Assembly (NCBI GenBank): GCA_902780565.1
Contig: CACZGD010000015.1
Coordinates: forward strand, 1 to 41,859
DNA from: Oscillospiraceae bacterium
GTDB lineage: Bacteria; Bacillota; Clostridia; Oscillospirales; Acutalibacteraceae
DNA: 41,859 nt
Reading direction: 5' to 3'
The notes beneath the pieces are model-generated. The model saw only the letters and a program-made list of their open reading frames with translations. It had not been told where the DNA came from and made no database searches. A program made the position numbers and the translations under genes. This document shows, one piece after another, positions 1 to 41,859 of this stretch. The first letter of the stretch is position 1, and every line of letters starts with the position of its first letter.

Positions 1-2
1 CT

Positions 3-455
3 TGCACGGCGGCCGAAAGGTCGAATTCGGCAGCCGTGCAAGAGACCGTGGAATCCTTTGAGGCCGTCGCCCAGATCCGTCACCGCACCCTTGTGACCGA
101 GATCGCCGACGGCGTGACCTGCAACGGGGACGAGACGGGGCTCCGGCAGGTGGTCAGTCTTTTGACCGACAACGCCCTGAAATACTCGAACGAAAACGGT
201 ACGATCCGCGTGAGCCTGAAAAAAAGCGGCAAAAACGCGGTGCTGACCATGGAGAACACCGTGGACGCCATCGAAAAGGGCGACAAATCCGTCTTCTTCG
301 AGCGCTTCTACCGCGCCGACGTCTCCCGCAATTCCAAGACCGGCGGGCACGGCATCGGGCTCTCCGTCGCCGAGGCGATCGTCCGCGCCCACAAGGGCAA
401 AATCACCGCCAACGCCCCCGACGGACAGCGCGTGGTGTTTACGGTCGTCCTGTGA
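3..455 (+). CDS. Sensor histidine kinase, C-terminal fragment (cut by left edge)
   Basis: This is the C-terminal ATPase part of a membrane-type sensor histidine kinase, the half that binds ATP and phosphorylates a conserved histidine. The frame is open to the left edge, so the sensor and dimerisation parts lie outside the window; a GTG at 36 is only an internal codon. The N box is visible (LTDNALKYS, with the Asn that coordinates Mg-ATP), then an F-box-like FFERFYRAD, then the G2 box GGHGIGLSVAEAIV, the usual HATPase_c order. The C-terminus is short after G2, as in HisKA-type kinases. A strong terminator follows about 70 bp downstream, so this is the last gene of its operon; the partner response regulator is probably upstream. 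Family assignment is secure, the signal sensed is unknown. Confidence 0.9.
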   Translation, partial: CTAAERSNSAAVQETVESFEAVAQIRHRTLVTEIADGVTCNGDETGLRQVVSLLTDNALKYSNENGTIRVSLKKSGKNAVLTMENTVDAIEKGDKSVFFERFYRADVSRNSKTGGHGIGLSVAEAIVRAHKGKITANAPDGQRVVFTVVL

Positions 456-523
456 GCCTTGGAAAGCCCGGCGGCATCCGCGGCGGAGCGTACGGGCGCG
501 GGATCGAAATACCAACAGGGAAA

Positions 524-559
524 GGACCCGAATCGCAATCGCGGCTCGGGTCCTTTTTT
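524..559 (+). terminator. Rho-independent terminator after the histidine kinase
   Basis: An 8-bp stem GGACCCGA / TCGGGTCC (524-531 with 546-553) is followed directly by six T. It ends the rightward kinase transcript. Confidence 0.85.
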
Positions 560-614
560 CCGTTTCGTTACGTCTTATCCGCTGCGCCCCGGAGTGGGGC
601 TCCGGCTGTGGATC

Positions 615-1235
615 TCAGTAGGTCCATTCGCCGAATTCCGAATCCACCCGCAGCATGTCGCCGTCGTGCAGATTGAAATAAAATGATTTTCCAACGAGGG
701 CTTCCTCATATTTCACACTGCCGACGCGGTCGTCATAGTGATCTCCGCCCCAGGTCTCGTTTTTGCCTTCGGACCCGGCATAGGTGATCCAAAGGTAATC
801 GTTTGTCCAGTAATCGCTCTCCATGGTCGTTTGATAGGTAAACAGATACTTCCCGGCGGGAAGATCCTCGCCGACGACGTATCTGCCGCCGGGCAGAGAA
901 AACCCGTGGTTTTCTATGGGGGCGTAATCCGCGGGTTCCGTTTTTTTCTCAGTGGGTTCGGCGTCCGTTCCCGCTTGCTGGCGCTCCTGCGCTCCGGCGT
1001 TTGCGGCAACGACGGGCACAGCGGGTGACGCCTCCTTTTTCGGCAGCAGGGCGCCGGCGGCGAAGGCTGCCCCCGCAGTGACCGCCAGCGCCAGAATCAA
1101 CGCAGCGATCTTTCCGGCGGACGTTTTCTTCTTCGGCGGGACGGGGGCTGCAACGGGGGCGGCGGCAACGGGGGCGCTGTACGCGGGCTGTCCGCTGTTT
1201 TCGGTTCCGGTGCTGAAATTTGTGTTTTCTTCCAT
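615..1235 (-). CDS. Membrane-anchored protein with Pro/Ala linker and extracellular C-terminal domain
   Basis: No named function recognised. The start chosen is ATG at 1235 (MEENTNFS), which has an AAAGGAAA ribosome site; longer frames start inside the upstream gene. The 206-residue product has a short N-terminal segment rich in Ala, Pro and Val, a Lys patch (PPKKKTSAGK), one membrane helix (about residues 40-62, IAALILALAVTAGAAF), an acidic linker, and a C-terminal globular part of about 90 residues beginning LPGGRYVVGEDLPAGKYLF. That Gly-Arg/Lys-Tyr-Val-Val-Gly-x-x-Leu-Pro-Ala-Gly signature recalls small beta-rich extracytoplasmic domains common in Clostridia, but I cannot name the family. 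It begins 22 bp after the Mor-like gene and is probably cotranscribed with it. Inference: a cell-surface protein under that regulator's control. Confidence 0.7.
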   Translation of the reverse strand: MEENTNFSTGTENSGQPAYSAPVAAAPVAAPVPPKKKTSAGKIAALILALAVTAGAAFAAGALLPKKEASPAVPVVAANAGAQERQQAGTDAEPTEKKTEPADYAPIENHGFSLPGGRYVVGEDLPAGKYLFTYQTTMESDYWTNDYLWITYAGSEGKNETWGGDHYDDRVGSVKYEEALVGKSFYFNLHDGDMLRVDSEFGEWTY

Positions 1236-1257
1236 GGCTCTGTTTCCTTTCTGTTCG

Positions 1258-1566
1258 TTAATCGGTTTCATGCTCCTCCTTGAGGATACGCCACACGCTC
1301 CGCTCCGAATAGTTGTATTTCTTCGCAAGCTGCCGCGCGTTTTTCCCGTTGAATTCCCGGCAGATGGCGCGGCGGACGTATTCCTTTGAAAAAAGGCGGT
1401 TCGGGAACGATACCTGTGTTCCGTGAAATAATCTGAAGATCCCCAGCGCGGTTTCTATCCCGAGCTCGTCGGCGATATCCCTGTAAACCTCGTTCAGCCC
1501 ATCAAGCTCATCTCCCGTGACGGCTCCCTCCCGTTCCTCTGCGGGTCTTTCGGTTACGATCATCAT
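1258..1566 (-). CDS. Mor-like transcriptional regulator
   Basis: A 102-residue DNA-binding protein resembling the Mor transcription activator family (Mu middle operon regulator), whose non-phage members are common in Clostridia. The N-terminal half is an acidic dimerisation-like helical region (LNEVYRDIADELGIETALGIFRLFHGTQ), followed by the conserved link FPNRLFSKEYVRRAICREF and a helix-turn-helix (NARQLAKKYNYSERSVWRIL) at about residues 75-95. ATG at 1566 is preferred because GGGGATCAGG lies just upstream; the next codon, ATG at 1563, is also possible, and a longer TTG frame lacks a site. It precedes the membrane protein gene with a 22-bp gap. No phage genes surround it, so a resident regulator is likelier than a prophage remnant. 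Confidence 0.8.
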   Translation of the reverse strand: MMIVTERPAEEREGAVTGDELDGLNEVYRDIADELGIETALGIFRLFHGTQVSFPNRLFSKEYVRRAICREFNGKNARQLAKKYNYSERSVWRILKEEHETD

Positions 1567-1590
1567 ACCTGATCCCCGCCGACAAAACAA

Positions 1591-1954
1591 ATGACATTAT
1601 CCTTTCCTTTGTCAGTTCGCGGAGCGTATCTCCGCCCGGCCTTCCTTCTTGTTTTTTGCATATCCGCAAGCTCCTTTCCGAACGATACCATGCCGTTCAT
1701 AACAGAACCTGCAAATTTTGCGAACCCGAAAACCCGCGGACGGAAAAAACCGGCGGCGCCCCGCCTGACGGCCTTTCCCGCCGCCCGGACAATAAAAAAG
1801 CGCCCCGCGGAATTCGGGGAGCCCGATAAAAGGAAAGCCGATAAAAAACGGCAAAAAAAACGAGTACCGAATTGCGAGAATTCGGTACTCAACTCTTGAT
1901 AAAAGATTGCTATTTCAAAAAAAAGAGGGTATCGTTAAATTTCGTAACGTCAGA
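1591..1954. other. Gene-free interval with two leftward terminator-like hairpins
   Basis: I see no convincing gene in these 364 bases; the open frames on both strands are rich in Arg, Lys and Pro and lack ribosome sites. A weaker hairpin CCCCG / CGGGG at 1803-1819 is followed on the minus strand by a T run (plus-strand A run 1794-1799) and may back up the stronger terminator at 1853-1890. Confidence 0.6.
1853..1890 (-). terminator. Strong terminator of the 174-residue hypothetical gene
   Basis: A perfect 12-bp inverted repeat (GAGTACCGAATT, 1862-1873, with its complement 1879-1890, loop GCGAG) is followed on the minus strand by an eight-T run (plus-strand A run at 1853-1860). It lies about 65 bp after the stop codon at 1955. 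Confidence 0.85.
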
Positions 1955-2479
1955 TTATTGTGAATTATACGCACTTAAATCTTGGCACTTTGGGAACGCT
2001 TTTTTGAATTTCTCAACGATTTCTTTATTTGTGCTGAGAAGAAGGACGCACGCACTGTCCCATGGTACGATTTCCATCGTTGCAAGAGGATGCTGAATGG
2101 AGGGGGGATTTTTCCAAAAACCTTCATATCCATTTGACTCCGGAAGCGGATATTTCAGGATCTCATCAAGCGGAATACTTTTTTCAAATCCGGAAAGGAC
2201 ACCCCAAATCCATTGAGAATCGTCTTCCGAAATAATGGTTGTAAGCTCTTCGCCGGACAGAAAGTAGTAATCCGGTTCATGAATCGCAATCGGCATTCCA
2301 TCTTTGTGCTCCCAATGCACACTCGTATTGATTGCTTCTAATCTGCTGCTATGGGCAACGATTTCGGTATCTGTAATCAGCCAATTGTACTCGACCTGTT
2401 TGTTTTCAATAGCGTCGAGAACAGATTTGAGATAGGTATAATAGCGGCAGCTCTCCTTGTCAATTACACCATAAACCAT
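1955..2479 (-). CDS. Hypothetical protein, 174 residues, AT-richer than its neighbours
   Basis: Family not firmly recognised. The protein is soluble, acidic and Trp/Tyr-rich, with no signal peptide or membrane helix. The central YNWLITDTEIVA and the C-terminal segment around WDSACVLLLSTNKEIVEKFKKAFP give the look of a small alpha/beta protein; there is a loose resemblance to DUF2691-type Bacillus proteins, which I cannot confirm. The start ATG at 2479 has GGAGGAG seven bases upstream. Base composition is clearly lower in GC than the surrounding genes and codons such as ATA, TTA and AAT are used freely, which suggests recent acquisition. It stands alone between a tRNA gene and its own terminator, a common place for insertion. 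An immunity-type protein is possible but unsupported. Confidence 0.65.
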   Translation of the reverse strand: MVYGVIDKESCRYYTYLKSVLDAIENKQVEYNWLITDTEIVAHSSRLEAINTSVHWEHKDGMPIAIHEPDYYFLSGEELTTIISEDDSQWIWGVLSGFEKSIPLDEILKYPLPESNGYEGFWKNPPSIQHPLATMEIVPWDSACVLLLSTNKEIVEKFKKAFPKCQDLSAYNSQ

Positions 2480-2527
2480 GCGCTCTCCTCCAATCGTAAT
2501 CTTTCTTAAAATGATAACAGAAAAGCA

Positions 2528-2560
2528 ATAGGATTGCTACTGTTAAAATAGCAATCCTAT
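2528..2560 (-). terminator. Terminator after tRNA-Arg
   Basis: A perfect 12-bp inverted repeat ATAGGATTGCTA (2528-2539) with its complement (2549-2560), nine-base loop, lies 2 bp after the tRNA 3' end; on the minus strand it is followed by TTGCTTTTCTG, a modest T-rich tail. Confidence 0.7.
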
Positions 2561-2562
2561 TC

Positions 2563-2639
2563 TGGCCCGCCCGGAGGGATTCGAACCCCCGATCTTCAGA
2601 ATCGGAATCTGCTGCGTTATCCACCTGCGCCACGGACGG
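2563..2639 (-). tRNA. tRNA-Arg (anticodon CCG)
   Basis: A 77-base cloverleaf reads on the minus strand. The acceptor stem CCGTCCG pairs with CGGGCGG (one G-U). The D arm is GCG...CGC with GGTGGATAA, the anticodon loop is TTCCGAT with anticodon CCG (codon CGG), the variable loop has five bases, and the T arm is GGGGG-TTCGAAT-CCCTC. The discriminator is G and CCA is encoded. The top pair of the anticodon stem (G-A) is mismatched. Arg CGG decoding fits a high-GC genome. Confidence 0.93.
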
Positions 2640-2680
2640 TCATATTAAATTGTGAATAGAATGATGAAAGGAGAAGCAAC

Positions 2681-2752
2681 GTGCCCGCCGCGCTGCCGGA
2701 CCCCCGATCCTCAGAATCGGAATCCGGCGCTCCCCACCTGCGCCACGGACGG
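2681..2752 (-). pseudogene. Degenerate tandem copy of tRNA-Arg (CCG)
   Basis: The 5' half repeats the neighbouring tRNA closely: same acceptor 5' strand CCGTCCG, same GGCGCAGGTGG D arm, same TTCCGAT anticodon loop, and the same GACGGTCATAT-type flank (ATATGACCGTCCG on the minus strand). The 3' half is broken: the T loop TTCGAAT is replaced by TCCGGCAG, the 3' acceptor strand does not pair properly, and CCA is absent. It lies between the promoter and the intact tRNA, so it is probably transcribed as part of the same precursor. Confidence 0.75.
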
Positions 2753-2785
2753 TCATATATGCTTTGCTTTTGCAAAAGCTATGTT

Positions 2786-2814
2786 ATTATATTACAAAAA
2801 ACCGAATCCGTCAA
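2786..2814 (-). promoter_or_regulatory. Promoter of the tRNA-Arg transcript
   Basis: On the minus strand TTGACG (2814-2809), a 17-bp spacer and a perfect TATAAT (2791-2786). The degenerate tRNA copy starts about 34 bp downstream of the -10 box, the intact tRNA about 150 bp downstream. Confidence 0.8.
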
Positions 2815-2951
2815 GTGATTTTTGAAAACTTCCCGATTTTCGGGTAAAACAGATCATTCCCGACAGAGAATTCCCAATTGCATCTATCCCGGGCGGAAAG
2901 CCGTCGCAAAGAATGCGGGGAAGGCGTATGAAACCGTTTTGACGGAACCGC

Positions 2952-3095
2952 GTGAAGGGATCCCGCCGAACAGAAAAGCCGGTGCTTTTGATCTTCGGGA
3001 AATTTGACGTGATCAAGGAATTCGAGGCGCTCGATATCGACGTCGCCGCCTTGCTCGAGGAATGGTTTCCTGCCGGTGAAGAAGCGCAGCCCTGA
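2952..3095 (+). CDS. Possible 47-residue small protein or gene remnant
   Basis: Low-confidence call. A GTG-initiated frame encodes a basic N-terminus followed by a protein-like stretch VLLIFGKFDVIKEFEAL and DIDVAALLEEWFPAGEE before the stop at 3093. The C-terminal half alternates hydrophobic and charged residues like a real helix, and a strong rightward terminator sits 43 bp after the stop, which suggests that a rightward transcript exists here. No clear ribosome site was found upstream of the GTG. It may be the tail of a decayed larger gene. The rest of the 2760-3247 interval holds only open frames that look random. Confidence 0.3.
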   Translation: MKGSRRTEKPVLLIFGKFDVIKEFEALDIDVAALLEEWFPAGEEAQP

Positions 3096-3137
3096 CAGCC
3101 GGGCGGAGGCGATACCGCCCGCCCCGCTTGCCGAAAA

Positions 3138-3171
3138 CCCCGGAATCGGGTCGATTCCGGGGTTTTTTTTT
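3138..3171. terminator. Bidirectional terminator between small rightward frame and GH16 gene
   Basis: CCCCGGAATC (3138-3147) pairs perfectly with GATTCCGGGG (3153-3162), loop GGGTC; nine T follow on the plus strand and four T on the minus strand. It can end both the rightward unit at 3095 and the leftward GH16 gene ending at 3248. Confidence 0.85.
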
Positions 3172-3247
3172 GCGTTTTCGCGTCGGTCGTCTGATAGCCG
3201 ACGGCGGCTTTCCGGACCGCGGCTGCCCGTTTGCGCGCGCTGCGGGT

Positions 3248-4162
3248 TTACGCTGCCTTCTGCCAGATCTTCACGTAGTCCACGATGAACGAGGTCGTAT
3301 AATCCTTCTCTTTTGAGATCTTTTCCGGGAGCTCCAGCGAAACGATCACCTCTTCCGGCACCTCGGAAACGCCCAGACTGAAGCTCGAGCGGGTGGTCTC
3401 CACGCCGTTGATATAGAAGATGTATTCGCTGTCGGTCCACTCCAGACCGTAGGTGTTGTACGTCTCGTAAATGTCGTTTCCCTTGAAAGAGCCCAGCATG
3501 CGGGAATCGATGTTCTCCCTGTCGCCGTCGCCGCCGTTGCAGTGGATGGTCTGGCTCACGGAGTTGCGCACGGTCCTGTTTTTCGCCGCGCCCTCCATCG
3601 CCTCAAAAATATCCAGCTCCGCGCCGCCCACGCCGCCTTTTGACAGCTCGTGGTCATAGGGGTGCTGCGCCTGGATCCAGAACGCGCTCCAGAAGTCGCC
3701 GCCCGGGCTGCACTTGCAGCGGATCTCGAAATAGCCTTTTTTGTAAAACTGCTTCAGCGCGACCGCGCCGACGTACCAGCCCTCGCCGTAGTCGCCGTTT
3801 TCGAGATAAGCGGCGGTGATGACCAGGTTGCCGTCCTCCACCCGCACGGCCTGCTCGCCGTTGAAGCCCCCGCGCCGCCTGCCGTTGCCGCGGTACCGCC
3901 ATGCCTCGGTATCCAGCGCGTCGCCGTCGAACTCCTCGCAGAAAACCAGCTCGTAGCCGGTCAGGTCCAGCGGCTGCCCGGCGGGGGTCAGGGGACGGTC
4001 CGCCAGCACGCTGCCGAACATCTCAAAGACGGCCACGACGACCGCAAACAGTTTTTTCGGCGAAAAGCCGCCGGCGCGTGCGGCCTGCAGGATGCGGCCG
4101 ATCCGGTAAATGGCGTCCTCCTGACGGAAGGCGAGGTGTAAAAGCTCTGCGATCTGATGCAC
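3248..4162 (-). CDS. GH16-family glucanase-like glycoside hydrolase without classical signal peptide
   Basis: Glycoside hydrolase family 16 enzymes (licheninases, laminarinases and relatives) hydrolyse internal bonds of beta-glucans or galactans by a retaining mechanism. The catalytic motif E-x-D-x-x-E is present as AELDIFE at about residues 185-190, preceded by GDFWSAFWIQA and followed by IHCNGGDG and GLEWTDSEYIFYINGVE, all typical GH16 beta-sandwich strands. GTG at 4162 is chosen because AAAGGAG lies nine bases upstream; the TTG at 4171 abuts that site. The 304-residue protein starts with about 60 residues of helical sequence and a hydrophobic stretch (KKLFAVVVAVFEMFGSVLA) instead of a normal signal peptide, which is odd for a polysaccharide hydrolase. 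It begins 55 bp after the response regulator gene and may be part of that operon. Substrate not predictable. Confidence 0.85.
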   Translation of the reverse strand: MHQIAELLHLAFRQEDAIYRIGRILQAARAGGFSPKKLFAVVVAVFEMFGSVLADRPLTPAGQPLDLTGYELVFCEEFDGDALDTEAWRYRGNGRRRGGFNGEQAVRVEDGNLVITAAYLENGDYGEGWYVGAVALKQFYKKGYFEIRCKCSPGGDFWSAFWIQAQHPYDHELSKGGVGGAELDIFEAMEGAAKNRTVRNSVSQTIHCNGGDGDRENIDSRMLGSFKGNDIYETYNTYGLEWTDSEYIFYINGVETTRSSFSLGVSEVPEEVIVSLELPEKISKEKDYTTSFIVDYVKIWQKAA

Positions 4163-4217
4163 GGGGAACAACTCCTTTACGGTAAAATGATTTATGTTTG
4201 CTTTGGCGGCGGGCTTC

Positions 4218-4844
4218 TCAGATCCCGCCGATGACGAGCCCGGCGACGCGGGCGTTGACCGCCAGCTCCACGCGGTTGCGGTAGCCGGTCTTTTTGAGCA
4301 TATTGGTGATGTGCTTTTTCACCGTCGTCTCCTCAATGCTCAGCGTCTGCGCGATCTCGAGGTTCGTGGCGCCCGTGGTCATCAGGCGCAGGACCACCAG
4401 CTCCGTCTGCGTCAGGTCGGTGGACGGCGCCGCGCCGAGGCGGACCGTCGGCGGCGCGTCCGGATAGACGCTCTCGCCCGCAAGGGTGCGCTCCACCACC
4501 GAGATCAGCGGGCTTTCCTCCAGCTCCTTATACCAGAAGCTCTCGGCGCCGAGGGCTCTGGCGCGTTCAAGGAACGAGACCTCCGGCATGGAGGTGACGA
4601 TCACGAGCCGGATCCCGGGAAACAGGGCCTTCAGCCGTTCGGCGGTCTCGAGGCCGCTCATGCCGTGCCCCAGCACCACGTCGAGGATGACAAGGTCCGG
4701 GGACGTCTCCCGGCACAACCGCAGCGCCTCCTCCCCCGAGGACGCCGCGCCCGCAAGGACGCAGCTCCCGCTCTCTTTCACAAGCGTGCCGAGGCGCTGC
4801 AGGGCCAGCGCCTGATCGTCCACGACGACGACCCGGTAACTCAT
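4218..4844 (-). CDS. LuxR/NarL-type response regulator
   Basis: A 208-residue two-component response regulator. The receiver domain (about 3-120) has the acidic pair DD at 9-10, the phosphate acceptor Asp55 in VILDVV, the switch Thr in VIVTS and the conserved Lys in FWYKE. The C-terminal LuxR-type helix-turn-helix (about 143-205) reads LTQTELVVLRLM, then ATNLEIAQTLSIEETTVKKHITNMLKK split over helices 2 and 3. ATG at 4844 overlaps the stop of the kinase gene by 4 bp (ATGA), implying translational coupling. Longer open frames upstream in this frame run through the kinase gene and are not used. Likely targets include its own operon and the divergent dockerin gene, but this is inference. Confidence 0.93.
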   Translation of the reverse strand: MSYRVVVVDDQALALQRLGTLVKESGSCVLAGAASSGEEALRLCRETSPDLVILDVVLGHGMSGLETAERLKALFPGIRLVIVTSMPEVSFLERARALGAESFWYKELEESPLISVVERTLAGESVYPDAPPTVRLGAAPSTDLTQTELVVLRLMTTGATNLEIAQTLSIEETTVKKHITNMLKKTGYRNRVELAVNARVAGLVIGGI

Positions 4845-6079
4845 GACGGATCTTTCCTTTCCAGTGTGATGGTCAGGCGGAAGACGGGAGCGGATTCCAC
4901 CTCCATTTTTCCGCCCGCGCGTTCGACCTCGCGCCGGAGGTTGCCGAGGCCCCCGCCTTCGACGATGGGGCCCTTCGGCGGCGCGCCGGAATTCGTGAAA
5001 ACGAACGCGCACGCCCGCGGCGTCTCCTCGCAGGTGAGGTACAGGGTATCGCCCCCGGCGTGGCGCAGGGTGTTCGTGGCGCACGCCCAGACCCCGAGGC
5101 GCAGAAGGCGGGCGGGTTTGGCGGCTTCGGGCAGGTCGCCCGTGAGGACCAGACGGAGCCCAAGGCGCGAGCAGATCGCCTGGGGCGCCTCGTCTTCGGC
5201 GTCGGGCGCGTCGCGCAGGCGCATGAGCGTGACGCACTGCCGCCAGAGGGAAAGCAGGCCCTCCCGCGTCACGCTCTCCTCCCCGGAGAGATAGAGGCGC
5301 GTGCCGAGCAGGGCGGTGCCGAGGTCGTCGTGGATGCGGATCTTCGCCGCAAGGCGCTCGCGGGCGATGGTCATATCGGTGATGCTTTCGCCGAGGTCCC
5401 GCAGGCGGCGGTTGATCGCGTCCGCCTGCTGTTCTTTTTCCTTCAATTGCCGGGTGATGCGGTACTCCTCCGTCAGGTCGGCTGCCAGGATCTCGAACAG
5501 GGGCTCGCCCTCCACGTCGATGGGACGGCGGGAAAAGCCGAAGACCCGCCCGTCCGGGAGCCGGACGATGGGCCGCTCGCCGGTCTCCAGCGCCTCGGCC
5601 CCGCCGAGAAGCGCTCCCGTTGATACGGCGCGCCAGAAGGCCTCGCCGTCGGAAAGCTCCGCGCCGGTCACTTCGCGGCAAAGGGCTTCCATCGTTTCGT
5701 TCTTGAGCTTGACCACGCCCGAGGGCCTGGCGCACAGCAGGCCGGTCTTCAGGGAGTCGATGCTTTCCTTCACGCTGTCGCGCGTGAGCGCATCTGTTCC
5801 GCGGCCGAGGCGCAGGGCAAGGACCAGAAGGACCGGGGTGAGAAGGGCGGGAACGAGGAAGGCTGCCGCCGGGGGACGCCGGTCCCGGAGCATCATTTCG
5901 ATACAGTACTGGAAAAACGCGTAGGCACAGACGGAAAGCCCCGCCGAAACCGCGCCGGGCACGGAACGCAGCCGCCGCGTCAGCGTCGAAAGCGTCAGGC
6001 GCAGACTGACCACGAGGAGCAGCAGCGTCCAGAGCTGGAGGTAAAAGACCGGCGTCGTGAGAAAGCGCAGGTCGGTCAT
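4841..6079 (-). CDS. Membrane sensor histidine kinase (HDxLG-type)
   Basis: A 412-residue kinase with three predicted membrane helices in the first 95 residues, a PAS-like linker (about 110-215: GVVKLKNETMEAL, GRVFGFSRRPI), a coiled coil (TRQLKEKEQQADAINRRL) and a dimerisation motif IHDDLGTALLG around residue 249, whose His is the expected phosphorylation site. The ATPase part has an N box (ACATNTLRHAGG) and a glycine box (VEGGGLGNLRREVERAGG). The H-box form matches NarX/DesK-like kinases that pair with LuxR-type regulators, which is exactly the downstream gene. ATG at 6079 overlaps the stop of the upstream sensor gene by 4 bp, so the three genes are translated as a unit. Confidence 0.9.
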   Translation of the reverse strand: MTDLRFLTTPVFYLQLWTLLLLVVSLRLTLSTLTRRLRSVPGAVSAGLSVCAYAFFQYCIEMMLRDRRPPAAAFLVPALLTPVLLVLALRLGRGTDALTRDSVKESIDSLKTGLLCARPSGVVKLKNETMEALCREVTGAELSDGEAFWRAVSTGALLGGAEALETGERPIVRLPDGRVFGFSRRPIDVEGEPLFEILAADLTEEYRITRQLKEKEQQADAINRRLRDLGESITDMTIARERLAAKIRIHDDLGTALLGTRLYLSGEESVTREGLLSLWRQCVTLMRLRDAPDAEDEAPQAICSRLGLRLVLTGDLPEAAKPARLLRLGVWACATNTLRHAGGDTLYLTCEETPRACAFVFTNSGAPPKGPIVEGGGLGNLRREVERAGGKMEVESAPVFRLTITLERKDPS

Positions 6080-7665
6080 ATCGCCGCCTCCTCTCCGAAG
6101 ACGCGCGTAAAGAAGACCGCGCCGTTTTCGGCCTCCGCAAAGCCCCCGAAGCCGTCGGGCGGCGGGCAGTCCGCCTGCGCGCGCAGGCGCAGGCCTCCGG
6201 CGTCGGACAGGAAGATCAGCACGGCAGAGGCCTTCCCGGCGACGGCCTCGAGGATCTCCTCGATAAAATCATAGGCTTCCATCGCCCGTCCCGACGGGAC
6301 GGTGAAGTCGGCAGCCGCCGAAACGTCCCCCGTGAGGTCCGGACGGTAGGCAAGAAGCTCCTTTACGGAAAGCACAAGCTCGGCGACGCGCATCTCGGGG
6401 GCGGAGTCCGCGATGAGTGTGAGGTTCGCGCGCCGTTTGACGTAGGCGCCAAGCGCAGCCGCGCGTTCGAGCCGCGCCCGGAAATCGGCTTCGTCGGCGC
6501 AGGGCTCGCCGAGCAGCCGGTCGAGCTCGTCAAGCTGCCGCCGGGTGGCAAGGGCGATGGAATCGAAAAGCTTCGTCTGCGTTTCGATCGCGCTGCGGCG
6601 CTCGCGGATGCCGTTTTCCTCCTCGATCAGGGTGTTCTCCTCCTCAATGCGCTCCACCGCGTCCTCCAGACGGGCGTTCAGGCGGCGGATGGAGGAGACG
6701 TCCTCCACGAAAAAGACCGTCCCGCCCCGGATCTCCTTGCTGCCGAGGCGCGCGTCGGCAAGGGAGACGTCTTTGCCCGCCTTGACCGCGGCCATCTGTT
6801 CCTTCGTCAGCGCCGGGGCGTTGACGGAGCGGAAGCGCACCTCCCCCGCTTTGTCGGCGATGAGCGCGCCGACCGACGAGCGGTTGAAGATCTCGAAATA
6901 GCCGCTGTTGGAGGGGAGCAGGCCGATCTGGATGCTGCTCTCCCAGCAGCCGACGAAGAGCAGGAGATAGACCTCCTGATAGTTATACAGCTTCACGCCG
7001 CCCAAAGTCGGCGCCCCGCCGCTCAGCACGTACCACAAAAACAGCGCCGCGCACAAAACCATCGGCACGACGGGGACGAACCACAGCCGCCGGCAGGCGG
7101 AAAGGCGCGTGCGCCGCAGAAGGACGCCGAAGGCGGCAAGGCCCAGCGCCACCTCCCACGAGATGGCGGCGACGTAGACGGGGCCGTAAAGCCTCCCCCC
7201 GGGGGTAAAGTCCAGGCACAGCGAATGCAGCGGGTTCGTGAGGATGGCGGCAAGCAGGACGGCCCAAGGGAGGAACAGCGCCCGCACGCCCTTTGGCACA
7301 GGCGCGTTTTCTTCCTTGCCGACGGTGGCGGCGCATTCGAGCGAGAGGAGCGGGATGAGGGTGGTGCAGACAAAATAGAGCGGCCAGAAAACAGGCAGCA
7401 CGTATCCGGGAATGGCGCCGCTTTCGATCCGCAGGCAGAAGAACAGCACAAGCAGCGCCGCGGAAAAAAGCAGGCGGCGCCGGATGCGGCTTTTGGTGAT
7501 CCTGCGCCGGATGGAGAGCGCCCAGAACAGGGTAAAGGTCACGTAGAGGAAGGCGGAAAGGAAATGAAAGGGCGCCCGGTAGGGCAGGGCGACCGTGGAG
7601 ACGGCCCCGAGGACGAAAAGCGCGGCAAAGAGCCAGAATGCCGTGCGCGATCTGATCGGGCGCAT
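6076..7665 (-). CDS. Seven-helix membrane sensor with degenerate kinase-like cytoplasmic part
   Basis: A 529-residue protein whose first about 215 residues form seven hydrophobic helices, resembling the 7TM sensor module found at the N-terminus of some histidine kinases. A PAS-like segment (EIFNRSSVGALIADKAGEVRF) and VEDVSSIRRL follow, then a long coiled coil (LEDAVERIEEENTLIEEEN). The C-terminal 170 residues occupy the place of dimerisation and ATPase domains, but neither a phosphorylatable His motif nor N and G boxes are visible. It therefore looks like a pseudokinase or signal-receiving partner for the kinase encoded next, with which it overlaps by 4 bp. ATG at 7665 has a GGGAGGGGGGG site; a clear promoter lies 45 bp upstream. 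Role as a sensor is inferred from architecture and operon. Confidence 0.75.
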   Translation of the reverse strand: MRPIRSRTAFWLFAALFVLGAVSTVALPYRAPFHFLSAFLYVTFTLFWALSIRRRITKSRIRRRLLFSAALLVLFFCLRIESGAIPGYVLPVFWPLYFVCTTLIPLLSLECAATVGKEENAPVPKGVRALFLPWAVLLAAILTNPLHSLCLDFTPGGRLYGPVYVAAISWEVALGLAAFGVLLRRTRLSACRRLWFVPVVPMVLCAALFLWYVLSGGAPTLGGVKLYNYQEVYLLLFVGCWESSIQIGLLPSNSGYFEIFNRSSVGALIADKAGEVRFRSVNAPALTKEQMAAVKAGKDVSLADARLGSKEIRGGTVFFVEDVSSIRRLNARLEDAVERIEEENTLIEEENGIRERRSAIETQTKLFDSIALATRRQLDELDRLLGEPCADEADFRARLERAAALGAYVKRRANLTLIADSAPEMRVAELVLSVKELLAYRPDLTGDVSAAADFTVPSGRAMEAYDFIEEILEAVAGKASAVLIFLSDAGGLRLRAQADCPPPDGFGGFAEAENGAVFFTRVFGEEAAI

Positions 7666-7707
7666 GCGTCGTCCCCCCCCTCCCGGAAATGAAGCTTCTT
7701 CTTTTTT

Positions 7708-7736
7708 ATCCTAACATAAGCGCCGGTCCTTTGCAA
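7708..7736 (-). promoter_or_regulatory. Promoter of the sensor-kinase-regulator operon
   Basis: Minus-strand TTGCAA (7736-7731), 17-bp spacer, TAGGAT (7713-7708). An isolated TTGACA at 7749-7744 lies just upstream but has no -10 box at proper distance. Confidence 0.65.
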
Positions 7737-7789
7737 GCGGATCTGTCAAAAATACTACTTTCGGACAATAGAAAGCCCGGGCGGAAGTA

Positions 7790-7798
7790 TGGTAAAAT
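7790..7798 (+). promoter_or_regulatory. Extended -10 element before the giant dockerin gene
   Basis: TGGTAAAAT fits an extended -10 (TG-n-TAAAAT) 36 bp before the start codon. No good -35 hexamer is seen, which would fit a promoter needing an activator such as the divergent response regulator (inference). Confidence 0.45.
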
Positions 7799-7833
7799 AA
7801 AGATGGAAAATTATTTTTACAGGAGGTATGGTT

Positions 7834-10800
7834 ATGGGCAAGAAAAACCGGGCGCTGAGCGTCCTCCTTGCGGTCCTGATGGTGCTGACCGCGTTCCCCC
7901 TCTCCCTTCTTCCCCTCCCCGGCGCTTCCGCCGCGAACGGCGAAAGTCTGGAGATCGACTACGACAAAACGCAGGGCAATTCGCTGGCGGACGCCATAAA
8001 GGAGGACGCCAGATACGCCGTCGTGGCTTCGGCGCCGGATCTCGCCGGGCAGATCGACTACTATCGGAATCCTCACGCCACTTTCCACTGGGTGCAGACC
8101 TCCTCCGTCAACATCACGAACGACGGCAAGGTGGGGCTGCGCAAGTATCTTTCCGAAAACGTGACCGACTACCGCTATATCTCCCTCTCGGGCGATATCG
8201 ACTTCCACACGACCAAGCAGGACGAGTGGGAGCCCATCGTCATCTCCACCGACAAGGTGCTGGACTTAAATGGGTATTCCATCACGATCCGCTATGATTC
8301 CAACGCCCACAAGGGGCAGTCCACCTTCCCGGAGATGCACCGCGCGCACCTGTTCGAGATCGTGGACGGCGCCACGCTCACAGTCATCGACTCCTCCCGC
8401 TGGCGTATCAAAAAGACCGGCGGCTACGGGGACGAGGGCGGCACCGGCTACATCAGCATGACCGCGCGCATGATCTACCCGTTCTCCAACGACATCCGCT
8501 ATTACACCACCCGCGACATCTTCTGGGTGCTGGACGGCACGCTGGTCACTTACGGCGGCACCTTCCAGGCCGGGCGGCAGAAGGACCAGCGCAAGTCGAA
8601 CTTCTCGTGGTCGAAGCTGCGGCAGTGCATCGGCACGGCGGTGGAGCTGGGCGTGAACGTGGCCTCCTTCGCTACCGGCATCGACGTCGCGGTGGCGGCG
8701 AAGGACGACCTTGCGGCGGGCTTCGCCTCACAGAAGGTCGTGGACAACCCCGAGGACGACGGACTGGACGACACGCTGTCCTCCACCAAGAAACGCGACG
8801 GCACGGACGCGCCGGACGAGGCGCTGGCGGAATCGCCGGACGGCAAGGCCTCGCGCGATAAGTCCGTCACCGAAAAGGGCGCCGGGAACGCCGCGAACGC
8901 CTCCGGCACCGCCAAAAAAGAGAATACCGAAATGGCGAACGCCCGCAAGGAGATCACGAAGAACGCGACGAACCAGAGCGCCATCGGCAAAATGGTGGAC
9001 AGCGTGTTCAGCCTCGGCAGCCAGATCGCGAATATGACCGGCAAGGACGAGAGCTCCCGCGTGACGGAGGTCATTTTCGGCACGCCCGTGCACCTCGGCA
9101 CCGACGGCACCTTCGTGTGCTACGGCGGCACCTTCCGCGGCTACGGCTCCTCCCCGAACGTGCGCGACGCCGTGGTGGAGGTCACCTTGAAGCCCGATTC
9201 CGAGAACCCCAAAACCAAAAAACTCTCGGGCGGGCAGGCCTACATCTTCGGCGGGCATTTTGAGGGCTGCGCCGGCGCGAACATTTTCAATTTCGTCGAG
9301 AGTTACACCGGCACGCAGACGGTCCAGCAGGCCGTCGGCTACAGCCCCAAGAGCCAGTTCAACAATACCGTCGCCATGAAGTCGAGCGAGACCAACGACC
9401 TGCGGATCCTCTTCGACGGGCCGGACGGCAACCCCATCTCCACCAAAAACGTCGTCGTGCGCGGCGGCACCTTCCGCAACTATTACGAGCTGCGTATGCT
9501 CTCGTTAAAGGCCGACGGCGACAGCGAGCATTTCACCAAGTTCCCGGGCACGCCCGGCGGGCTCGGTCTCGGCGTGGAGTCCTTCGGCGAGGACATGATC
9601 AAGGACGGGCGCATCCAGATCATCGACAAATACGGCGACGGCAACTTAGTGCTGATGGACGAGGTCAAGTCCCCCGGCGAAAAGGTCTATCACCATCGCC
9701 TGTTCTGCTCCGATCTCGAGCTGAGATACAAACAGTATATCGAGGTGCAGCCGAACGTCCGCGCCACGAACACCACGCACACCTTCCACCTCGAAAGCGT
9801 GACGAGCGACGCCCCGGACAAGGATCTTTCCACCGGCTGGACCAGCGAGGACGGGAACGAGCGCACAGGTCCCTTCAACCAGACGGAGACGGTCTTCTCC
9901 TATCCGCTTGACTCCGTCGCCACGCCCACCTACTACGTCATCCCGCACCTCGACGCCGAGGACTCCTCCGGCGCCGGGATCGAGAACTCCAACATCTGGT
10001 ACTATATGGACCCCGTCGACACCCACGGCGAGAAGATCCCCGTCTACCGCAACCAGTCCGCGGTGCTCAGGAGCACGACCCTCGGCACGAACGAAACCGT
10101 GGTGCTCAGTCAGGAGTACACGCGCGACAGTTACGCCGAGCAGAAGATCGCGAACCTGGACCCCGGCACGGTCTCCGTCTGGGCGCTGAGTTACCGGTAT
10201 CTCAGCAACATCAAGTGGTTCACCTACCGCGTCTACCGCGTGGACCCCTTAACGCGGCGCAACATCAGCGAAAGCCCCGTCTACGGCGTGGATAAGCCTC
10301 TGTGCGAGATGGTCTACGGCGTGTCCACGGATACGCTCAAGTGCAAGATCACCCTCCAGCGGCTCGAGGAATACATGAAGCGCACCGTGTCGGGCTTTAC
10401 GGGCTTCAAGCAGGGCGAGATGTACCGCATCGAGCTGACCATGGACGAGCATATGTCCTTCGACATGATGCACAACAACAACCTCTACGGCTACAGCTAC
10501 TATCCCTCCTACGCCACCAATCTGCCCGTGGCGAAGGCGACGTCCAGCATCCTGTTCAAGTGCTATTCCACGGGCGAGCTCAAGGATCTCGGCGGCAAGG
10601 TCAAGGACGTGGACTACACGGCGCTGCAGTGGGACACGGAACCCAAGGCCGGGCAGTACGCGAGCGTGAAGATCGTCAACGGCATGGCCGGCAAGACCGA
10701 CTACCTTGCCAGAAAGATCTTCGACGTCTACTACCAGTGGTACGCGATCGACAAGAAGGGCAACGAGACCCTGATCGCGGGCACGGACAACATCTACTAC

Positions 10801-13800
10801 AACAACGACGCGGGCAAAGCGCGCCACACCTACGAATACTGGAACATCGGGTCCGACGGGCACAAGTACGTGAACACCGTGGATCCCAACGACCCGAAGG
10901 CCGCGACCTACACGTGGAACGGTCTGCCCGACCCGAAGACCGCCAAGACCACGTGGTCCGACGCCCTCATCCACGCCTACACGCATCAGATGACGACGAA
11001 GTCGGGCGTACTGAGCATCGACCCCGCGAAGGAGGCTTCTCCCAACAACAACCGTCCCTACGCCACGAACAGCGACGCCTGCTACATCCCGCAGGCCCTC
11101 GCCGGGCAGAAGATCTACTGCAAGGTCATTGTCGTGAACGTCCTGTGGCAAAAGGAATTCGACCACGTGCAGGTCTTCTGCTCGCACCCGGTGCAGCTTG
11201 AGGGCAAGCCGGAACCCGACCCTATCTCCTCAACGCTCCTGCTGACAAAGACGAGCGGGGCACAGTATATCTCCGCCGCCGAGCCGGTCACCGTCCGCTT
11301 CTCCACGCTCAAAGGACTTGCCGAGGATGAGACGGTCACCTCCGTCACCTACGTCGCGAACGGCCGCGAGAAGACGATCCGGAACTTTAAGGCGACCCGC
11401 GCCAATCAGATCCCCACGGCAAAGTACCCGCAGGATTTCTATCCCTCCGGCTACGACTTTTCCAAACTTCCGGCGGGCGAGGTGAAAATCGGCGCGTTCA
11501 TCACGCTCTCCTCCCTGCGCGGGCCCAGCGTGCGCGGCAAGGCACGGGGCTTCAATACCGACAAGGCGCTGTCCTTCCACTATGACGTGAAGGTCGCCTC
11601 CCGCTATTTCTCCGGCGCGAAGGACGGTGCCGTCACCGTGCCCCTTGCGCTGAAAAACGACGCCGCCGCGCTGGGGAAACTCCTCTCGGCGCATATGAGC
11701 CCATCCTCCGCCACCTACGGCGGCACGGCCTTTACCGAGGGCGAGACCTTCAGTACCGACGACCGGGAGATCGCGACCCTTGACGCGTCCGGCGCCCTGA
11801 AACTCGGCGGCAAGCCCGGCGTGACCGTGATCCGTCTTTACTCGCCCGACGGCAAAAACCGGTCCGTGACCGTGACTGTCACCCGGCAGATCGACAAAAT
11901 CGAAGTCACGGGGCTGAGCGCGCCGGAGGTCGGACAGAAGTTCGATCAGGAGGTCTCCGTGCCCGAGGACTGCGGCTACCGCGTGACGGACGTCTCTTGG
12001 TATGACGTGACCGAGCGCAGAACGCTCGCATGGGACGCGAAGGCCGCGGACTACCACTATTATACTGCGATGATCACCTTGGAGCCAGATCCCGTCTCTG
12101 TGGTCCCGGAAACCGCGACGGGCACGCTCACCGCCGAGTCCGCCGACGGCCTGATCACCGTGGGCAGCGGGCAGAAGGACTATGCCTTCTCGCTCGATAC
12201 GGACGAGGACGGCAGGGTCTTCTCGATGATGATGGAATATACCTTCCGCAAGGTCTCCGGCGGCATGATGGGCACCACCATCTCCCGCGTTTTCATCGAC
12301 TACCCGACCGAGGTGAAGGAAGGCTCCTACGTCGAGGACTGGCGCGAAAAGGTCGAGATCGTGTGCGACGTGGAGGGGTACGACCTGAACGCCGAAGTTT
12401 ATCCCTTCTGCAATAAACGCTTCGCCGAGACCGCCAAGGCCCTCGGCTATCCCACGACCGACCCCCGGAACATCCTCCGCTTTGTGGACGGGATCCAGAA
12501 CGGCGTTATCGCCAACGTCTCCCTGCCCACGGGCGTGACCTTCTCGACAAACCTCAAGGTCTACGTCAACGGCCGCGTCTGGGAGGACGCGCGGCACGAT
12601 TCCGCCACCTTCACCTTCTCCGCGCCGGACTCCCTGCGCATCTTAGAGGGGCAGCCCGCCCCCGCTAACACCCTTGACGTGCGGATGAAGGACTTTGACC
12701 TCACCAAAGAGCCGCTCACGGGCAAGGATACCGTCTTCCTCGACTCCCTGCGCGACGGCGCGGACGCTTCGCGCATCACCATGCGCGCGGGCGACCCCGG
12801 CAGGCCCGACTTCGTGACGATGAGTTATTCCACCGACGAGTTCGGTCGGGACCACTATCAGTTCAACGCGTGGGAGTCCACCCCCGCCCTCATCCGCCTG
12901 CCGATCTACGCCGACATTGACGTGGACGGCGACCGCCGCCCGGATCTCACCCTCGACTGGTCGGTGAACAAGCGCATTTATGAGACCGCGTCCGCCATGC
13001 CCGCGATCGTGACCGAGCCCGACCGCGCGGTTACTCTCCGCATCCTGAATCCCGACGGCACCGCCTTCACCACCCAGCGCATGACGCTGGGATCTGACCG
13101 CTTCGCGGACAAGGTCACGCTTCCGGAGGGCTGCCTCATCAAGGCCGTCCTCACGCCTGACAACAAGGTCTGCGACGTGGGGCTGATGGGCTACGTTACC
13201 CCGCCCGCCGGGGACAAGAGCGTGACCTGGACCGTGCAGACCGAAAAAGCGAACGTCATAGCGCATCCGGGCGCGTCCACCGTGACCGTCACCTCGCCTC
13301 TTCCCGCCATGCAGTACTCCGCCGACGGCGAGCACTGGACCGTGGACAACGCCGTGCCGGGCTTTGTCCGGGACGAGGACACCTTCCTCTACTACCGCCA
13401 GTTCACCGACGGGCAGATCTACGCCGTGCCCGTGCACACCGCTTCTTCCGGCTACGGCGTCTGGGTGGGCGATACCGAGGTCACGGACGAAAACAAGGAC
13501 CTTTTGGACCTCAATCACTGGTCCTACGACCCCGCCAAGCGGGAGTTAACGCTTTATAACCTCGACCTCTTCGACCGGGGCGTGCTCACGTCCGAGGGCG
13601 TGCATGCCGTGATCTACGCCAAAAACGACCTGACGCTCAATCTCGTCGGCGTGAATACCGTCGACTCGCCCGACGGCAAGGCCGGGGCAGTCGCCTGCGA
13701 CGGGGCGCTCACCCTCACCGGTCCCGGCGGACTCTCGGTCAATAACGTCACCGTCGGCCTGTCGGCGAAAACGTACCTCACGCTCGACGCCTCGGGCCCC

Positions 13801-15117
13801 TACGTCTTCACGAACACCGCCCAGGCCTTCGACGTGGAGGACTATGACAACGGCGCTGTGGACTACCGCAGCGGCAACCTCAGCTTTACCCCCTATACCC
13901 GCACATTCTCCGGCGGCACCCGGTCCTGGGGGCGCCTGAACGACGACGAGCTCGGCACGGTCTTCGACGACTGCTATCACAAGGACCATCTGCTGATCTA
14001 CGTGGACGGCGTCCTCAAAGAAAACCTTCAGGGGATCGCGGCCTACTCTTCGGCGATGTCCGAGCACGGGCACACGATCGACGTGACCATCCAGCACTAC
14101 GGCGCACAGGACTGGGTACAGAACAGGGACACCTTCGACTATACCTCCGACGATTCCGTCGACTGCACCAGCGGCTGCTTTTACAGAAGCGTCTGCACCG
14201 TTTGCGGCAAAGTAAACTTCGGCGGGCGCGTGAGAAACCAAAACAGCACGCATGACCTTGTTACCGTCCCGGCCAAGGCGCCCACCTGCACCGAGGGCGG
14301 CTGGGCGGAATATCAGTACTGCACGCGCTGCCCGTATTCCACCATGAAGGCGCTGCCCGCGACCGGTCACAAATGGAAGACCGTTTCCGGCAAGGAAGCC
14401 ACCTGCGACGAAGCCGGCGCGCCGGAATACTTCGTCTGCACCGTGTGCGGGGAGGATACCGAGGAGGCCGCGATCGAAGCGGGCGGCTACGGTCTTGCCT
14501 TCGCCCCCAAGGCGCACGTCCTCGTCTTTGTCCCCGGCACGGCCGCCACCTGCGCCGCCCCCGGAACGGCTGCCCACTACCGCTGCGGCGACTGCGGCAA
14601 GACCTTTGAGGACGCCGAGGGCAAACGTCCCGTAACCGCCGCCGCCCTCGCCATGCCCACCACCGGGCACACCTGGGGCGAATGGACCGTGACCAAGGCC
14701 GCGACCTGCGTTGCCGACGGCCAGACCGAGCGCACGTGCCTCGGCTGCGGACAGAAGGAAACCGAGACCGTGCCCGCCGCCGGACACGCCTGGGGCGCAT
14801 GGACCACCGAAAAAGCCCCCACCGCGTGGGAGGAAGGGCTTGAGGCCCGCGTCTGCGCCGTCTGCGGCGCCAAGGAGACCCGCGCCCTGCCGAAGGAGGG
14901 GATCGCCTACACCCTCGGCGACGTGGACGACGACGGCAAAATCTCCGCGTCCGACGCCCGCCTTGCGCTCAGAAGGGCGGTCGAGCTGGAATCTTACGCG
15001 CCCGGCTCCCGCGAATTCCTCGCCTGCGACGTGGATAAGAACGGCGCCGTCACCGCCGCCGACGCGAGAATGATTTTGCGCGCCGCAGTCGAGCTGGAAG
15101 ACCCCGCAACCTGGTAA
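7834..15117 (+). CDS. Giant secreted dockerin protein (2,427 residues) with beta-helix-like, Ig-like and CxxC-repeat regions
   Basis: No enzyme domain recognised. ATG at 7834 is chosen because AGGAGG is seven bases upstream (an ATG at 7828 is too close). Residues 1-35 form a signal peptide ending GASAANG. Residues about 90-570 carry recurrent GGTF/GGHF turns (near 235, 430, 475, 545) typical of parallel beta-helix proteins, interrupted at about 260-405 by a charged low-complexity insert. A BIG2-like segment lies near 1275-1365 (STDDREIATLDASGALKLGG). Residues about 1870-1990 resemble a cell-surface carbohydrate-binding-like repeat (VWVGDTEVTDEN, YDPAKRELTLYNL). From about 2110 to 2355 come CxxC repeats separated by GHTWGEW-type motifs. 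A type I dockerin closes the protein (DVDDDGKISASDAR and DVDKNGAVTAADAR). No sortase signal or C-terminal membrane helix is seen, so attachment would be via dockerin. Likely a surface or cellulosome-like component. Confidence 0.9.
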   Translation: MGKKNRALSVLLAVLMVLTAFPLSLLPLPGASAANGESLEIDYDKTQGNSLADAIKEDARYAVVASAPDLAGQIDYYRNPHATFHWVQTSSVNITNDGKVGLRKYLSENVTDYRYISLSGDIDFHTTKQDEWEPIVISTDKVLDLNGYSITIRYDSNAHKGQSTFPEMHRAHLFEIVDGATLTVIDSSRWRIKKTGGYGDEGGTGYISMTARMIYPFSNDIRYYTTRDIFWVLDGTLVTYGGTFQAGRQKDQRKSNFSWSKLRQCIGTAVELGVNVASFATGIDVAVAAKDDLAAGFASQKVVDNPEDDGLDDTLSSTKKRDGTDAPDEALAESPDGKASRDKSVTEKGAGNAANASGTAKKENTEMANARKEITKNATNQSAIGKMVDSVFSLGSQIANMTGKDESSRVTEVIFGTPVHLGTDGTFVCYGGTFRGYGSSPNVRDAVVEVTLKPDSENPKTKKLSGGQAYIFGGHFEGCAGANIFNFVESYTGTQTVQQAVGYSPKSQFNNTVAMKSSETNDLRILFDGPDGNPISTKNVVVRGGTFRNYYELRMLSLKADGDSEHFTKFPGTPGGLGLGVESFGEDMIKDGRIQIIDKYGDGNLVLMDEVKSPGEKVYHHRLFCSDLELRYKQYIEVQPNVRATNTTHTFHLESVTSDAPDKDLSTGWTSEDGNERTGPFNQTETVFSYPLDSVATPTYYVIPHLDAEDSSGAGIENSNIWYYMDPVDTHGEKIPVYRNQSAVLRSTTLGTNETVVLSQEYTRDSYAEQKIANLDPGTVSVWALSYRYLSNIKWFTYRVYRVDPLTRRNISESPVYGVDKPLCEMVYGVSTDTLKCKITLQRLEEYMKRTVSGFTGFKQGEMYRIELTMDEHMSFDMMHNNNLYGYSYYPSYATNLPVAKATSSILFKCYSTGELKDLGGKVKDVDYTALQWDTEPKAGQYASVKIVNGMAGKTDYLARKIFDVYYQWYAIDKKGNETLIAGTDNIYYNNDAGKARHTYEYWNIGSDGHKYVNTVDPNDPKAATYTWNGLPDPKTAKTTWSDALIHAYTHQMTTKSGVLSIDPAKEASPNNNRPYATNSDACYIPQALAGQKIYCKVIVVNVLWQKEFDHVQVFCSHPVQLEGKPEPDPISSTLLLTKTSGAQYISAAEPVTVRFSTLKGLAEDETVTSVTYVANGREKTIRNFKATRANQIPTAKYPQDFYPSGYDFSKLPAGEVKIGAFITLSSLRGPSVRGKARGFNTDKALSFHYDVKVASRYFSGAKDGAVTVPLALKNDAAALGKLLSAHMSPSSATYGGTAFTEGETFSTDDREIATLDASGALKLGGKPGVTVIRLYSPDGKNRSVTVTVTRQIDKIEVTGLSAPEVGQKFDQEVSVPEDCGYRVTDVSWYDVTERRTLAWDAKAADYHYYTAMITLEPDPVSVVPETATGTLTAESADGLITVGSGQKDYAFSLDTDEDGRVFSMMMEYTFRKVSGGMMGTTISRVFIDYPTEVKEGSYVEDWREKVEIVCDVEGYDLNAEVYPFCNKRFAETAKALGYPTTDPRNILRFVDGIQNGVIANVSLPTGVTFSTNLKVYVNGRVWEDARHDSATFTFSAPDSLRILEGQPAPANTLDVRMKDFDLTKEPLTGKDTVFLDSLRDGADASRITMRAGDPGRPDFVTMSYSTDEFGRDHYQFNAWESTPALIRLPIYADIDVDGDRRPDLTLDWSVNKRIYETASAMPAIVTEPDRAVTLRILNPDGTAFTTQRMTLGSDRFADKVTLPEGCLIKAVLTPDNKVCDVGLMGYVTPPAGDKSVTWTVQTEKANVIAHPGASTVTVTSPLPAMQYSADGEHWTVDNAVPGFVRDEDTFLYYRQFTDGQIYAVPVHTASSGYGVWVGDTEVTDENKDLLDLNHWSYDPAKRELTLYNLDLFDRGVLTSEGVHAVIYAKNDLTLNLVGVNTVDSPDGKAGAVACDGALTLTGPGGLSVNNVTVGLSAKTYLTLDASGPYVFTNTAQAFDVEDYDNGAVDYRSGNLSFTPYTRTFSGGTRSWGRLNDDELGTVFDDCYHKDHLLIYVDGVLKENLQGIAAYSSAMSEHGHTIDVTIQHYGAQDWVQNRDTFDYTSDDSVDCTSGCFYRSVCTVCGKVNFGGRVRNQNSTHDLVTVPAKAPTCTEGGWAEYQYCTRCPYSTMKALPATGHKWKTVSGKEATCDEAGAPEYFVCTVCGEDTEEAAIEAGGYGLAFAPKAHVLVFVPGTAATCAAPGTAAHYRCGDCGKTFEDAEGKRPVTAAALAMPTTGHTWGEWTVTKAATCVADGQTERTCLGCGQKETETVPAAGHAWGAWTTEKAPTAWEEGLEARVCAVCGAKETRALPKEGIAYTLGDVDDDGKISASDARLALRRAVELESYAPGSREFLACDVDKNGAVTAADARMILRAAVELEDPATW

Positions 15118-15145
15118 TCCGCAAAGAACGAACGGTTCCGTCAGG

Positions 15146-15175
15146 CAGACGCTCCGAAAGGGGCGTCTGTTTGTT
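15146..15175 (+). terminator. Terminator of the giant dockerin gene
   Basis: A 10-bp stem (CAGACGCTCC / GGGGCGTCTG, one G-U) closed by a GAAA tetraloop, followed by TTTGTT; it lies 29 bp after the stop codon. Confidence 0.7.
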
Positions 15176-15295
15176 CCTGCGGGAAAAACGGGCGCAGCGC
15201 CTCCATCGGCATGGGTTCCGCGCGCCGTGAGGTGCGTTTTTCTGAAAATCAAGGCTCCTTTTGTAAAAAAAAGCGGCTGTCTGTGAATTTGGGGC

Positions 15296-15324
15296 TTGAC
15301 AAACCCCTGTAAAACCGATAAAAT
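15296..15324 (+). promoter_or_regulatory. Promoter of the LysR-family gene
   Basis: Consensus TTGACA (15296-15301), 17-bp spacer, TAAAAT (15319-15324); the start codon follows 57 bp downstream, after an AT-rich leader. Confidence 0.85.
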
Positions 15325-15380
15325 AAAATAAAGTAATTGTAAAAATAGATAAATATAATTGAATGGATAGGCGGGTTACT

Positions 15381-16280
15381 ATGGACATACGCAACCTGAA
15401 GACCTTTATCAAGGTCGCGGAGCTGAACAACTTTACGAAGGCGGCGCAGGCGCTGGGGTATTCCCAGTCGGCGGTCACGGTGCAGATGCAGCAGCTGGAA
15501 ACGGAGCTGGGGCTGCCGCTGTTTGACCGCATCGGCAAGAACATCAAGCTGAACCAATACGGACTCAATTTCGTCAGCTACGCCATCGGCGTGATCGAGG
15601 CGATGGAAAAGGCGGAGTCCTTTGCGGTGGAGAGCAAGAACATGCGCGGCTTTATCCGGTTCGGGATCGTGGATTCCATTCTGAATTCCGTGTTCATTCC
15701 GATTCTGCCGGAGTTCAACCGCCGGTTCCCGAACATTTCGGTGGGTATCACCGTGGGGTCGGCGAGGGACATCGAGCTGAAGATCCGCGCCAACGAGCTG
15801 GATTTCGCCTACGTGCTGGACTACAAGGTCCCGCGCAAGGAGTGGATCCGCCTCAGGGAGGAGATCGAGCCCATCGTGTTCGTGTGCAATCCGCAGAACC
15901 GGCTGGCGGGCAAGAGCAAGCTCACCTTTGAGGAGCTCATCAACGAGCGGCTGCTGCTGATGCCCCCGGGCGAGGGCTACCGCTATTTATTCGACGACGA
16001 GCTTGCCAAGCGCAACCTGTACGCCTCCCCCGCAATCGAGCTTGCGGACAGCGAGACCATCCTGAAGCTGGTGCTGGCGGAAAACTACGTCACCATGCTG
16101 CCGGTGTTCGTGGTGCGCGACTACATCCGCGACGGCAGGCTGAAGGAGCTCAAGCTCCCGGGTGTGGAGATGCAGCAGTGGAGCCAGCTCGTGTACCTGA
16201 AGGGCAAGGCGGTCACGCCGCAGATGCAGATGTTTGTGGATACCGTGCTGGAGCTGTTGCCCCCGATGAAAGAACAATAA
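15381..16280 (+). CDS. LysR-family transcriptional regulator
   Basis: A 299-residue regulator. The N-terminal winged helix-turn-helix is standard for LysR proteins: IRNLKTFIKVAELNNFTKAA followed by SQSAVTVQMQQLETELG and PLFDR (residues 1-60), then a linker helix and a periplasmic-binding-like effector domain (about 90-295) that starts GFIRFGIVDSI. ATG at 15381 gives the typical LysR start MDIRNL and has AGGCGG seven bases upstream; an ATG at 15363 lacks a site. LysR proteins usually activate a divergent gene, but here the upstream neighbour is convergent in direction (same strand) and ended by a terminator, so the target is not obvious; the downstream TraX-family gene is a candidate. Effector unknown. 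Confidence 0.93.
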   Translation: MDIRNLKTFIKVAELNNFTKAAQALGYSQSAVTVQMQQLETELGLPLFDRIGKNIKLNQYGLNFVSYAIGVIEAMEKAESFAVESKNMRGFIRFGIVDSILNSVFIPILPEFNRRFPNISVGITVGSARDIELKIRANELDFAYVLDYKVPRKEWIRLREEIEPIVFVCNPQNRLAGKSKLTFEELINERLLLMPPGEGYRYLFDDELAKRNLYASPAIELADSETILKLVLAENYVTMLPVFVVRDYIRDGRLKELKLPGVEMQQWSQLVYLKGKAVTPQMQMFVDTVLELLPPMKEQ

Positions 16281-16286
16281 GCCCCG

Positions 16287-16314
16287 GGTCCCGCGCAAGC
16301 GGGACCTGCGTTTT
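16287..16314 (+). terminator. Hairpin between LysR and TraX genes, weak terminator
   Basis: GGTCCCGC and GCGGGACC form a perfect 8-bp stem with GCAA tetraloop, followed by TGCGTTTT. The displaced T run makes full termination doubtful; partial read-through into the next gene is possible. Confidence 0.5.
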
Positions 16315-16333
16315 CCGGAGAAAAGAGAATGCT

Positions 16334-17071
16334 ATGAACCGAAACCACCTGAAGCTGATCGCCTGCGCGGCGATGCTGCTCGACCACATGGGGCTGCTGC
16401 TGTTCCCGGGCGTGATCGCCCTTCGCATGATCGGGCGCATCGCCATGCCGCTGTTCGCCTTTTTCATCGGCGAGGGCTGCCGCTATACCAAGAACCGGAA
16501 AAAATACTTTCTGTCCGTCTTTCTGCTCGGCGTCGGCTGCCAGCTCATCTATATCGTCGACGCGCTGATCGAAACGGGCGGGGCGTCCATCACCTCGGAC
16601 GCGTGGTACCTGAACATCCTGCTCTGCTTTTCGGTCGCGATCCCGGGCGGGTACCTGCTGCGGGACGTTTCGGCGGCGGACCGGAAAAACGCGCCCGTCC
16701 CGGTCGGGAAATTCGTTTGCCTGCTGCTTTGGGCGGCGGCGCTGACCGCGGGCGGCGTGCTGCTGCCGCTGGCGCGCGAGCGTTTTGGCTGGGGACTCGA
16801 ATTCGACTACGGCGTCTGGGCGATTCTGCTGTGCGTCGCGGGGGTGCCGTTTGAGACGAAGGAAATGAAGCTCCTCGCCTTTTCGGCGGTCCTGCTTCTT
16901 TACTGCGCCGTGAGTTATCGCGCCTATCCCATCGTGTGGTGCGCGCTGCTGAGCCTGCCGCTGCTGTTCCTGTATAACGGGAAATCGGGCTCGAAGCGGT
17001 TCAAATACGCGTTTTATATCTTCTATCCCGCGCACCTGGGGATCCTGTATCTCGTGTCGCTTTTGTTCTGA
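16334..17071 (+). CDS. TraX-family integral membrane protein
   Basis: A 245-residue membrane protein of the TraX family, named after the F-plasmid pilin acetylase but in Firmicutes chromosomes a family of uncertain substrate, presumably acyltransferases. The diagnostic N-terminus is present: HLKLIACAAMLLDHMGLLLFP, then RMIGRIAMPLFAFFIGEG and a Tyr/Arg-rich turn (CRYTKNRKKYF); the C-terminal YAFYIFYPAHLGILYL is also characteristic. About eight hydrophobic helices are visible. ATG at 16334 follows CCGGAGAAAAGAG. It may be partly cotranscribed with the LysR gene through the hairpin at 16287. No conjugation genes are nearby, so a role in modification of a cell-envelope component is likelier than conjugation. 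Confidence 0.85.
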   Translation: MNRNHLKLIACAAMLLDHMGLLLFPGVIALRMIGRIAMPLFAFFIGEGCRYTKNRKKYFLSVFLLGVGCQLIYIVDALIETGGASITSDAWYLNILLCFSVAIPGGYLLRDVSAADRKNAPVPVGKFVCLLLWAAALTAGGVLLPLARERFGWGLEFDYGVWAILLCVAGVPFETKEMKLLAFSAVLLLYCAVSYRAYPIVWCALLSLPLLFLYNGKSGSKRFKYAFYIFYPAHLGILYLVSLLF

Positions 17072-17136
17072 GCGTCACAATTCTTTGAATTAACTATGAA
17101 CTTTCGCGCGCGGCGGTGGAAATCCCCGGCGGCGCG

Positions 17137-17145
17137 TGCTATAAT
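17137..17145 (+). promoter_or_regulatory. Extended -10 promoter of the lipoprotein gene
   Basis: TGCTATAAT: a perfect -10 box with the TG extension, 46 bp before the start codon; the -35 region is poor, as often with extended -10 promoters. Confidence 0.65.
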
Positions 17146-17191
17146 GAAAAACGCCCGGGCGACCGGGACGACAATATGGGAGGCTGAAAAT

Positions 17192-17956
17192 ATGAAAAAG
17201 ATCCTTGCGGCGCTCATGTGCCTGACGCTGTGCCTGACGGTGTTCGCCGCCTGCTCCAAAAAGAGCGAAGCGGTGAAAGCGGTGGAAGCGCTGATCGAAA
17301 ATCTGGACGGCAGCGACGACGCGCTGAACGCCGCCTATGACGCGTACATCAAGCTGAGCGCCGAGGAAAAAGACCTGGTGAAGAACGCCGACGCCCTGCA
17401 GGAGGCGAAGCAGAAGTCCGACGACCTGAAGAACCTCGGGAAGGACCTGTCCGACGCGGCGGAGACCCTGCGCCAGCAGAAGCTGAGCGGCAGCGTGCAG
17501 TATTCCGATACCCTGACGAAGGCGGGCGAGCTGCTGGAGAAGTATAACGCCCTGTCCGACGAAGAAAAGGCGAAGGTGGACGCGGCGGATGCCGTTGCGA
17601 AGCTGCAGGAGCAACTGCCCGCCATCACCGAAACCCAGACCGAGGCGGAAAAGAACGCCGCCGAATACGTGAAGGCGTTCCGGCAGGTGCATCCGGACGA
17701 GACCGTGCGCGCCGTGTACTGCATCGGCAAGCGCGACGCCGCCGGCGACTTTTATTACGTATTCGCCCTGACCGCGGGGGATGAGAAGGACCCCACCGCC
17801 TATTACGCCACCGCCAGAAGCATTTCGCTGACCGCCGCGGACTACGCCGCCAACGCCGACAGGTATTTCGCCGCCGAGCCTGTGAGCACGCACGACGCGA
17901 TCAAAAACGGCAACATCACGCTGGACCTTGCCGCGGTGGAGGCGCTGATCCAATAA
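17192..17956 (+). CDS. Alpha-helical lipoprotein of unknown function
   Basis: A 254-residue secreted protein. The N-terminus MKKILAALMCLTLCLTVF ending AACSKK is a lipoprotein signal with lipidated Cys at about residue 22, although the -3 position is Phe rather than the usual Leu. The mature part is almost wholly helical and charged, with two repeated motifs of the form YxxLSxEEKxxVxxADAL (YIKLSAEEKDLVKNADAL and YNALSDEEKAKVDAADAV), the same short repeat often found in Clostridial surface lipoproteins. The C-terminal 80 residues (VRAVYCIGKRDAAGDFYYVFALTAG) form a small beta-rich unit. ATG at 17192 has GGGAGG upstream. The next gene starts 27 bp later and is likely cotranscribed. Function not predictable. 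Confidence 0.85.
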   Translation: MKKILAALMCLTLCLTVFAACSKKSEAVKAVEALIENLDGSDDALNAAYDAYIKLSAEEKDLVKNADALQEAKQKSDDLKNLGKDLSDAAETLRQQKLSGSVQYSDTLTKAGELLEKYNALSDEEKAKVDAADAVAKLQEQLPAITETQTEAEKNAAEYVKAFRQVHPDETVRAVYCIGKRDAAGDFYYVFALTAGDEKDPTAYYATARSISLTAADYAANADRYFAAEPVSTHDAIKNGNITLDLAAVEALIQ

Positions 17957-17983
17957 ACCCGACACACCGAAGGAGAACCGCAT

Positions 17984-18751
17984 ATGGCTGTATCTGTTAT
18001 CGCGCACCGGGGCTCCAACAAGGTCGCCCCGCAGAACACCCTGCCCGCCTTTCAGCGGGCGATCGACGAGGGGACGGACGGCTTCGAGACCGACGTCCAC
18101 GTCACCAAGGACGGCAAGCTCGTCATCTGTCACAACTATACCGTGGACGCCACCTCCGACGGGCGCGGCGCCATTACGGACTATACCCTCGGGGAGCTGA
18201 AGAAGATGGATTTCGGCAGCTACTTCAGCGCCGACTTCAAAGGGACCCCGCCCCCGAGCGTGGACGAATTTCTGGACCTTGTGGGGCAAACGGATTCAGA
18301 GCTGATCAACATTGAGCTCAAGAGCCCCAAAGCGGACGAGACCGGGATCGAGGCCAAAACCGTTGCGGCGATCCGCGCGCACGGGCTCATCGACCGGTGC
18401 CTCATCTCCAGCTTCGACCGGCACATCCTGAAAACCGTGAAGGAGATGGAGCCAAGGCTGCGCACCGGGTTCCTGTACCCGACCATCCAGTATACGGTCT
18501 CGCGCTTCGTTGTGAATCCCTTTTTCATCGTCAAGCGCATCCACGCGGATTTCATCCATCCCATGTTCCCGGTGGTGAATCCCCTGCTGGTGGGGACCGC
18601 GCATAAGCTCGGCGTGGGCGTGAACGTGTGGACCGTGGACGACGAAAAAACCGTCCGGCGCCTGCTCGACTGCGGCGTGGACGGCATCATCACCGACGTG
18701 CCCGGCAAGGTGAAGGCCTGGGCGGCGGCCTACGAAGCAAGAAAAAAATAA
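17984..18751 (+). CDS. Glycerophosphodiester phosphodiesterase family protein
   Basis: A 255-residue cytoplasmic enzyme of the GDPD family, which hydrolyses glycerophosphodiesters to glycerol 3-phosphate and an alcohol on a TIM-barrel. Catalytic and metal residues are visible: AHRGSNKVAPQNTLPAF (His-Arg-Gly and Glu-Asn variant QNT), FETDVHVTKDGKLVICHN (Glu, Asp and second catalytic His), NIELK, and VNVWTVDD near the C-terminus. The usual PENT segment reads PQNT, so the conserved Glu before Asn is Gln here, a mild deviation. There is no signal peptide. ATG at 17984 follows GAAGGAGAACCGCAT. A terminator lies 46 bp after the stop. A role in recycling phospholipid or teichoic acid head groups is the standard inference. 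Confidence 0.92.
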   Translation: MAVSVIAHRGSNKVAPQNTLPAFQRAIDEGTDGFETDVHVTKDGKLVICHNYTVDATSDGRGAITDYTLGELKKMDFGSYFSADFKGTPPPSVDEFLDLVGQTDSELINIELKSPKADETGIEAKTVAAIRAHGLIDRCLISSFDRHILKTVKEMEPRLRTGFLYPTIQYTVSRFVVNPFFIVKRIHADFIHPMFPVVNPLLVGTAHKLGVGVNVWTVDDEKTVRRLLDCGVDGIITDVPGKVKAWAAAYEARKK

Positions 18752-18797
18752 GCCGGACGAAGCTCCGGAAGAAGATCCCCCTCGATCACAAAGAAGA

Positions 18798-18828
18798 TCC
18801 CCCTCGCGTTGAGGGGGAATTATTTTTT
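18798..18828 (+). terminator. Terminator after the glycerophosphodiesterase gene
   Basis: TCCCCCTC / GAGGGGGA 8-bp stem with GCGTT loop, followed by TTATTTTTT. A partial direct duplicate of the left arm (GAAGATCCCCCTC) lies just upstream. Confidence 0.85.
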
Positions 18829-18837
18829 CTTTTCCTC

Positions 18838-18866
18838 TTGACAGCGTAACAATGTTATGCTATGAT
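18838..18866 (+). promoter_or_regulatory. Promoter of the DUF4004-bactofilin operon
   Basis: Consensus TTGACA (18838-18843), 17-bp spacer, TATGAT (18861-18866). The spacer is filled exactly by a palindromic operator. Confidence 0.88.
18844..18860. promoter_or_regulatory. Operator 1 (GTAACA-n-TGTTAT palindrome) in promoter spacer
   Basis: GCGTAACAATGTTATGC is a 17-bp near-perfect palindrome centred on 18852 and sits precisely between the -35 and -10 boxes. A bound repressor would block RNA polymerase. Confidence 0.8.
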
Positions 18867-18870
18867 ATCA

Positions 18871-18887
18871 CCGTAACAGTGTTACGG
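18871..18887. promoter_or_regulatory. Operator 2 (GTAACA-n-TGTTAC palindrome) at the transcription start
   Basis: CCGTAACAGTGTTACGG is a perfect 17-bp palindrome centred on 18879, four bases after the -10 box. Centre-to-centre distance to operator 1 is 27 bp. The half-site resembles those of TetR-family regulators, but no TetR gene is in the window. Confidence 0.82.
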
Positions 18888-18907
18888 CACAGAAAGGGTG
18901 TGATGTT

Positions 18908-19297
18908 TTGGAGGATGGGAACCTGATCTCCAAAAAGGACCTGCTGCAGAAATACGGGATCTCCTACGGCGCGCTCTACCGGTGGAAGCGCAAGGGGCTG
19001 ATCCCGGAGGACTGGTTCATCCGCAAGGCGACGAGCACGGGACAGGAGACGTTCTTCCCGGCGGACCTGATCACCGCGCGGGTGGAGGCGATCCTGAGCG
19101 GCAAAAGCGATTTTGAGCTCGACGAGCTGGCGAAAAAGCTGCAGGGCGAGGAGGACAAAGCGTGGACGCTGACCCTGTCCACCGTCTACGGGGACAAGAC
19201 CTTCCGGCTGAAGGACATCAAAGGCGTCACCCTGAGAAAGGGCAGCAGGACGCTCGACGTGACGAAGGCCGTCACGTCCGTAAAAAAGGAGGACTGA
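18908..19297 (+). CDS. DUF4004 (YhbD-like) MerR-type helix-turn-helix protein
   Basis: A 129-residue protein with the start typical of the YhbD family: LISKKDLLQKYGISYGALYRWKRKG, then IPEDWF and RKATSTGQETFFP. This N-terminal part is a MerR-like winged helix, so the protein probably binds DNA. The C-terminal part (about 80-125) is a short beta-rich extension (VYGDKTFRLKDIKGVTLRKGSR) not present in the short Bacillus YhbD. The start is TTG at 18908, with AAAGGG about ten bases upstream; there is no better in-frame codon. In Bacillus subtilis yhbD is followed by the bactofilin genes yhbE and yhbF, and here a bactofilin gene follows 3 bp after the stop, so the pairing is conserved. Its possible binding to the two palindromes is untested inference. 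Confidence 0.85.
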   Translation: MEDGNLISKKDLLQKYGISYGALYRWKRKGLIPEDWFIRKATSTGQETFFPADLITARVEAILSGKSDFELDELAKKLQGEEDKAWTLTLSTVYGDKTFRLKDIKGVTLRKGSRTLDVTKAVTSVKKED

Positions 19298-19299
19298 CT

Positions 19300-20034
19300 A
19301 TGGATATGAAAATTTCCGGCGCCGGCGTGATCGGCGGCGGCGAATATGAAGAAATCAAAATCAGCGGCAGCGCCAGAATCGAGGGCAGCGTGCGCTGCGA
19401 AAGCTTTGCCTGCTCCGGCAGCGTGCACGGGGAAGGCAGTCTGGAAAGCGCCGGGGACGTGAAGATCTCCGGCAGCGCGAAGGTAGACGGCCCTGTGCAG
19501 GGCAAATCGGTTCACATTTCGGGCTCTGTGCGCTGCGGCGACCTCAGGGGCAGCGAGGAGATCCACGTTTCCGGCGGCGCCCAGATCGACGGCAGCCTGA
19601 CGGGCGGGGATATCCATCTTTCCGGCGGGACGCGCGTCAAAGGCGGGATCGAAGCGGAGAACTTCCGGCTTTCGGGCTCCTTGGACTGCCCCGGCCTTCT
19701 CAACGCCGAACACGTGGAGATCCATCTGGGACGGGATGAGAGCAAGCTCGGTTCGATCGGCGGGAGTCAGGTGATCGCCGCGCCCACGGTAAACGTCTAT
19801 GGGACGGGCGCCCTCGTCTCCTTCCTGCAGCGGCGCTTTTCGTCCCCCGCCGGGCGGCTGACCGTGCGGGAGTCCATCGAAGCGGACGACGTGGATCTGG
19901 TGAACACCCACTGCCCGCTCGTCACCGGCGCGCGCGTCGTGATCGGCAGGGGCTGCAGGATCGGCACGGTACGCTACAGCGAATCCCTTGAAATCGACCC
20001 CGCCGCCGAGGTCGGCAGCACGGAAAAGGTGTAA
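19300..20034 (+). CDS. Bactofilin-family (polymer-forming) protein
   Basis: A 244-residue protein of the bactofilin type, cytoskeletal polymers built from a right-handed parallel beta-helix. Regular short repeats of the pattern KISGSARIEG, CSGSVHGEG, KISGSAKVDG, HISGSVRCG, HVSGGAQIDG, HLSGGTRVKG run from residue 1 to about 135. The later part (about 135-244) is irregular with further helix-like turns (VVIGRGCRIGTVRYSE). ATG at 19300 has AAAGGAGG upstream. It overlaps nothing and begins 3 bp after the DUF4004 gene, so the two are one operon, as in Bacillus. Only one bactofilin is present here, against two in B. subtilis. Usual roles are in cell shape, envelope or motility; which one applies is unknown. 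Confidence 0.9.
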   Translation: MDMKISGAGVIGGGEYEEIKISGSARIEGSVRCESFACSGSVHGEGSLESAGDVKISGSAKVDGPVQGKSVHISGSVRCGDLRGSEEIHVSGGAQIDGSLTGGDIHLSGGTRVKGGIEAENFRLSGSLDCPGLLNAEHVEIHLGRDESKLGSIGGSQVIAAPTVNVYGTGALVSFLQRRFSSPAGRLTVRESIEADDVDLVNTHCPLVTGARVVIGRGCRIGTVRYSESLEIDPAAEVGSTEKV

Positions 20035-20072
20035 ACCGCACGCGGAAAACGCCGTAAACACACGCATCCCGC

Positions 20073-20101
20073 TTGCATTCCGGCAGGCGGGGTGCTATAC
20101 T
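20073..20101 (+). promoter_or_regulatory. Promoter of the MFS transporter gene
   Basis: TTGCAT (20073-20078), 17-bp spacer, TATACT (20096-20101) with a TG extension. Confidence 0.8.
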
Positions 20102-20142
20102 GTTGAGAGCAACGGAAGAGAAACGAAACAAGGGAGAACGTC

Positions 20143-21414
20143 ATGCGCTGGTTCACGGGGCTTTTCACACAATATAAGGGTCTGCGGCCCGAGATCTATA
20201 TCCTGTTTTTCGGGCGGGTGGTCACGAACCTCGGCAGCATGGTCTGGCCGATGCTGACCATGATCCTGAGCCGGAAGATGAACATGTCCGCGTCCATGAT
20301 CGCGGTGCTGACGGTCGGGTCCTCCGTGCTGATGCTGCCGGCGAACCTGCTCGGCGGCAGGCTTGCCGACCGGAAAAGCAAAAAAGGGACCATCGTGGCG
20401 TGCGACGCCGTGTCCGTCGTGTGCTACCTGATCGCGGCGGCGCTGCCGCTGTCTTATTTCACGCTCGCGCTGTTCGTGGCGGCGGGGATCTGCCAGAGCA
20501 TGGAATACCCCTCCTATAACGCGCTGATCGCGGACCTGACCCTGACGCGGGACCGGGACCGCGCCTATTCCCTGCAGTACCTCGGCGCGAATCTGGGGCT
20601 GGTGCTCTCCCCCACCCTCGGCGGGCTGCTGTTTGAAAACCACCTGACGCTGGCGTTCCTGTTCAGCGGGATCGCGATCGGGCTGTCCACGGTGCTGATC
20701 TTTTTCCGCGTCAAAAACGTGACCCCGGAGCAGGACGACTCCGACGAAGCGGTCTATCAGCAGGCGAAGGCGGAGGGCAGCATTCTGCGGGTGCTGAAAA
20801 ACAATCCCCTGCTTTTGGTGTTCCTGCTGTCGATGTCGCTGTATTACGCCGCCTACGGGCAGTATTCCTATCTCATGCCGCTGGACATGGGCAAGGTCCA
20901 CGGGGAGAACGGCGCGGTGCTTTACGGCACGGTCTCGTCGCTGAACTGCATTGTGGTGGTCCTGTTCACGCCGGTGATCACCAAGCTGTTCCGGAAGCTC
21001 CGGGACCCGCAGCGCATCCTGATCGGGCAGGCGCTGATTGCCGCCGGCTACGCCGCGTTCTTGCTGCTGCTGGGGTTCGTGCCCGCCTATTACGCCGCCA
21101 TGCTGCTGTTCACCTGGGGCGAGATCTTCACCACCGTGGCGGAGGGTCCCTATCTGACCGCGCGGGTACCGGCCTCCCATCGGGGACGGATCAACGGCGC
21201 TTCCGCCGTGCTGGCGACGGTGCTGCAGGGCGGGATCTCGCTGGCGGTCGGCGGGACGTACGATCACGCGGGCTCCGCCGCGGCGTGGGTGCTGGTGCTG
21301 GGCGTTTTGGGCGCCGCCGCCGCGCTGACGGTCGTGCTGCTCCTGCGGGACAAAAAGGTCTACCCCGCGCTGTGGACGCCGAAACCGGACGCGGAAAAGC
21401 AAACGGAAGCATAA
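20143..21414 (+). CDS. Major facilitator superfamily transporter
   Basis: A 423-residue polytopic membrane protein with about twelve hydrophobic helices. The loop between helices 2 and 3 carries the MFS signature in the form GGRLADRKSKKG. The start of the protein (IYILFFGRVVTNLGSMVWPMLT) and the motif at helix 5 (GANLGLVLSPTLGGLL) resemble drug-efflux members such as MdtH-like and other DHA-type proteins. A cytoplasmic loop near residues 195-215 is rich in acidic residues and separates the two six-helix halves. ATG at 20143 follows AAGGGAG. The gene has its own promoter and terminator. The substrate cannot be deduced; export of a small molecule is the likely role. Confidence 0.88.
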   Translation: MRWFTGLFTQYKGLRPEIYILFFGRVVTNLGSMVWPMLTMILSRKMNMSASMIAVLTVGSSVLMLPANLLGGRLADRKSKKGTIVACDAVSVVCYLIAAALPLSYFTLALFVAAGICQSMEYPSYNALIADLTLTRDRDRAYSLQYLGANLGLVLSPTLGGLLFENHLTLAFLFSGIAIGLSTVLIFFRVKNVTPEQDDSDEAVYQQAKAEGSILRVLKNNPLLLVFLLSMSLYYAAYGQYSYLMPLDMGKVHGENGAVLYGTVSSLNCIVVVLFTPVITKLFRKLRDPQRILIGQALIAAGYAAFLLLLGFVPAYYAAMLLFTWGEIFTTVAEGPYLTARVPASHRGRINGASAVLATVLQGGISLAVGGTYDHAGSAAAWVLVLGVLGAAAALTVVLLLRDKKVYPALWTPKPDAEKQTEA

Positions 21415-21468
21415 CTCAAAGCCCCCGGAACGTCGGGCGGATTTATCAGACGAAAGCATAACGGAAAA

Positions 21469-21516
21469 GCCCGCGGGGACGCTCACATGGCGTTCCGGCG
21501 GGCGGTTTTTATTTTC
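21469..21516. terminator. Terminator between MFS and dockerin genes
   Basis: A 14-bp stem with one mismatch (arms 21469-21482 and 21490-21503, loop TCACATG) is followed by GGTTTTTATTTT on the plus strand. On the minus side the preceding A run gives a weaker T tail, so it may act for both convergent genes. Confidence 0.78.
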
Positions 21517-21532
21517 ATGACGGGAGGAAGCC

Positions 21533-23002
21533 TTACGCCTTCACCCAGGAAGCCGGGTCCTCCAGACCCACGGCTGCGCGCAGGATGCTTCTTGCGTCGC
21601 CGGCGGTCACCGTTTCATCGAAGTCCACGTCCGCGGCAAGGAACTCGGGGGATGTCTTCGCATAGTCCTCCAGCCCAACGGCGCATCTGAGGGTCAGTCT
21701 GGCGTCGGAGGCGGTAATGCTGCCGTCGCCGTCCACGTCGCCGAGGGTAAAGTGCGGGCCGTCGTCCGGGTTCCCGGCCTCGTGCACGTATTCCGTGCCG
21801 GGGAAAGCGTAGTCGAACGTATCCTGGATCTCATGCGTCTCCGTGATCTCGGTCAGGGTTTCGGGGTCCACGCCGGGCGCGTATGTAAAGAAGTACAGAT
21901 CCTCACTGCCCGGAAGCAGCGCGAACGTATAGGCGAATTCGCCGTAATGCCCGTCGGCGTCGCGCCCGTAGGAAATGATATAGCGGTTGCCGTCGCCGTC
22001 CGCAAACACAGTTTCGTGGCCGTAAGAGCTGAACGCCGTAACGGTCTTCCAGACCTGCTCTCCCTCTTCGTCCGTGATGGGCGTAAAGCCCGCTGCCGCG
22101 GCCGCCTCAAGATCCGGGAAGCTCAGGTCGGGACCGGCGGATCCGTCCTCGCTCGCCCAGTAATTGTCAACGTACCAGGTATCCAGCGCCTCGGCGTACA
22201 GCCAGCGGTTCACGGTCACGTTCACAATGGGCGCGTCATCCTCGGGACTTTCGCGCCATTCGTTGATCCCGTAGATCCCGTCGGGGTCGGCGGCGTTGCG
22301 GCACAGGGGGATATCTTCCTCCCTCGGATCGCCGTAGCCCTCCACAAAGACGTACAGCTCGCGCACGGCGGGGATCCTGTCGAGCGTGACGGCCTTGCCG
22401 TCCGCCGTCATGGCGAAGGCCTCGTTCCCGCCGTAGACCTCGATCGCGGTCTCGCTGCCGGACGCCTTCAGAGTGACCGTTTTGTCCACGGTCAGCGCCA
22501 GCTTCTCACTAAACTCCGGCGCCAGAAAAACGCCCGCCTCGTGTTTTTTGTTCGGGTTGACGGTCAGGGTCCCGTCGCCGGTGATTTTCAGGCTGCCGCC
22601 CCAGCCGTCGCCGTAGACGCGGATCGCGGACAGGCGGCAGTCGCCCTTCACGCACAGGGCAAAGTCGTCGCCCATCATGTTCGCGGCAAGGATATAATTG
22701 CCCTCGTGAAAATCCGTAAGGGTCAGGGTGTTGGTCGCCTTGTCATATAAGGCGCCGGGCTGTTCCACAGCGGCGCCGTTCCGGTAGAGCGGCAGGGATT
22801 TATCGATCGGAAAGCCGTATTCCGACATTTCGGTCACGGGGTCCTCGTTTTCATCCAGCACCACCAGGCTCAGGTACGCGGGGTACCAATCGTCGTAATG
22901 CTCGTCAAAGGGGCCGTTTTCCGCCAGCGCAGGCAGCGCGGCGGACAGCAGCATGGCCGCCGTCAGCAGGCAGGCAAGCAAAGATCTCCATTTCAGCTTC
23001 AT
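21533..23002 (-). CDS. Secreted dockerin protein without recognised catalytic domain
   Basis: A 489-residue secreted protein. ATG at 23002 gives a good signal peptide (MKLKWRSLLACLLTAAMLLS, ending ALA) with AAAGGA nine bases upstream; an upstream GTG is not supported. Residues about 40-185 form a beta-rich repeat region (YDKATNTLTLTDFHEGNYIL, LKITGDGTLTVNPNKKHEAG) like the one near residues 1870-1990 of the giant dockerin protein. The middle part contains ITDEEGEQVWKTVTAFSSYG and several aromatic-rich strands. The C-terminal type I dockerin has two calcium-loop repeats, DVDGDGSITASDARLTLRCA and DVDFDETVTAGDARSILRAA; the second loop has Glu-Thr where Gly is usual (DFDET), so its calcium binding may be weaker. 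Divergent from the large HTH regulator gene. Confidence 0.85.
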   Translation of the reverse strand: MKLKWRSLLACLLTAAMLLSAALPALAENGPFDEHYDDWYPAYLSLVVLDENEDPVTEMSEYGFPIDKSLPLYRNGAAVEQPGALYDKATNTLTLTDFHEGNYILAANMMGDDFALCVKGDCRLSAIRVYGDGWGGSLKITGDGTLTVNPNKKHEAGVFLAPEFSEKLALTVDKTVTLKASGSETAIEVYGGNEAFAMTADGKAVTLDRIPAVRELYVFVEGYGDPREEDIPLCRNAADPDGIYGINEWRESPEDDAPIVNVTVNRWLYAEALDTWYVDNYWASEDGSAGPDLSFPDLEAAAAAGFTPITDEEGEQVWKTVTAFSSYGHETVFADGDGNRYIISYGRDADGHYGEFAYTFALLPGSEDLYFFTYAPGVDPETLTEITETHEIQDTFDYAFPGTEYVHEAGNPDDGPHFTLGDVDGDGSITASDARLTLRCAVGLEDYAKTSPEFLAADVDFDETVTAGDARSILRAAVGLEDPASWVKA

Positions 23003-23046
23003 TGTTCGCAGTCCTTTCACTTCATTCGTCCAAAAGGGACGGTTTC

Positions 23047-23055
23047 AGTATAGCA
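23047..23055 (-). promoter_or_regulatory. Extended -10 promoter of the dockerin gene
   Basis: Minus-strand TGCTATACT, 45 bp before the start codon; the -35 region (GGGACA) is poor. Confidence 0.6.
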
Positions 23056-23094
23056 GAAACCAACCTGCCTGTCCCGTGACGTGCCGATCTGTCA

Positions 23095-23124
23095 TTGACA
23101 AAACGGAAGGATCGATTGTATAAT
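23095..23124 (+). promoter_or_regulatory. Promoter of the large HTH regulator gene
   Basis: Consensus TTGACA (23095-23100), 18-bp spacer and consensus TATAAT (23119-23124). Confidence 0.85.
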
Positions 23125-23176
23125 GGAGCCGCCGGGGTAGAATAATGATAATACGCTATTACAAGGAGGCCGTCGT

Positions 23177-24910
23177 ATGACCTTTGCCGAAACCCTGAAC
23201 GACCTGATGCGGCGCTATGAGATCCGTCCCGGCGCGCTGGCGGCGGCGTCGGGCTGCAGCGAGAGCACGGTGGAGCGCTACCGCGCCGGAAAACGGGAGC
23301 CGCTGCCGGACGCCCCGACGATCACAAAACTGGCGGCGGGCTTTGCCGCCCTGCTGCCGCCGGACGCCCCGGAGCGGGAAGGGGACCTGACCGCCCTGCT
23401 GCGCGCCCCGCTCTCCGGCGGGCTGGAGGTGCCGTACGACGTCTATCTTGTCAACCTGCGACGGCTTATGCAGACGTTCGAGATCCGCAGCGTGTCGCTG
23501 GCGCGGGCGCTCGCCTTTGACCCCTCCCACATCTCCAAGATCCTGTCCGGGCAGCGCCGCCCGGGGGACGTGCAAAAATTCACGGACACGGTCGCCGCTT
23601 ACGCGGCGGAGCGGATCCTGGCGGGGGGCGCCGCGGCGGAGGCGGCGGCGCTGCTGGAGAAAGACCCCGGCGCCCTCGGCGAGCCCCGCGAGCTGCAGGA
23701 GGCGATTGTCCGGTGGCTCGGCTCCAACAGCGGCAAAACGAGCCCCTCGCCCCTCGACGGCTTTCTGCAGAAGCTGGACGCCTTCGATCTGCGGCAGTTC
23801 CTGACGGGGCTGCGGTTCACGGACGCCGCCCTGCCGCAGGAGCCGGTCCGCCTGCCGGGCGTGAAGCACTACGCCGGACTGCCGGAGATGATGGAAAGCG
23901 AGCTGGATTTCATCCGCGCCACCGTGCAGGCGCCGGAGACGGAGGACTGCATCCTTTACAGCGATATGCCGATGGAGGACATGGCGGCCGACCCCGTGTT
24001 CCCGAAGCAATGGATGCTGGGCATGGCGGCGCTGCTGCAAAAGGGGCTGCGCCTGCGCATCGTGCACGACGTGCACCGGCCCCTGGGCGAAATGCTGCTG
24101 GGGCTGGAAAGCTACATCCCCATGTACATGACGGGGCAGATCGACCCCTATTACCTGCCGCGCGCCGAGGGCGGCGTGTTCCTGCACCTGCTGAAGGTTT
24201 CCGGCGCGGCGGCGCTGAGCGGCAGCGCGGTGGCCGGGCGGCAGGCGGACGGCTTGTATACGCTTGCGACCGACCGGGCGCTGGTGCAAAGGGCGAGAAG
24301 ACAGGCGGCGCGCCTGCTGGAAAACGCCCTGCCCCTGATGGAGATCTTCCGCGCGGACAGACGGGGAGACTTCAGCGCCGCCGTGAGCGCCCTGCCCACG
24401 GACTGCCCGCGGGAGCTGGTTTGCTGCGCCCCGCCCCTGTGGACCGCGCCCCCGGCGCTGCTGCGCGAATTGCTGCGCGAAGCGGGGCTCCCCCCGGCGG
24501 CGATCCCGGAAATCGAGGCAGTCGCCCGGCGGCAGCGCGCCGACCGGCTGACGACAATGCAGACCGCGACTCTGACCCTGCGGGTCCCGGCGGCGGAGGC
24601 GTTCGATTTCAACGCCGCGCCCCCGCTGCTGCCGCTTGCGGACTGCTTCCTTCCCCGGGACCTCCCCTATACCGCGGACGGCTACCGGCGCCACCTTGCC
24701 GCCCTGCGTACGCTTGTCGAAGCCATGCCGAACCTGACCCTGCGCACGGAAGCCCGCCCCACGTTCCGGAACCTGAGCTATGAGGTCGTCGGCAGCGCGG
24801 TCGCCCTCGTTTCCAAAAACACCGCCCCCGCCATCCATTTTCTGATCCGCCACCCCAAAATGGTCCGCGCACTTGCGGAGCTTGTCCCGCGGATAACGGA
24901 GGAGGGCTGA
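23177..24910 (+). CDS. Large cytoplasmic regulator with two N-terminal helix-turn-helix domains
   Basis: A 577-residue protein. Two Cro/XRE-like helix-turn-helix units lie in tandem: residues about 5-45 (LMRRYEIRPGALAAASGCSE, STVERYRAGKREP) and about 90-140 (LMQTFEIRSVSLARALAFDP, SHISKILSGQRRPGD). The remaining 430 residues are Ala/Leu/Arg-rich without membrane helices, signal peptide or a domain I can name; they contain ETEDCILYSDMPMEDMA and LRIVHDVHRPLGEMLLGLES. Such long XRE-type proteins occur in Clostridia as stand-alone regulators with a C-terminal sensing region. ATG at 23177 follows ACAAGGAGG. It is divergent from the dockerin gene with about 175 bp between, so that gene is a plausible target (inference). 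Confidence 0.8.
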   Translation: MTFAETLNDLMRRYEIRPGALAAASGCSESTVERYRAGKREPLPDAPTITKLAAGFAALLPPDAPEREGDLTALLRAPLSGGLEVPYDVYLVNLRRLMQTFEIRSVSLARALAFDPSHISKILSGQRRPGDVQKFTDTVAAYAAERILAGGAAAEAAALLEKDPGALGEPRELQEAIVRWLGSNSGKTSPSPLDGFLQKLDAFDLRQFLTGLRFTDAALPQEPVRLPGVKHYAGLPEMMESELDFIRATVQAPETEDCILYSDMPMEDMAADPVFPKQWMLGMAALLQKGLRLRIVHDVHRPLGEMLLGLESYIPMYMTGQIDPYYLPRAEGGVFLHLLKVSGAAALSGSAVAGRQADGLYTLATDRALVQRARRQAARLLENALPLMEIFRADRRGDFSAAVSALPTDCPRELVCCAPPLWTAPPALLRELLREAGLPPAAIPEIEAVARRQRADRLTTMQTATLTLRVPAAEAFDFNAAPPLLPLADCFLPRDLPYTADGYRRHLAALRTLVEAMPNLTLRTEARPTFRNLSYEVVGSAVALVSKNTAPAIHFLIRHPKMVRALAELVPRITEEG

Positions 24911-24935
24911 GGGGGTAAAAAGTGAAAAAATGATT

Positions 24936-24970
24936 CCCTTCGTCCCTCGGCCCTCGGCCCTTCTCCCCTG
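24936..24970. repeat. Short degenerate 7-bp tandem array (CCCTCGG type)
   Basis: CCCTTCG, CCCTCGG, CCCTCGG, CCCTTCT and CCCCTGA follow one another in the interval between the HTH gene and the GAPDH terminator. It is the smallest member of the dispersed heptad family and lacks the 20-bp core. Confidence 0.6.
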
Positions 24971-24999
24971 AAAAAAAACTCCCCCTCTTCCGAGGGGGA
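24971..24999 (-). terminator. Terminator of the GAPDH gene
   Basis: TCCCCCTC / GAGGGGGA stem with TTCC loop, followed on the minus strand by eight T (plus-strand A run 24971-24978); 25 bp after the gap stop codon. The plus-strand T-rich tail may also serve the HTH gene. Confidence 0.85.
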
Positions 25000-25023
25000 A
25001 ATTTTATTGGCTTTGTCGATCTC

Positions 25024-26058
25024 TTACAGCTCGGCGAAGTACTTGATGGTGCGGACCATCTGGCTGGTGTAGGAGTTCTCGTTGTCATACCACGCGACGA
25101 CCTGGACCTGATAGGTATCGTCGTCGATCTTGGTGACCATGGTCTGGTTGGCGTCGAACAGGGAGCCGTAGGTCATGCCGATGATATCGGAGGAGACCAG
25201 CTTCTCGGTGGTGTAGCCGAAGGACTCGGAGGTCTGCGCCTTCATCGCGGCGTTGATGGACTCCTTGGTGATGTCCTTACCCTTGACGACGGCAACAAGG
25301 ATGGTGGTGGAGCCGGTCGGAACGGGCACGCGCTGCGCGGAGCCGATCAGCTTGCCGTTGAGCTCGGGGATGACCAGACCGATCGCCTTGGCAGCGCCGG
25401 TGGAGTTGGGCACGATGTTGGCGGCGCCGGCGCGAGCGCGCTGCAGGTCGCCCTTTCTGTGCGGGCCGTCCAGGATCATCTGATCGCCGGTGTAGGCGTG
25501 CACGGTGGTCATGATACCGCTGACGATCGGATACGCGTCGTTCAGAGCCTTGGTCATGGGCGCCAGGCAATTGGTGGTGCAGGACGCGGCGGAGATGATG
25601 GTATCTTCCTTCGTCAGGATCTGGTTATTGACGTTGTAAACGATGGTAGGCAGATCGTTGCCCGCGGGAGCGGAGATGACGACCTTCTTCGCGCCGGCGT
25701 CGATGTGCGCCTGGCTCTTGGCCTTGGAGGTATAGAAACCGGTGCACTCCAGCACGACGTCCACACCGAGCTCGCCCCAGGGAAGATTGACGGCGTCCTT
25801 CTCGGCATAGATCTTGAGGACCTTGCCGTCCACGGTGATGGTGCCGGCCTCGTCGTCGGCTTCCACGGTGTGCTTGTTCTCGCCGATCACGCCGCAGTAA
25901 CCCTTCTGGGCGGTATCATACTTGAGCAGGTGCGCAAGCATGGAGGGCTTGGTCAGGTCGTTGATGGCGACGATCTCATACCCTTCGGCGCCGAACATCT
26001 GACGGAACGCAAGACGGCCGATTCTGCCGAAACCATTGATAGCAACTTTCACAGACAT
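25024..26058 (-). CDS. gap: Glyceraldehyde-3-phosphate dehydrogenase
   Basis: A 344-residue NAD-dependent enzyme of glycolysis that converts glyceraldehyde 3-phosphate to 1,3-bisphosphoglycerate. The N-terminal nucleotide-binding motif is [16 protein letters not shown], and the active site is [12 protein letters not shown] with the catalytic Cys near residue 155. The catalytic His lies in the [11 protein letters not shown] segment, and [12 protein letters not shown] near the C-terminus is also diagnostic. The length is normal. ATG at 26058 has GGAGGA upstream. The gene has its own promoter and terminator and is monocistronic, as expected for a strongly expressed glycolytic gene. An Asp-rich adenine pocket cannot be assigned by eye, but an NAD-type role is standard for this form. 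Confidence 0.97.
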
Positions 26059-26112
26059 AATAAATATTTCCTCCGTTTTTCAGAACTCTCGTTCCTTATT
26101 TTTCCATGTTGT

Positions 26113-26141
26113 ATTATAGCCGAAAACCAACCGTATTGCAA
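26113..26141 (-). promoter_or_regulatory. Promoter of gap
   Basis: Minus-strand TTGCAA (26141-26136), 17-bp spacer, perfect TATAAT (26118-26113), about 55 bp before the start codon. Confidence 0.87.
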
Positions 26142-26322
26142 TACCCTTGGCAAACTTTTGTCAATCTGCCGAAATTCATCAAAATATCGAATAGCGGATT
26201 TGTGACAGACGGCAAACGGCAGCGGGTCGATCGGTCAACGGCCGCCGACCCGGGCGCAGAACCGGCGCAGTCCTCCGGCGGCGCGGCGGTCAGGACCGCG
26301 TTTCGTTTTCGTATTGCAAACC

Positions 26323-27282
26323 TTAAAGATTCACGATATTCTGCGGCTTGCCCGCAAGGAAGCCCGCGATATTCTGCTCCAGAATGCCCATGAGCCGTCC
26401 GCGGGTCTCGGTGGCAGCCCAAGCGATGTGGGGCGTGATGAGGGCGTTTTTCGCGGTGAGCAGGGGGTTATCCGGCAGCGGCGGCTCGGTAGAAAGCACG
26501 TCCGCCCCAAGGCCGCCGAGCTTGCCGCTGTTCAGCGCGGCGGCAACGTCCGCTTCGTCCAGCTCGCCGCCGCGGGCGTTGTTGATCAGGATGGCGCCGT
26601 CCTTCATTTTCGCGATGAAGGCGGCGTTCACAAGCTTTGTCGTGGCGGGGGTCTGCGGGACGTGGAGGGACACGAAGTCGCACTGCGGCAGCATCTCGTC
26701 CAGCGAGCAGAAGGTCACGTCCGCGTCCGGGTATTTTTCGGGATGGGCGGTATTCGCAAGAACGCGCATCTCGAACGCCTTTGCCATTTTCGCCACGCGC
26801 TGCCCGATGTTGCCGTAGCCGATCACGCCGAGGGTCTTGCCCTGCAGCTCCGTGGGCGCGCTGAGGAAGTAGGAGAAATCCGCGCTGCGGACCCACTCCC
26901 CGCGGTGGACGGAGTCGGAATGCGGGGCGATCTTGTTTGCGAACGCCAGAATGAACGCCATGGTCTGCTGCGCCACGGCGAAGCCCGAATAGGAGGGCAC
27001 GTTCGCCACTAAAATGCCGTGCTCGCGGCAGGCGTCGCAGTCCACCACGTTGTAGCCCGTGGCAAGCAGGGCGATGAGCTTCAGCTTCGGCAGGCTTTCG
27101 GCGACCCGGCGGGTGATCACGGTTTTGTTGATGATCGCAATGTCCGCGTCGGCGGCGCGCTCGATCACAAGGTCCTCGGTGAGGCTGCGGTCATACACGA
27201 CCAGCTCGCCGTATTTCTTCAGGAAATCCCAGCTCAGATCGCCGGGATTCGCGGAAACGGAATCAAGGATTACGATTTTCAT
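26323..27282 (-). CDS. D-2-hydroxyacid dehydrogenase (glycerate dehydrogenase-like)
   Basis: A 319-residue NAD(P)-dependent oxidoreductase of the D-isomer-specific 2-hydroxyacid dehydrogenase family, closest in appearance to hydroxypyruvate/glycerate dehydrogenases. The Rossmann motif GVIGYGNIGQRVAKMA lies at about residues 150-165. The catalytic triad residues are visible: Arg in NNARGGELDE, Glu in STEPPLPDNPLL and His in TPHIAWAATETRGR. The substrate loop ATGYNVVDCDACREHGI is also typical. ATG at 27282 has AGGAG eight bases upstream. The gene follows the metallophosphoesterase gene across a heptad repeat array (about 120 bp) and may or may not be cotranscribed with it. Natural substrate (hydroxypyruvate, glyoxylate or another 2-oxo acid) is not settled by sequence. 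Confidence 0.92.
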   Translation of the reverse strand: MKIVILDSVSANPGDLSWDFLKKYGELVVYDRSLTEDLVIERAADADIAIINKTVITRRVAESLPKLKLIALLATGYNVVDCDACREHGILVANVPSYSGFAVAQQTMAFILAFANKIAPHSDSVHRGEWVRSADFSYFLSAPTELQGKTLGVIGYGNIGQRVAKMAKAFEMRVLANTAHPEKYPDADVTFCSLDEMLPQCDFVSLHVPQTPATTKLVNAAFIAKMKDGAILINNARGGELDEADVAAALNSGKLGGLGADVLSTEPPLPDNPLLTAKNALITPHIAWAATETRGRLMGILEQNIAGFLAGKPQNIVNL

Positions 27283-27318
27283 AATGGAGCTCCTATTCTG
27301 TTGTTGTCGGACCGGGGG

Positions 27319-27396
27319 GTCAGGGGTCAGGGGTCAGGGCCGAGGGCCGAGGGCCGGGGGCCGGGGGCCGAGGGTCGGGACCTGCGGTCGGCATTT
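27319..27396. repeat. Heptad array plus 20-bp core (dispersed repeat copy, minus orientation)
   Basis: Eight 7-bp units run 27319-27374 (GTCAGGG three times, CCGAGGG twice, CCGGGGG twice, CCGAGGG), then TCGGGACCTGCGGTCGGCAT (27375-27394), the exact reverse complement of the 20-bp core ATGCCGACCGCAGGTCCCGA. It starts ten bases after the metallophosphoesterase stop codon. Confidence 0.88.
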
Positions 27397-27405
27397 CGGC
27401 AAGGC

Positions 27406-28758
27406 TCAGTCCGTCAGATGCAGCGTTTCGTTCAGGTCGTCGAAGTCGTATTTGCCGATGGTGCCTTCGACGAGGGCGGAGAGGCTTTGCCCCTTGATGT
27501 TGACGCGGTCGCCGAGCTTGCCGACGACTCCCATGACGGCTTCATGCTCCGGGGTGCCCTTGACGTAGGGCATGTTGCCCTCGAAGGCGTGGCGCACAAG
27601 GTCGCGCGCGAGGTCCACGAACAGCATATCGCGGATGGAGGGGGCGCACGGCGTAAGGGTCAGCTTGCACACCTGCCCCACGGTGGCGTTATTGAGCTTT
27701 TCGCCGAGCTTCGCCACCGCCTTCAGCAGCGGTTCGGAATCGTTTTTCATGCGGATCTTGCCGAGGAAGCGGGCGGGGTCGTCGCGCATATAGGTCAGCA
27801 TGGTGGTGATCATGCTGTCGAACTGCCGCTGCATATACGCCTCCTGCGTCAGGCCGCCGAAATCCCACTCGAAGGCGGGGATGGGCAGGGTTTTGATATC
27901 CACGGTGTTGTAGTCGTCCGTGAACGACACCAGACGCATCCCTGCCGGATGCCCGATCAGCGCGCCCGTGCAGACGTCGAAGAATTTGTTGCCCTTTTCT
28001 GTAACCTTGCAGTTGATGGCCATGTTGTGCATATGCCCGGTGAAGCACAGATGCACGCCCTCGTCCGCCAGCATGGTGGTGATGAAATCGGCGTTCTTCA
28101 TCACGACCTCGCCCCCGAGCAGCCCGAACAGCGGCACGCCGGGCAGCAGCGGATAGTGGTTCATGGCGATCATGACCTGATGGTCTTCCCTCGCCTGTCT
28201 GGTCTGCTTCAGGATCCATTCGATCTGCCGCGCGGAATAGGTGTGGCCGCACTTGCCGTCGCCGTCGTTATTCAGCGCCAAAAGCCGCAGGCCCGGCGCG
28301 AGCTGCGCCACGTAGGAGAGGTTCTCCTTGTCCACGGCGATGGCGTCCGAAAAGCCGTAGTCGTAATACAGCTCGAACAGCTCGCTGCGAAGCGTGCCCT
28401 CGGTCTCGTGGCGCCCGGTCTCGTCGAAGCAGAAGGGAGCGCTCGGCGGGTCCTTGAAGTCATGCCCGGCGGTGATCACAAAGATGCGCTTGCCGTGCGC
28501 CTTCAGCTCCCGCAAAAGCTCGATGAACTCCAGATGGCTCTCCTTTTCGCCGTTAAAGGAGAGGTCGCCCGCGATCAGCACGGTATCGGCAAGGTCCGTG
28601 TCGTTCAGCCACCGGAAGGCGGCGCGGTTGATGGCTTCGGTTTCGGCAAAGCATTTCTGCTCGGTGCGCATGAATTCCTCATACGCCTCGCCCCGGCAGC
28701 CGAGCTTGGAGGCGAAATAGTGCGTGTCGGTAATCAGTAACAGCTTGAAGGGATCCAT
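27406..28758 (-). CDS. Metallophosphoesterase with altered GNHD motif
   Basis: A 450-residue cytoplasmic calcineurin-like phosphoesterase. Metal-binding motifs appear in order: ITDTHYFA (about 10-16), IAGDLSFNGEKESH (about 62), NHYPLL (about 200) and FTGHMHNM (about 240). The motif that normally reads GNHD/E appears as TAGHDF (about 97-102), so the Asn usually needed as a metal ligand and catalytic residue is missing while His-Asp remain. A C-terminal half of about 180 residues after the catalytic core is helical and unnamed. ATG at 28758 follows AAAGGAG. No signal peptide is present, so the enzyme is intracellular, unlike many relatives that act on secreted nucleotides. Substrate unknown; Clostridial relatives are generally unstudied. 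Confidence 0.85.
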   Translation of the reverse strand: MDPFKLLLITDTHYFASKLGCRGEAYEEFMRTEQKCFAETEAINRAAFRWLNDTDLADTVLIAGDLSFNGEKESHLEFIELLRELKAHGKRIFVITAGHDFKDPPSAPFCFDETGRHETEGTLRSELFELYYDYGFSDAIAVDKENLSYVAQLAPGLRLLALNNDGDGKCGHTYSARQIEWILKQTRQAREDHQVMIAMNHYPLLPGVPLFGLLGGEVVMKNADFITTMLADEGVHLCFTGHMHNMAINCKVTEKGNKFFDVCTGALIGHPAGMRLVSFTDDYNTVDIKTLPIPAFEWDFGGLTQEAYMQRQFDSMITTMLTYMRDDPARFLGKIRMKNDSEPLLKAVAKLGEKLNNATVGQVCKLTLTPCAPSIRDMLFVDLARDLVRHAFEGNMPYVKGTPEHEAVMGVVGKLGDRVNIKGQSLSALVEGTIGKYDFDDLNETLHLTD

Positions 28759-28915
28759 GAGAGTGCTCCTTTCTGCGCCGCGGCGCGGCGGGTTCTATGT
28801 TTTTGGTGTTGGAGGTCGGATGAAGGACGGGGCTGCGCCCCGTACCCCATTATAAAAATGCAAAATGCAGAATTGAATACCAAATTTCGGAAGGGCTTCG
28901 CCCTTACCCATCTTA
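28759..28915. other. Gene-free leader region with two compact hairpins
   Basis: Two short hairpins lie upstream of the metallophosphoesterase gene: GGGGC-TGC-GCCCC (28829-28841) and AAGGGC-TTC-GCCCTT (28891-28905). A stretch of tgcaaaatgcagaattg-type sequence lies between. No gene is seen. Confidence 0.6.
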
Positions 28916-28917
28916 AG

Positions 28918-29051
28918 ATGCCGACCGCAGGTCCCGACCCTGGCCTCTGGCCCCTGGTCCCTGGTCCCTGGTAAAATGCCGACCGCAGGTCCCGACCCTG
29001 GCCCCTGACTTCTGGTCTCTGACCCCTGACTTCCGGCCCCTGACTCCCGGC
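28918..29051. repeat. Two copies of the 20-bp core, each followed by a heptad array
   Basis: ATGCCGACCGCAGGTCCCGA occurs at 28918-28937, then five heptads (CCCTGGC, CTCTGGC, CCCTGGT three times, to 28972); it occurs again at 28976-28995, then eight heptads (CCCTGGC, CCCTGAC, TTCTGGT, CTCTGAC, CCCTGAC, TTCCGGC, CCCTGAC, TCCCGGC) ending at 29051, immediately next to the lipoprotein stop codon at 29052. Confidence 0.92.
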
Positions 29052-30035
29052 TCAGACCGCGCCGCGGACCTTTTCCACGGTCCGGCAGCAGGCTTCCACG
29101 GCGGTGCTGTCGCGCATGGAGGAATAGCGGTTGCACATGACGTTGATCTCGCTTTGGAGATAGGGCTCGGAGACGGCGAGGAGGCAGGCGTCGCGGTTCT
29201 CCTCAAAGAAGCTGTCGTCGGACAGGATATCGACCTTATAGACGAGGAAGAGATAGTCCTCGAAATCCATGATCGCGGCCTTGCCGTTCGTCAGCCCCAT
29301 GGCGAAATCGAAGAACCCGGCGGGGTAAACGTCCGTATCGCGCGGGACGATCTCGGTTTTGAGCGCCTGCCGGACCTCCTCGTTCCCTTCGCTTATAAGG
29401 GAGGCGTACATGAAATCCAGCGCCACCCCGGCGTTGATCTGCTCCACGGCGTAGTTATAGCGCTCCAGAATCGCCTGCAGCACGTCCTGCGGATATTCGA
29501 TGTGGTTGCCGTAAAGGTCCGTATCGTACAGGTTGCAGCGCACCATTTTGACCGCCACGTAATTCTGCTCGAAATAGCTTTTCAGCAGCTCGTCCGGCAG
29601 CGGCTTCATCCCGCCCCGGTCAAACAGGGCGTAGCGCATATCCTCGATATAGGTGCCGGAGAGCCGGAGCTTGAGGAAGGTCTCCTTCGAGACTCCGATG
29701 CGCTTGTAATGTGCGGAAAACGCGCCCCACAGGGCGTTGGCGTGCTCGGCGCACACGGCCTTTTCCGCCCCCGTGAGGGCAAGCCCCCACGCGCGGAAGG
29801 TGGAATTCACGGCGACGTAACGGATGCAGCTTTCGGTGGCAGCCTGCACGCGGGCGTCGCGGGTCGTATAGGACGGATCGGCGCACGCGATATCGTAATA
29901 ATACCGGAAGATCTCGCCGTTCACGGGCGTGCCGTTCACGGTCAGGGGCGTGCCCTCCTCGCTTTGCCCGCACGCGGTCAGCGTCAGCAGCGCAAAAACA
30001 GCCGCCAGCAGCGCCGCAAGCCCCCGTCTGATCAC
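29052..30035 (-). CDS. Lipoprotein with SurA/PrsA-like N-terminus (putative extracytoplasmic chaperone)
   Basis: A 327-residue exported lipoprotein. GTG at 30035 is chosen because GGAGGGA lies six bases upstream; it gives a signal peptide IRRGLAALLAAVFALLTLTA with lipobox LTAC (Cys near residue 22). After it comes TPLTVNGTPVNGEIFRYYY, the typical start of a SurA/PrsA N-terminal domain (xVNGxxIxxxEFxYY). The helical body follows (about 60-180), including YFEQNYVAVKMVRCNLYD. No parvulin-type isomerase motif is visible, so a foldase role without isomerase activity, or another substrate-binding role, is likelier. Its stop codon abuts a heptad repeat array. A divergent promoter pair separates it from the MBL-fold gene. 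Function is inferred from the N-terminus only. Confidence 0.75.
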   Translation of the reverse strand: MIRRGLAALLAAVFALLTLTACGQSEEGTPLTVNGTPVNGEIFRYYYDIACADPSYTTRDARVQAATESCIRYVAVNSTFRAWGLALTGAEKAVCAEHANALWGAFSAHYKRIGVSKETFLKLRLSGTYIEDMRYALFDRGGMKPLPDELLKSYFEQNYVAVKMVRCNLYDTDLYGNHIEYPQDVLQAILERYNYAVEQINAGVALDFMYASLISEGNEEVRQALKTEIVPRDTDVYPAGFFDFAMGLTNGKAAIMDFEDYLFLVYKVDILSDDSFFEENRDACLLAVSEPYLQSEINVMCNRYSSMRDSTAVEACCRTVEKVRGAV

Positions 30036-30078
30036 AGCAGATCCCTCCTTCCCCGTCAAATGAACGTCATACATAAAC

Positions 30079-30107
30079 AGTATAGCATATTCCGCCGCCG
30101 GTTGCAA
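30079..30107 (-). promoter_or_regulatory. Promoter of the SurA-like lipoprotein gene
   Basis: Minus-strand TTGCAA (30107-30102), 17-bp spacer, TATACT (30084-30079) with TG extension. Confidence 0.85.
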
Positions 30108-30151
30108 GGTTTGATTTTGGAAACAGCGGGCAGGTTTGCCGGATTTCCGGC

Positions 30152-30180
30152 TTGCGAAACGCGCCGGGCCGCGGTATAAT
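30152..30180 (+). promoter_or_regulatory. Promoter of the MBL-fold hydrolase gene
   Basis: TTGCGA (30152-30157), 17-bp spacer, perfect TATAAT (30175-30180); the start codon is 35 bp downstream. Confidence 0.83.
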
Positions 30181-30214
30181 AGAGGGCGAACGCCTGAAAA
30201 CCGGAGGAACCCTT

Positions 30215-31015
30215 ATGAAACTGACCATGCTCGGCACGGGCAACGCCCAGGTCACCGAATGCTATAACACCTGCTTCCTGCTGGAGGACCGGCGGCAGCT
30301 CTTTCTGATCGACGGGGGCGGCGGCAGCGCGATCCTGCGCCAGCTCAAATACGCGGGCGCCGACTGGCGGGACGTGCGGCAGATTTTCGTCACGCACAAG
30401 CACATCGATCATCTGCTGGGGATCGTCTGGATGATGCGCATGATCTGCCAGTCCATGAGCCGCGGGAAATACGAGGGCGAGGCCGCGATCTACGCGCACG
30501 GGGAGGTGCTGGCGCTGCTGCGTGAGCTGGGGGAAAAGCTGCTGGCCGAAAAGGACGCGAAGCACCTCGGAGGGCGGCTGCGGCTCGTGGAGGTACACGA
30601 CGGCGAGACCCTGCCTGTGATCGGGCATGACGTCACGTTCTTCGATATCCGCTCCACCAAGGCGAAGCAGTTCGGCTTTTCCATGGAGCTGGGGGACGGC
30701 AGAAGGCTGACCTGCTGCGGGGACGAGCCGTATGAACCGAGCGAAGAGCCCTACGCGAAAAACAGCGACTGGCTGCTGCACGAGGCCTTTTGTCTGTACG
30801 GCCAGCGCGACGTGTTCAGGCCCTATGAGAAGCACCACTCCACCGTGAAGGACGCCTGCCTTCTTGCCGAAAGCCTCGGCGTCAAAAATCTGCTCCTGTA
30901 CCATACCGAGGATAAAAACATCCGAGAGCGCAAAGCCCTGTACACCGCCGAGGGTGCGCGGTATTTCCACGGGAACCTGTTCGTCCCGGACGATCTGGAA
31001 ACGTTTGAGCTGTAA
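30215..31015 (+). CDS. RNase Z-like metallo-beta-lactamase-fold hydrolase
   Basis: A 266-residue metal-dependent hydrolase. The zinc motif HxHxDH is present as VTHKHIDHLLG (about 58-67), with further ligands expected in the GDEPYEPS segment and near the C-terminal YHTED. The N-terminus KLTMLGTGNAQVTECYNTCF is the usual start of RNase Z and related phosphodiesterases (TxLGTGxAxP). The pattern LLIDGGGGSAILRQL also fits. It is shorter than true RNase Z (about 310 residues) and lacks the long exosite loop that binds tRNA, so a general phosphodiesterase or hydrolase role is likelier than tRNA 3' processing. ATG at 30215 follows CCGGAGGAA. The gene has its own promoter and is followed by a terminator. 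Confidence 0.88.
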   Translation: MKLTMLGTGNAQVTECYNTCFLLEDRRQLFLIDGGGGSAILRQLKYAGADWRDVRQIFVTHKHIDHLLGIVWMMRMICQSMSRGKYEGEAAIYAHGEVLALLRELGEKLLAEKDAKHLGGRLRLVEVHDGETLPVIGHDVTFFDIRSTKAKQFGFSMELGDGRRLTCCGDEPYEPSEEPYAKNSDWLLHEAFCLYGQRDVFRPYEKHHSTVKDACLLAESLGVKNLLLYHTEDKNIRERKALYTAEGARYFHGNLFVPDDLETFEL

Positions 31016-31020
31016 AAAAG

Positions 31021-31046
31021 ACCCGGGAGGAAAGATCCCGGGTTTT
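31021..31046 (+). terminator. Terminator after the MBL-fold gene
   Basis: ACCCGGGA (31021-31028) and TCCCGGGT (31036-31043) form an 8-bp stem followed by TTTT. Confidence 0.75.
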
Positions 31047-31118
31047 CGATTTTAAAATCATATATTATGACGTATAAAAGAATCCTGCCGCGTCGGCGTT
31101 CAGAGAATAACAGGCTCC

Positions 31119-31236
31119 CCTGTCAGCACTGTCAGCACTGTCAGCACTGTCAGCACCAAAAAACGATCCATATATAAAAAACTTTTTTTTATTTTCTTCA
31201 AAATCGGGTGCTGTATATGCTGACAGTGCTGACAGG
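31119..31236. repeat. Repeat module 1: arms of 9-bp units (TGTCAGCAC)
   Basis: Left arm: four exact 9-bp units TGTCAGCAC at 31121-31156. Right arm 31206-31236 contains the reverse complements (GTGCTGACA type), so that the outer 18 bases (31119-31136) pair perfectly with GCTGACAGTGCTGACAGG (31219-31236). The central loop of about 50 bases is AT-rich (TATATAAAAAAC, TTTTTTTTATTTTC). Confidence 0.9.
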
Positions 31237-31321
31237 TTCAGCCGAACACACGAATCGGCACGATTCAAACAAAACATGCGGTCATTCAAATGCCTGATGC
31301 GCGTTCATATAAGGTGCTGCT

Positions 31322-31445
31322 GCCGCTACTACCGCTACTCCTAAAATAGGGCAAAATAATAAAAAACTTTTTTATATCACAGATGGTTTTGGGTAGTAGC
31401 GGTAGTAGCGGTAGTAGCAGTAAGAATTAGCAGTAATAACAGTAA
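31322..31445. repeat. Repeat module 2: arms of 9-bp units (GCTACTACC / GGTAGTAGC)
   Basis: Left arm 31322-31341 holds GCTACTACC then GCTACTCC. Right arm holds three exact GGTAGTAGC units (31392-31418) and then a decaying AGTAA-rich tail to 31445. The loop is AT-rich with an AAAAAACTTTTTTAT palindrome, as in module 1. Confidence 0.87.
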
Positions 31446-31514
31446 GTTAAATATATAGTTAAATATATATGAAATGTGAGCAGTGCGTTGTGCTTCAATT
31501 TGACGCGGAATAAA

Positions 31515-31624
31515 GTGTCAACACTGTCAACAGTGAAAATGTGAGGCATCGAAAGGAAAATCAAAAAAGAAAGAAAACCTGATTTTGTGTGTTGACAGTG
31601 TTGACAGTGTGAACAGTGTTGACA
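31515..31624. repeat. Repeat module 3: arms of 9-bp units (TGTCAACAC / GTGTTGACA)
   Basis: Left arm: TGTCAACAC and TGTCAACAG (31516-31533). Right arm: four 9-bp units GTGTTGACA, GTGTTGACA, GTGTGAACA, GTGTTGACA (31589-31624). The loop is purine-rich (GAAAGGAAAATCAAAAAAGA). An ATATATGATATAT tract follows directly. Confidence 0.9.
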
Positions 31625-31700
31625 ATATATATATGATATATATGATATATGTTATATATAAGATTCAGGCTTTGTTTTTCCGGGAAGGCGTGCCGATCTC

Positions 31701-31730
31701 GTAGCACGGCACCTCAGTGCCGTTCGGTGC
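31701..31730 (-). repeat. Inverted partial copy of the 80-bp repeat (30 bp)
   Basis: These 30 bases are the exact reverse complement of 31974-32003, the 3' part of the second 80-bp repeat. They include a GGCAC...GTGCC palindrome. Confidence 0.9.
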
Positions 31731-31830
31731 ATATGTTATATTTTCCAATTACCGTCGGTACGAACATGGTCGGGGGTATGGGGAAGGCGTGCCTATCATG
31801 CCGTACTACCGTTGGGATTGGAACCTTGTT

Positions 31831-31910
31831 CCGTATCCCCGACCGGATCCTGATCGGGACGTTTTTGAGAATATCATTGTACCGAACGGCACTGAGGTGC
31901 CGTGCTACCG
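31831..31910 (+). repeat. 80-bp direct repeat, copy 1
   Basis: Begins CCGTATCCCCGACCGGATCC and ends GGTGCCGTGCTACCG; differs from copy 2 at three positions by my base-by-base comparison. It contains a CGGCACTGAGGTGCCG hairpin. Confidence 0.9.
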
Positions 31911-31925
31911 TGCTGGCAGGCCTTC

Positions 31926-32005
31926 CCGTATCCCCGACCGGATCCTGACCGGGACGTTTTTGAAAATATCATTGCACCGAACGGCACTGAGGTGCCGTGC
32001 TACCG
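31926..32005 (+). repeat. 80-bp direct repeat, copy 2
   Basis: Second copy of the 80-bp unit, 15 bases after copy 1; the two copies agree at 77 of 80 positions. Confidence 0.9.
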
Positions 32006-32008
32006 GGG

Positions 32009-32094
32009 ATTTTACCTTGTCCCGTTATACCAAACCGGGTCGCGATCATATATTTTACCTTGTCCCGTTATACCAAACCGGGTCGCGATCATAT
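32009..32094 (+). repeat. Exact 43-bp tandem duplication
   Basis: Two identical 43-bp units (32009-32051 and 32052-32094), each starting ATTTTACCTTGTCCCGTTAT and ending CGCGATCATAT. An ACCGGGT segment inside pairs loosely with the nearby TTACC. Confidence 0.93.
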
Positions 32095-32099
32095 TTCAA

Positions 32100-32213
32100 A
32101 TGCCGACCGCAGGTCCCGAAATTTTTATTTTTTCTTTTTTAACTTTTCATTCCCTGATCCCTGGTCCCTGGTCCCCGGCCCCTGATTATAATCGCGGCGC
32201 AGCCGCAACCGAA
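32100..32213. repeat. 20-bp core, interrupted heptad array and 23-bp repeat
   Basis: Core ATGCCGACCGCAGGTCCCGA at 32100-32119, then about 30 bases of T-rich sequence, five heptads (CCCTGAT, CCCTGGT twice, CCCCGGC, CCCTGAT) at 32152-32186 and, at 32191-32213, a 23-bp element with GCGGC-GCA-GCCGC hairpin that recurs identically at 36918-36940. Confidence 0.88.
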
Positions 32214-32239
32214 ACTTTTATTTTTTCTTTTTTAATTTT

Positions 32240-34072
32240 TCATTTCTTCCCGTGCCCCCGCCGTTCTTCGCCCGGCTCACACACCCACACCAGCTCCCGC
32301 CCGTCGTTTGTCAGCGTGGCGGTATGGACGTATCCGGCGGCGAGGAATTTTTCCGCCTCGTCCGGGGTCCCGTAACGCGCGTCGAGCAGCACGAGATCGA
32401 GCCGTTCGCCGGCGGTCGGCGTATGGTACCGGTCCTCATACAGCACCGCCCGGTCCGACAGGCGCGGGACGAAAAACGAGGTCGCGGCGACGGCGGCATC
32501 CCGCGGGACAGCCGCAAAATACGCGTCCAGCGCGGCGGCGTCCGACCGCACGGCGGCAAAATGCTTCAGGCTCGCGGCGGTCCTTGCCGCGGGGCCCGTC
32601 CCCGCGCACAGCAGGGCGCAGGCAAGCGCCGTACACAGCGCCGTTTTCGCGGAGGGCGCGGGCAGCTCCGGGACGTTCAGCGCGGTGAGATACAGCAGGC
32701 ACGCGGCGCTGCCGAAGCCGTACTGAAACCCGATATCGAACTGATAGGGGTAAAGCGTCATCAGGTTCACGAGCAGCAGCGGGCACAGCAAAAACAGGCG
32801 CGCGGGCTTTTTGCAGGCGAGGGGCAGCAGTCCCAGCGGCAGCAGCGTCTGACAGAGGTACAAGAGCTTTTCGGGCGAGAAGTCCGCCCCGCCGCGCAGC
32901 ACCTGCGTGAGGACGTAAAGCGGGTCCGTGAGCACGTTGCGCACCGCGTCCGGCAGCCCCCCGGAGACGATGAAATTCCCGTACCGCCCCGCCATAACGC
33001 CGTCCCCGAAGGACGAGAGCAGCCACAGCGCCCCGGCGAAATACGCCGCCGCAAGGGAAAACAGCCCAAGCCCCATCCCCCGTTTGCCGCGCCCGAAAAA
33101 GACGTACAGCGCGAAAAACAGCACGTAGACGGCGGCGTCCTCCTTGACCCCGAGGGTGAGCAGGGCGAACCCGAACGCGGGCGCGGTTTTTTGCCGCTCG
33201 AAGAAATAAAAGGTCCACAGCAGCAGCGGCAGCAGCAGGCAGTTTTCGTGAAAGTCGTAGCCCACGCCGAGGTTCACCGCCGGGTGCCCGAACAACAGCA
33301 GCGTGACCCCGGCGCACGCTTTCGGGGAGAGCCCCCGCGCCCGGCACAACAGAAACAGCGGGACCCCCGCGCTGCCCAGCGCCAGCGCCTGCAGGACGTT
33401 GAGCGTGCCCGGGAACGGGAAGAGCCAAAACAGCGGCAGCAGCAGATACAGCGACGGCGAAAGATGCACGGCGAAATGGGAAAGCAGACGGTCCCGTTCG
33501 CTTGTGACGACGGGCAGCCCCGTGCGCCGCATGGCAAAAAAGCTCTGGCAGAAAATGCCGTAATCAAAATTGGGGCTCTGATAGCCCTTCACGCGCAGCA
33601 GTCCCCACACGCCGAGCGTCAGCACAAACAATGCGCCGCCCGTGAGGCACAGGGCGGCGGCAAGTCGGTAACTAAACGCTTTTCCGGGGGAGAGCCCCTC
33701 CCGTTTTCGTCGGAAGCGCGCGCCGAACAGGACCGCCCACAGAGCCGTGAGCAGAAAGGGATAAAACGGCGTTTTGATGTCGAGCAGCGAGAGCGCCGAC
33801 AGCAGGCCGAAGCAAAGGACCGTGAGGGTGGAATCCCCCTGCATGGCCCGCCATTTGCGCCGCAGGAGCGAAAACAGCAGGAAGCAGATCAGCGTTCCTA
33901 CGAACAGGGGAAACAAATGGGAGGCGCGATCCGTCAGCGTCCCGAGCGGGACGCCTGTCACGAGCCGCAGGCAGCAAAGGGAAAGGCAGTAGGCCGCGAG
34001 CGCCCGCCACAGGCGGTTTTCCCACGCTTCGGACGGCGCAAAGCGTTCGCGCAGGCGCACGTTACGGCGCAT
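32240..34072 (-). CDS. DUF2079 polytopic membrane protein
   Basis: A 610-residue membrane protein with roughly thirteen hydrophobic segments. The first large loop carries GYQSPNFDYGIFCQSFFAMRR, with the D-Y-G-I-F signature of DUF2079, followed by LLSHFAVHLSPSLYLLLPLFW and YDFHENCLLLPLLLWTFYFFE, also typical; the fold resembles GT-C glycosyltransferases such as ArnT-type enzymes, and the Asp and His residues of these loops are in the expected places. The last 110 residues are soluble. ATG at 34072 has GGAGGA eight bases upstream and overlaps the stop of the preceding gene by 11 bp. It is the last gene of a three-gene unit with a sigma factor and probable anti-sigma factor. Function as a membrane sugar or lipid transferase is an inference. 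Confidence 0.85.
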   Translation of the reverse strand: MRRNVRLRERFAPSEAWENRLWRALAAYCLSLCCLRLVTGVPLGTLTDRASHLFPLFVGTLICFLLFSLLRRKWRAMQGDSTLTVLCFGLLSALSLLDIKTPFYPFLLTALWAVLFGARFRRKREGLSPGKAFSYRLAAALCLTGGALFVLTLGVWGLLRVKGYQSPNFDYGIFCQSFFAMRRTGLPVVTSERDRLLSHFAVHLSPSLYLLLPLFWLFPFPGTLNVLQALALGSAGVPLFLLCRARGLSPKACAGVTLLLFGHPAVNLGVGYDFHENCLLLPLLLWTFYFFERQKTAPAFGFALLTLGVKEDAAVYVLFFALYVFFGRGKRGMGLGLFSLAAAYFAGALWLLSSFGDGVMAGRYGNFIVSGGLPDAVRNVLTDPLYVLTQVLRGGADFSPEKLLYLCQTLLPLGLLPLACKKPARLFLLCPLLLVNLMTLYPYQFDIGFQYGFGSAACLLYLTALNVPELPAPSAKTALCTALACALLCAGTGPAARTAASLKHFAAVRSDAAALDAYFAAVPRDAAVAATSFFVPRLSDRAVLYEDRYHTPTAGERLDLVLLDARYGTPDEAEKFLAAGYVHTATLTNDGRELVWVCEPGEERRGHGKK

Positions 34073-34973
34073 AGGCGGCCTCCTCCGTGAACAGGGACGC
34101 ATACAGGGCTTCGGCGTCCGGCAGTGCGGTCGGGTCGGCCTCCCCCGGCAAAAACAGGTCCCCGTCCGGCGCGATCAGCACGTCCAGCGGCCCCATATAG
34201 ACGGCGAGCAGCTTTTCCCCCCGGTGCGCGTTCAGAAAGTCCGTCAGCGCCCCAAACCACGGCGCGCCGAACGCCGGGGTGACGAAGAAGCGCCCGTCCT
34301 CCTTCGCCACGGTCAGGATCGCGGCGATCTTTCCGTTCTCGGTCACATAGTAATCCCGGAAGTCGGCGGTGATCACGGCGGGGTCCTCCGGCGTTTCGGG
34401 CAGGCGGACGTGCGCGTGCCCGGCTTCGATCAGGGTCAGCTCGGCGTTTTCGGACAGCCCCAGCCCCGTGGGAGAGGAGACGAGCGCCTGCAGCAGCGCC
34501 AGCACGTCCGCGTCGGAAAAGCCCTCGCCCACGCGCTCCAGCCTGCCGTCCCGCGGCAGGGCGAAGCCGCCGACCCCCTCCGTCGAACCGGATGCGGGGG
34601 GCTCCCCGGAGGGCATTTCCCAAGTCCCGGCAGACGTCCCGGGGGACCCCTCCCCTGTCACGGCGGCAGCGCCGTCCGGGACCGCAGCGGTGCTTTCCGG
34701 CGTAAGCGCCGCAGGCGCGGTGCTCGGGACCCCGGCGACGCTTTCGTGCACGCCGCTGGCGCCTGCCATTTCGCCGTTCCAAACCACGCTCCCCTCCTCG
34801 TCCGGGGGTGTGACGACGGGCTTGCGCTGCCGGTTCACGGTCCACGTCAGGATCAGCGCGGCGACAGTGAGCGCCGCGGCGGCGCTTCCCCAAACGCGCC
34901 GCCGGTTCCGCCGACGTTTCAGCTCCCGCCCGCGGGCGATCGCCCCGGCAGCCAGCTCCTCATAGGTCTTCAT
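34062..34973 (-). CDS. Membrane-anchored probable anti-sigma factor
   Basis: A 303-residue protein with one membrane helix. A short cytoplasmic N-terminus (YEELAAGAIARGRELKRRRN) is followed by a helix at about 27-46 (VWGSAAAALTVAALILTWTV). Next come an Ala/Pro/Ser/Thr/Gly-rich linker of about 80 residues and an extracytoplasmic domain (about 145-303) with FSDADVLALLQALV and KIAAILTVAKEDGRFFVT. No zinc anti-sigma motif (HxxxCxxC) is visible, so the anti-sigma role rests on position: it overlaps the end of the ECF sigma gene by 14 bp. ATG at 34973 is preferred over the upstream TTG because GGGAGGGA lies seven bases before it. The extracellular part would be the sensor or substrate part. A plain membrane protein is the alternative. 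Confidence 0.65.
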   Translation of the reverse strand: MKTYEELAAGAIARGRELKRRRNRRRVWGSAAAALTVAALILTWTVNRQRKPVVTPPDEEGSVVWNGEMAGASGVHESVAGVPSTAPAALTPESTAAVPDGAAAVTGEGSPGTSAGTWEMPSGEPPASGSTEGVGGFALPRDGRLERVGEGFSDADVLALLQALVSSPTGLGLSENAELTLIEAGHAHVRLPETPEDPAVITADFRDYYVTENGKIAAILTVAKEDGRFFVTPAFGAPWFGALTDFLNAHRGEKLLAVYMGPLDVLIAPDGDLFLPGEADPTALPDAEALYASLFTEEAAYAP

Positions 34974-35505
34974 GGTCAATTCCCTCCCGCGTGAGCGCTT
35001 GTTTCAGATTCCGCCGTCCCCGGCTGATCAGGTTTTCGACCGCGTGCACGCTTTTGCCCAGCACCTTGGCGGTCTGTTTGTTCGAGAGCCCCTCGTAATA
35101 GGTCAGCGTCAGCGCCATGCGCTGCTCCGGGGGGAGCGTCAGCAGCGCCGCCCGCACCGCCTGCCGCGTCATTTCGCGGGCGACGTCCTCGGCGGGGTCC
35201 GGCGCGTCCGGCAGGGGCAGGCTTTCGGCGGGCTTTTCGCGGCGGGCTTTGCGGAGCTGGTCCAGCGCCGCGCGCCGCCCCACGGTGAACAGCCACGTCT
35301 TGAACGAGGCGCGGTCCCGATACAGGGGACGCTTGAGCCACAGCCTTGCGAAGGTCTCCTGCGCCGCGTCCTCGGCAGGCTCCCGCCGCCCCAGCATGCC
35401 GCTGAGGAAGTCGATCAGGCTCGCGCCGTAAATGCGCACGACCTCGGTGAAGCCGTCCTCGTCCCCCGCAAGGAACCGCCGGTAGGCTTCGGCGCCTCTG
35501 TCCAT
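34960..35505 (-). CDS. ECF-type RNA polymerase sigma factor
   Basis: A 181-residue sigma-70 family factor of extracytoplasmic-function type. Region 2 is visible at about 25-85 (LIDFLSGMLGRREPAEDAAQ, ETFARLWLK, then FKTWLFTVGRRAALDQLRKA); region 4 at about 118-170 (LLTLPPEQRMALTLTYYEGL, SNKQTAKVLGKS, ENLISRGRRNLKQAL). Start ATG at 35505 is uncertain; an ATG at 35529 is the alternative and neither has a strong site (AAAGCGGGG precedes 35505). The gene lies just after the cca terminator and is followed at once by the probable anti-sigma gene. ECF factors are usually held at the membrane by the anti-sigma factor and control envelope-stress or transport genes, which here are unknown; no match to a promoter consensus could be tested. 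Confidence 0.9.
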   Translation of the reverse strand: MDRGAEAYRRFLAGDEDGFTEVVRIYGASLIDFLSGMLGRREPAEDAAQETFARLWLKRPLYRDRASFKTWLFTVGRRAALDQLRKARREKPAESLPLPDAPDPAEDVAREMTRQAVRAALLTLPPEQRMALTLTYYEGLSNKQTAKVLGKSVHAVENLISRGRRNLKQALTREGIDHEDL

Positions 35506-35577
35506 GGTGTTCGCCCCGCTTTCATCCATTAAACGCAGGAAACCGGAAAAACCTCCCGCAGGTCCGGCAGGAAAAAA

Positions 35578-35609
35578 GAAAAAACCGGAAGAGGGACGTG
35601 CCTCTTCCG
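35578..35609 (-). terminator. Terminator after cca
   Basis: CCGGAAGAGG (35584-35593) and CCTCTTCCGG (35600-35609) make a perfect 10-bp stem; on the minus strand it is followed by TTTTTTCTTTTTT. It separates cca from the sigma gene. Confidence 0.87.
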
Positions 35610-35617
35610 GCATACGG

Positions 35618-36823
35618 TTATTCGGTCTCCACGGCATGGTCCTTCGCCCATTGCAGGAGAGAAGGGCGCTCATTTTGTACCTCCCCCTCGGCGGCGGCGG
35701 TCAGCAGCATGGCAAGCGTTTGTCCCAACCGGCGGCCCGACACGCCGATCGCGGCAAGGTCCGTGCCGTTCACAGCCAGCGCCCCGAGCGTGGTAGGGTA
35801 GGCTTCGGTCTCGGTCAGCACGCGGCGCGGCAGGGAGAGATCCTCGTCCGACAGGACCTCCCGCAGGCGAAGGAGGCGCGACAGCGCTTCCCGCCCGTAC
35901 CTGCCCATGAAGATGCGCGTCTGCCCCGGGGTGACAAAGGGCGTTGCCAGATTTTCCCGCAGGAAACAGGCGTTATTGCGAAAGGCGTTGTCGGTTTTCA
36001 GCCGCCTGCAGGCGGCTTCGAGCGCTTCCGGGGGCAGGTCCCGGAACAGGACGGCAAATGAAAGCAAGGGATCGCCGAGCGCCCCGGCGGCGGCCGCGGC
36101 GGCTGCATAGTCTTCCGGCGAAAGCGCGTCCAGCTCCGGCAGGACCTCGGTAAATACCGGACGGAACTCCGTCAGCAGGGCTTCGACCCGCCGGCCGGCA
36201 AGCAGCTTTTTGAGCTCGGTGAATTTGCGCTCTGCCGAAACGGCGGCAAGGCGGCTTTTATGGCGCAGGACGGCGGCTGCCGTGCCCGCCTCCACGTCGA
36301 AATCGAGAACGCTTGCAAAGCGCAGCGCGCGCAGGATGCGCAAAGCGTCCTCGGTGAACCGCGCGTCTGGGTCCCCCACGCAGCGGATGATCCCCCTTTG
36401 CAGGTCGTCCTGCCCGCCGAACAGGTCCACGAGCCCCGTTTCCGGGTGGTACGCCATGGCGTTCACGGTGAAGTCGCGCCGGGCAAGGTCCGCCGACAGC
36501 GCCGGGGTGAAGGTCACACGGTCCGGATGCCGCCCGTCGGCATAGCTGCCGTCCACGCGGAAGGTGGTCAGCTCCAGATTCTGTCCCTCGATCACCACAG
36601 TCACGGTGCCGTGCTTCATGCCGGTCTCGATCACGCGGTACCCCGCGAAGGCGCGCTCGGTCTCCTCCGGCGGGCAGGACACCGCGATATCGTAATCCGC
36701 GGGCGTCACCCCGCGCAAAAGGTCGCGCACGCACCCGCCCACAAGATACGCCTCGTGCGCGTGCCGTTCACAGACCGCCAGAGCGGTTTTGACGTAGGAA
36801 GGAAGGGGAAATGTTGGTTTCAT
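35618..36823 (-). CDS. cca: CCA tRNA nucleotidyltransferase
   Basis: A 401-residue class II nucleotidyltransferase that adds or repairs the CCA end of tRNAs. Motif A carries LVGGCVRDLLRG, the metal pair is in DYDIAVS, motif B region is ARRDFTVNAMAY, and the RNA-binding/base-recognition region has ARFTEDALRILRALRF. The C-terminal helical body fits CCA-type rather than poly(A)-type members, although the two classes are hard to separate by eye. ATG at 36823 lacks a good ribosome site; no better start is seen. The tRNA-Arg gene in this window encodes CCA, so here the enzyme would serve repair and any tRNA genes lacking CCA. A terminator follows; the radical SAM gene lies upstream across a 145-bp gap. 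Confidence 0.92.
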   Translation of the reverse strand: MKPTFPLPSYVKTALAVCERHAHEAYLVGGCVRDLLRGVTPADYDIAVSCPPEETERAFAGYRVIETGMKHGTVTVVIEGQNLELTTFRVDGSYADGRHPDRVTFTPALSADLARRDFTVNAMAYHPETGLVDLFGGQDDLQRGIIRCVGDPDARFTEDALRILRALRFASVLDFDVEAGTAAAVLRHKSRLAAVSAERKFTELKKLLAGRRVEALLTEFRPVFTEVLPELDALSPEDYAAAAAAAGALGDPLLSFAVLFRDLPPEALEAACRRLKTDNAFRNNACFLRENLATPFVTPGQTRIFMGRYGREALSRLLRLREVLSDEDLSLPRRVLTETEAYPTTLGALAVNGTDLAAIGVSGRRLGQTLAMLLTAAAEGEVQNERPSLLQWAKDHAVETE

Positions 36824-36917
36824 AGGCGTTTTTCTGCCGTGCGCAGCGTGGCGGCGGGGGTCCGCCGCGTTACCGGAGTGATTTTTACCCGGTTCCGCTC
36901 CCGGTACCGTTATTCTG

Positions 36918-36940
36918 ATCGCGGCGCAGCCGCAACCGAA
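36918..36940. repeat. Second copy of the 23-bp hairpin repeat
   Basis: Identical to 32191-32213 over 23 bases, with the GCGGC-GCA-GCCGC hairpin. Both copies lie 27-29 bp downstream of the stop codon of a leftward gene (DUF2079 and radical SAM). The rest of the 36824-36968 interval holds GC-rich palindromic sequence and no gene. Confidence 0.85.
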
Positions 36941-36968
36941 GCTTTTCGTTCTTCTTTTCACTGATTAA

Positions 36969-37808
36969 CTATATCATTTCCGTTCCGAACTTCATTGCGG
37001 CGAACCCGCACCGTCTGCACAGGTCCTCCGTCGGGCGGCCGGCGGAGAAGCCGTCCACGATCGCCCGCGCACGGGGGGAACGCAGAAGCTCGGCGGGGTC
37101 GTCGGTATACAGGTTCCCGAGGGGGATCGCCCCGTCCGCGTCGAGGCAGCAGGGGACCACGGTCCCGTCCGAGAGCACCGCAAGCTGGTCCCTGAGCGCC
37201 ATGCAGAAGGCGGGCGGGGTCTCGTCCGCGGTCAGGTCCGGCCACGAAAAGCGGTCCGCCGCGTCCAGAAACACGTTTTCGGCGAGCTTATAGCCGTTTC
37301 TCGCCGGGGTGAAATCGCCGTAGGTCTCGCGCAGTCGCCGGAAAAAATACGGGTCGGACTTCCCCGGCGCGCCGCCGTTCCAGAACTTATACACCACGAT
37401 GACCCCCGGCGCGGCGGTCTGCGCGAAAGCAAGGATCGGCGAAAGATAGCTCTCCGGGTCCCCGTGCGGGAAGTTGGGGTCGAAGGCGTGCAGCGAAAAC
37501 GCGGTCTTATACAGGCACGGGTGGGTCAGCAGCCTCTCCCCCGCTTTCGCGATCAGCGTGCCGTTCGTCACAAGCGTGACCTTGGCTGCCAGCCCGTCGC
37601 AGACGGACAAAATCGCATCCAGCGCCGGGTGCGTCAGCGGCTCCCCCAGCACGTGCAGATAGAAATAGGGCGTCAGCGGCCGCAGCTTTTCGGCGAACAG
37701 CCGGAAGTCCTCCGGCGGCAGGAGCCGCGGCGCGCGGCGCGTCCCGTGGCAGAAGGCGCACGACAGGTTGCACACGTTCGTGATCTCGATATACGCTTTT
37801 TTCAGCAT
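36969..37808 (-). CDS. Radical SAM/SPASM-like protein
   Basis: A 279-residue iron-sulfur enzyme. The radical SAM cluster motif CxxxCxxC is CNLSCAFC (Cys13, Cys17, Cys20), at the start of MLKKAYIEITNVCNLSC. The region LHVLGEPLTHPALDAIL is the usual GEPL motif that binds S-adenosylmethionine. Toward the C-terminus Cys residues appear in FCMALRDQLAVLSDGTVVP followed by CCLDADG, and a final CRRCG, matching a partial SPASM domain that holds an auxiliary cluster. Such proteins modify peptides or small molecules. ATG at 37808 has AAAGGGGG upstream; a promoter precedes it. No precursor peptide is obvious beside it, so the substrate is unknown. Confidence 0.87.
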   Translation of the reverse strand: MLKKAYIEITNVCNLSCAFCHGTRRAPRLLPPEDFRLFAEKLRPLTPYFYLHVLGEPLTHPALDAILSVCDGLAAKVTLVTNGTLIAKAGERLLTHPCLYKTAFSLHAFDPNFPHGDPESYLSPILAFAQTAAPGVIVVYKFWNGGAPGKSDPYFFRRLRETYGDFTPARNGYKLAENVFLDAADRFSWPDLTADETPPAFCMALRDQLAVLSDGTVVPCCLDADGAIPLGNLYTDDPAELLRSPRARAIVDGFSAGRPTEDLCRRCGFAAMKFGTEMI

Positions 37809-37830
37809 CCCCGCGCCCCCTTTCACATTT

Positions 37831-37859
37831 ATTATACCGCCGCCGCCGGATTTTTACAA
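37831..37859 (-). promoter_or_regulatory. Promoter of the radical SAM gene
   Basis: Minus-strand TTGTAA (37859-37854), 17-bp spacer, perfect TATAAT (37836-37831). TATAAT is 22 bp from the start codon. Confidence 0.82.
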
Positions 37860-37968
37860 GCCCCCGTGGAAATTTCGCGCAGGCGCGAAGGGCCGCCGCA
37901 ACGAAAAGCGCCGCCCCGGAGGACGGCGTTTTCCAAAAAAAAGAGGAGATGAGAAATCTGTATGAAAA

Positions 37969-38042
37969 GCGGCTTGCGCCGCGCTGCGGGTAGTTGGGCG
38001 GCTTGCGCCGCGAGCATGGTATATGTCAGCGGCTTGCGCCGC
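37969..38042. repeat. Three copies of a GCGGC-TTGC-GCCGC hairpin
   Basis: GCGGCTTGCGCCGC occurs exactly at 37969-37982, 37998-38011 and 38029-38042, spaced about 30 bp apart, each able to fold into a 5-bp GC hairpin. They lie after the stop codon of the 42-residue small protein gene (on the minus strand). Confidence 0.85.
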
Positions 38043-38065
38043 GGGTTTTCAGCGGGAGCGCGGGC

Positions 38066-38194
38066 TTATTTGCAGCGGACCAGCGCGTTGAGCTCGATCA
38101 GCTTGCCCAGCTTCTTCATGGAGAACTTCATGCCGGAGATCTCCTTGAGGAGCTTCTGCTCAGCTTCAAAAATGTCTCTTTCGTACGCAACCAT
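38066..38194 (-). CDS. Small 42-residue helical protein of unknown function
   Basis: A short gene easily missed by length filters. ATG at 38194 is preceded by AAAGGAG seven bases upstream. The protein starts MVAYERDIFEAEQKLLKEIS and ends LIELNALVRCK; it is charged, rich in Lys, Glu and Leu, and looks amphipathic and helical, with one Cys near the C-terminus. Its own promoter (TTGACA-16-TATAAT) lies about 130 bp upstream, giving a 5' leader of about 120 bases. No known family is recognised. Codon use matches the neighbours. The strong start signals and promoter make a real gene likely. A DNA-binding or membrane role is not indicated. Confidence 0.75.
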   Translation of the reverse strand: MVAYERDIFEAEQKLLKEISGMKFSMKKLGKLIELNALVRCK

Positions 38195-38323
38195 AATGAG
38201 ACTCCTTTCTTTCGATGGATTTTCCGGGGGCTTCGATCCGCCCCGGCGACGTTTGATGAGGTCCGCCGCGATCGTGGGCGGTCCCCGGATGAACTTTTGT
38301 CTTCCCCATTCATCACAGTTGTT

Positions 38324-38351
38324 ATTATAGCCGTTTTTTCAAAAATGTCAA
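38324..38351 (-). promoter_or_regulatory. Promoter of the 42-residue small protein gene
   Basis: Minus-strand perfect TTGACA (38351-38346), 16-bp spacer, perfect TATAAT (38329-38324). Confidence 0.87.
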
Positions 38352-38357
38352 GCGAAA

Positions 38358-38387
38358 TGCACAAATATCCCATTTCACGTTTGTGCA
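38358..38387. promoter_or_regulatory. Inverted repeat upstream of the small-protein promoter
   Basis: TGCACAAA (38358-38365) and TTTGTGCA (38380-38387) form a perfect 8-bp inverted repeat with a 14-base spacer, beginning 7 bp upstream of the -35 box. It could be a regulator binding site. Confidence 0.55.
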
Positions 38388-38515
38388 AAATGTACAAGGT
38401 TTTTGCGACACTCCGCTTGGTACCCCTGCCCAGTTTTCCAAAAACAGGGCGTGATTTTTGTTTAAATTGCCCATTGCCGTTTGCAGGGAACGTCGAATCC
38501 GGCGCGAAAAGCGTC

Positions 38516-38547
38516 CAAAAAACGCCCGAACTCGCTTTCGGGCGTTT
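38516..38547 (-). terminator. Terminator of the HAD phosphatase gene
   Basis: AACGCCCGAA (38521-38530) and TTCGGGCGTT (38537-38546) with A/T runs on both sides; it works for the leftward gene and could work rightward too. Confidence 0.83.
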
Positions 38548-38567
38548 TGCAAACTTTGTGAAACTTT

Positions 38568-39242
38568 TCACGAGTCTCTGGGGTCCGCGCCGTGCAGCAG
38601 CTCCACCTGCCGCAGCATTTCCCGCGGGTCGTCGGCGAAGACCGACGCGCCGTGCCGACGCAGAAAGGCGCGGTCCCGGAAGCCCCAGGTGACGGAGATG
38701 CAGGGCATGCCCGCGGCCCTTGCGGTGGCGATATCCACGTCCGAGTCGCCGACGTAGACCGCCTCCTCCGCCGTGGCGCCGAGGCGCGACAGCGCCGCCA
38801 GCACCATATCCGGCGCGGGCTTTTTGCGCATGCCGTCCGTGAAGCCCAAAGCGAAATGGAACAGCCCCGGGAAATAGGTCTTCACCAGCGTCTGCACCGC
38901 GTAGTCGGATTTATTGGAGACCACCGCCACGCCGAACCCGGCGTTTCGCAGTGCCCGCAGCGCCACCGGAATGCCCCGGTAGGGCCGGGTTTCCTCCGCG
39001 CAGTGCTGCGCGTAGCAGGCGTTGAAATCCCGGAACACCCGGTCCACGACGGCCTCCGGCGTGCCCGCCGGGACGGCGCGCTCCACCAGCAGGCGGATGC
39101 CGTTGCCGACGAACAAGCGGACCTCGTCGATCGTGCGCGGCGGCAGACCGTTCTGCGCCAGCGCCAGATTTGTAGCCGTGTGCAGATCGCGCAGCGTATC
39201 CAGCACCGTGCCGTCCAGATCAAAAATGACAGCTTTTAACAT
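38568..39242 (-). CDS. HAD-family phosphatase (phosphoglycolate phosphatase-like)
   Basis: A 224-residue haloacid dehalogenase-superfamily phosphatase. Motif I is VIFDLDGTVLDT with the nucleophile Asp9 and general acid Asp11. Motif II is VVSNKSD, motif III the Lys of KKPAPDM and motif IV VGDSDVDIATARAAG. The alpha-helical cap lies between motifs I and II, as in phosphoglycolate phosphatase and beta-phosphoglucomutase relatives, which cannot be told apart by eye. ATG at 39242 has no clear ribosome site and follows a T-rich stretch, so the exact start is somewhat uncertain. The gene lies downstream of a terminator for the ribosomal operon and has its own terminator. Substrate unknown. Confidence 0.88.
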   Translation of the reverse strand: MLKAVIFDLDGTVLDTLRDLHTATNLALAQNGLPPRTIDEVRLFVGNGIRLLVERAVPAGTPEAVVDRVFRDFNACYAQHCAEETRPYRGIPVALRALRNAGFGVAVVSNKSDYAVQTLVKTYFPGLFHFALGFTDGMRKKPAPDMVLAALSRLGATAEEAVYVGDSDVDIATARAAGMPCISVTWGFRDRAFLRRHGASVFADDPREMLRQVELLHGADPRDS

Positions 39243-39272
39243 AATACCAAAAAAGAATTGTCCTTTTATCTC

Positions 39273-39303
39273 AAAAAAGGACTGCCCTTCGGCAGCCCCC
39301 TTG
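39273..39303 (-). terminator. Terminator after khpA
   Basis: The stem CTGCC / GGCAG with flanking AAGG / CCTT, followed on the minus strand by TTTTTTGAG, lies just after the khpA stop codon. The longer stem has internal mismatches. Confidence 0.7.
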
Positions 39304-39307
39304 CGGC

Positions 39308-39541
39308 TCAGTCGATCTCGACCTGCACCTTTTCGTTATTGCGGTTGCCCGCGGCGCGCATCACGACGCGGATCGCCTTCGCAATGTGCCCCTGCTTGCC
39401 GATCACTCTGCCGATATCGTTTTCGGCGACGTGAAGGTGATAGACGATCACGCCTTCCTCATCCGGCGCGTCGACGGTCACGCTCACGCTATCGGGCTCG
39501 TTGACGAGACCCTTCGCAAGACCGATCAGTAATTCTTCCAT
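39308..39541 (-). CDS. khpA: KH-domain RNA-binding protein KhpA
   Basis: A 77-residue single KH-domain protein. The loop GRVIGKQGHIAKAIRVVMRA contains the GxxG RNA-binding motif (GKQG). ATG at 39541 has GGAGG seven bases upstream. In Firmicutes it sits between rpsP and rimM, and here it follows rpsP directly, 17 bp apart. KhpA pairs with KhpB/Jag to bind RNA and affect cell division and elongation in streptococci; no khpB is in the window. rimM, trmD and rplS, which often follow rpsP and khpA, are not next to it here, since a terminator and a phosphatase gene follow. Confidence 0.92.
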   Translation of the reverse strand: MEELLIGLAKGLVNEPDSVSVTVDAPDEEGVIVYHLHVAENDIGRVIGKQGHIAKAIRVVMRAAGNRNNEKVQVEID

Positions 39542-39558
39542 TGTGAATTCCTCCGGCA

Positions 39559-39801
39559 TCAGTCAAGGACGCCGTTCTTCTTCAGAAGGGACTTCACGGT
39601 GTCGGTGGGCTGCGCGCCGTTCTTGATCCATTCCTTCGCCTTGTCGGCGTCGACCTTCACGGTGGCGGGCTCGGTCATGGGATCATAAAAACCGATCTCT
39701 TCGATGAATCTGCCGTCGCGGGGATAGCGGGAATCCGCAACCACGATGCGATAGAAAGGAGCCTTTTTCGCGCCCATGCGGCGCAGACGGATTTTAACCA
39801 T
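39559..39801 (-). CDS. rpsP: 30S ribosomal protein S16
   Basis: An 80-residue ribosomal protein. The start [20 protein letters not shown] and the [17 protein letters not shown] segment are diagnostic of S16, a small-subunit assembly protein. ATG at 39801 has CTGGAGGAAAAA upstream. It follows ffh (86-bp gap) and precedes khpA, the usual Firmicutes order, and is presumably cotranscribed from the ylxM promoter. Confidence 0.97.
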
Positions 39802-39887
39802 AATGCTTTTTCCTCCAGTGAAAAAATAATTTTTTGATTTGTTTATACCGGACGCGCACAGGGCGCGTTGGAGTCGATTCTTTTGGC

Positions 39888-41261
39888 TTACATGCCGGGG
39901 AAGCCCTTGCCGGGCGCGCCGGGGTAGCCGGGCATGTTCGGCATCATTTTGCGCATTTTCTTTTTGCCGCCCTTGCTGCCGCCGAACTGCTTGAACATTT
40001 TCTGCATATCTTTATATTGCTTGAGCAGCCGGTTCACGTCCTCCACCTGCATGCCGCAGCCCGCCGCGATGCGGCGCTTGCGCGAGGGATTGATGATATC
40101 GGGCTTTTCGCGCTCCTTCGGCGTCATAGACAGGATGATCGCCTTCGTGCGGTCGAACTGCCGCTCGTCGATCTCCACGTCGCGGATCTTTTTGCCGAGG
40201 CCCGGGATCATGCCGAGCAGATCCTTGATGGATCCCATTTTTTTCATTTCCTCGAGCTGATAGAGCAGGTCGTTCAGGTCGAACTTATTGGCGCGCAGCT
40301 TTTTCTCCAGCTCCTCCGCCTTTTTCTCGTCCAGCGTCTGCTCCGCCTTTTCGATCAGGCTCAGCACGTCGCCCATGCCGAGGATGCGCGACGCCATGCG
40401 GTCGGGATGGAAGGTATCGAGATCGTCCAGCTTTTCGCCGATGCCCACGAACTTGATGGGCTTGCCGGTGACGGCTCTGGCGGACAGCGCGGCGCCGCCG
40501 CGGGTATCGCCGTCCAGCTTTGTGAGGACGAGCCCGTCGATGCCCAGCGCCTCGTTGAAGGTGGAGGCGACGTTCACGGCGTCCTGACCGAGCATGGAGT
40601 CCACCACGAGCAGGATCTCGTGCGGGTGGACGGCGGCCTTGATATCCTTCAGCTCCTGCATGAGCTGCTGGTCGATGTGCAGACGGCCTGCGGTATCGAG
40701 GAACACGTAGTCGTAGCCCTGATCCTTTGCGAGCCGGATCGCGTTTTCGGCGATGGTGACGGGATTCGTGACGCCCATTTCAAAGACCGGCACGCCCGCC
40801 TGCTCGCCCACCACCTGCAACTGCTTGATGGCGGCGGGCCGGTAGATATCGCACGCCGCGAGGAGGGGACGGTGCCCCCTGCCCTTGAGCCATTTCGCGA
40901 TTTTGGCGGAATGGGTGGTTTTACCGGAGCCCTGCAGGCCGCACATCATGACGACGGTCGGGGGGTGGGGCGCGGAATTCAGTCTGGCGGCGGTGCCGCC
41001 CATGAGGGCCGTCAATTCCTCGTTGACGATCTTGATGACCATCTGCGCGGGGGTCAGGCTTTCGGAGACCTTCGCGCCGATCGCCTTTTCGGTGACGCGG
41101 TTCGTGAAGTCCTTGGCGACCTTGTAGCTGACGTCGGCCTCCAGCAGCGCCAGTCGCACCTCGCGCATGGCTTCCTTGACGTCCGCCTCGGTCAGAGAGC
41201 CCTTGCTTCTCAGCCGCTTGAACGCGGCGTCCAGTTTATCGGAGAGTCCTTCAAATGCCAT
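39888..41261 (-). CDS. ffh: Signal recognition particle GTPase Ffh
   Basis: A 457-residue SRP54-type GTPase that binds signal sequences and delivers nascent proteins to the membrane with FtsY. The N-domain starts [16 protein letters not shown]. The G domain carries [15 protein letters not shown] (P-loop near residue 110), [13 protein letters not shown] (G3) and [13 protein letters not shown] (G4). The Met-rich M domain follows from about residue 325 ([29 protein letters not shown]) and ends in a Gly/Met/Pro-rich tail. The length is normal. ATG at 41261 is 19 bp after the ylxM stop. The 4.5S RNA gene needed for SRP is not in the window. Confidence 0.97.
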
Positions 41262-41279
41262 GTTGGGCTCCTTTCCTGT

Positions 41280-41645
41280 TTATTCTTCGGACAGAGAAAG
41301 CGCGATCGACTTGATGCGCACCGTGAGATCGCTGATCTCGCGCGACAGCCCCGTTTTGCGGTTCTCGGCGCTGATGCGCGACGCGCAGTCGATGATCTCG
41401 GCCAGTCCCTTTTCCACTTCCTTGAAGCGGCGCACAAGCCCGAGACGCTCCTCCATTTCGATGAGCTGGCATTCCGCCCGCTTGATCGCGTCCCGCACGC
41501 CCTGCCGGGTGATGCCTACGTTCGCGGCGATCTCGGACAGCGAGAGATCCTGATTATAATAGTAATCCAAAAACTCGCGCTGCTTCGGCGTGAGCATATC
41601 CCCGTAAAAATCCAGAAGCACCGTGATTTCGAGATTTTTCGCCAT
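41280..41645 (-). CDS. ylxM: YlxM-type helix-turn-helix protein
   Basis: A 121-residue DNA-binding protein of the UPF0122/YlxM family. The helix-turn-helix SLSEIAANVGITRQGVRDAI is near residues 34-55 of a protein starting with KNLEITVLLDFYGDMLTPKQ, the classic N-terminus; the C-terminal half is coiled-coil-like. It precedes ffh in most Firmicutes, where it is thought to modulate SRP genes or activity. ATG at 41645 has AAAGGGG upstream. A promoter and a stem-loop leader lie upstream. Confidence 0.93.
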   Translation of the reverse strand: MAKNLEITVLLDFYGDMLTPKQREFLDYYYNQDLSLSEIAANVGITRQGVRDAIKRAECQLIEMEERLGLVRRFKEVEKGLAEIIDCASRISAENRKTGLSREISDLTVRIKSIALSLSEE

Positions 41646-41669
41646 GATGATCGCCCCTTTCTCCGTATT

Positions 41670-41696
41670 GCCTGTAAAGGTTTGCTCTTTACAGGC
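41670..41696 (-). promoter_or_regulatory. Stem-loop at the 5' end of the ylxM-ffh mRNA
   Basis: GCCTGTAAAG (41670-41679) and CTTTACAGGC (41687-41696) are a perfect 10-bp inverted repeat with loop of seven. It lies right at the expected transcription start, about 25 bp before the ylxM start codon. Confidence 0.75.
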
Positions 41697-41700
41697 AAAG

Positions 41701-41729
41701 AGTATACCATATGGGAACGGATTTGTCAA
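41701..41729 (-). promoter_or_regulatory. Promoter of the ylxM-ffh-rpsP-khpA operon
   Basis: Minus-strand TTGACA (41729-41724), 17-bp spacer, TATACT (41706-41701). Confidence 0.87.
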
Positions 41730-41791
41730 GAGCTTTTTTATAAAAAAGGGGGAGCCTTCCGGCCAATGTCATTAAGTTAATTCAATAATTC

Positions 41792-41831
41792 AAAAAAGAG
41801 TTTTCACAGAAATGTGGAGACTCTTTTTTTT
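41792..41831. terminator. Bidirectional terminator at the right edge
   Basis: A 15-bp stem (41794-41808 with 41813-41827, two G-U pairs) closed by GAAA; T runs flank it on both strands. It probably ends a leftward gene that lies beyond the window. Confidence 0.82.
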
Positions 41832-41859
41832 GTGAAAAAAATCAAAGAAAATTTCAAAA

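Follow-up and report, generated by a model that had tools for sequence, protein, structure and literature searches.

The window, as we call the whole 41,859-nt stretch that was analyzed (contig CACZGD010000015.1 of an Oscillospiraceae bacterium), contains at 31119-31624 three inverted arrays of tandem 9-bp units, in each of which the reverse complements of the units in one arm make up the opposite arm. The arrays lie between two convergent genes, encoding an MBL-fold protein and a DUF2079 membrane protein, and the 1-kb bin at 31001-32000 has a GC content of 0.438, the lowest of the 41 bins. The three modules, designated M1, M2, and M3, are built around A/T-rich cores of 51, 51, and 55 nt, respectively, and the unit differs from module to module.

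M1 (31119-31236) has the unit TGTCAGCAC, with four units on the left and three on the right, one of them decayed. Its left arm is TGTCAGCAC repeated four times (31121-31156), and its right arm (31208-31234) reads as the decayed GTGCTGTAT followed by ATGCTGACA and GTGCTGACA. M2 (31315-31422) has the unit CGCTACTAC, a relative of TGTTACTAC; CGCTACTAC and CGCTACTCC form the left arm at 31324-31341 together with a decayed outer unit, TGCTGCTGC, and two copies of GTAGTAGCG plus GTAGTAGCA form the right arm (31393-31419). M3 (31514-31624, with units from 31516) has the unit TGTCAACAC in two left and four right copies: TGTCAACAC and TGTCAACAG at 31516-31533, and four GTGTTGACA-type units, one of them GTGTGAACA, at 31589-31624. 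By analogy, the cores of M1 (31157-31207), M2 (31342-31392), and M3 (31534-31588) are proposed to be unwinding regions. The core motif ATAAAAAACTTTTTT (family D8) is common to M1 and M2.

The genome is rich in other repeats, several of which occur in the window. Positions 31681-32100 hold another dispersed repeat family (GTAGCACGGCACCTCAGTGCCGTTCGG and its neighbors), with 98% identity over 133 bp to the flank of an array on own-genome contig C102, and a perfect 43-bp tandem duplication lies at 32009-32094. CCCTGGT-type 7-bp repeats at 28914-29051 and 32096-32184 are accompanied by the block TGCCGACCGCAGGTCCCG and then T-rich sequence; similar CCCTGGT-repeat/TGCCGACCGCAGGTCCCG sequence also adjoins arrays on contigs C23 and C76. 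Elsewhere in the window, an open frame of 2429 residues spans 7828-15117 on the plus strand.

The original prediction of three inverted-repeat modules of 9-bp units around A/T-rich cores was confirmed at this place. A detector of inverted arrays, set to spacers of 20-150 nt, returned exactly M1-M3 at period 9 and nothing in the window at periods 7, 8, 10, 11, or 12. The same periods and period 9 gave no arrays in 60 locally dinucleotide-shuffled windows, and no arrays were detected in 41 same-genus control loci (194,287 bases). At looser spacing (0-300 nt), the window added three period-6 matches and one A/T-only period-7 match, 31629-31659.

The modules belong to a larger family. Pattern searches located the same design on contigs C8, C23, C65, and C76 of this genome, and a covariance model built from nine family members matched at least 16 distinct places here at E 0.01 or better, nine of them used in building the model and seven new. 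The figure of 16 is a lower bound because 150 candidates were scored per genome, and the E-values are rough. At the same threshold, the model also matched 2 of 25 other congeners (G024 and G011); the exact inverted TGTCNNCAC pattern, which is blind to other units, was found in 1 of 59 relatives and 1 of 394 genomes of the order, and both hits were this genome itself. C66 and C76 each carry two neighboring modules that differ in unit, like the three in the window. The nearest own-genome copies of M1 and M2 are the arrays on C8 (84% over 75 bp) and C30 (78% over 91 bp), the latter abutting a helicase C-terminal remnant. The earlier suggestion that the modules are parallel products of one process holds insofar as each is a distinct member of one family and the units have diverged. 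Another contig, C161 (L187:4179-5068), carries a pair of arrays that have one core in common and are separated by about 780 bp, and between them lies what reads as a small HTH-regulator-like gene; this core forms a GGGATCC...GGATCCC hairpin unlike the other cores.

Units agreed at 92% within an arm, 89% between opposite arms, and 59% between modules in a recount that covers 10 of 16 modules and omits six modules and an 8-nt decayed stretch on C8. In the alignment of arms, 90.7% of cells were paired compared to 73.8% in shuffles, and 12 of 18 arm pairs were altered on both sides (31 cells versus 10.0 in shuffles); the number of further pair types was no greater than in shuffles, 280 of 500 of which came out as high. 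As this alignment was hand-trimmed to the arms and its sequences are related, the co-variation is to be read as a pattern and not as a probability. None of 161 cells was changed on one side only, as by G-U pairing, and this result, together with the agreement among tandem units, points to double-stranded DNA sites rather than an RNA hairpin. The long RNA hairpins of the original prediction, which as transcribed attenuators, terminators, or stabilizing stems would be selected for RNA structure, are accordingly disfavored, and we regard them as very unlikely. M1-M3 would indeed fold strongly (z -9.8, -10.9, and -4.1), but pairing needs no identity among tandem units, other copies lie, by our reading of open frames, upstream of gene starts or between divergent genes, and no array matched an Rfam family at gathering thresholds, where only tRNA and 5S rRNA were found.

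The high identity within and between arms would also be expected if an older palindrome had undergone local slippage and quasipalindrome correction, which made and homogenized the units with no protein involved. Slippage, as offered in the original prediction, may shape the number of units, but it leaves the shared core motifs, the dispersed copies, and the helicase scraps that meet arrays (see below) unexplained, and period 9 is seen again alongside the initiator-helicase genes of unrelated hosts. As the origin of the arrays, we consider it highly improbable.

Six C-terminal scraps of a DUF927/HTH_56 helicase were found in this genome at E 2e-7 or better (C25, C23-end, C30, C16, C100, and C102); own-genome rows C6 and C1 (E ~0.25) were left out of this count. 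All six meet an array or the beginning of one: those on C30 and C102 run into a complete array, those on C16 and C100 reach two units before the contig ends, and on C25 and C23-end the contig breaks off five bases into a TGTCA unit. The C25 scrap (L268:4850-5317) is a 155-codon open frame that contains only the HTH_56 part (2.3e-8), comes with a ribosome-site-like sequence, and has the array start right behind it; it could possibly encode a stand-alone iteron binder. A promoter common to the sister-species helicases described below and these remnants was sought and not shown: the upstream regions lack clear homology; in the one remnant/sister-gene pair compared, a 12-base stretch around the ribosome site alone aligned.

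A proposed vestige of such a gene directly precedes M3. At 31478-31513 on the plus strand, 11 codons and a stop (EQCVVLQFDAE*) may be the 3' end of a DUF927/HTH_56 helicase gene, and the register before the array is alike in the window (EQCVVLQFDAE-stop, AG, first M3 unit) and on C25 (TQCVVIQIEE-stop, AG, TGTCA). The M3 flank scored 28 against the gene tails of both C25 and C23-end, the top among 29 flanks, with C102 tying for C23-end; the maxima in 1740 single-base shuffles were 26 (C25) and 23 (C23-end). The vestige thus rests on two of six tails, the M3 flank giving no significant score against the other four. Because of these scores and the shared register, M3 is most likely the array left by a decayed helicase gene. 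No gene vestige was recognized in the flanks of M1 and M2, which we infer to have had the same origin as M3.

BLAST homology is confined to the array between C30 and C76b (97% over 107 bp) and between C23 and C65 (89% over 108 bp), and it extends past the array between C23 and C76a (77% over 242 bp). C16, C100, and C102 share scrap and array at 89-95% over 140-230 bp behind unrelated-looking genes, which by reading are BlaR-like before the C16 scrap and ClpB-like before the C100 scrap. The dispersed copies therefore look like the result of copying. No empty site was found: among the better MBL orthologues, at 52-70% identity, the five that were read lie beside other genes and lack an array, and the same holds for two orthologues of the permease beside a sister-species helicase.

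MITEs are gene-less inverted-repeat units that occur as near-identical copies with target-site duplications and are related to an autonomous transposase element. The arrays resemble them as dispersed, gene-less inverted-repeat units of about 107-117 bp, and the C30-C76b and C23-C65 pairs, homologous in the array alone, are near-identical copies of the expected kind (the nearest copies of M1 and M2 being less similar, as given above). The arrays could then be the ends of an ordinary DNA transposon that bind a conventional transposase, their likeness to phage origins being convergent. However, the gene remnants beside the arrays are C-termini of a DUF927/HTH_56 helicase and not of a transposase, intact copies stand behind helicase genes, the units vary widely among copies, and the C23-C76a homology implies that the bare array was not always what was copied. 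Neither a transposase beside the arrays nor, by eye, a target duplication was seen, and the nearest orthologues of the flanking gene have other neighbors. We judge a transposon origin to be quite unlikely.

We found DUF927 in 4 of 26 genomes of the genus, at five loci (L237-L241), and neither DUF927 nor VapE matches in this genome (assembly rated 97% complete, in 240 contigs), in which no helicase ATPase domain was found. An array lies at or within about 120 nt of the helicase stop at three of the four DUF927 loci whose 3' side is present: 11 nt behind the stop at L237, overlapping the gene end at L239 (relaxed settings), and about 120 nt behind at L241 (relaxed settings, with a core of about 170 nt). 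The detector found no array behind the L240 gene, and L238 ends before the 3' side. In two sister species, the DUF927+HTH_56 helicase gene stands alone among housekeeping genes with the array at its stop, next to a permease, a phosphoribosyltransferase, and an isocitrate-type dehydrogenase at L237 and to an aminotransferase and an Fe-hydrogenase at L239. By contrast with this stand-alone state, L241, behind a CHC2 zinc-finger frame, may be part of a larger replicon. Over 173 bp, the sequence that follows the L237 helicase shows 84% identity to an orphan array of G024 (L189). A further frame followed by an array, L190:3765-5333, was rejected as not helicase-like by reading.

DUF927 and HTH_56 domains are both present in the L237 protein (P0001), which matches the structures of the SaPI protein 8tch (8.5e-21) and of Cch (5dgk, 2.3e-8). 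In a tree of 21 proteins, rooted at its midpoint and with 7 of 18 inner branches open, the three stand-alone helicases, one of which is truncated where its contig stops, group in a single clade (100/100) with a long stem. P0001 matched 22 of 394 genomes of the order, this genome included, and among ten other order-level helicase loci that were read, an array lies behind the gene in four and no period-9 array was detected in six.

The same design occurs in viral and island-like sequences. Three tandem copies of TGTCNNCAC were found in 24 viral contigs, and of the 16 for which positions were listed, 11 show one or more inverted units no farther than 200 nt away and five show none. Nine proteins from nine of these loci comprised four of VapE type, one DUF927 protein, two terminases, and two with no Pfam family. 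At 80 VapE loci (kept of 195 relatives), the detector found a period-9 inverted array in 25 and none in 55, with widely varying units (TGTCACCAC, TGTCCAACC, TGTCCCACC, and others). The same 80 loci gave period 8 in 10, period 10 in two, and period 6 in 46; their shuffled copies gave period 6 alone, in 23 loci, and period 8 in none. VapE was rejected as the driver in the genus, given its absence from this genome and the lack of a period-9 array at three genus VapE loci (L157-L159). A search of genome contigs for inverted TGTCNNCAC arrays with spacers of 50-80 returned one stretch, which belongs to a Burkholderiales MAG and is adjacent to a VapE gene. The M2 unit GGTAGTAGC occurred at 20 viral loci, of which the detector flagged L073 only, twice, in sequence that is repetitive by eye.

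A scan for two copies of TGTTACTAC gave 31 loci, eight of them with an inverted array. At five of the loci, the array begins 87-88 nt behind a gene (rep) of 570-575 codons; two of the five rep-like proteins were scanned, and both are DUF927 proteins. One of the two matches 8tch, a solved structure named "Pathogenicity island protein," at 1.8e-151, and for this reason we term these contigs SaPI-like. Two of the SaPI-like contigs, L204 and L213, also hold open frames that by reading resemble phage portal and head genes. Relatives of the SaPI-like rep are present in 20 phage records, and an array was flagged in four of seven loci fetched: FP_Epona at strict settings, and phiRg507T2_3, PT1028, and MT835606 at relaxed settings only, the phiRg507T2_3 and MT835606 arrays being nearly the same. 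The detector flagged no array in Jekyll, THSA-485A, or AC844P2; short repeats behind the gene are visible by eye in the first two. Cores at the phage loci are mostly about 75-95 nt, longer than the 51-55 nt in the window. The binding arrays (iterons) of the original prediction thus gain support, as phages, SaPI-like contigs, and sister species all show this design behind genes for initiator helicases, with several of these examples resting on relaxed settings.

We conclude that the modules are probably iteron-type replication-origin arrays orphaned from an AAA+ initiator helicase of the DUF927 family, which is related to SaPI Rep and SCCmec Cch, and that some of the arrays were copied alone. 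The C-terminal helix-turn-helix of the helicase would recognize the opposed tandem 9-bp sites, and the self-loading helicase would open the A/T core, as is reported for relatives. In the genus, the helicase occurs as a stand-alone chromosomal gene with an array at its stop; in this genome, where the helicase genes are found decayed to C-terminal scraps, the arrays persist, and some appear to have been copied, either alone or together with a scrap. Each module would retain the unit specificity of the helicase that it formerly served, and for this reason three neighbors would be alike in design and unlike in sequence. At present, the modules would either be inactive or function in trans alone. 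The assembly contains no intact helicase gene, and each array would accordingly be a relic, a site that is used in trans, or a decoy for phage initiators.

In SaPI-type origins, opposed sets of iterons flank an A/T-rich region, and SaPI and PICI elements carry integrase, regulator, primase, and packaging genes around the origin. The modules likewise consist of multiple short iterons in opposed sets around A/T-rich cores, and the SaPI-like contigs carry the TGTTACTAC unit of own-genome contigs C76 and C30. A helicase gene lies directly upstream at L237, L239, and L241 and not in the window, and the two genes that flank the modules are those of the MBL-fold and DUF2079 proteins. Unlike SaPI/PICI origins, the arrays here have no island, no adjacent primase or integrase, and no intact Rep, and they are solitary, many per genome, and shorter in the core. 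SaPI origins lie directly downstream of the helicase gene, are made of iterons, and are recognized by the Rep C-terminal domain, and the Cch2 origin is described as having three direct iterons (PMC7581432). The HTH_56 domain is the helix-turn-helix domain of SCCmec Cch, which P0001 also matches in structure, but no cassette surrounds the arrays here. The VapE/DUF927 regions of phages such as Faecalibacterium phage FP_Epona share the inverted 9-bp pairs, the A/T core, and the nearby helicase gene; unlike the modules, they belong to phages, have longer cores, and mostly have one unit type per array.

An origin-like sequence outside the phage could titrate its initiator, as in lactococcal Per, and the arrays might be kept as decoys for the initiator helicases of infecting phages with a comparable effect. 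Differing specificities adjoin in one place (the window, C66, and C76b-c), and phage records bear the same kind of array. Per is a cloned-origin effect: origin regions with their replisome organizers are described as giving Per when cloned in trans (PMC8965321), which speaks for such an effect. However, three blastn array queries against 50,697 phage records found no phage with matching unit and core, the one match covering 30 bp of the M1 core and coming from a single Cronobacter phage with two records, and the helicase remnants fit decay. We consider retention as decoys unlikely.

AAA+ helicases with iteron origins have been described in phages, SaPIs, and cassettes. Here, such arrays are not part of any of these elements, and one chromosome has them in no fewer than 16 places, with differing specificities side by side; no chromosomal orphan arrays of this kind were found in the literature searched, which covered few subscription papers. 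We tentatively suggest, as a possibility that we hold well below our main conclusion, that in this genus a stand-alone helicase of about 570 residues and its iteron array of about 110 bp together make up a minimal selfish unit of the chromosome that lacks transposase, integrase, and virion genes, and whose array-only and HTH-scrap-plus-array derivatives spread through the chromosome and diversify in specificity. If so, several "origin" specificities could be combined at one locus, which might respond to, or titrate, several invading phages. If the arrays are still bound, they could cause local over-replication, act by titrating phage initiators, or be the mark of a way to spread without a transposase.
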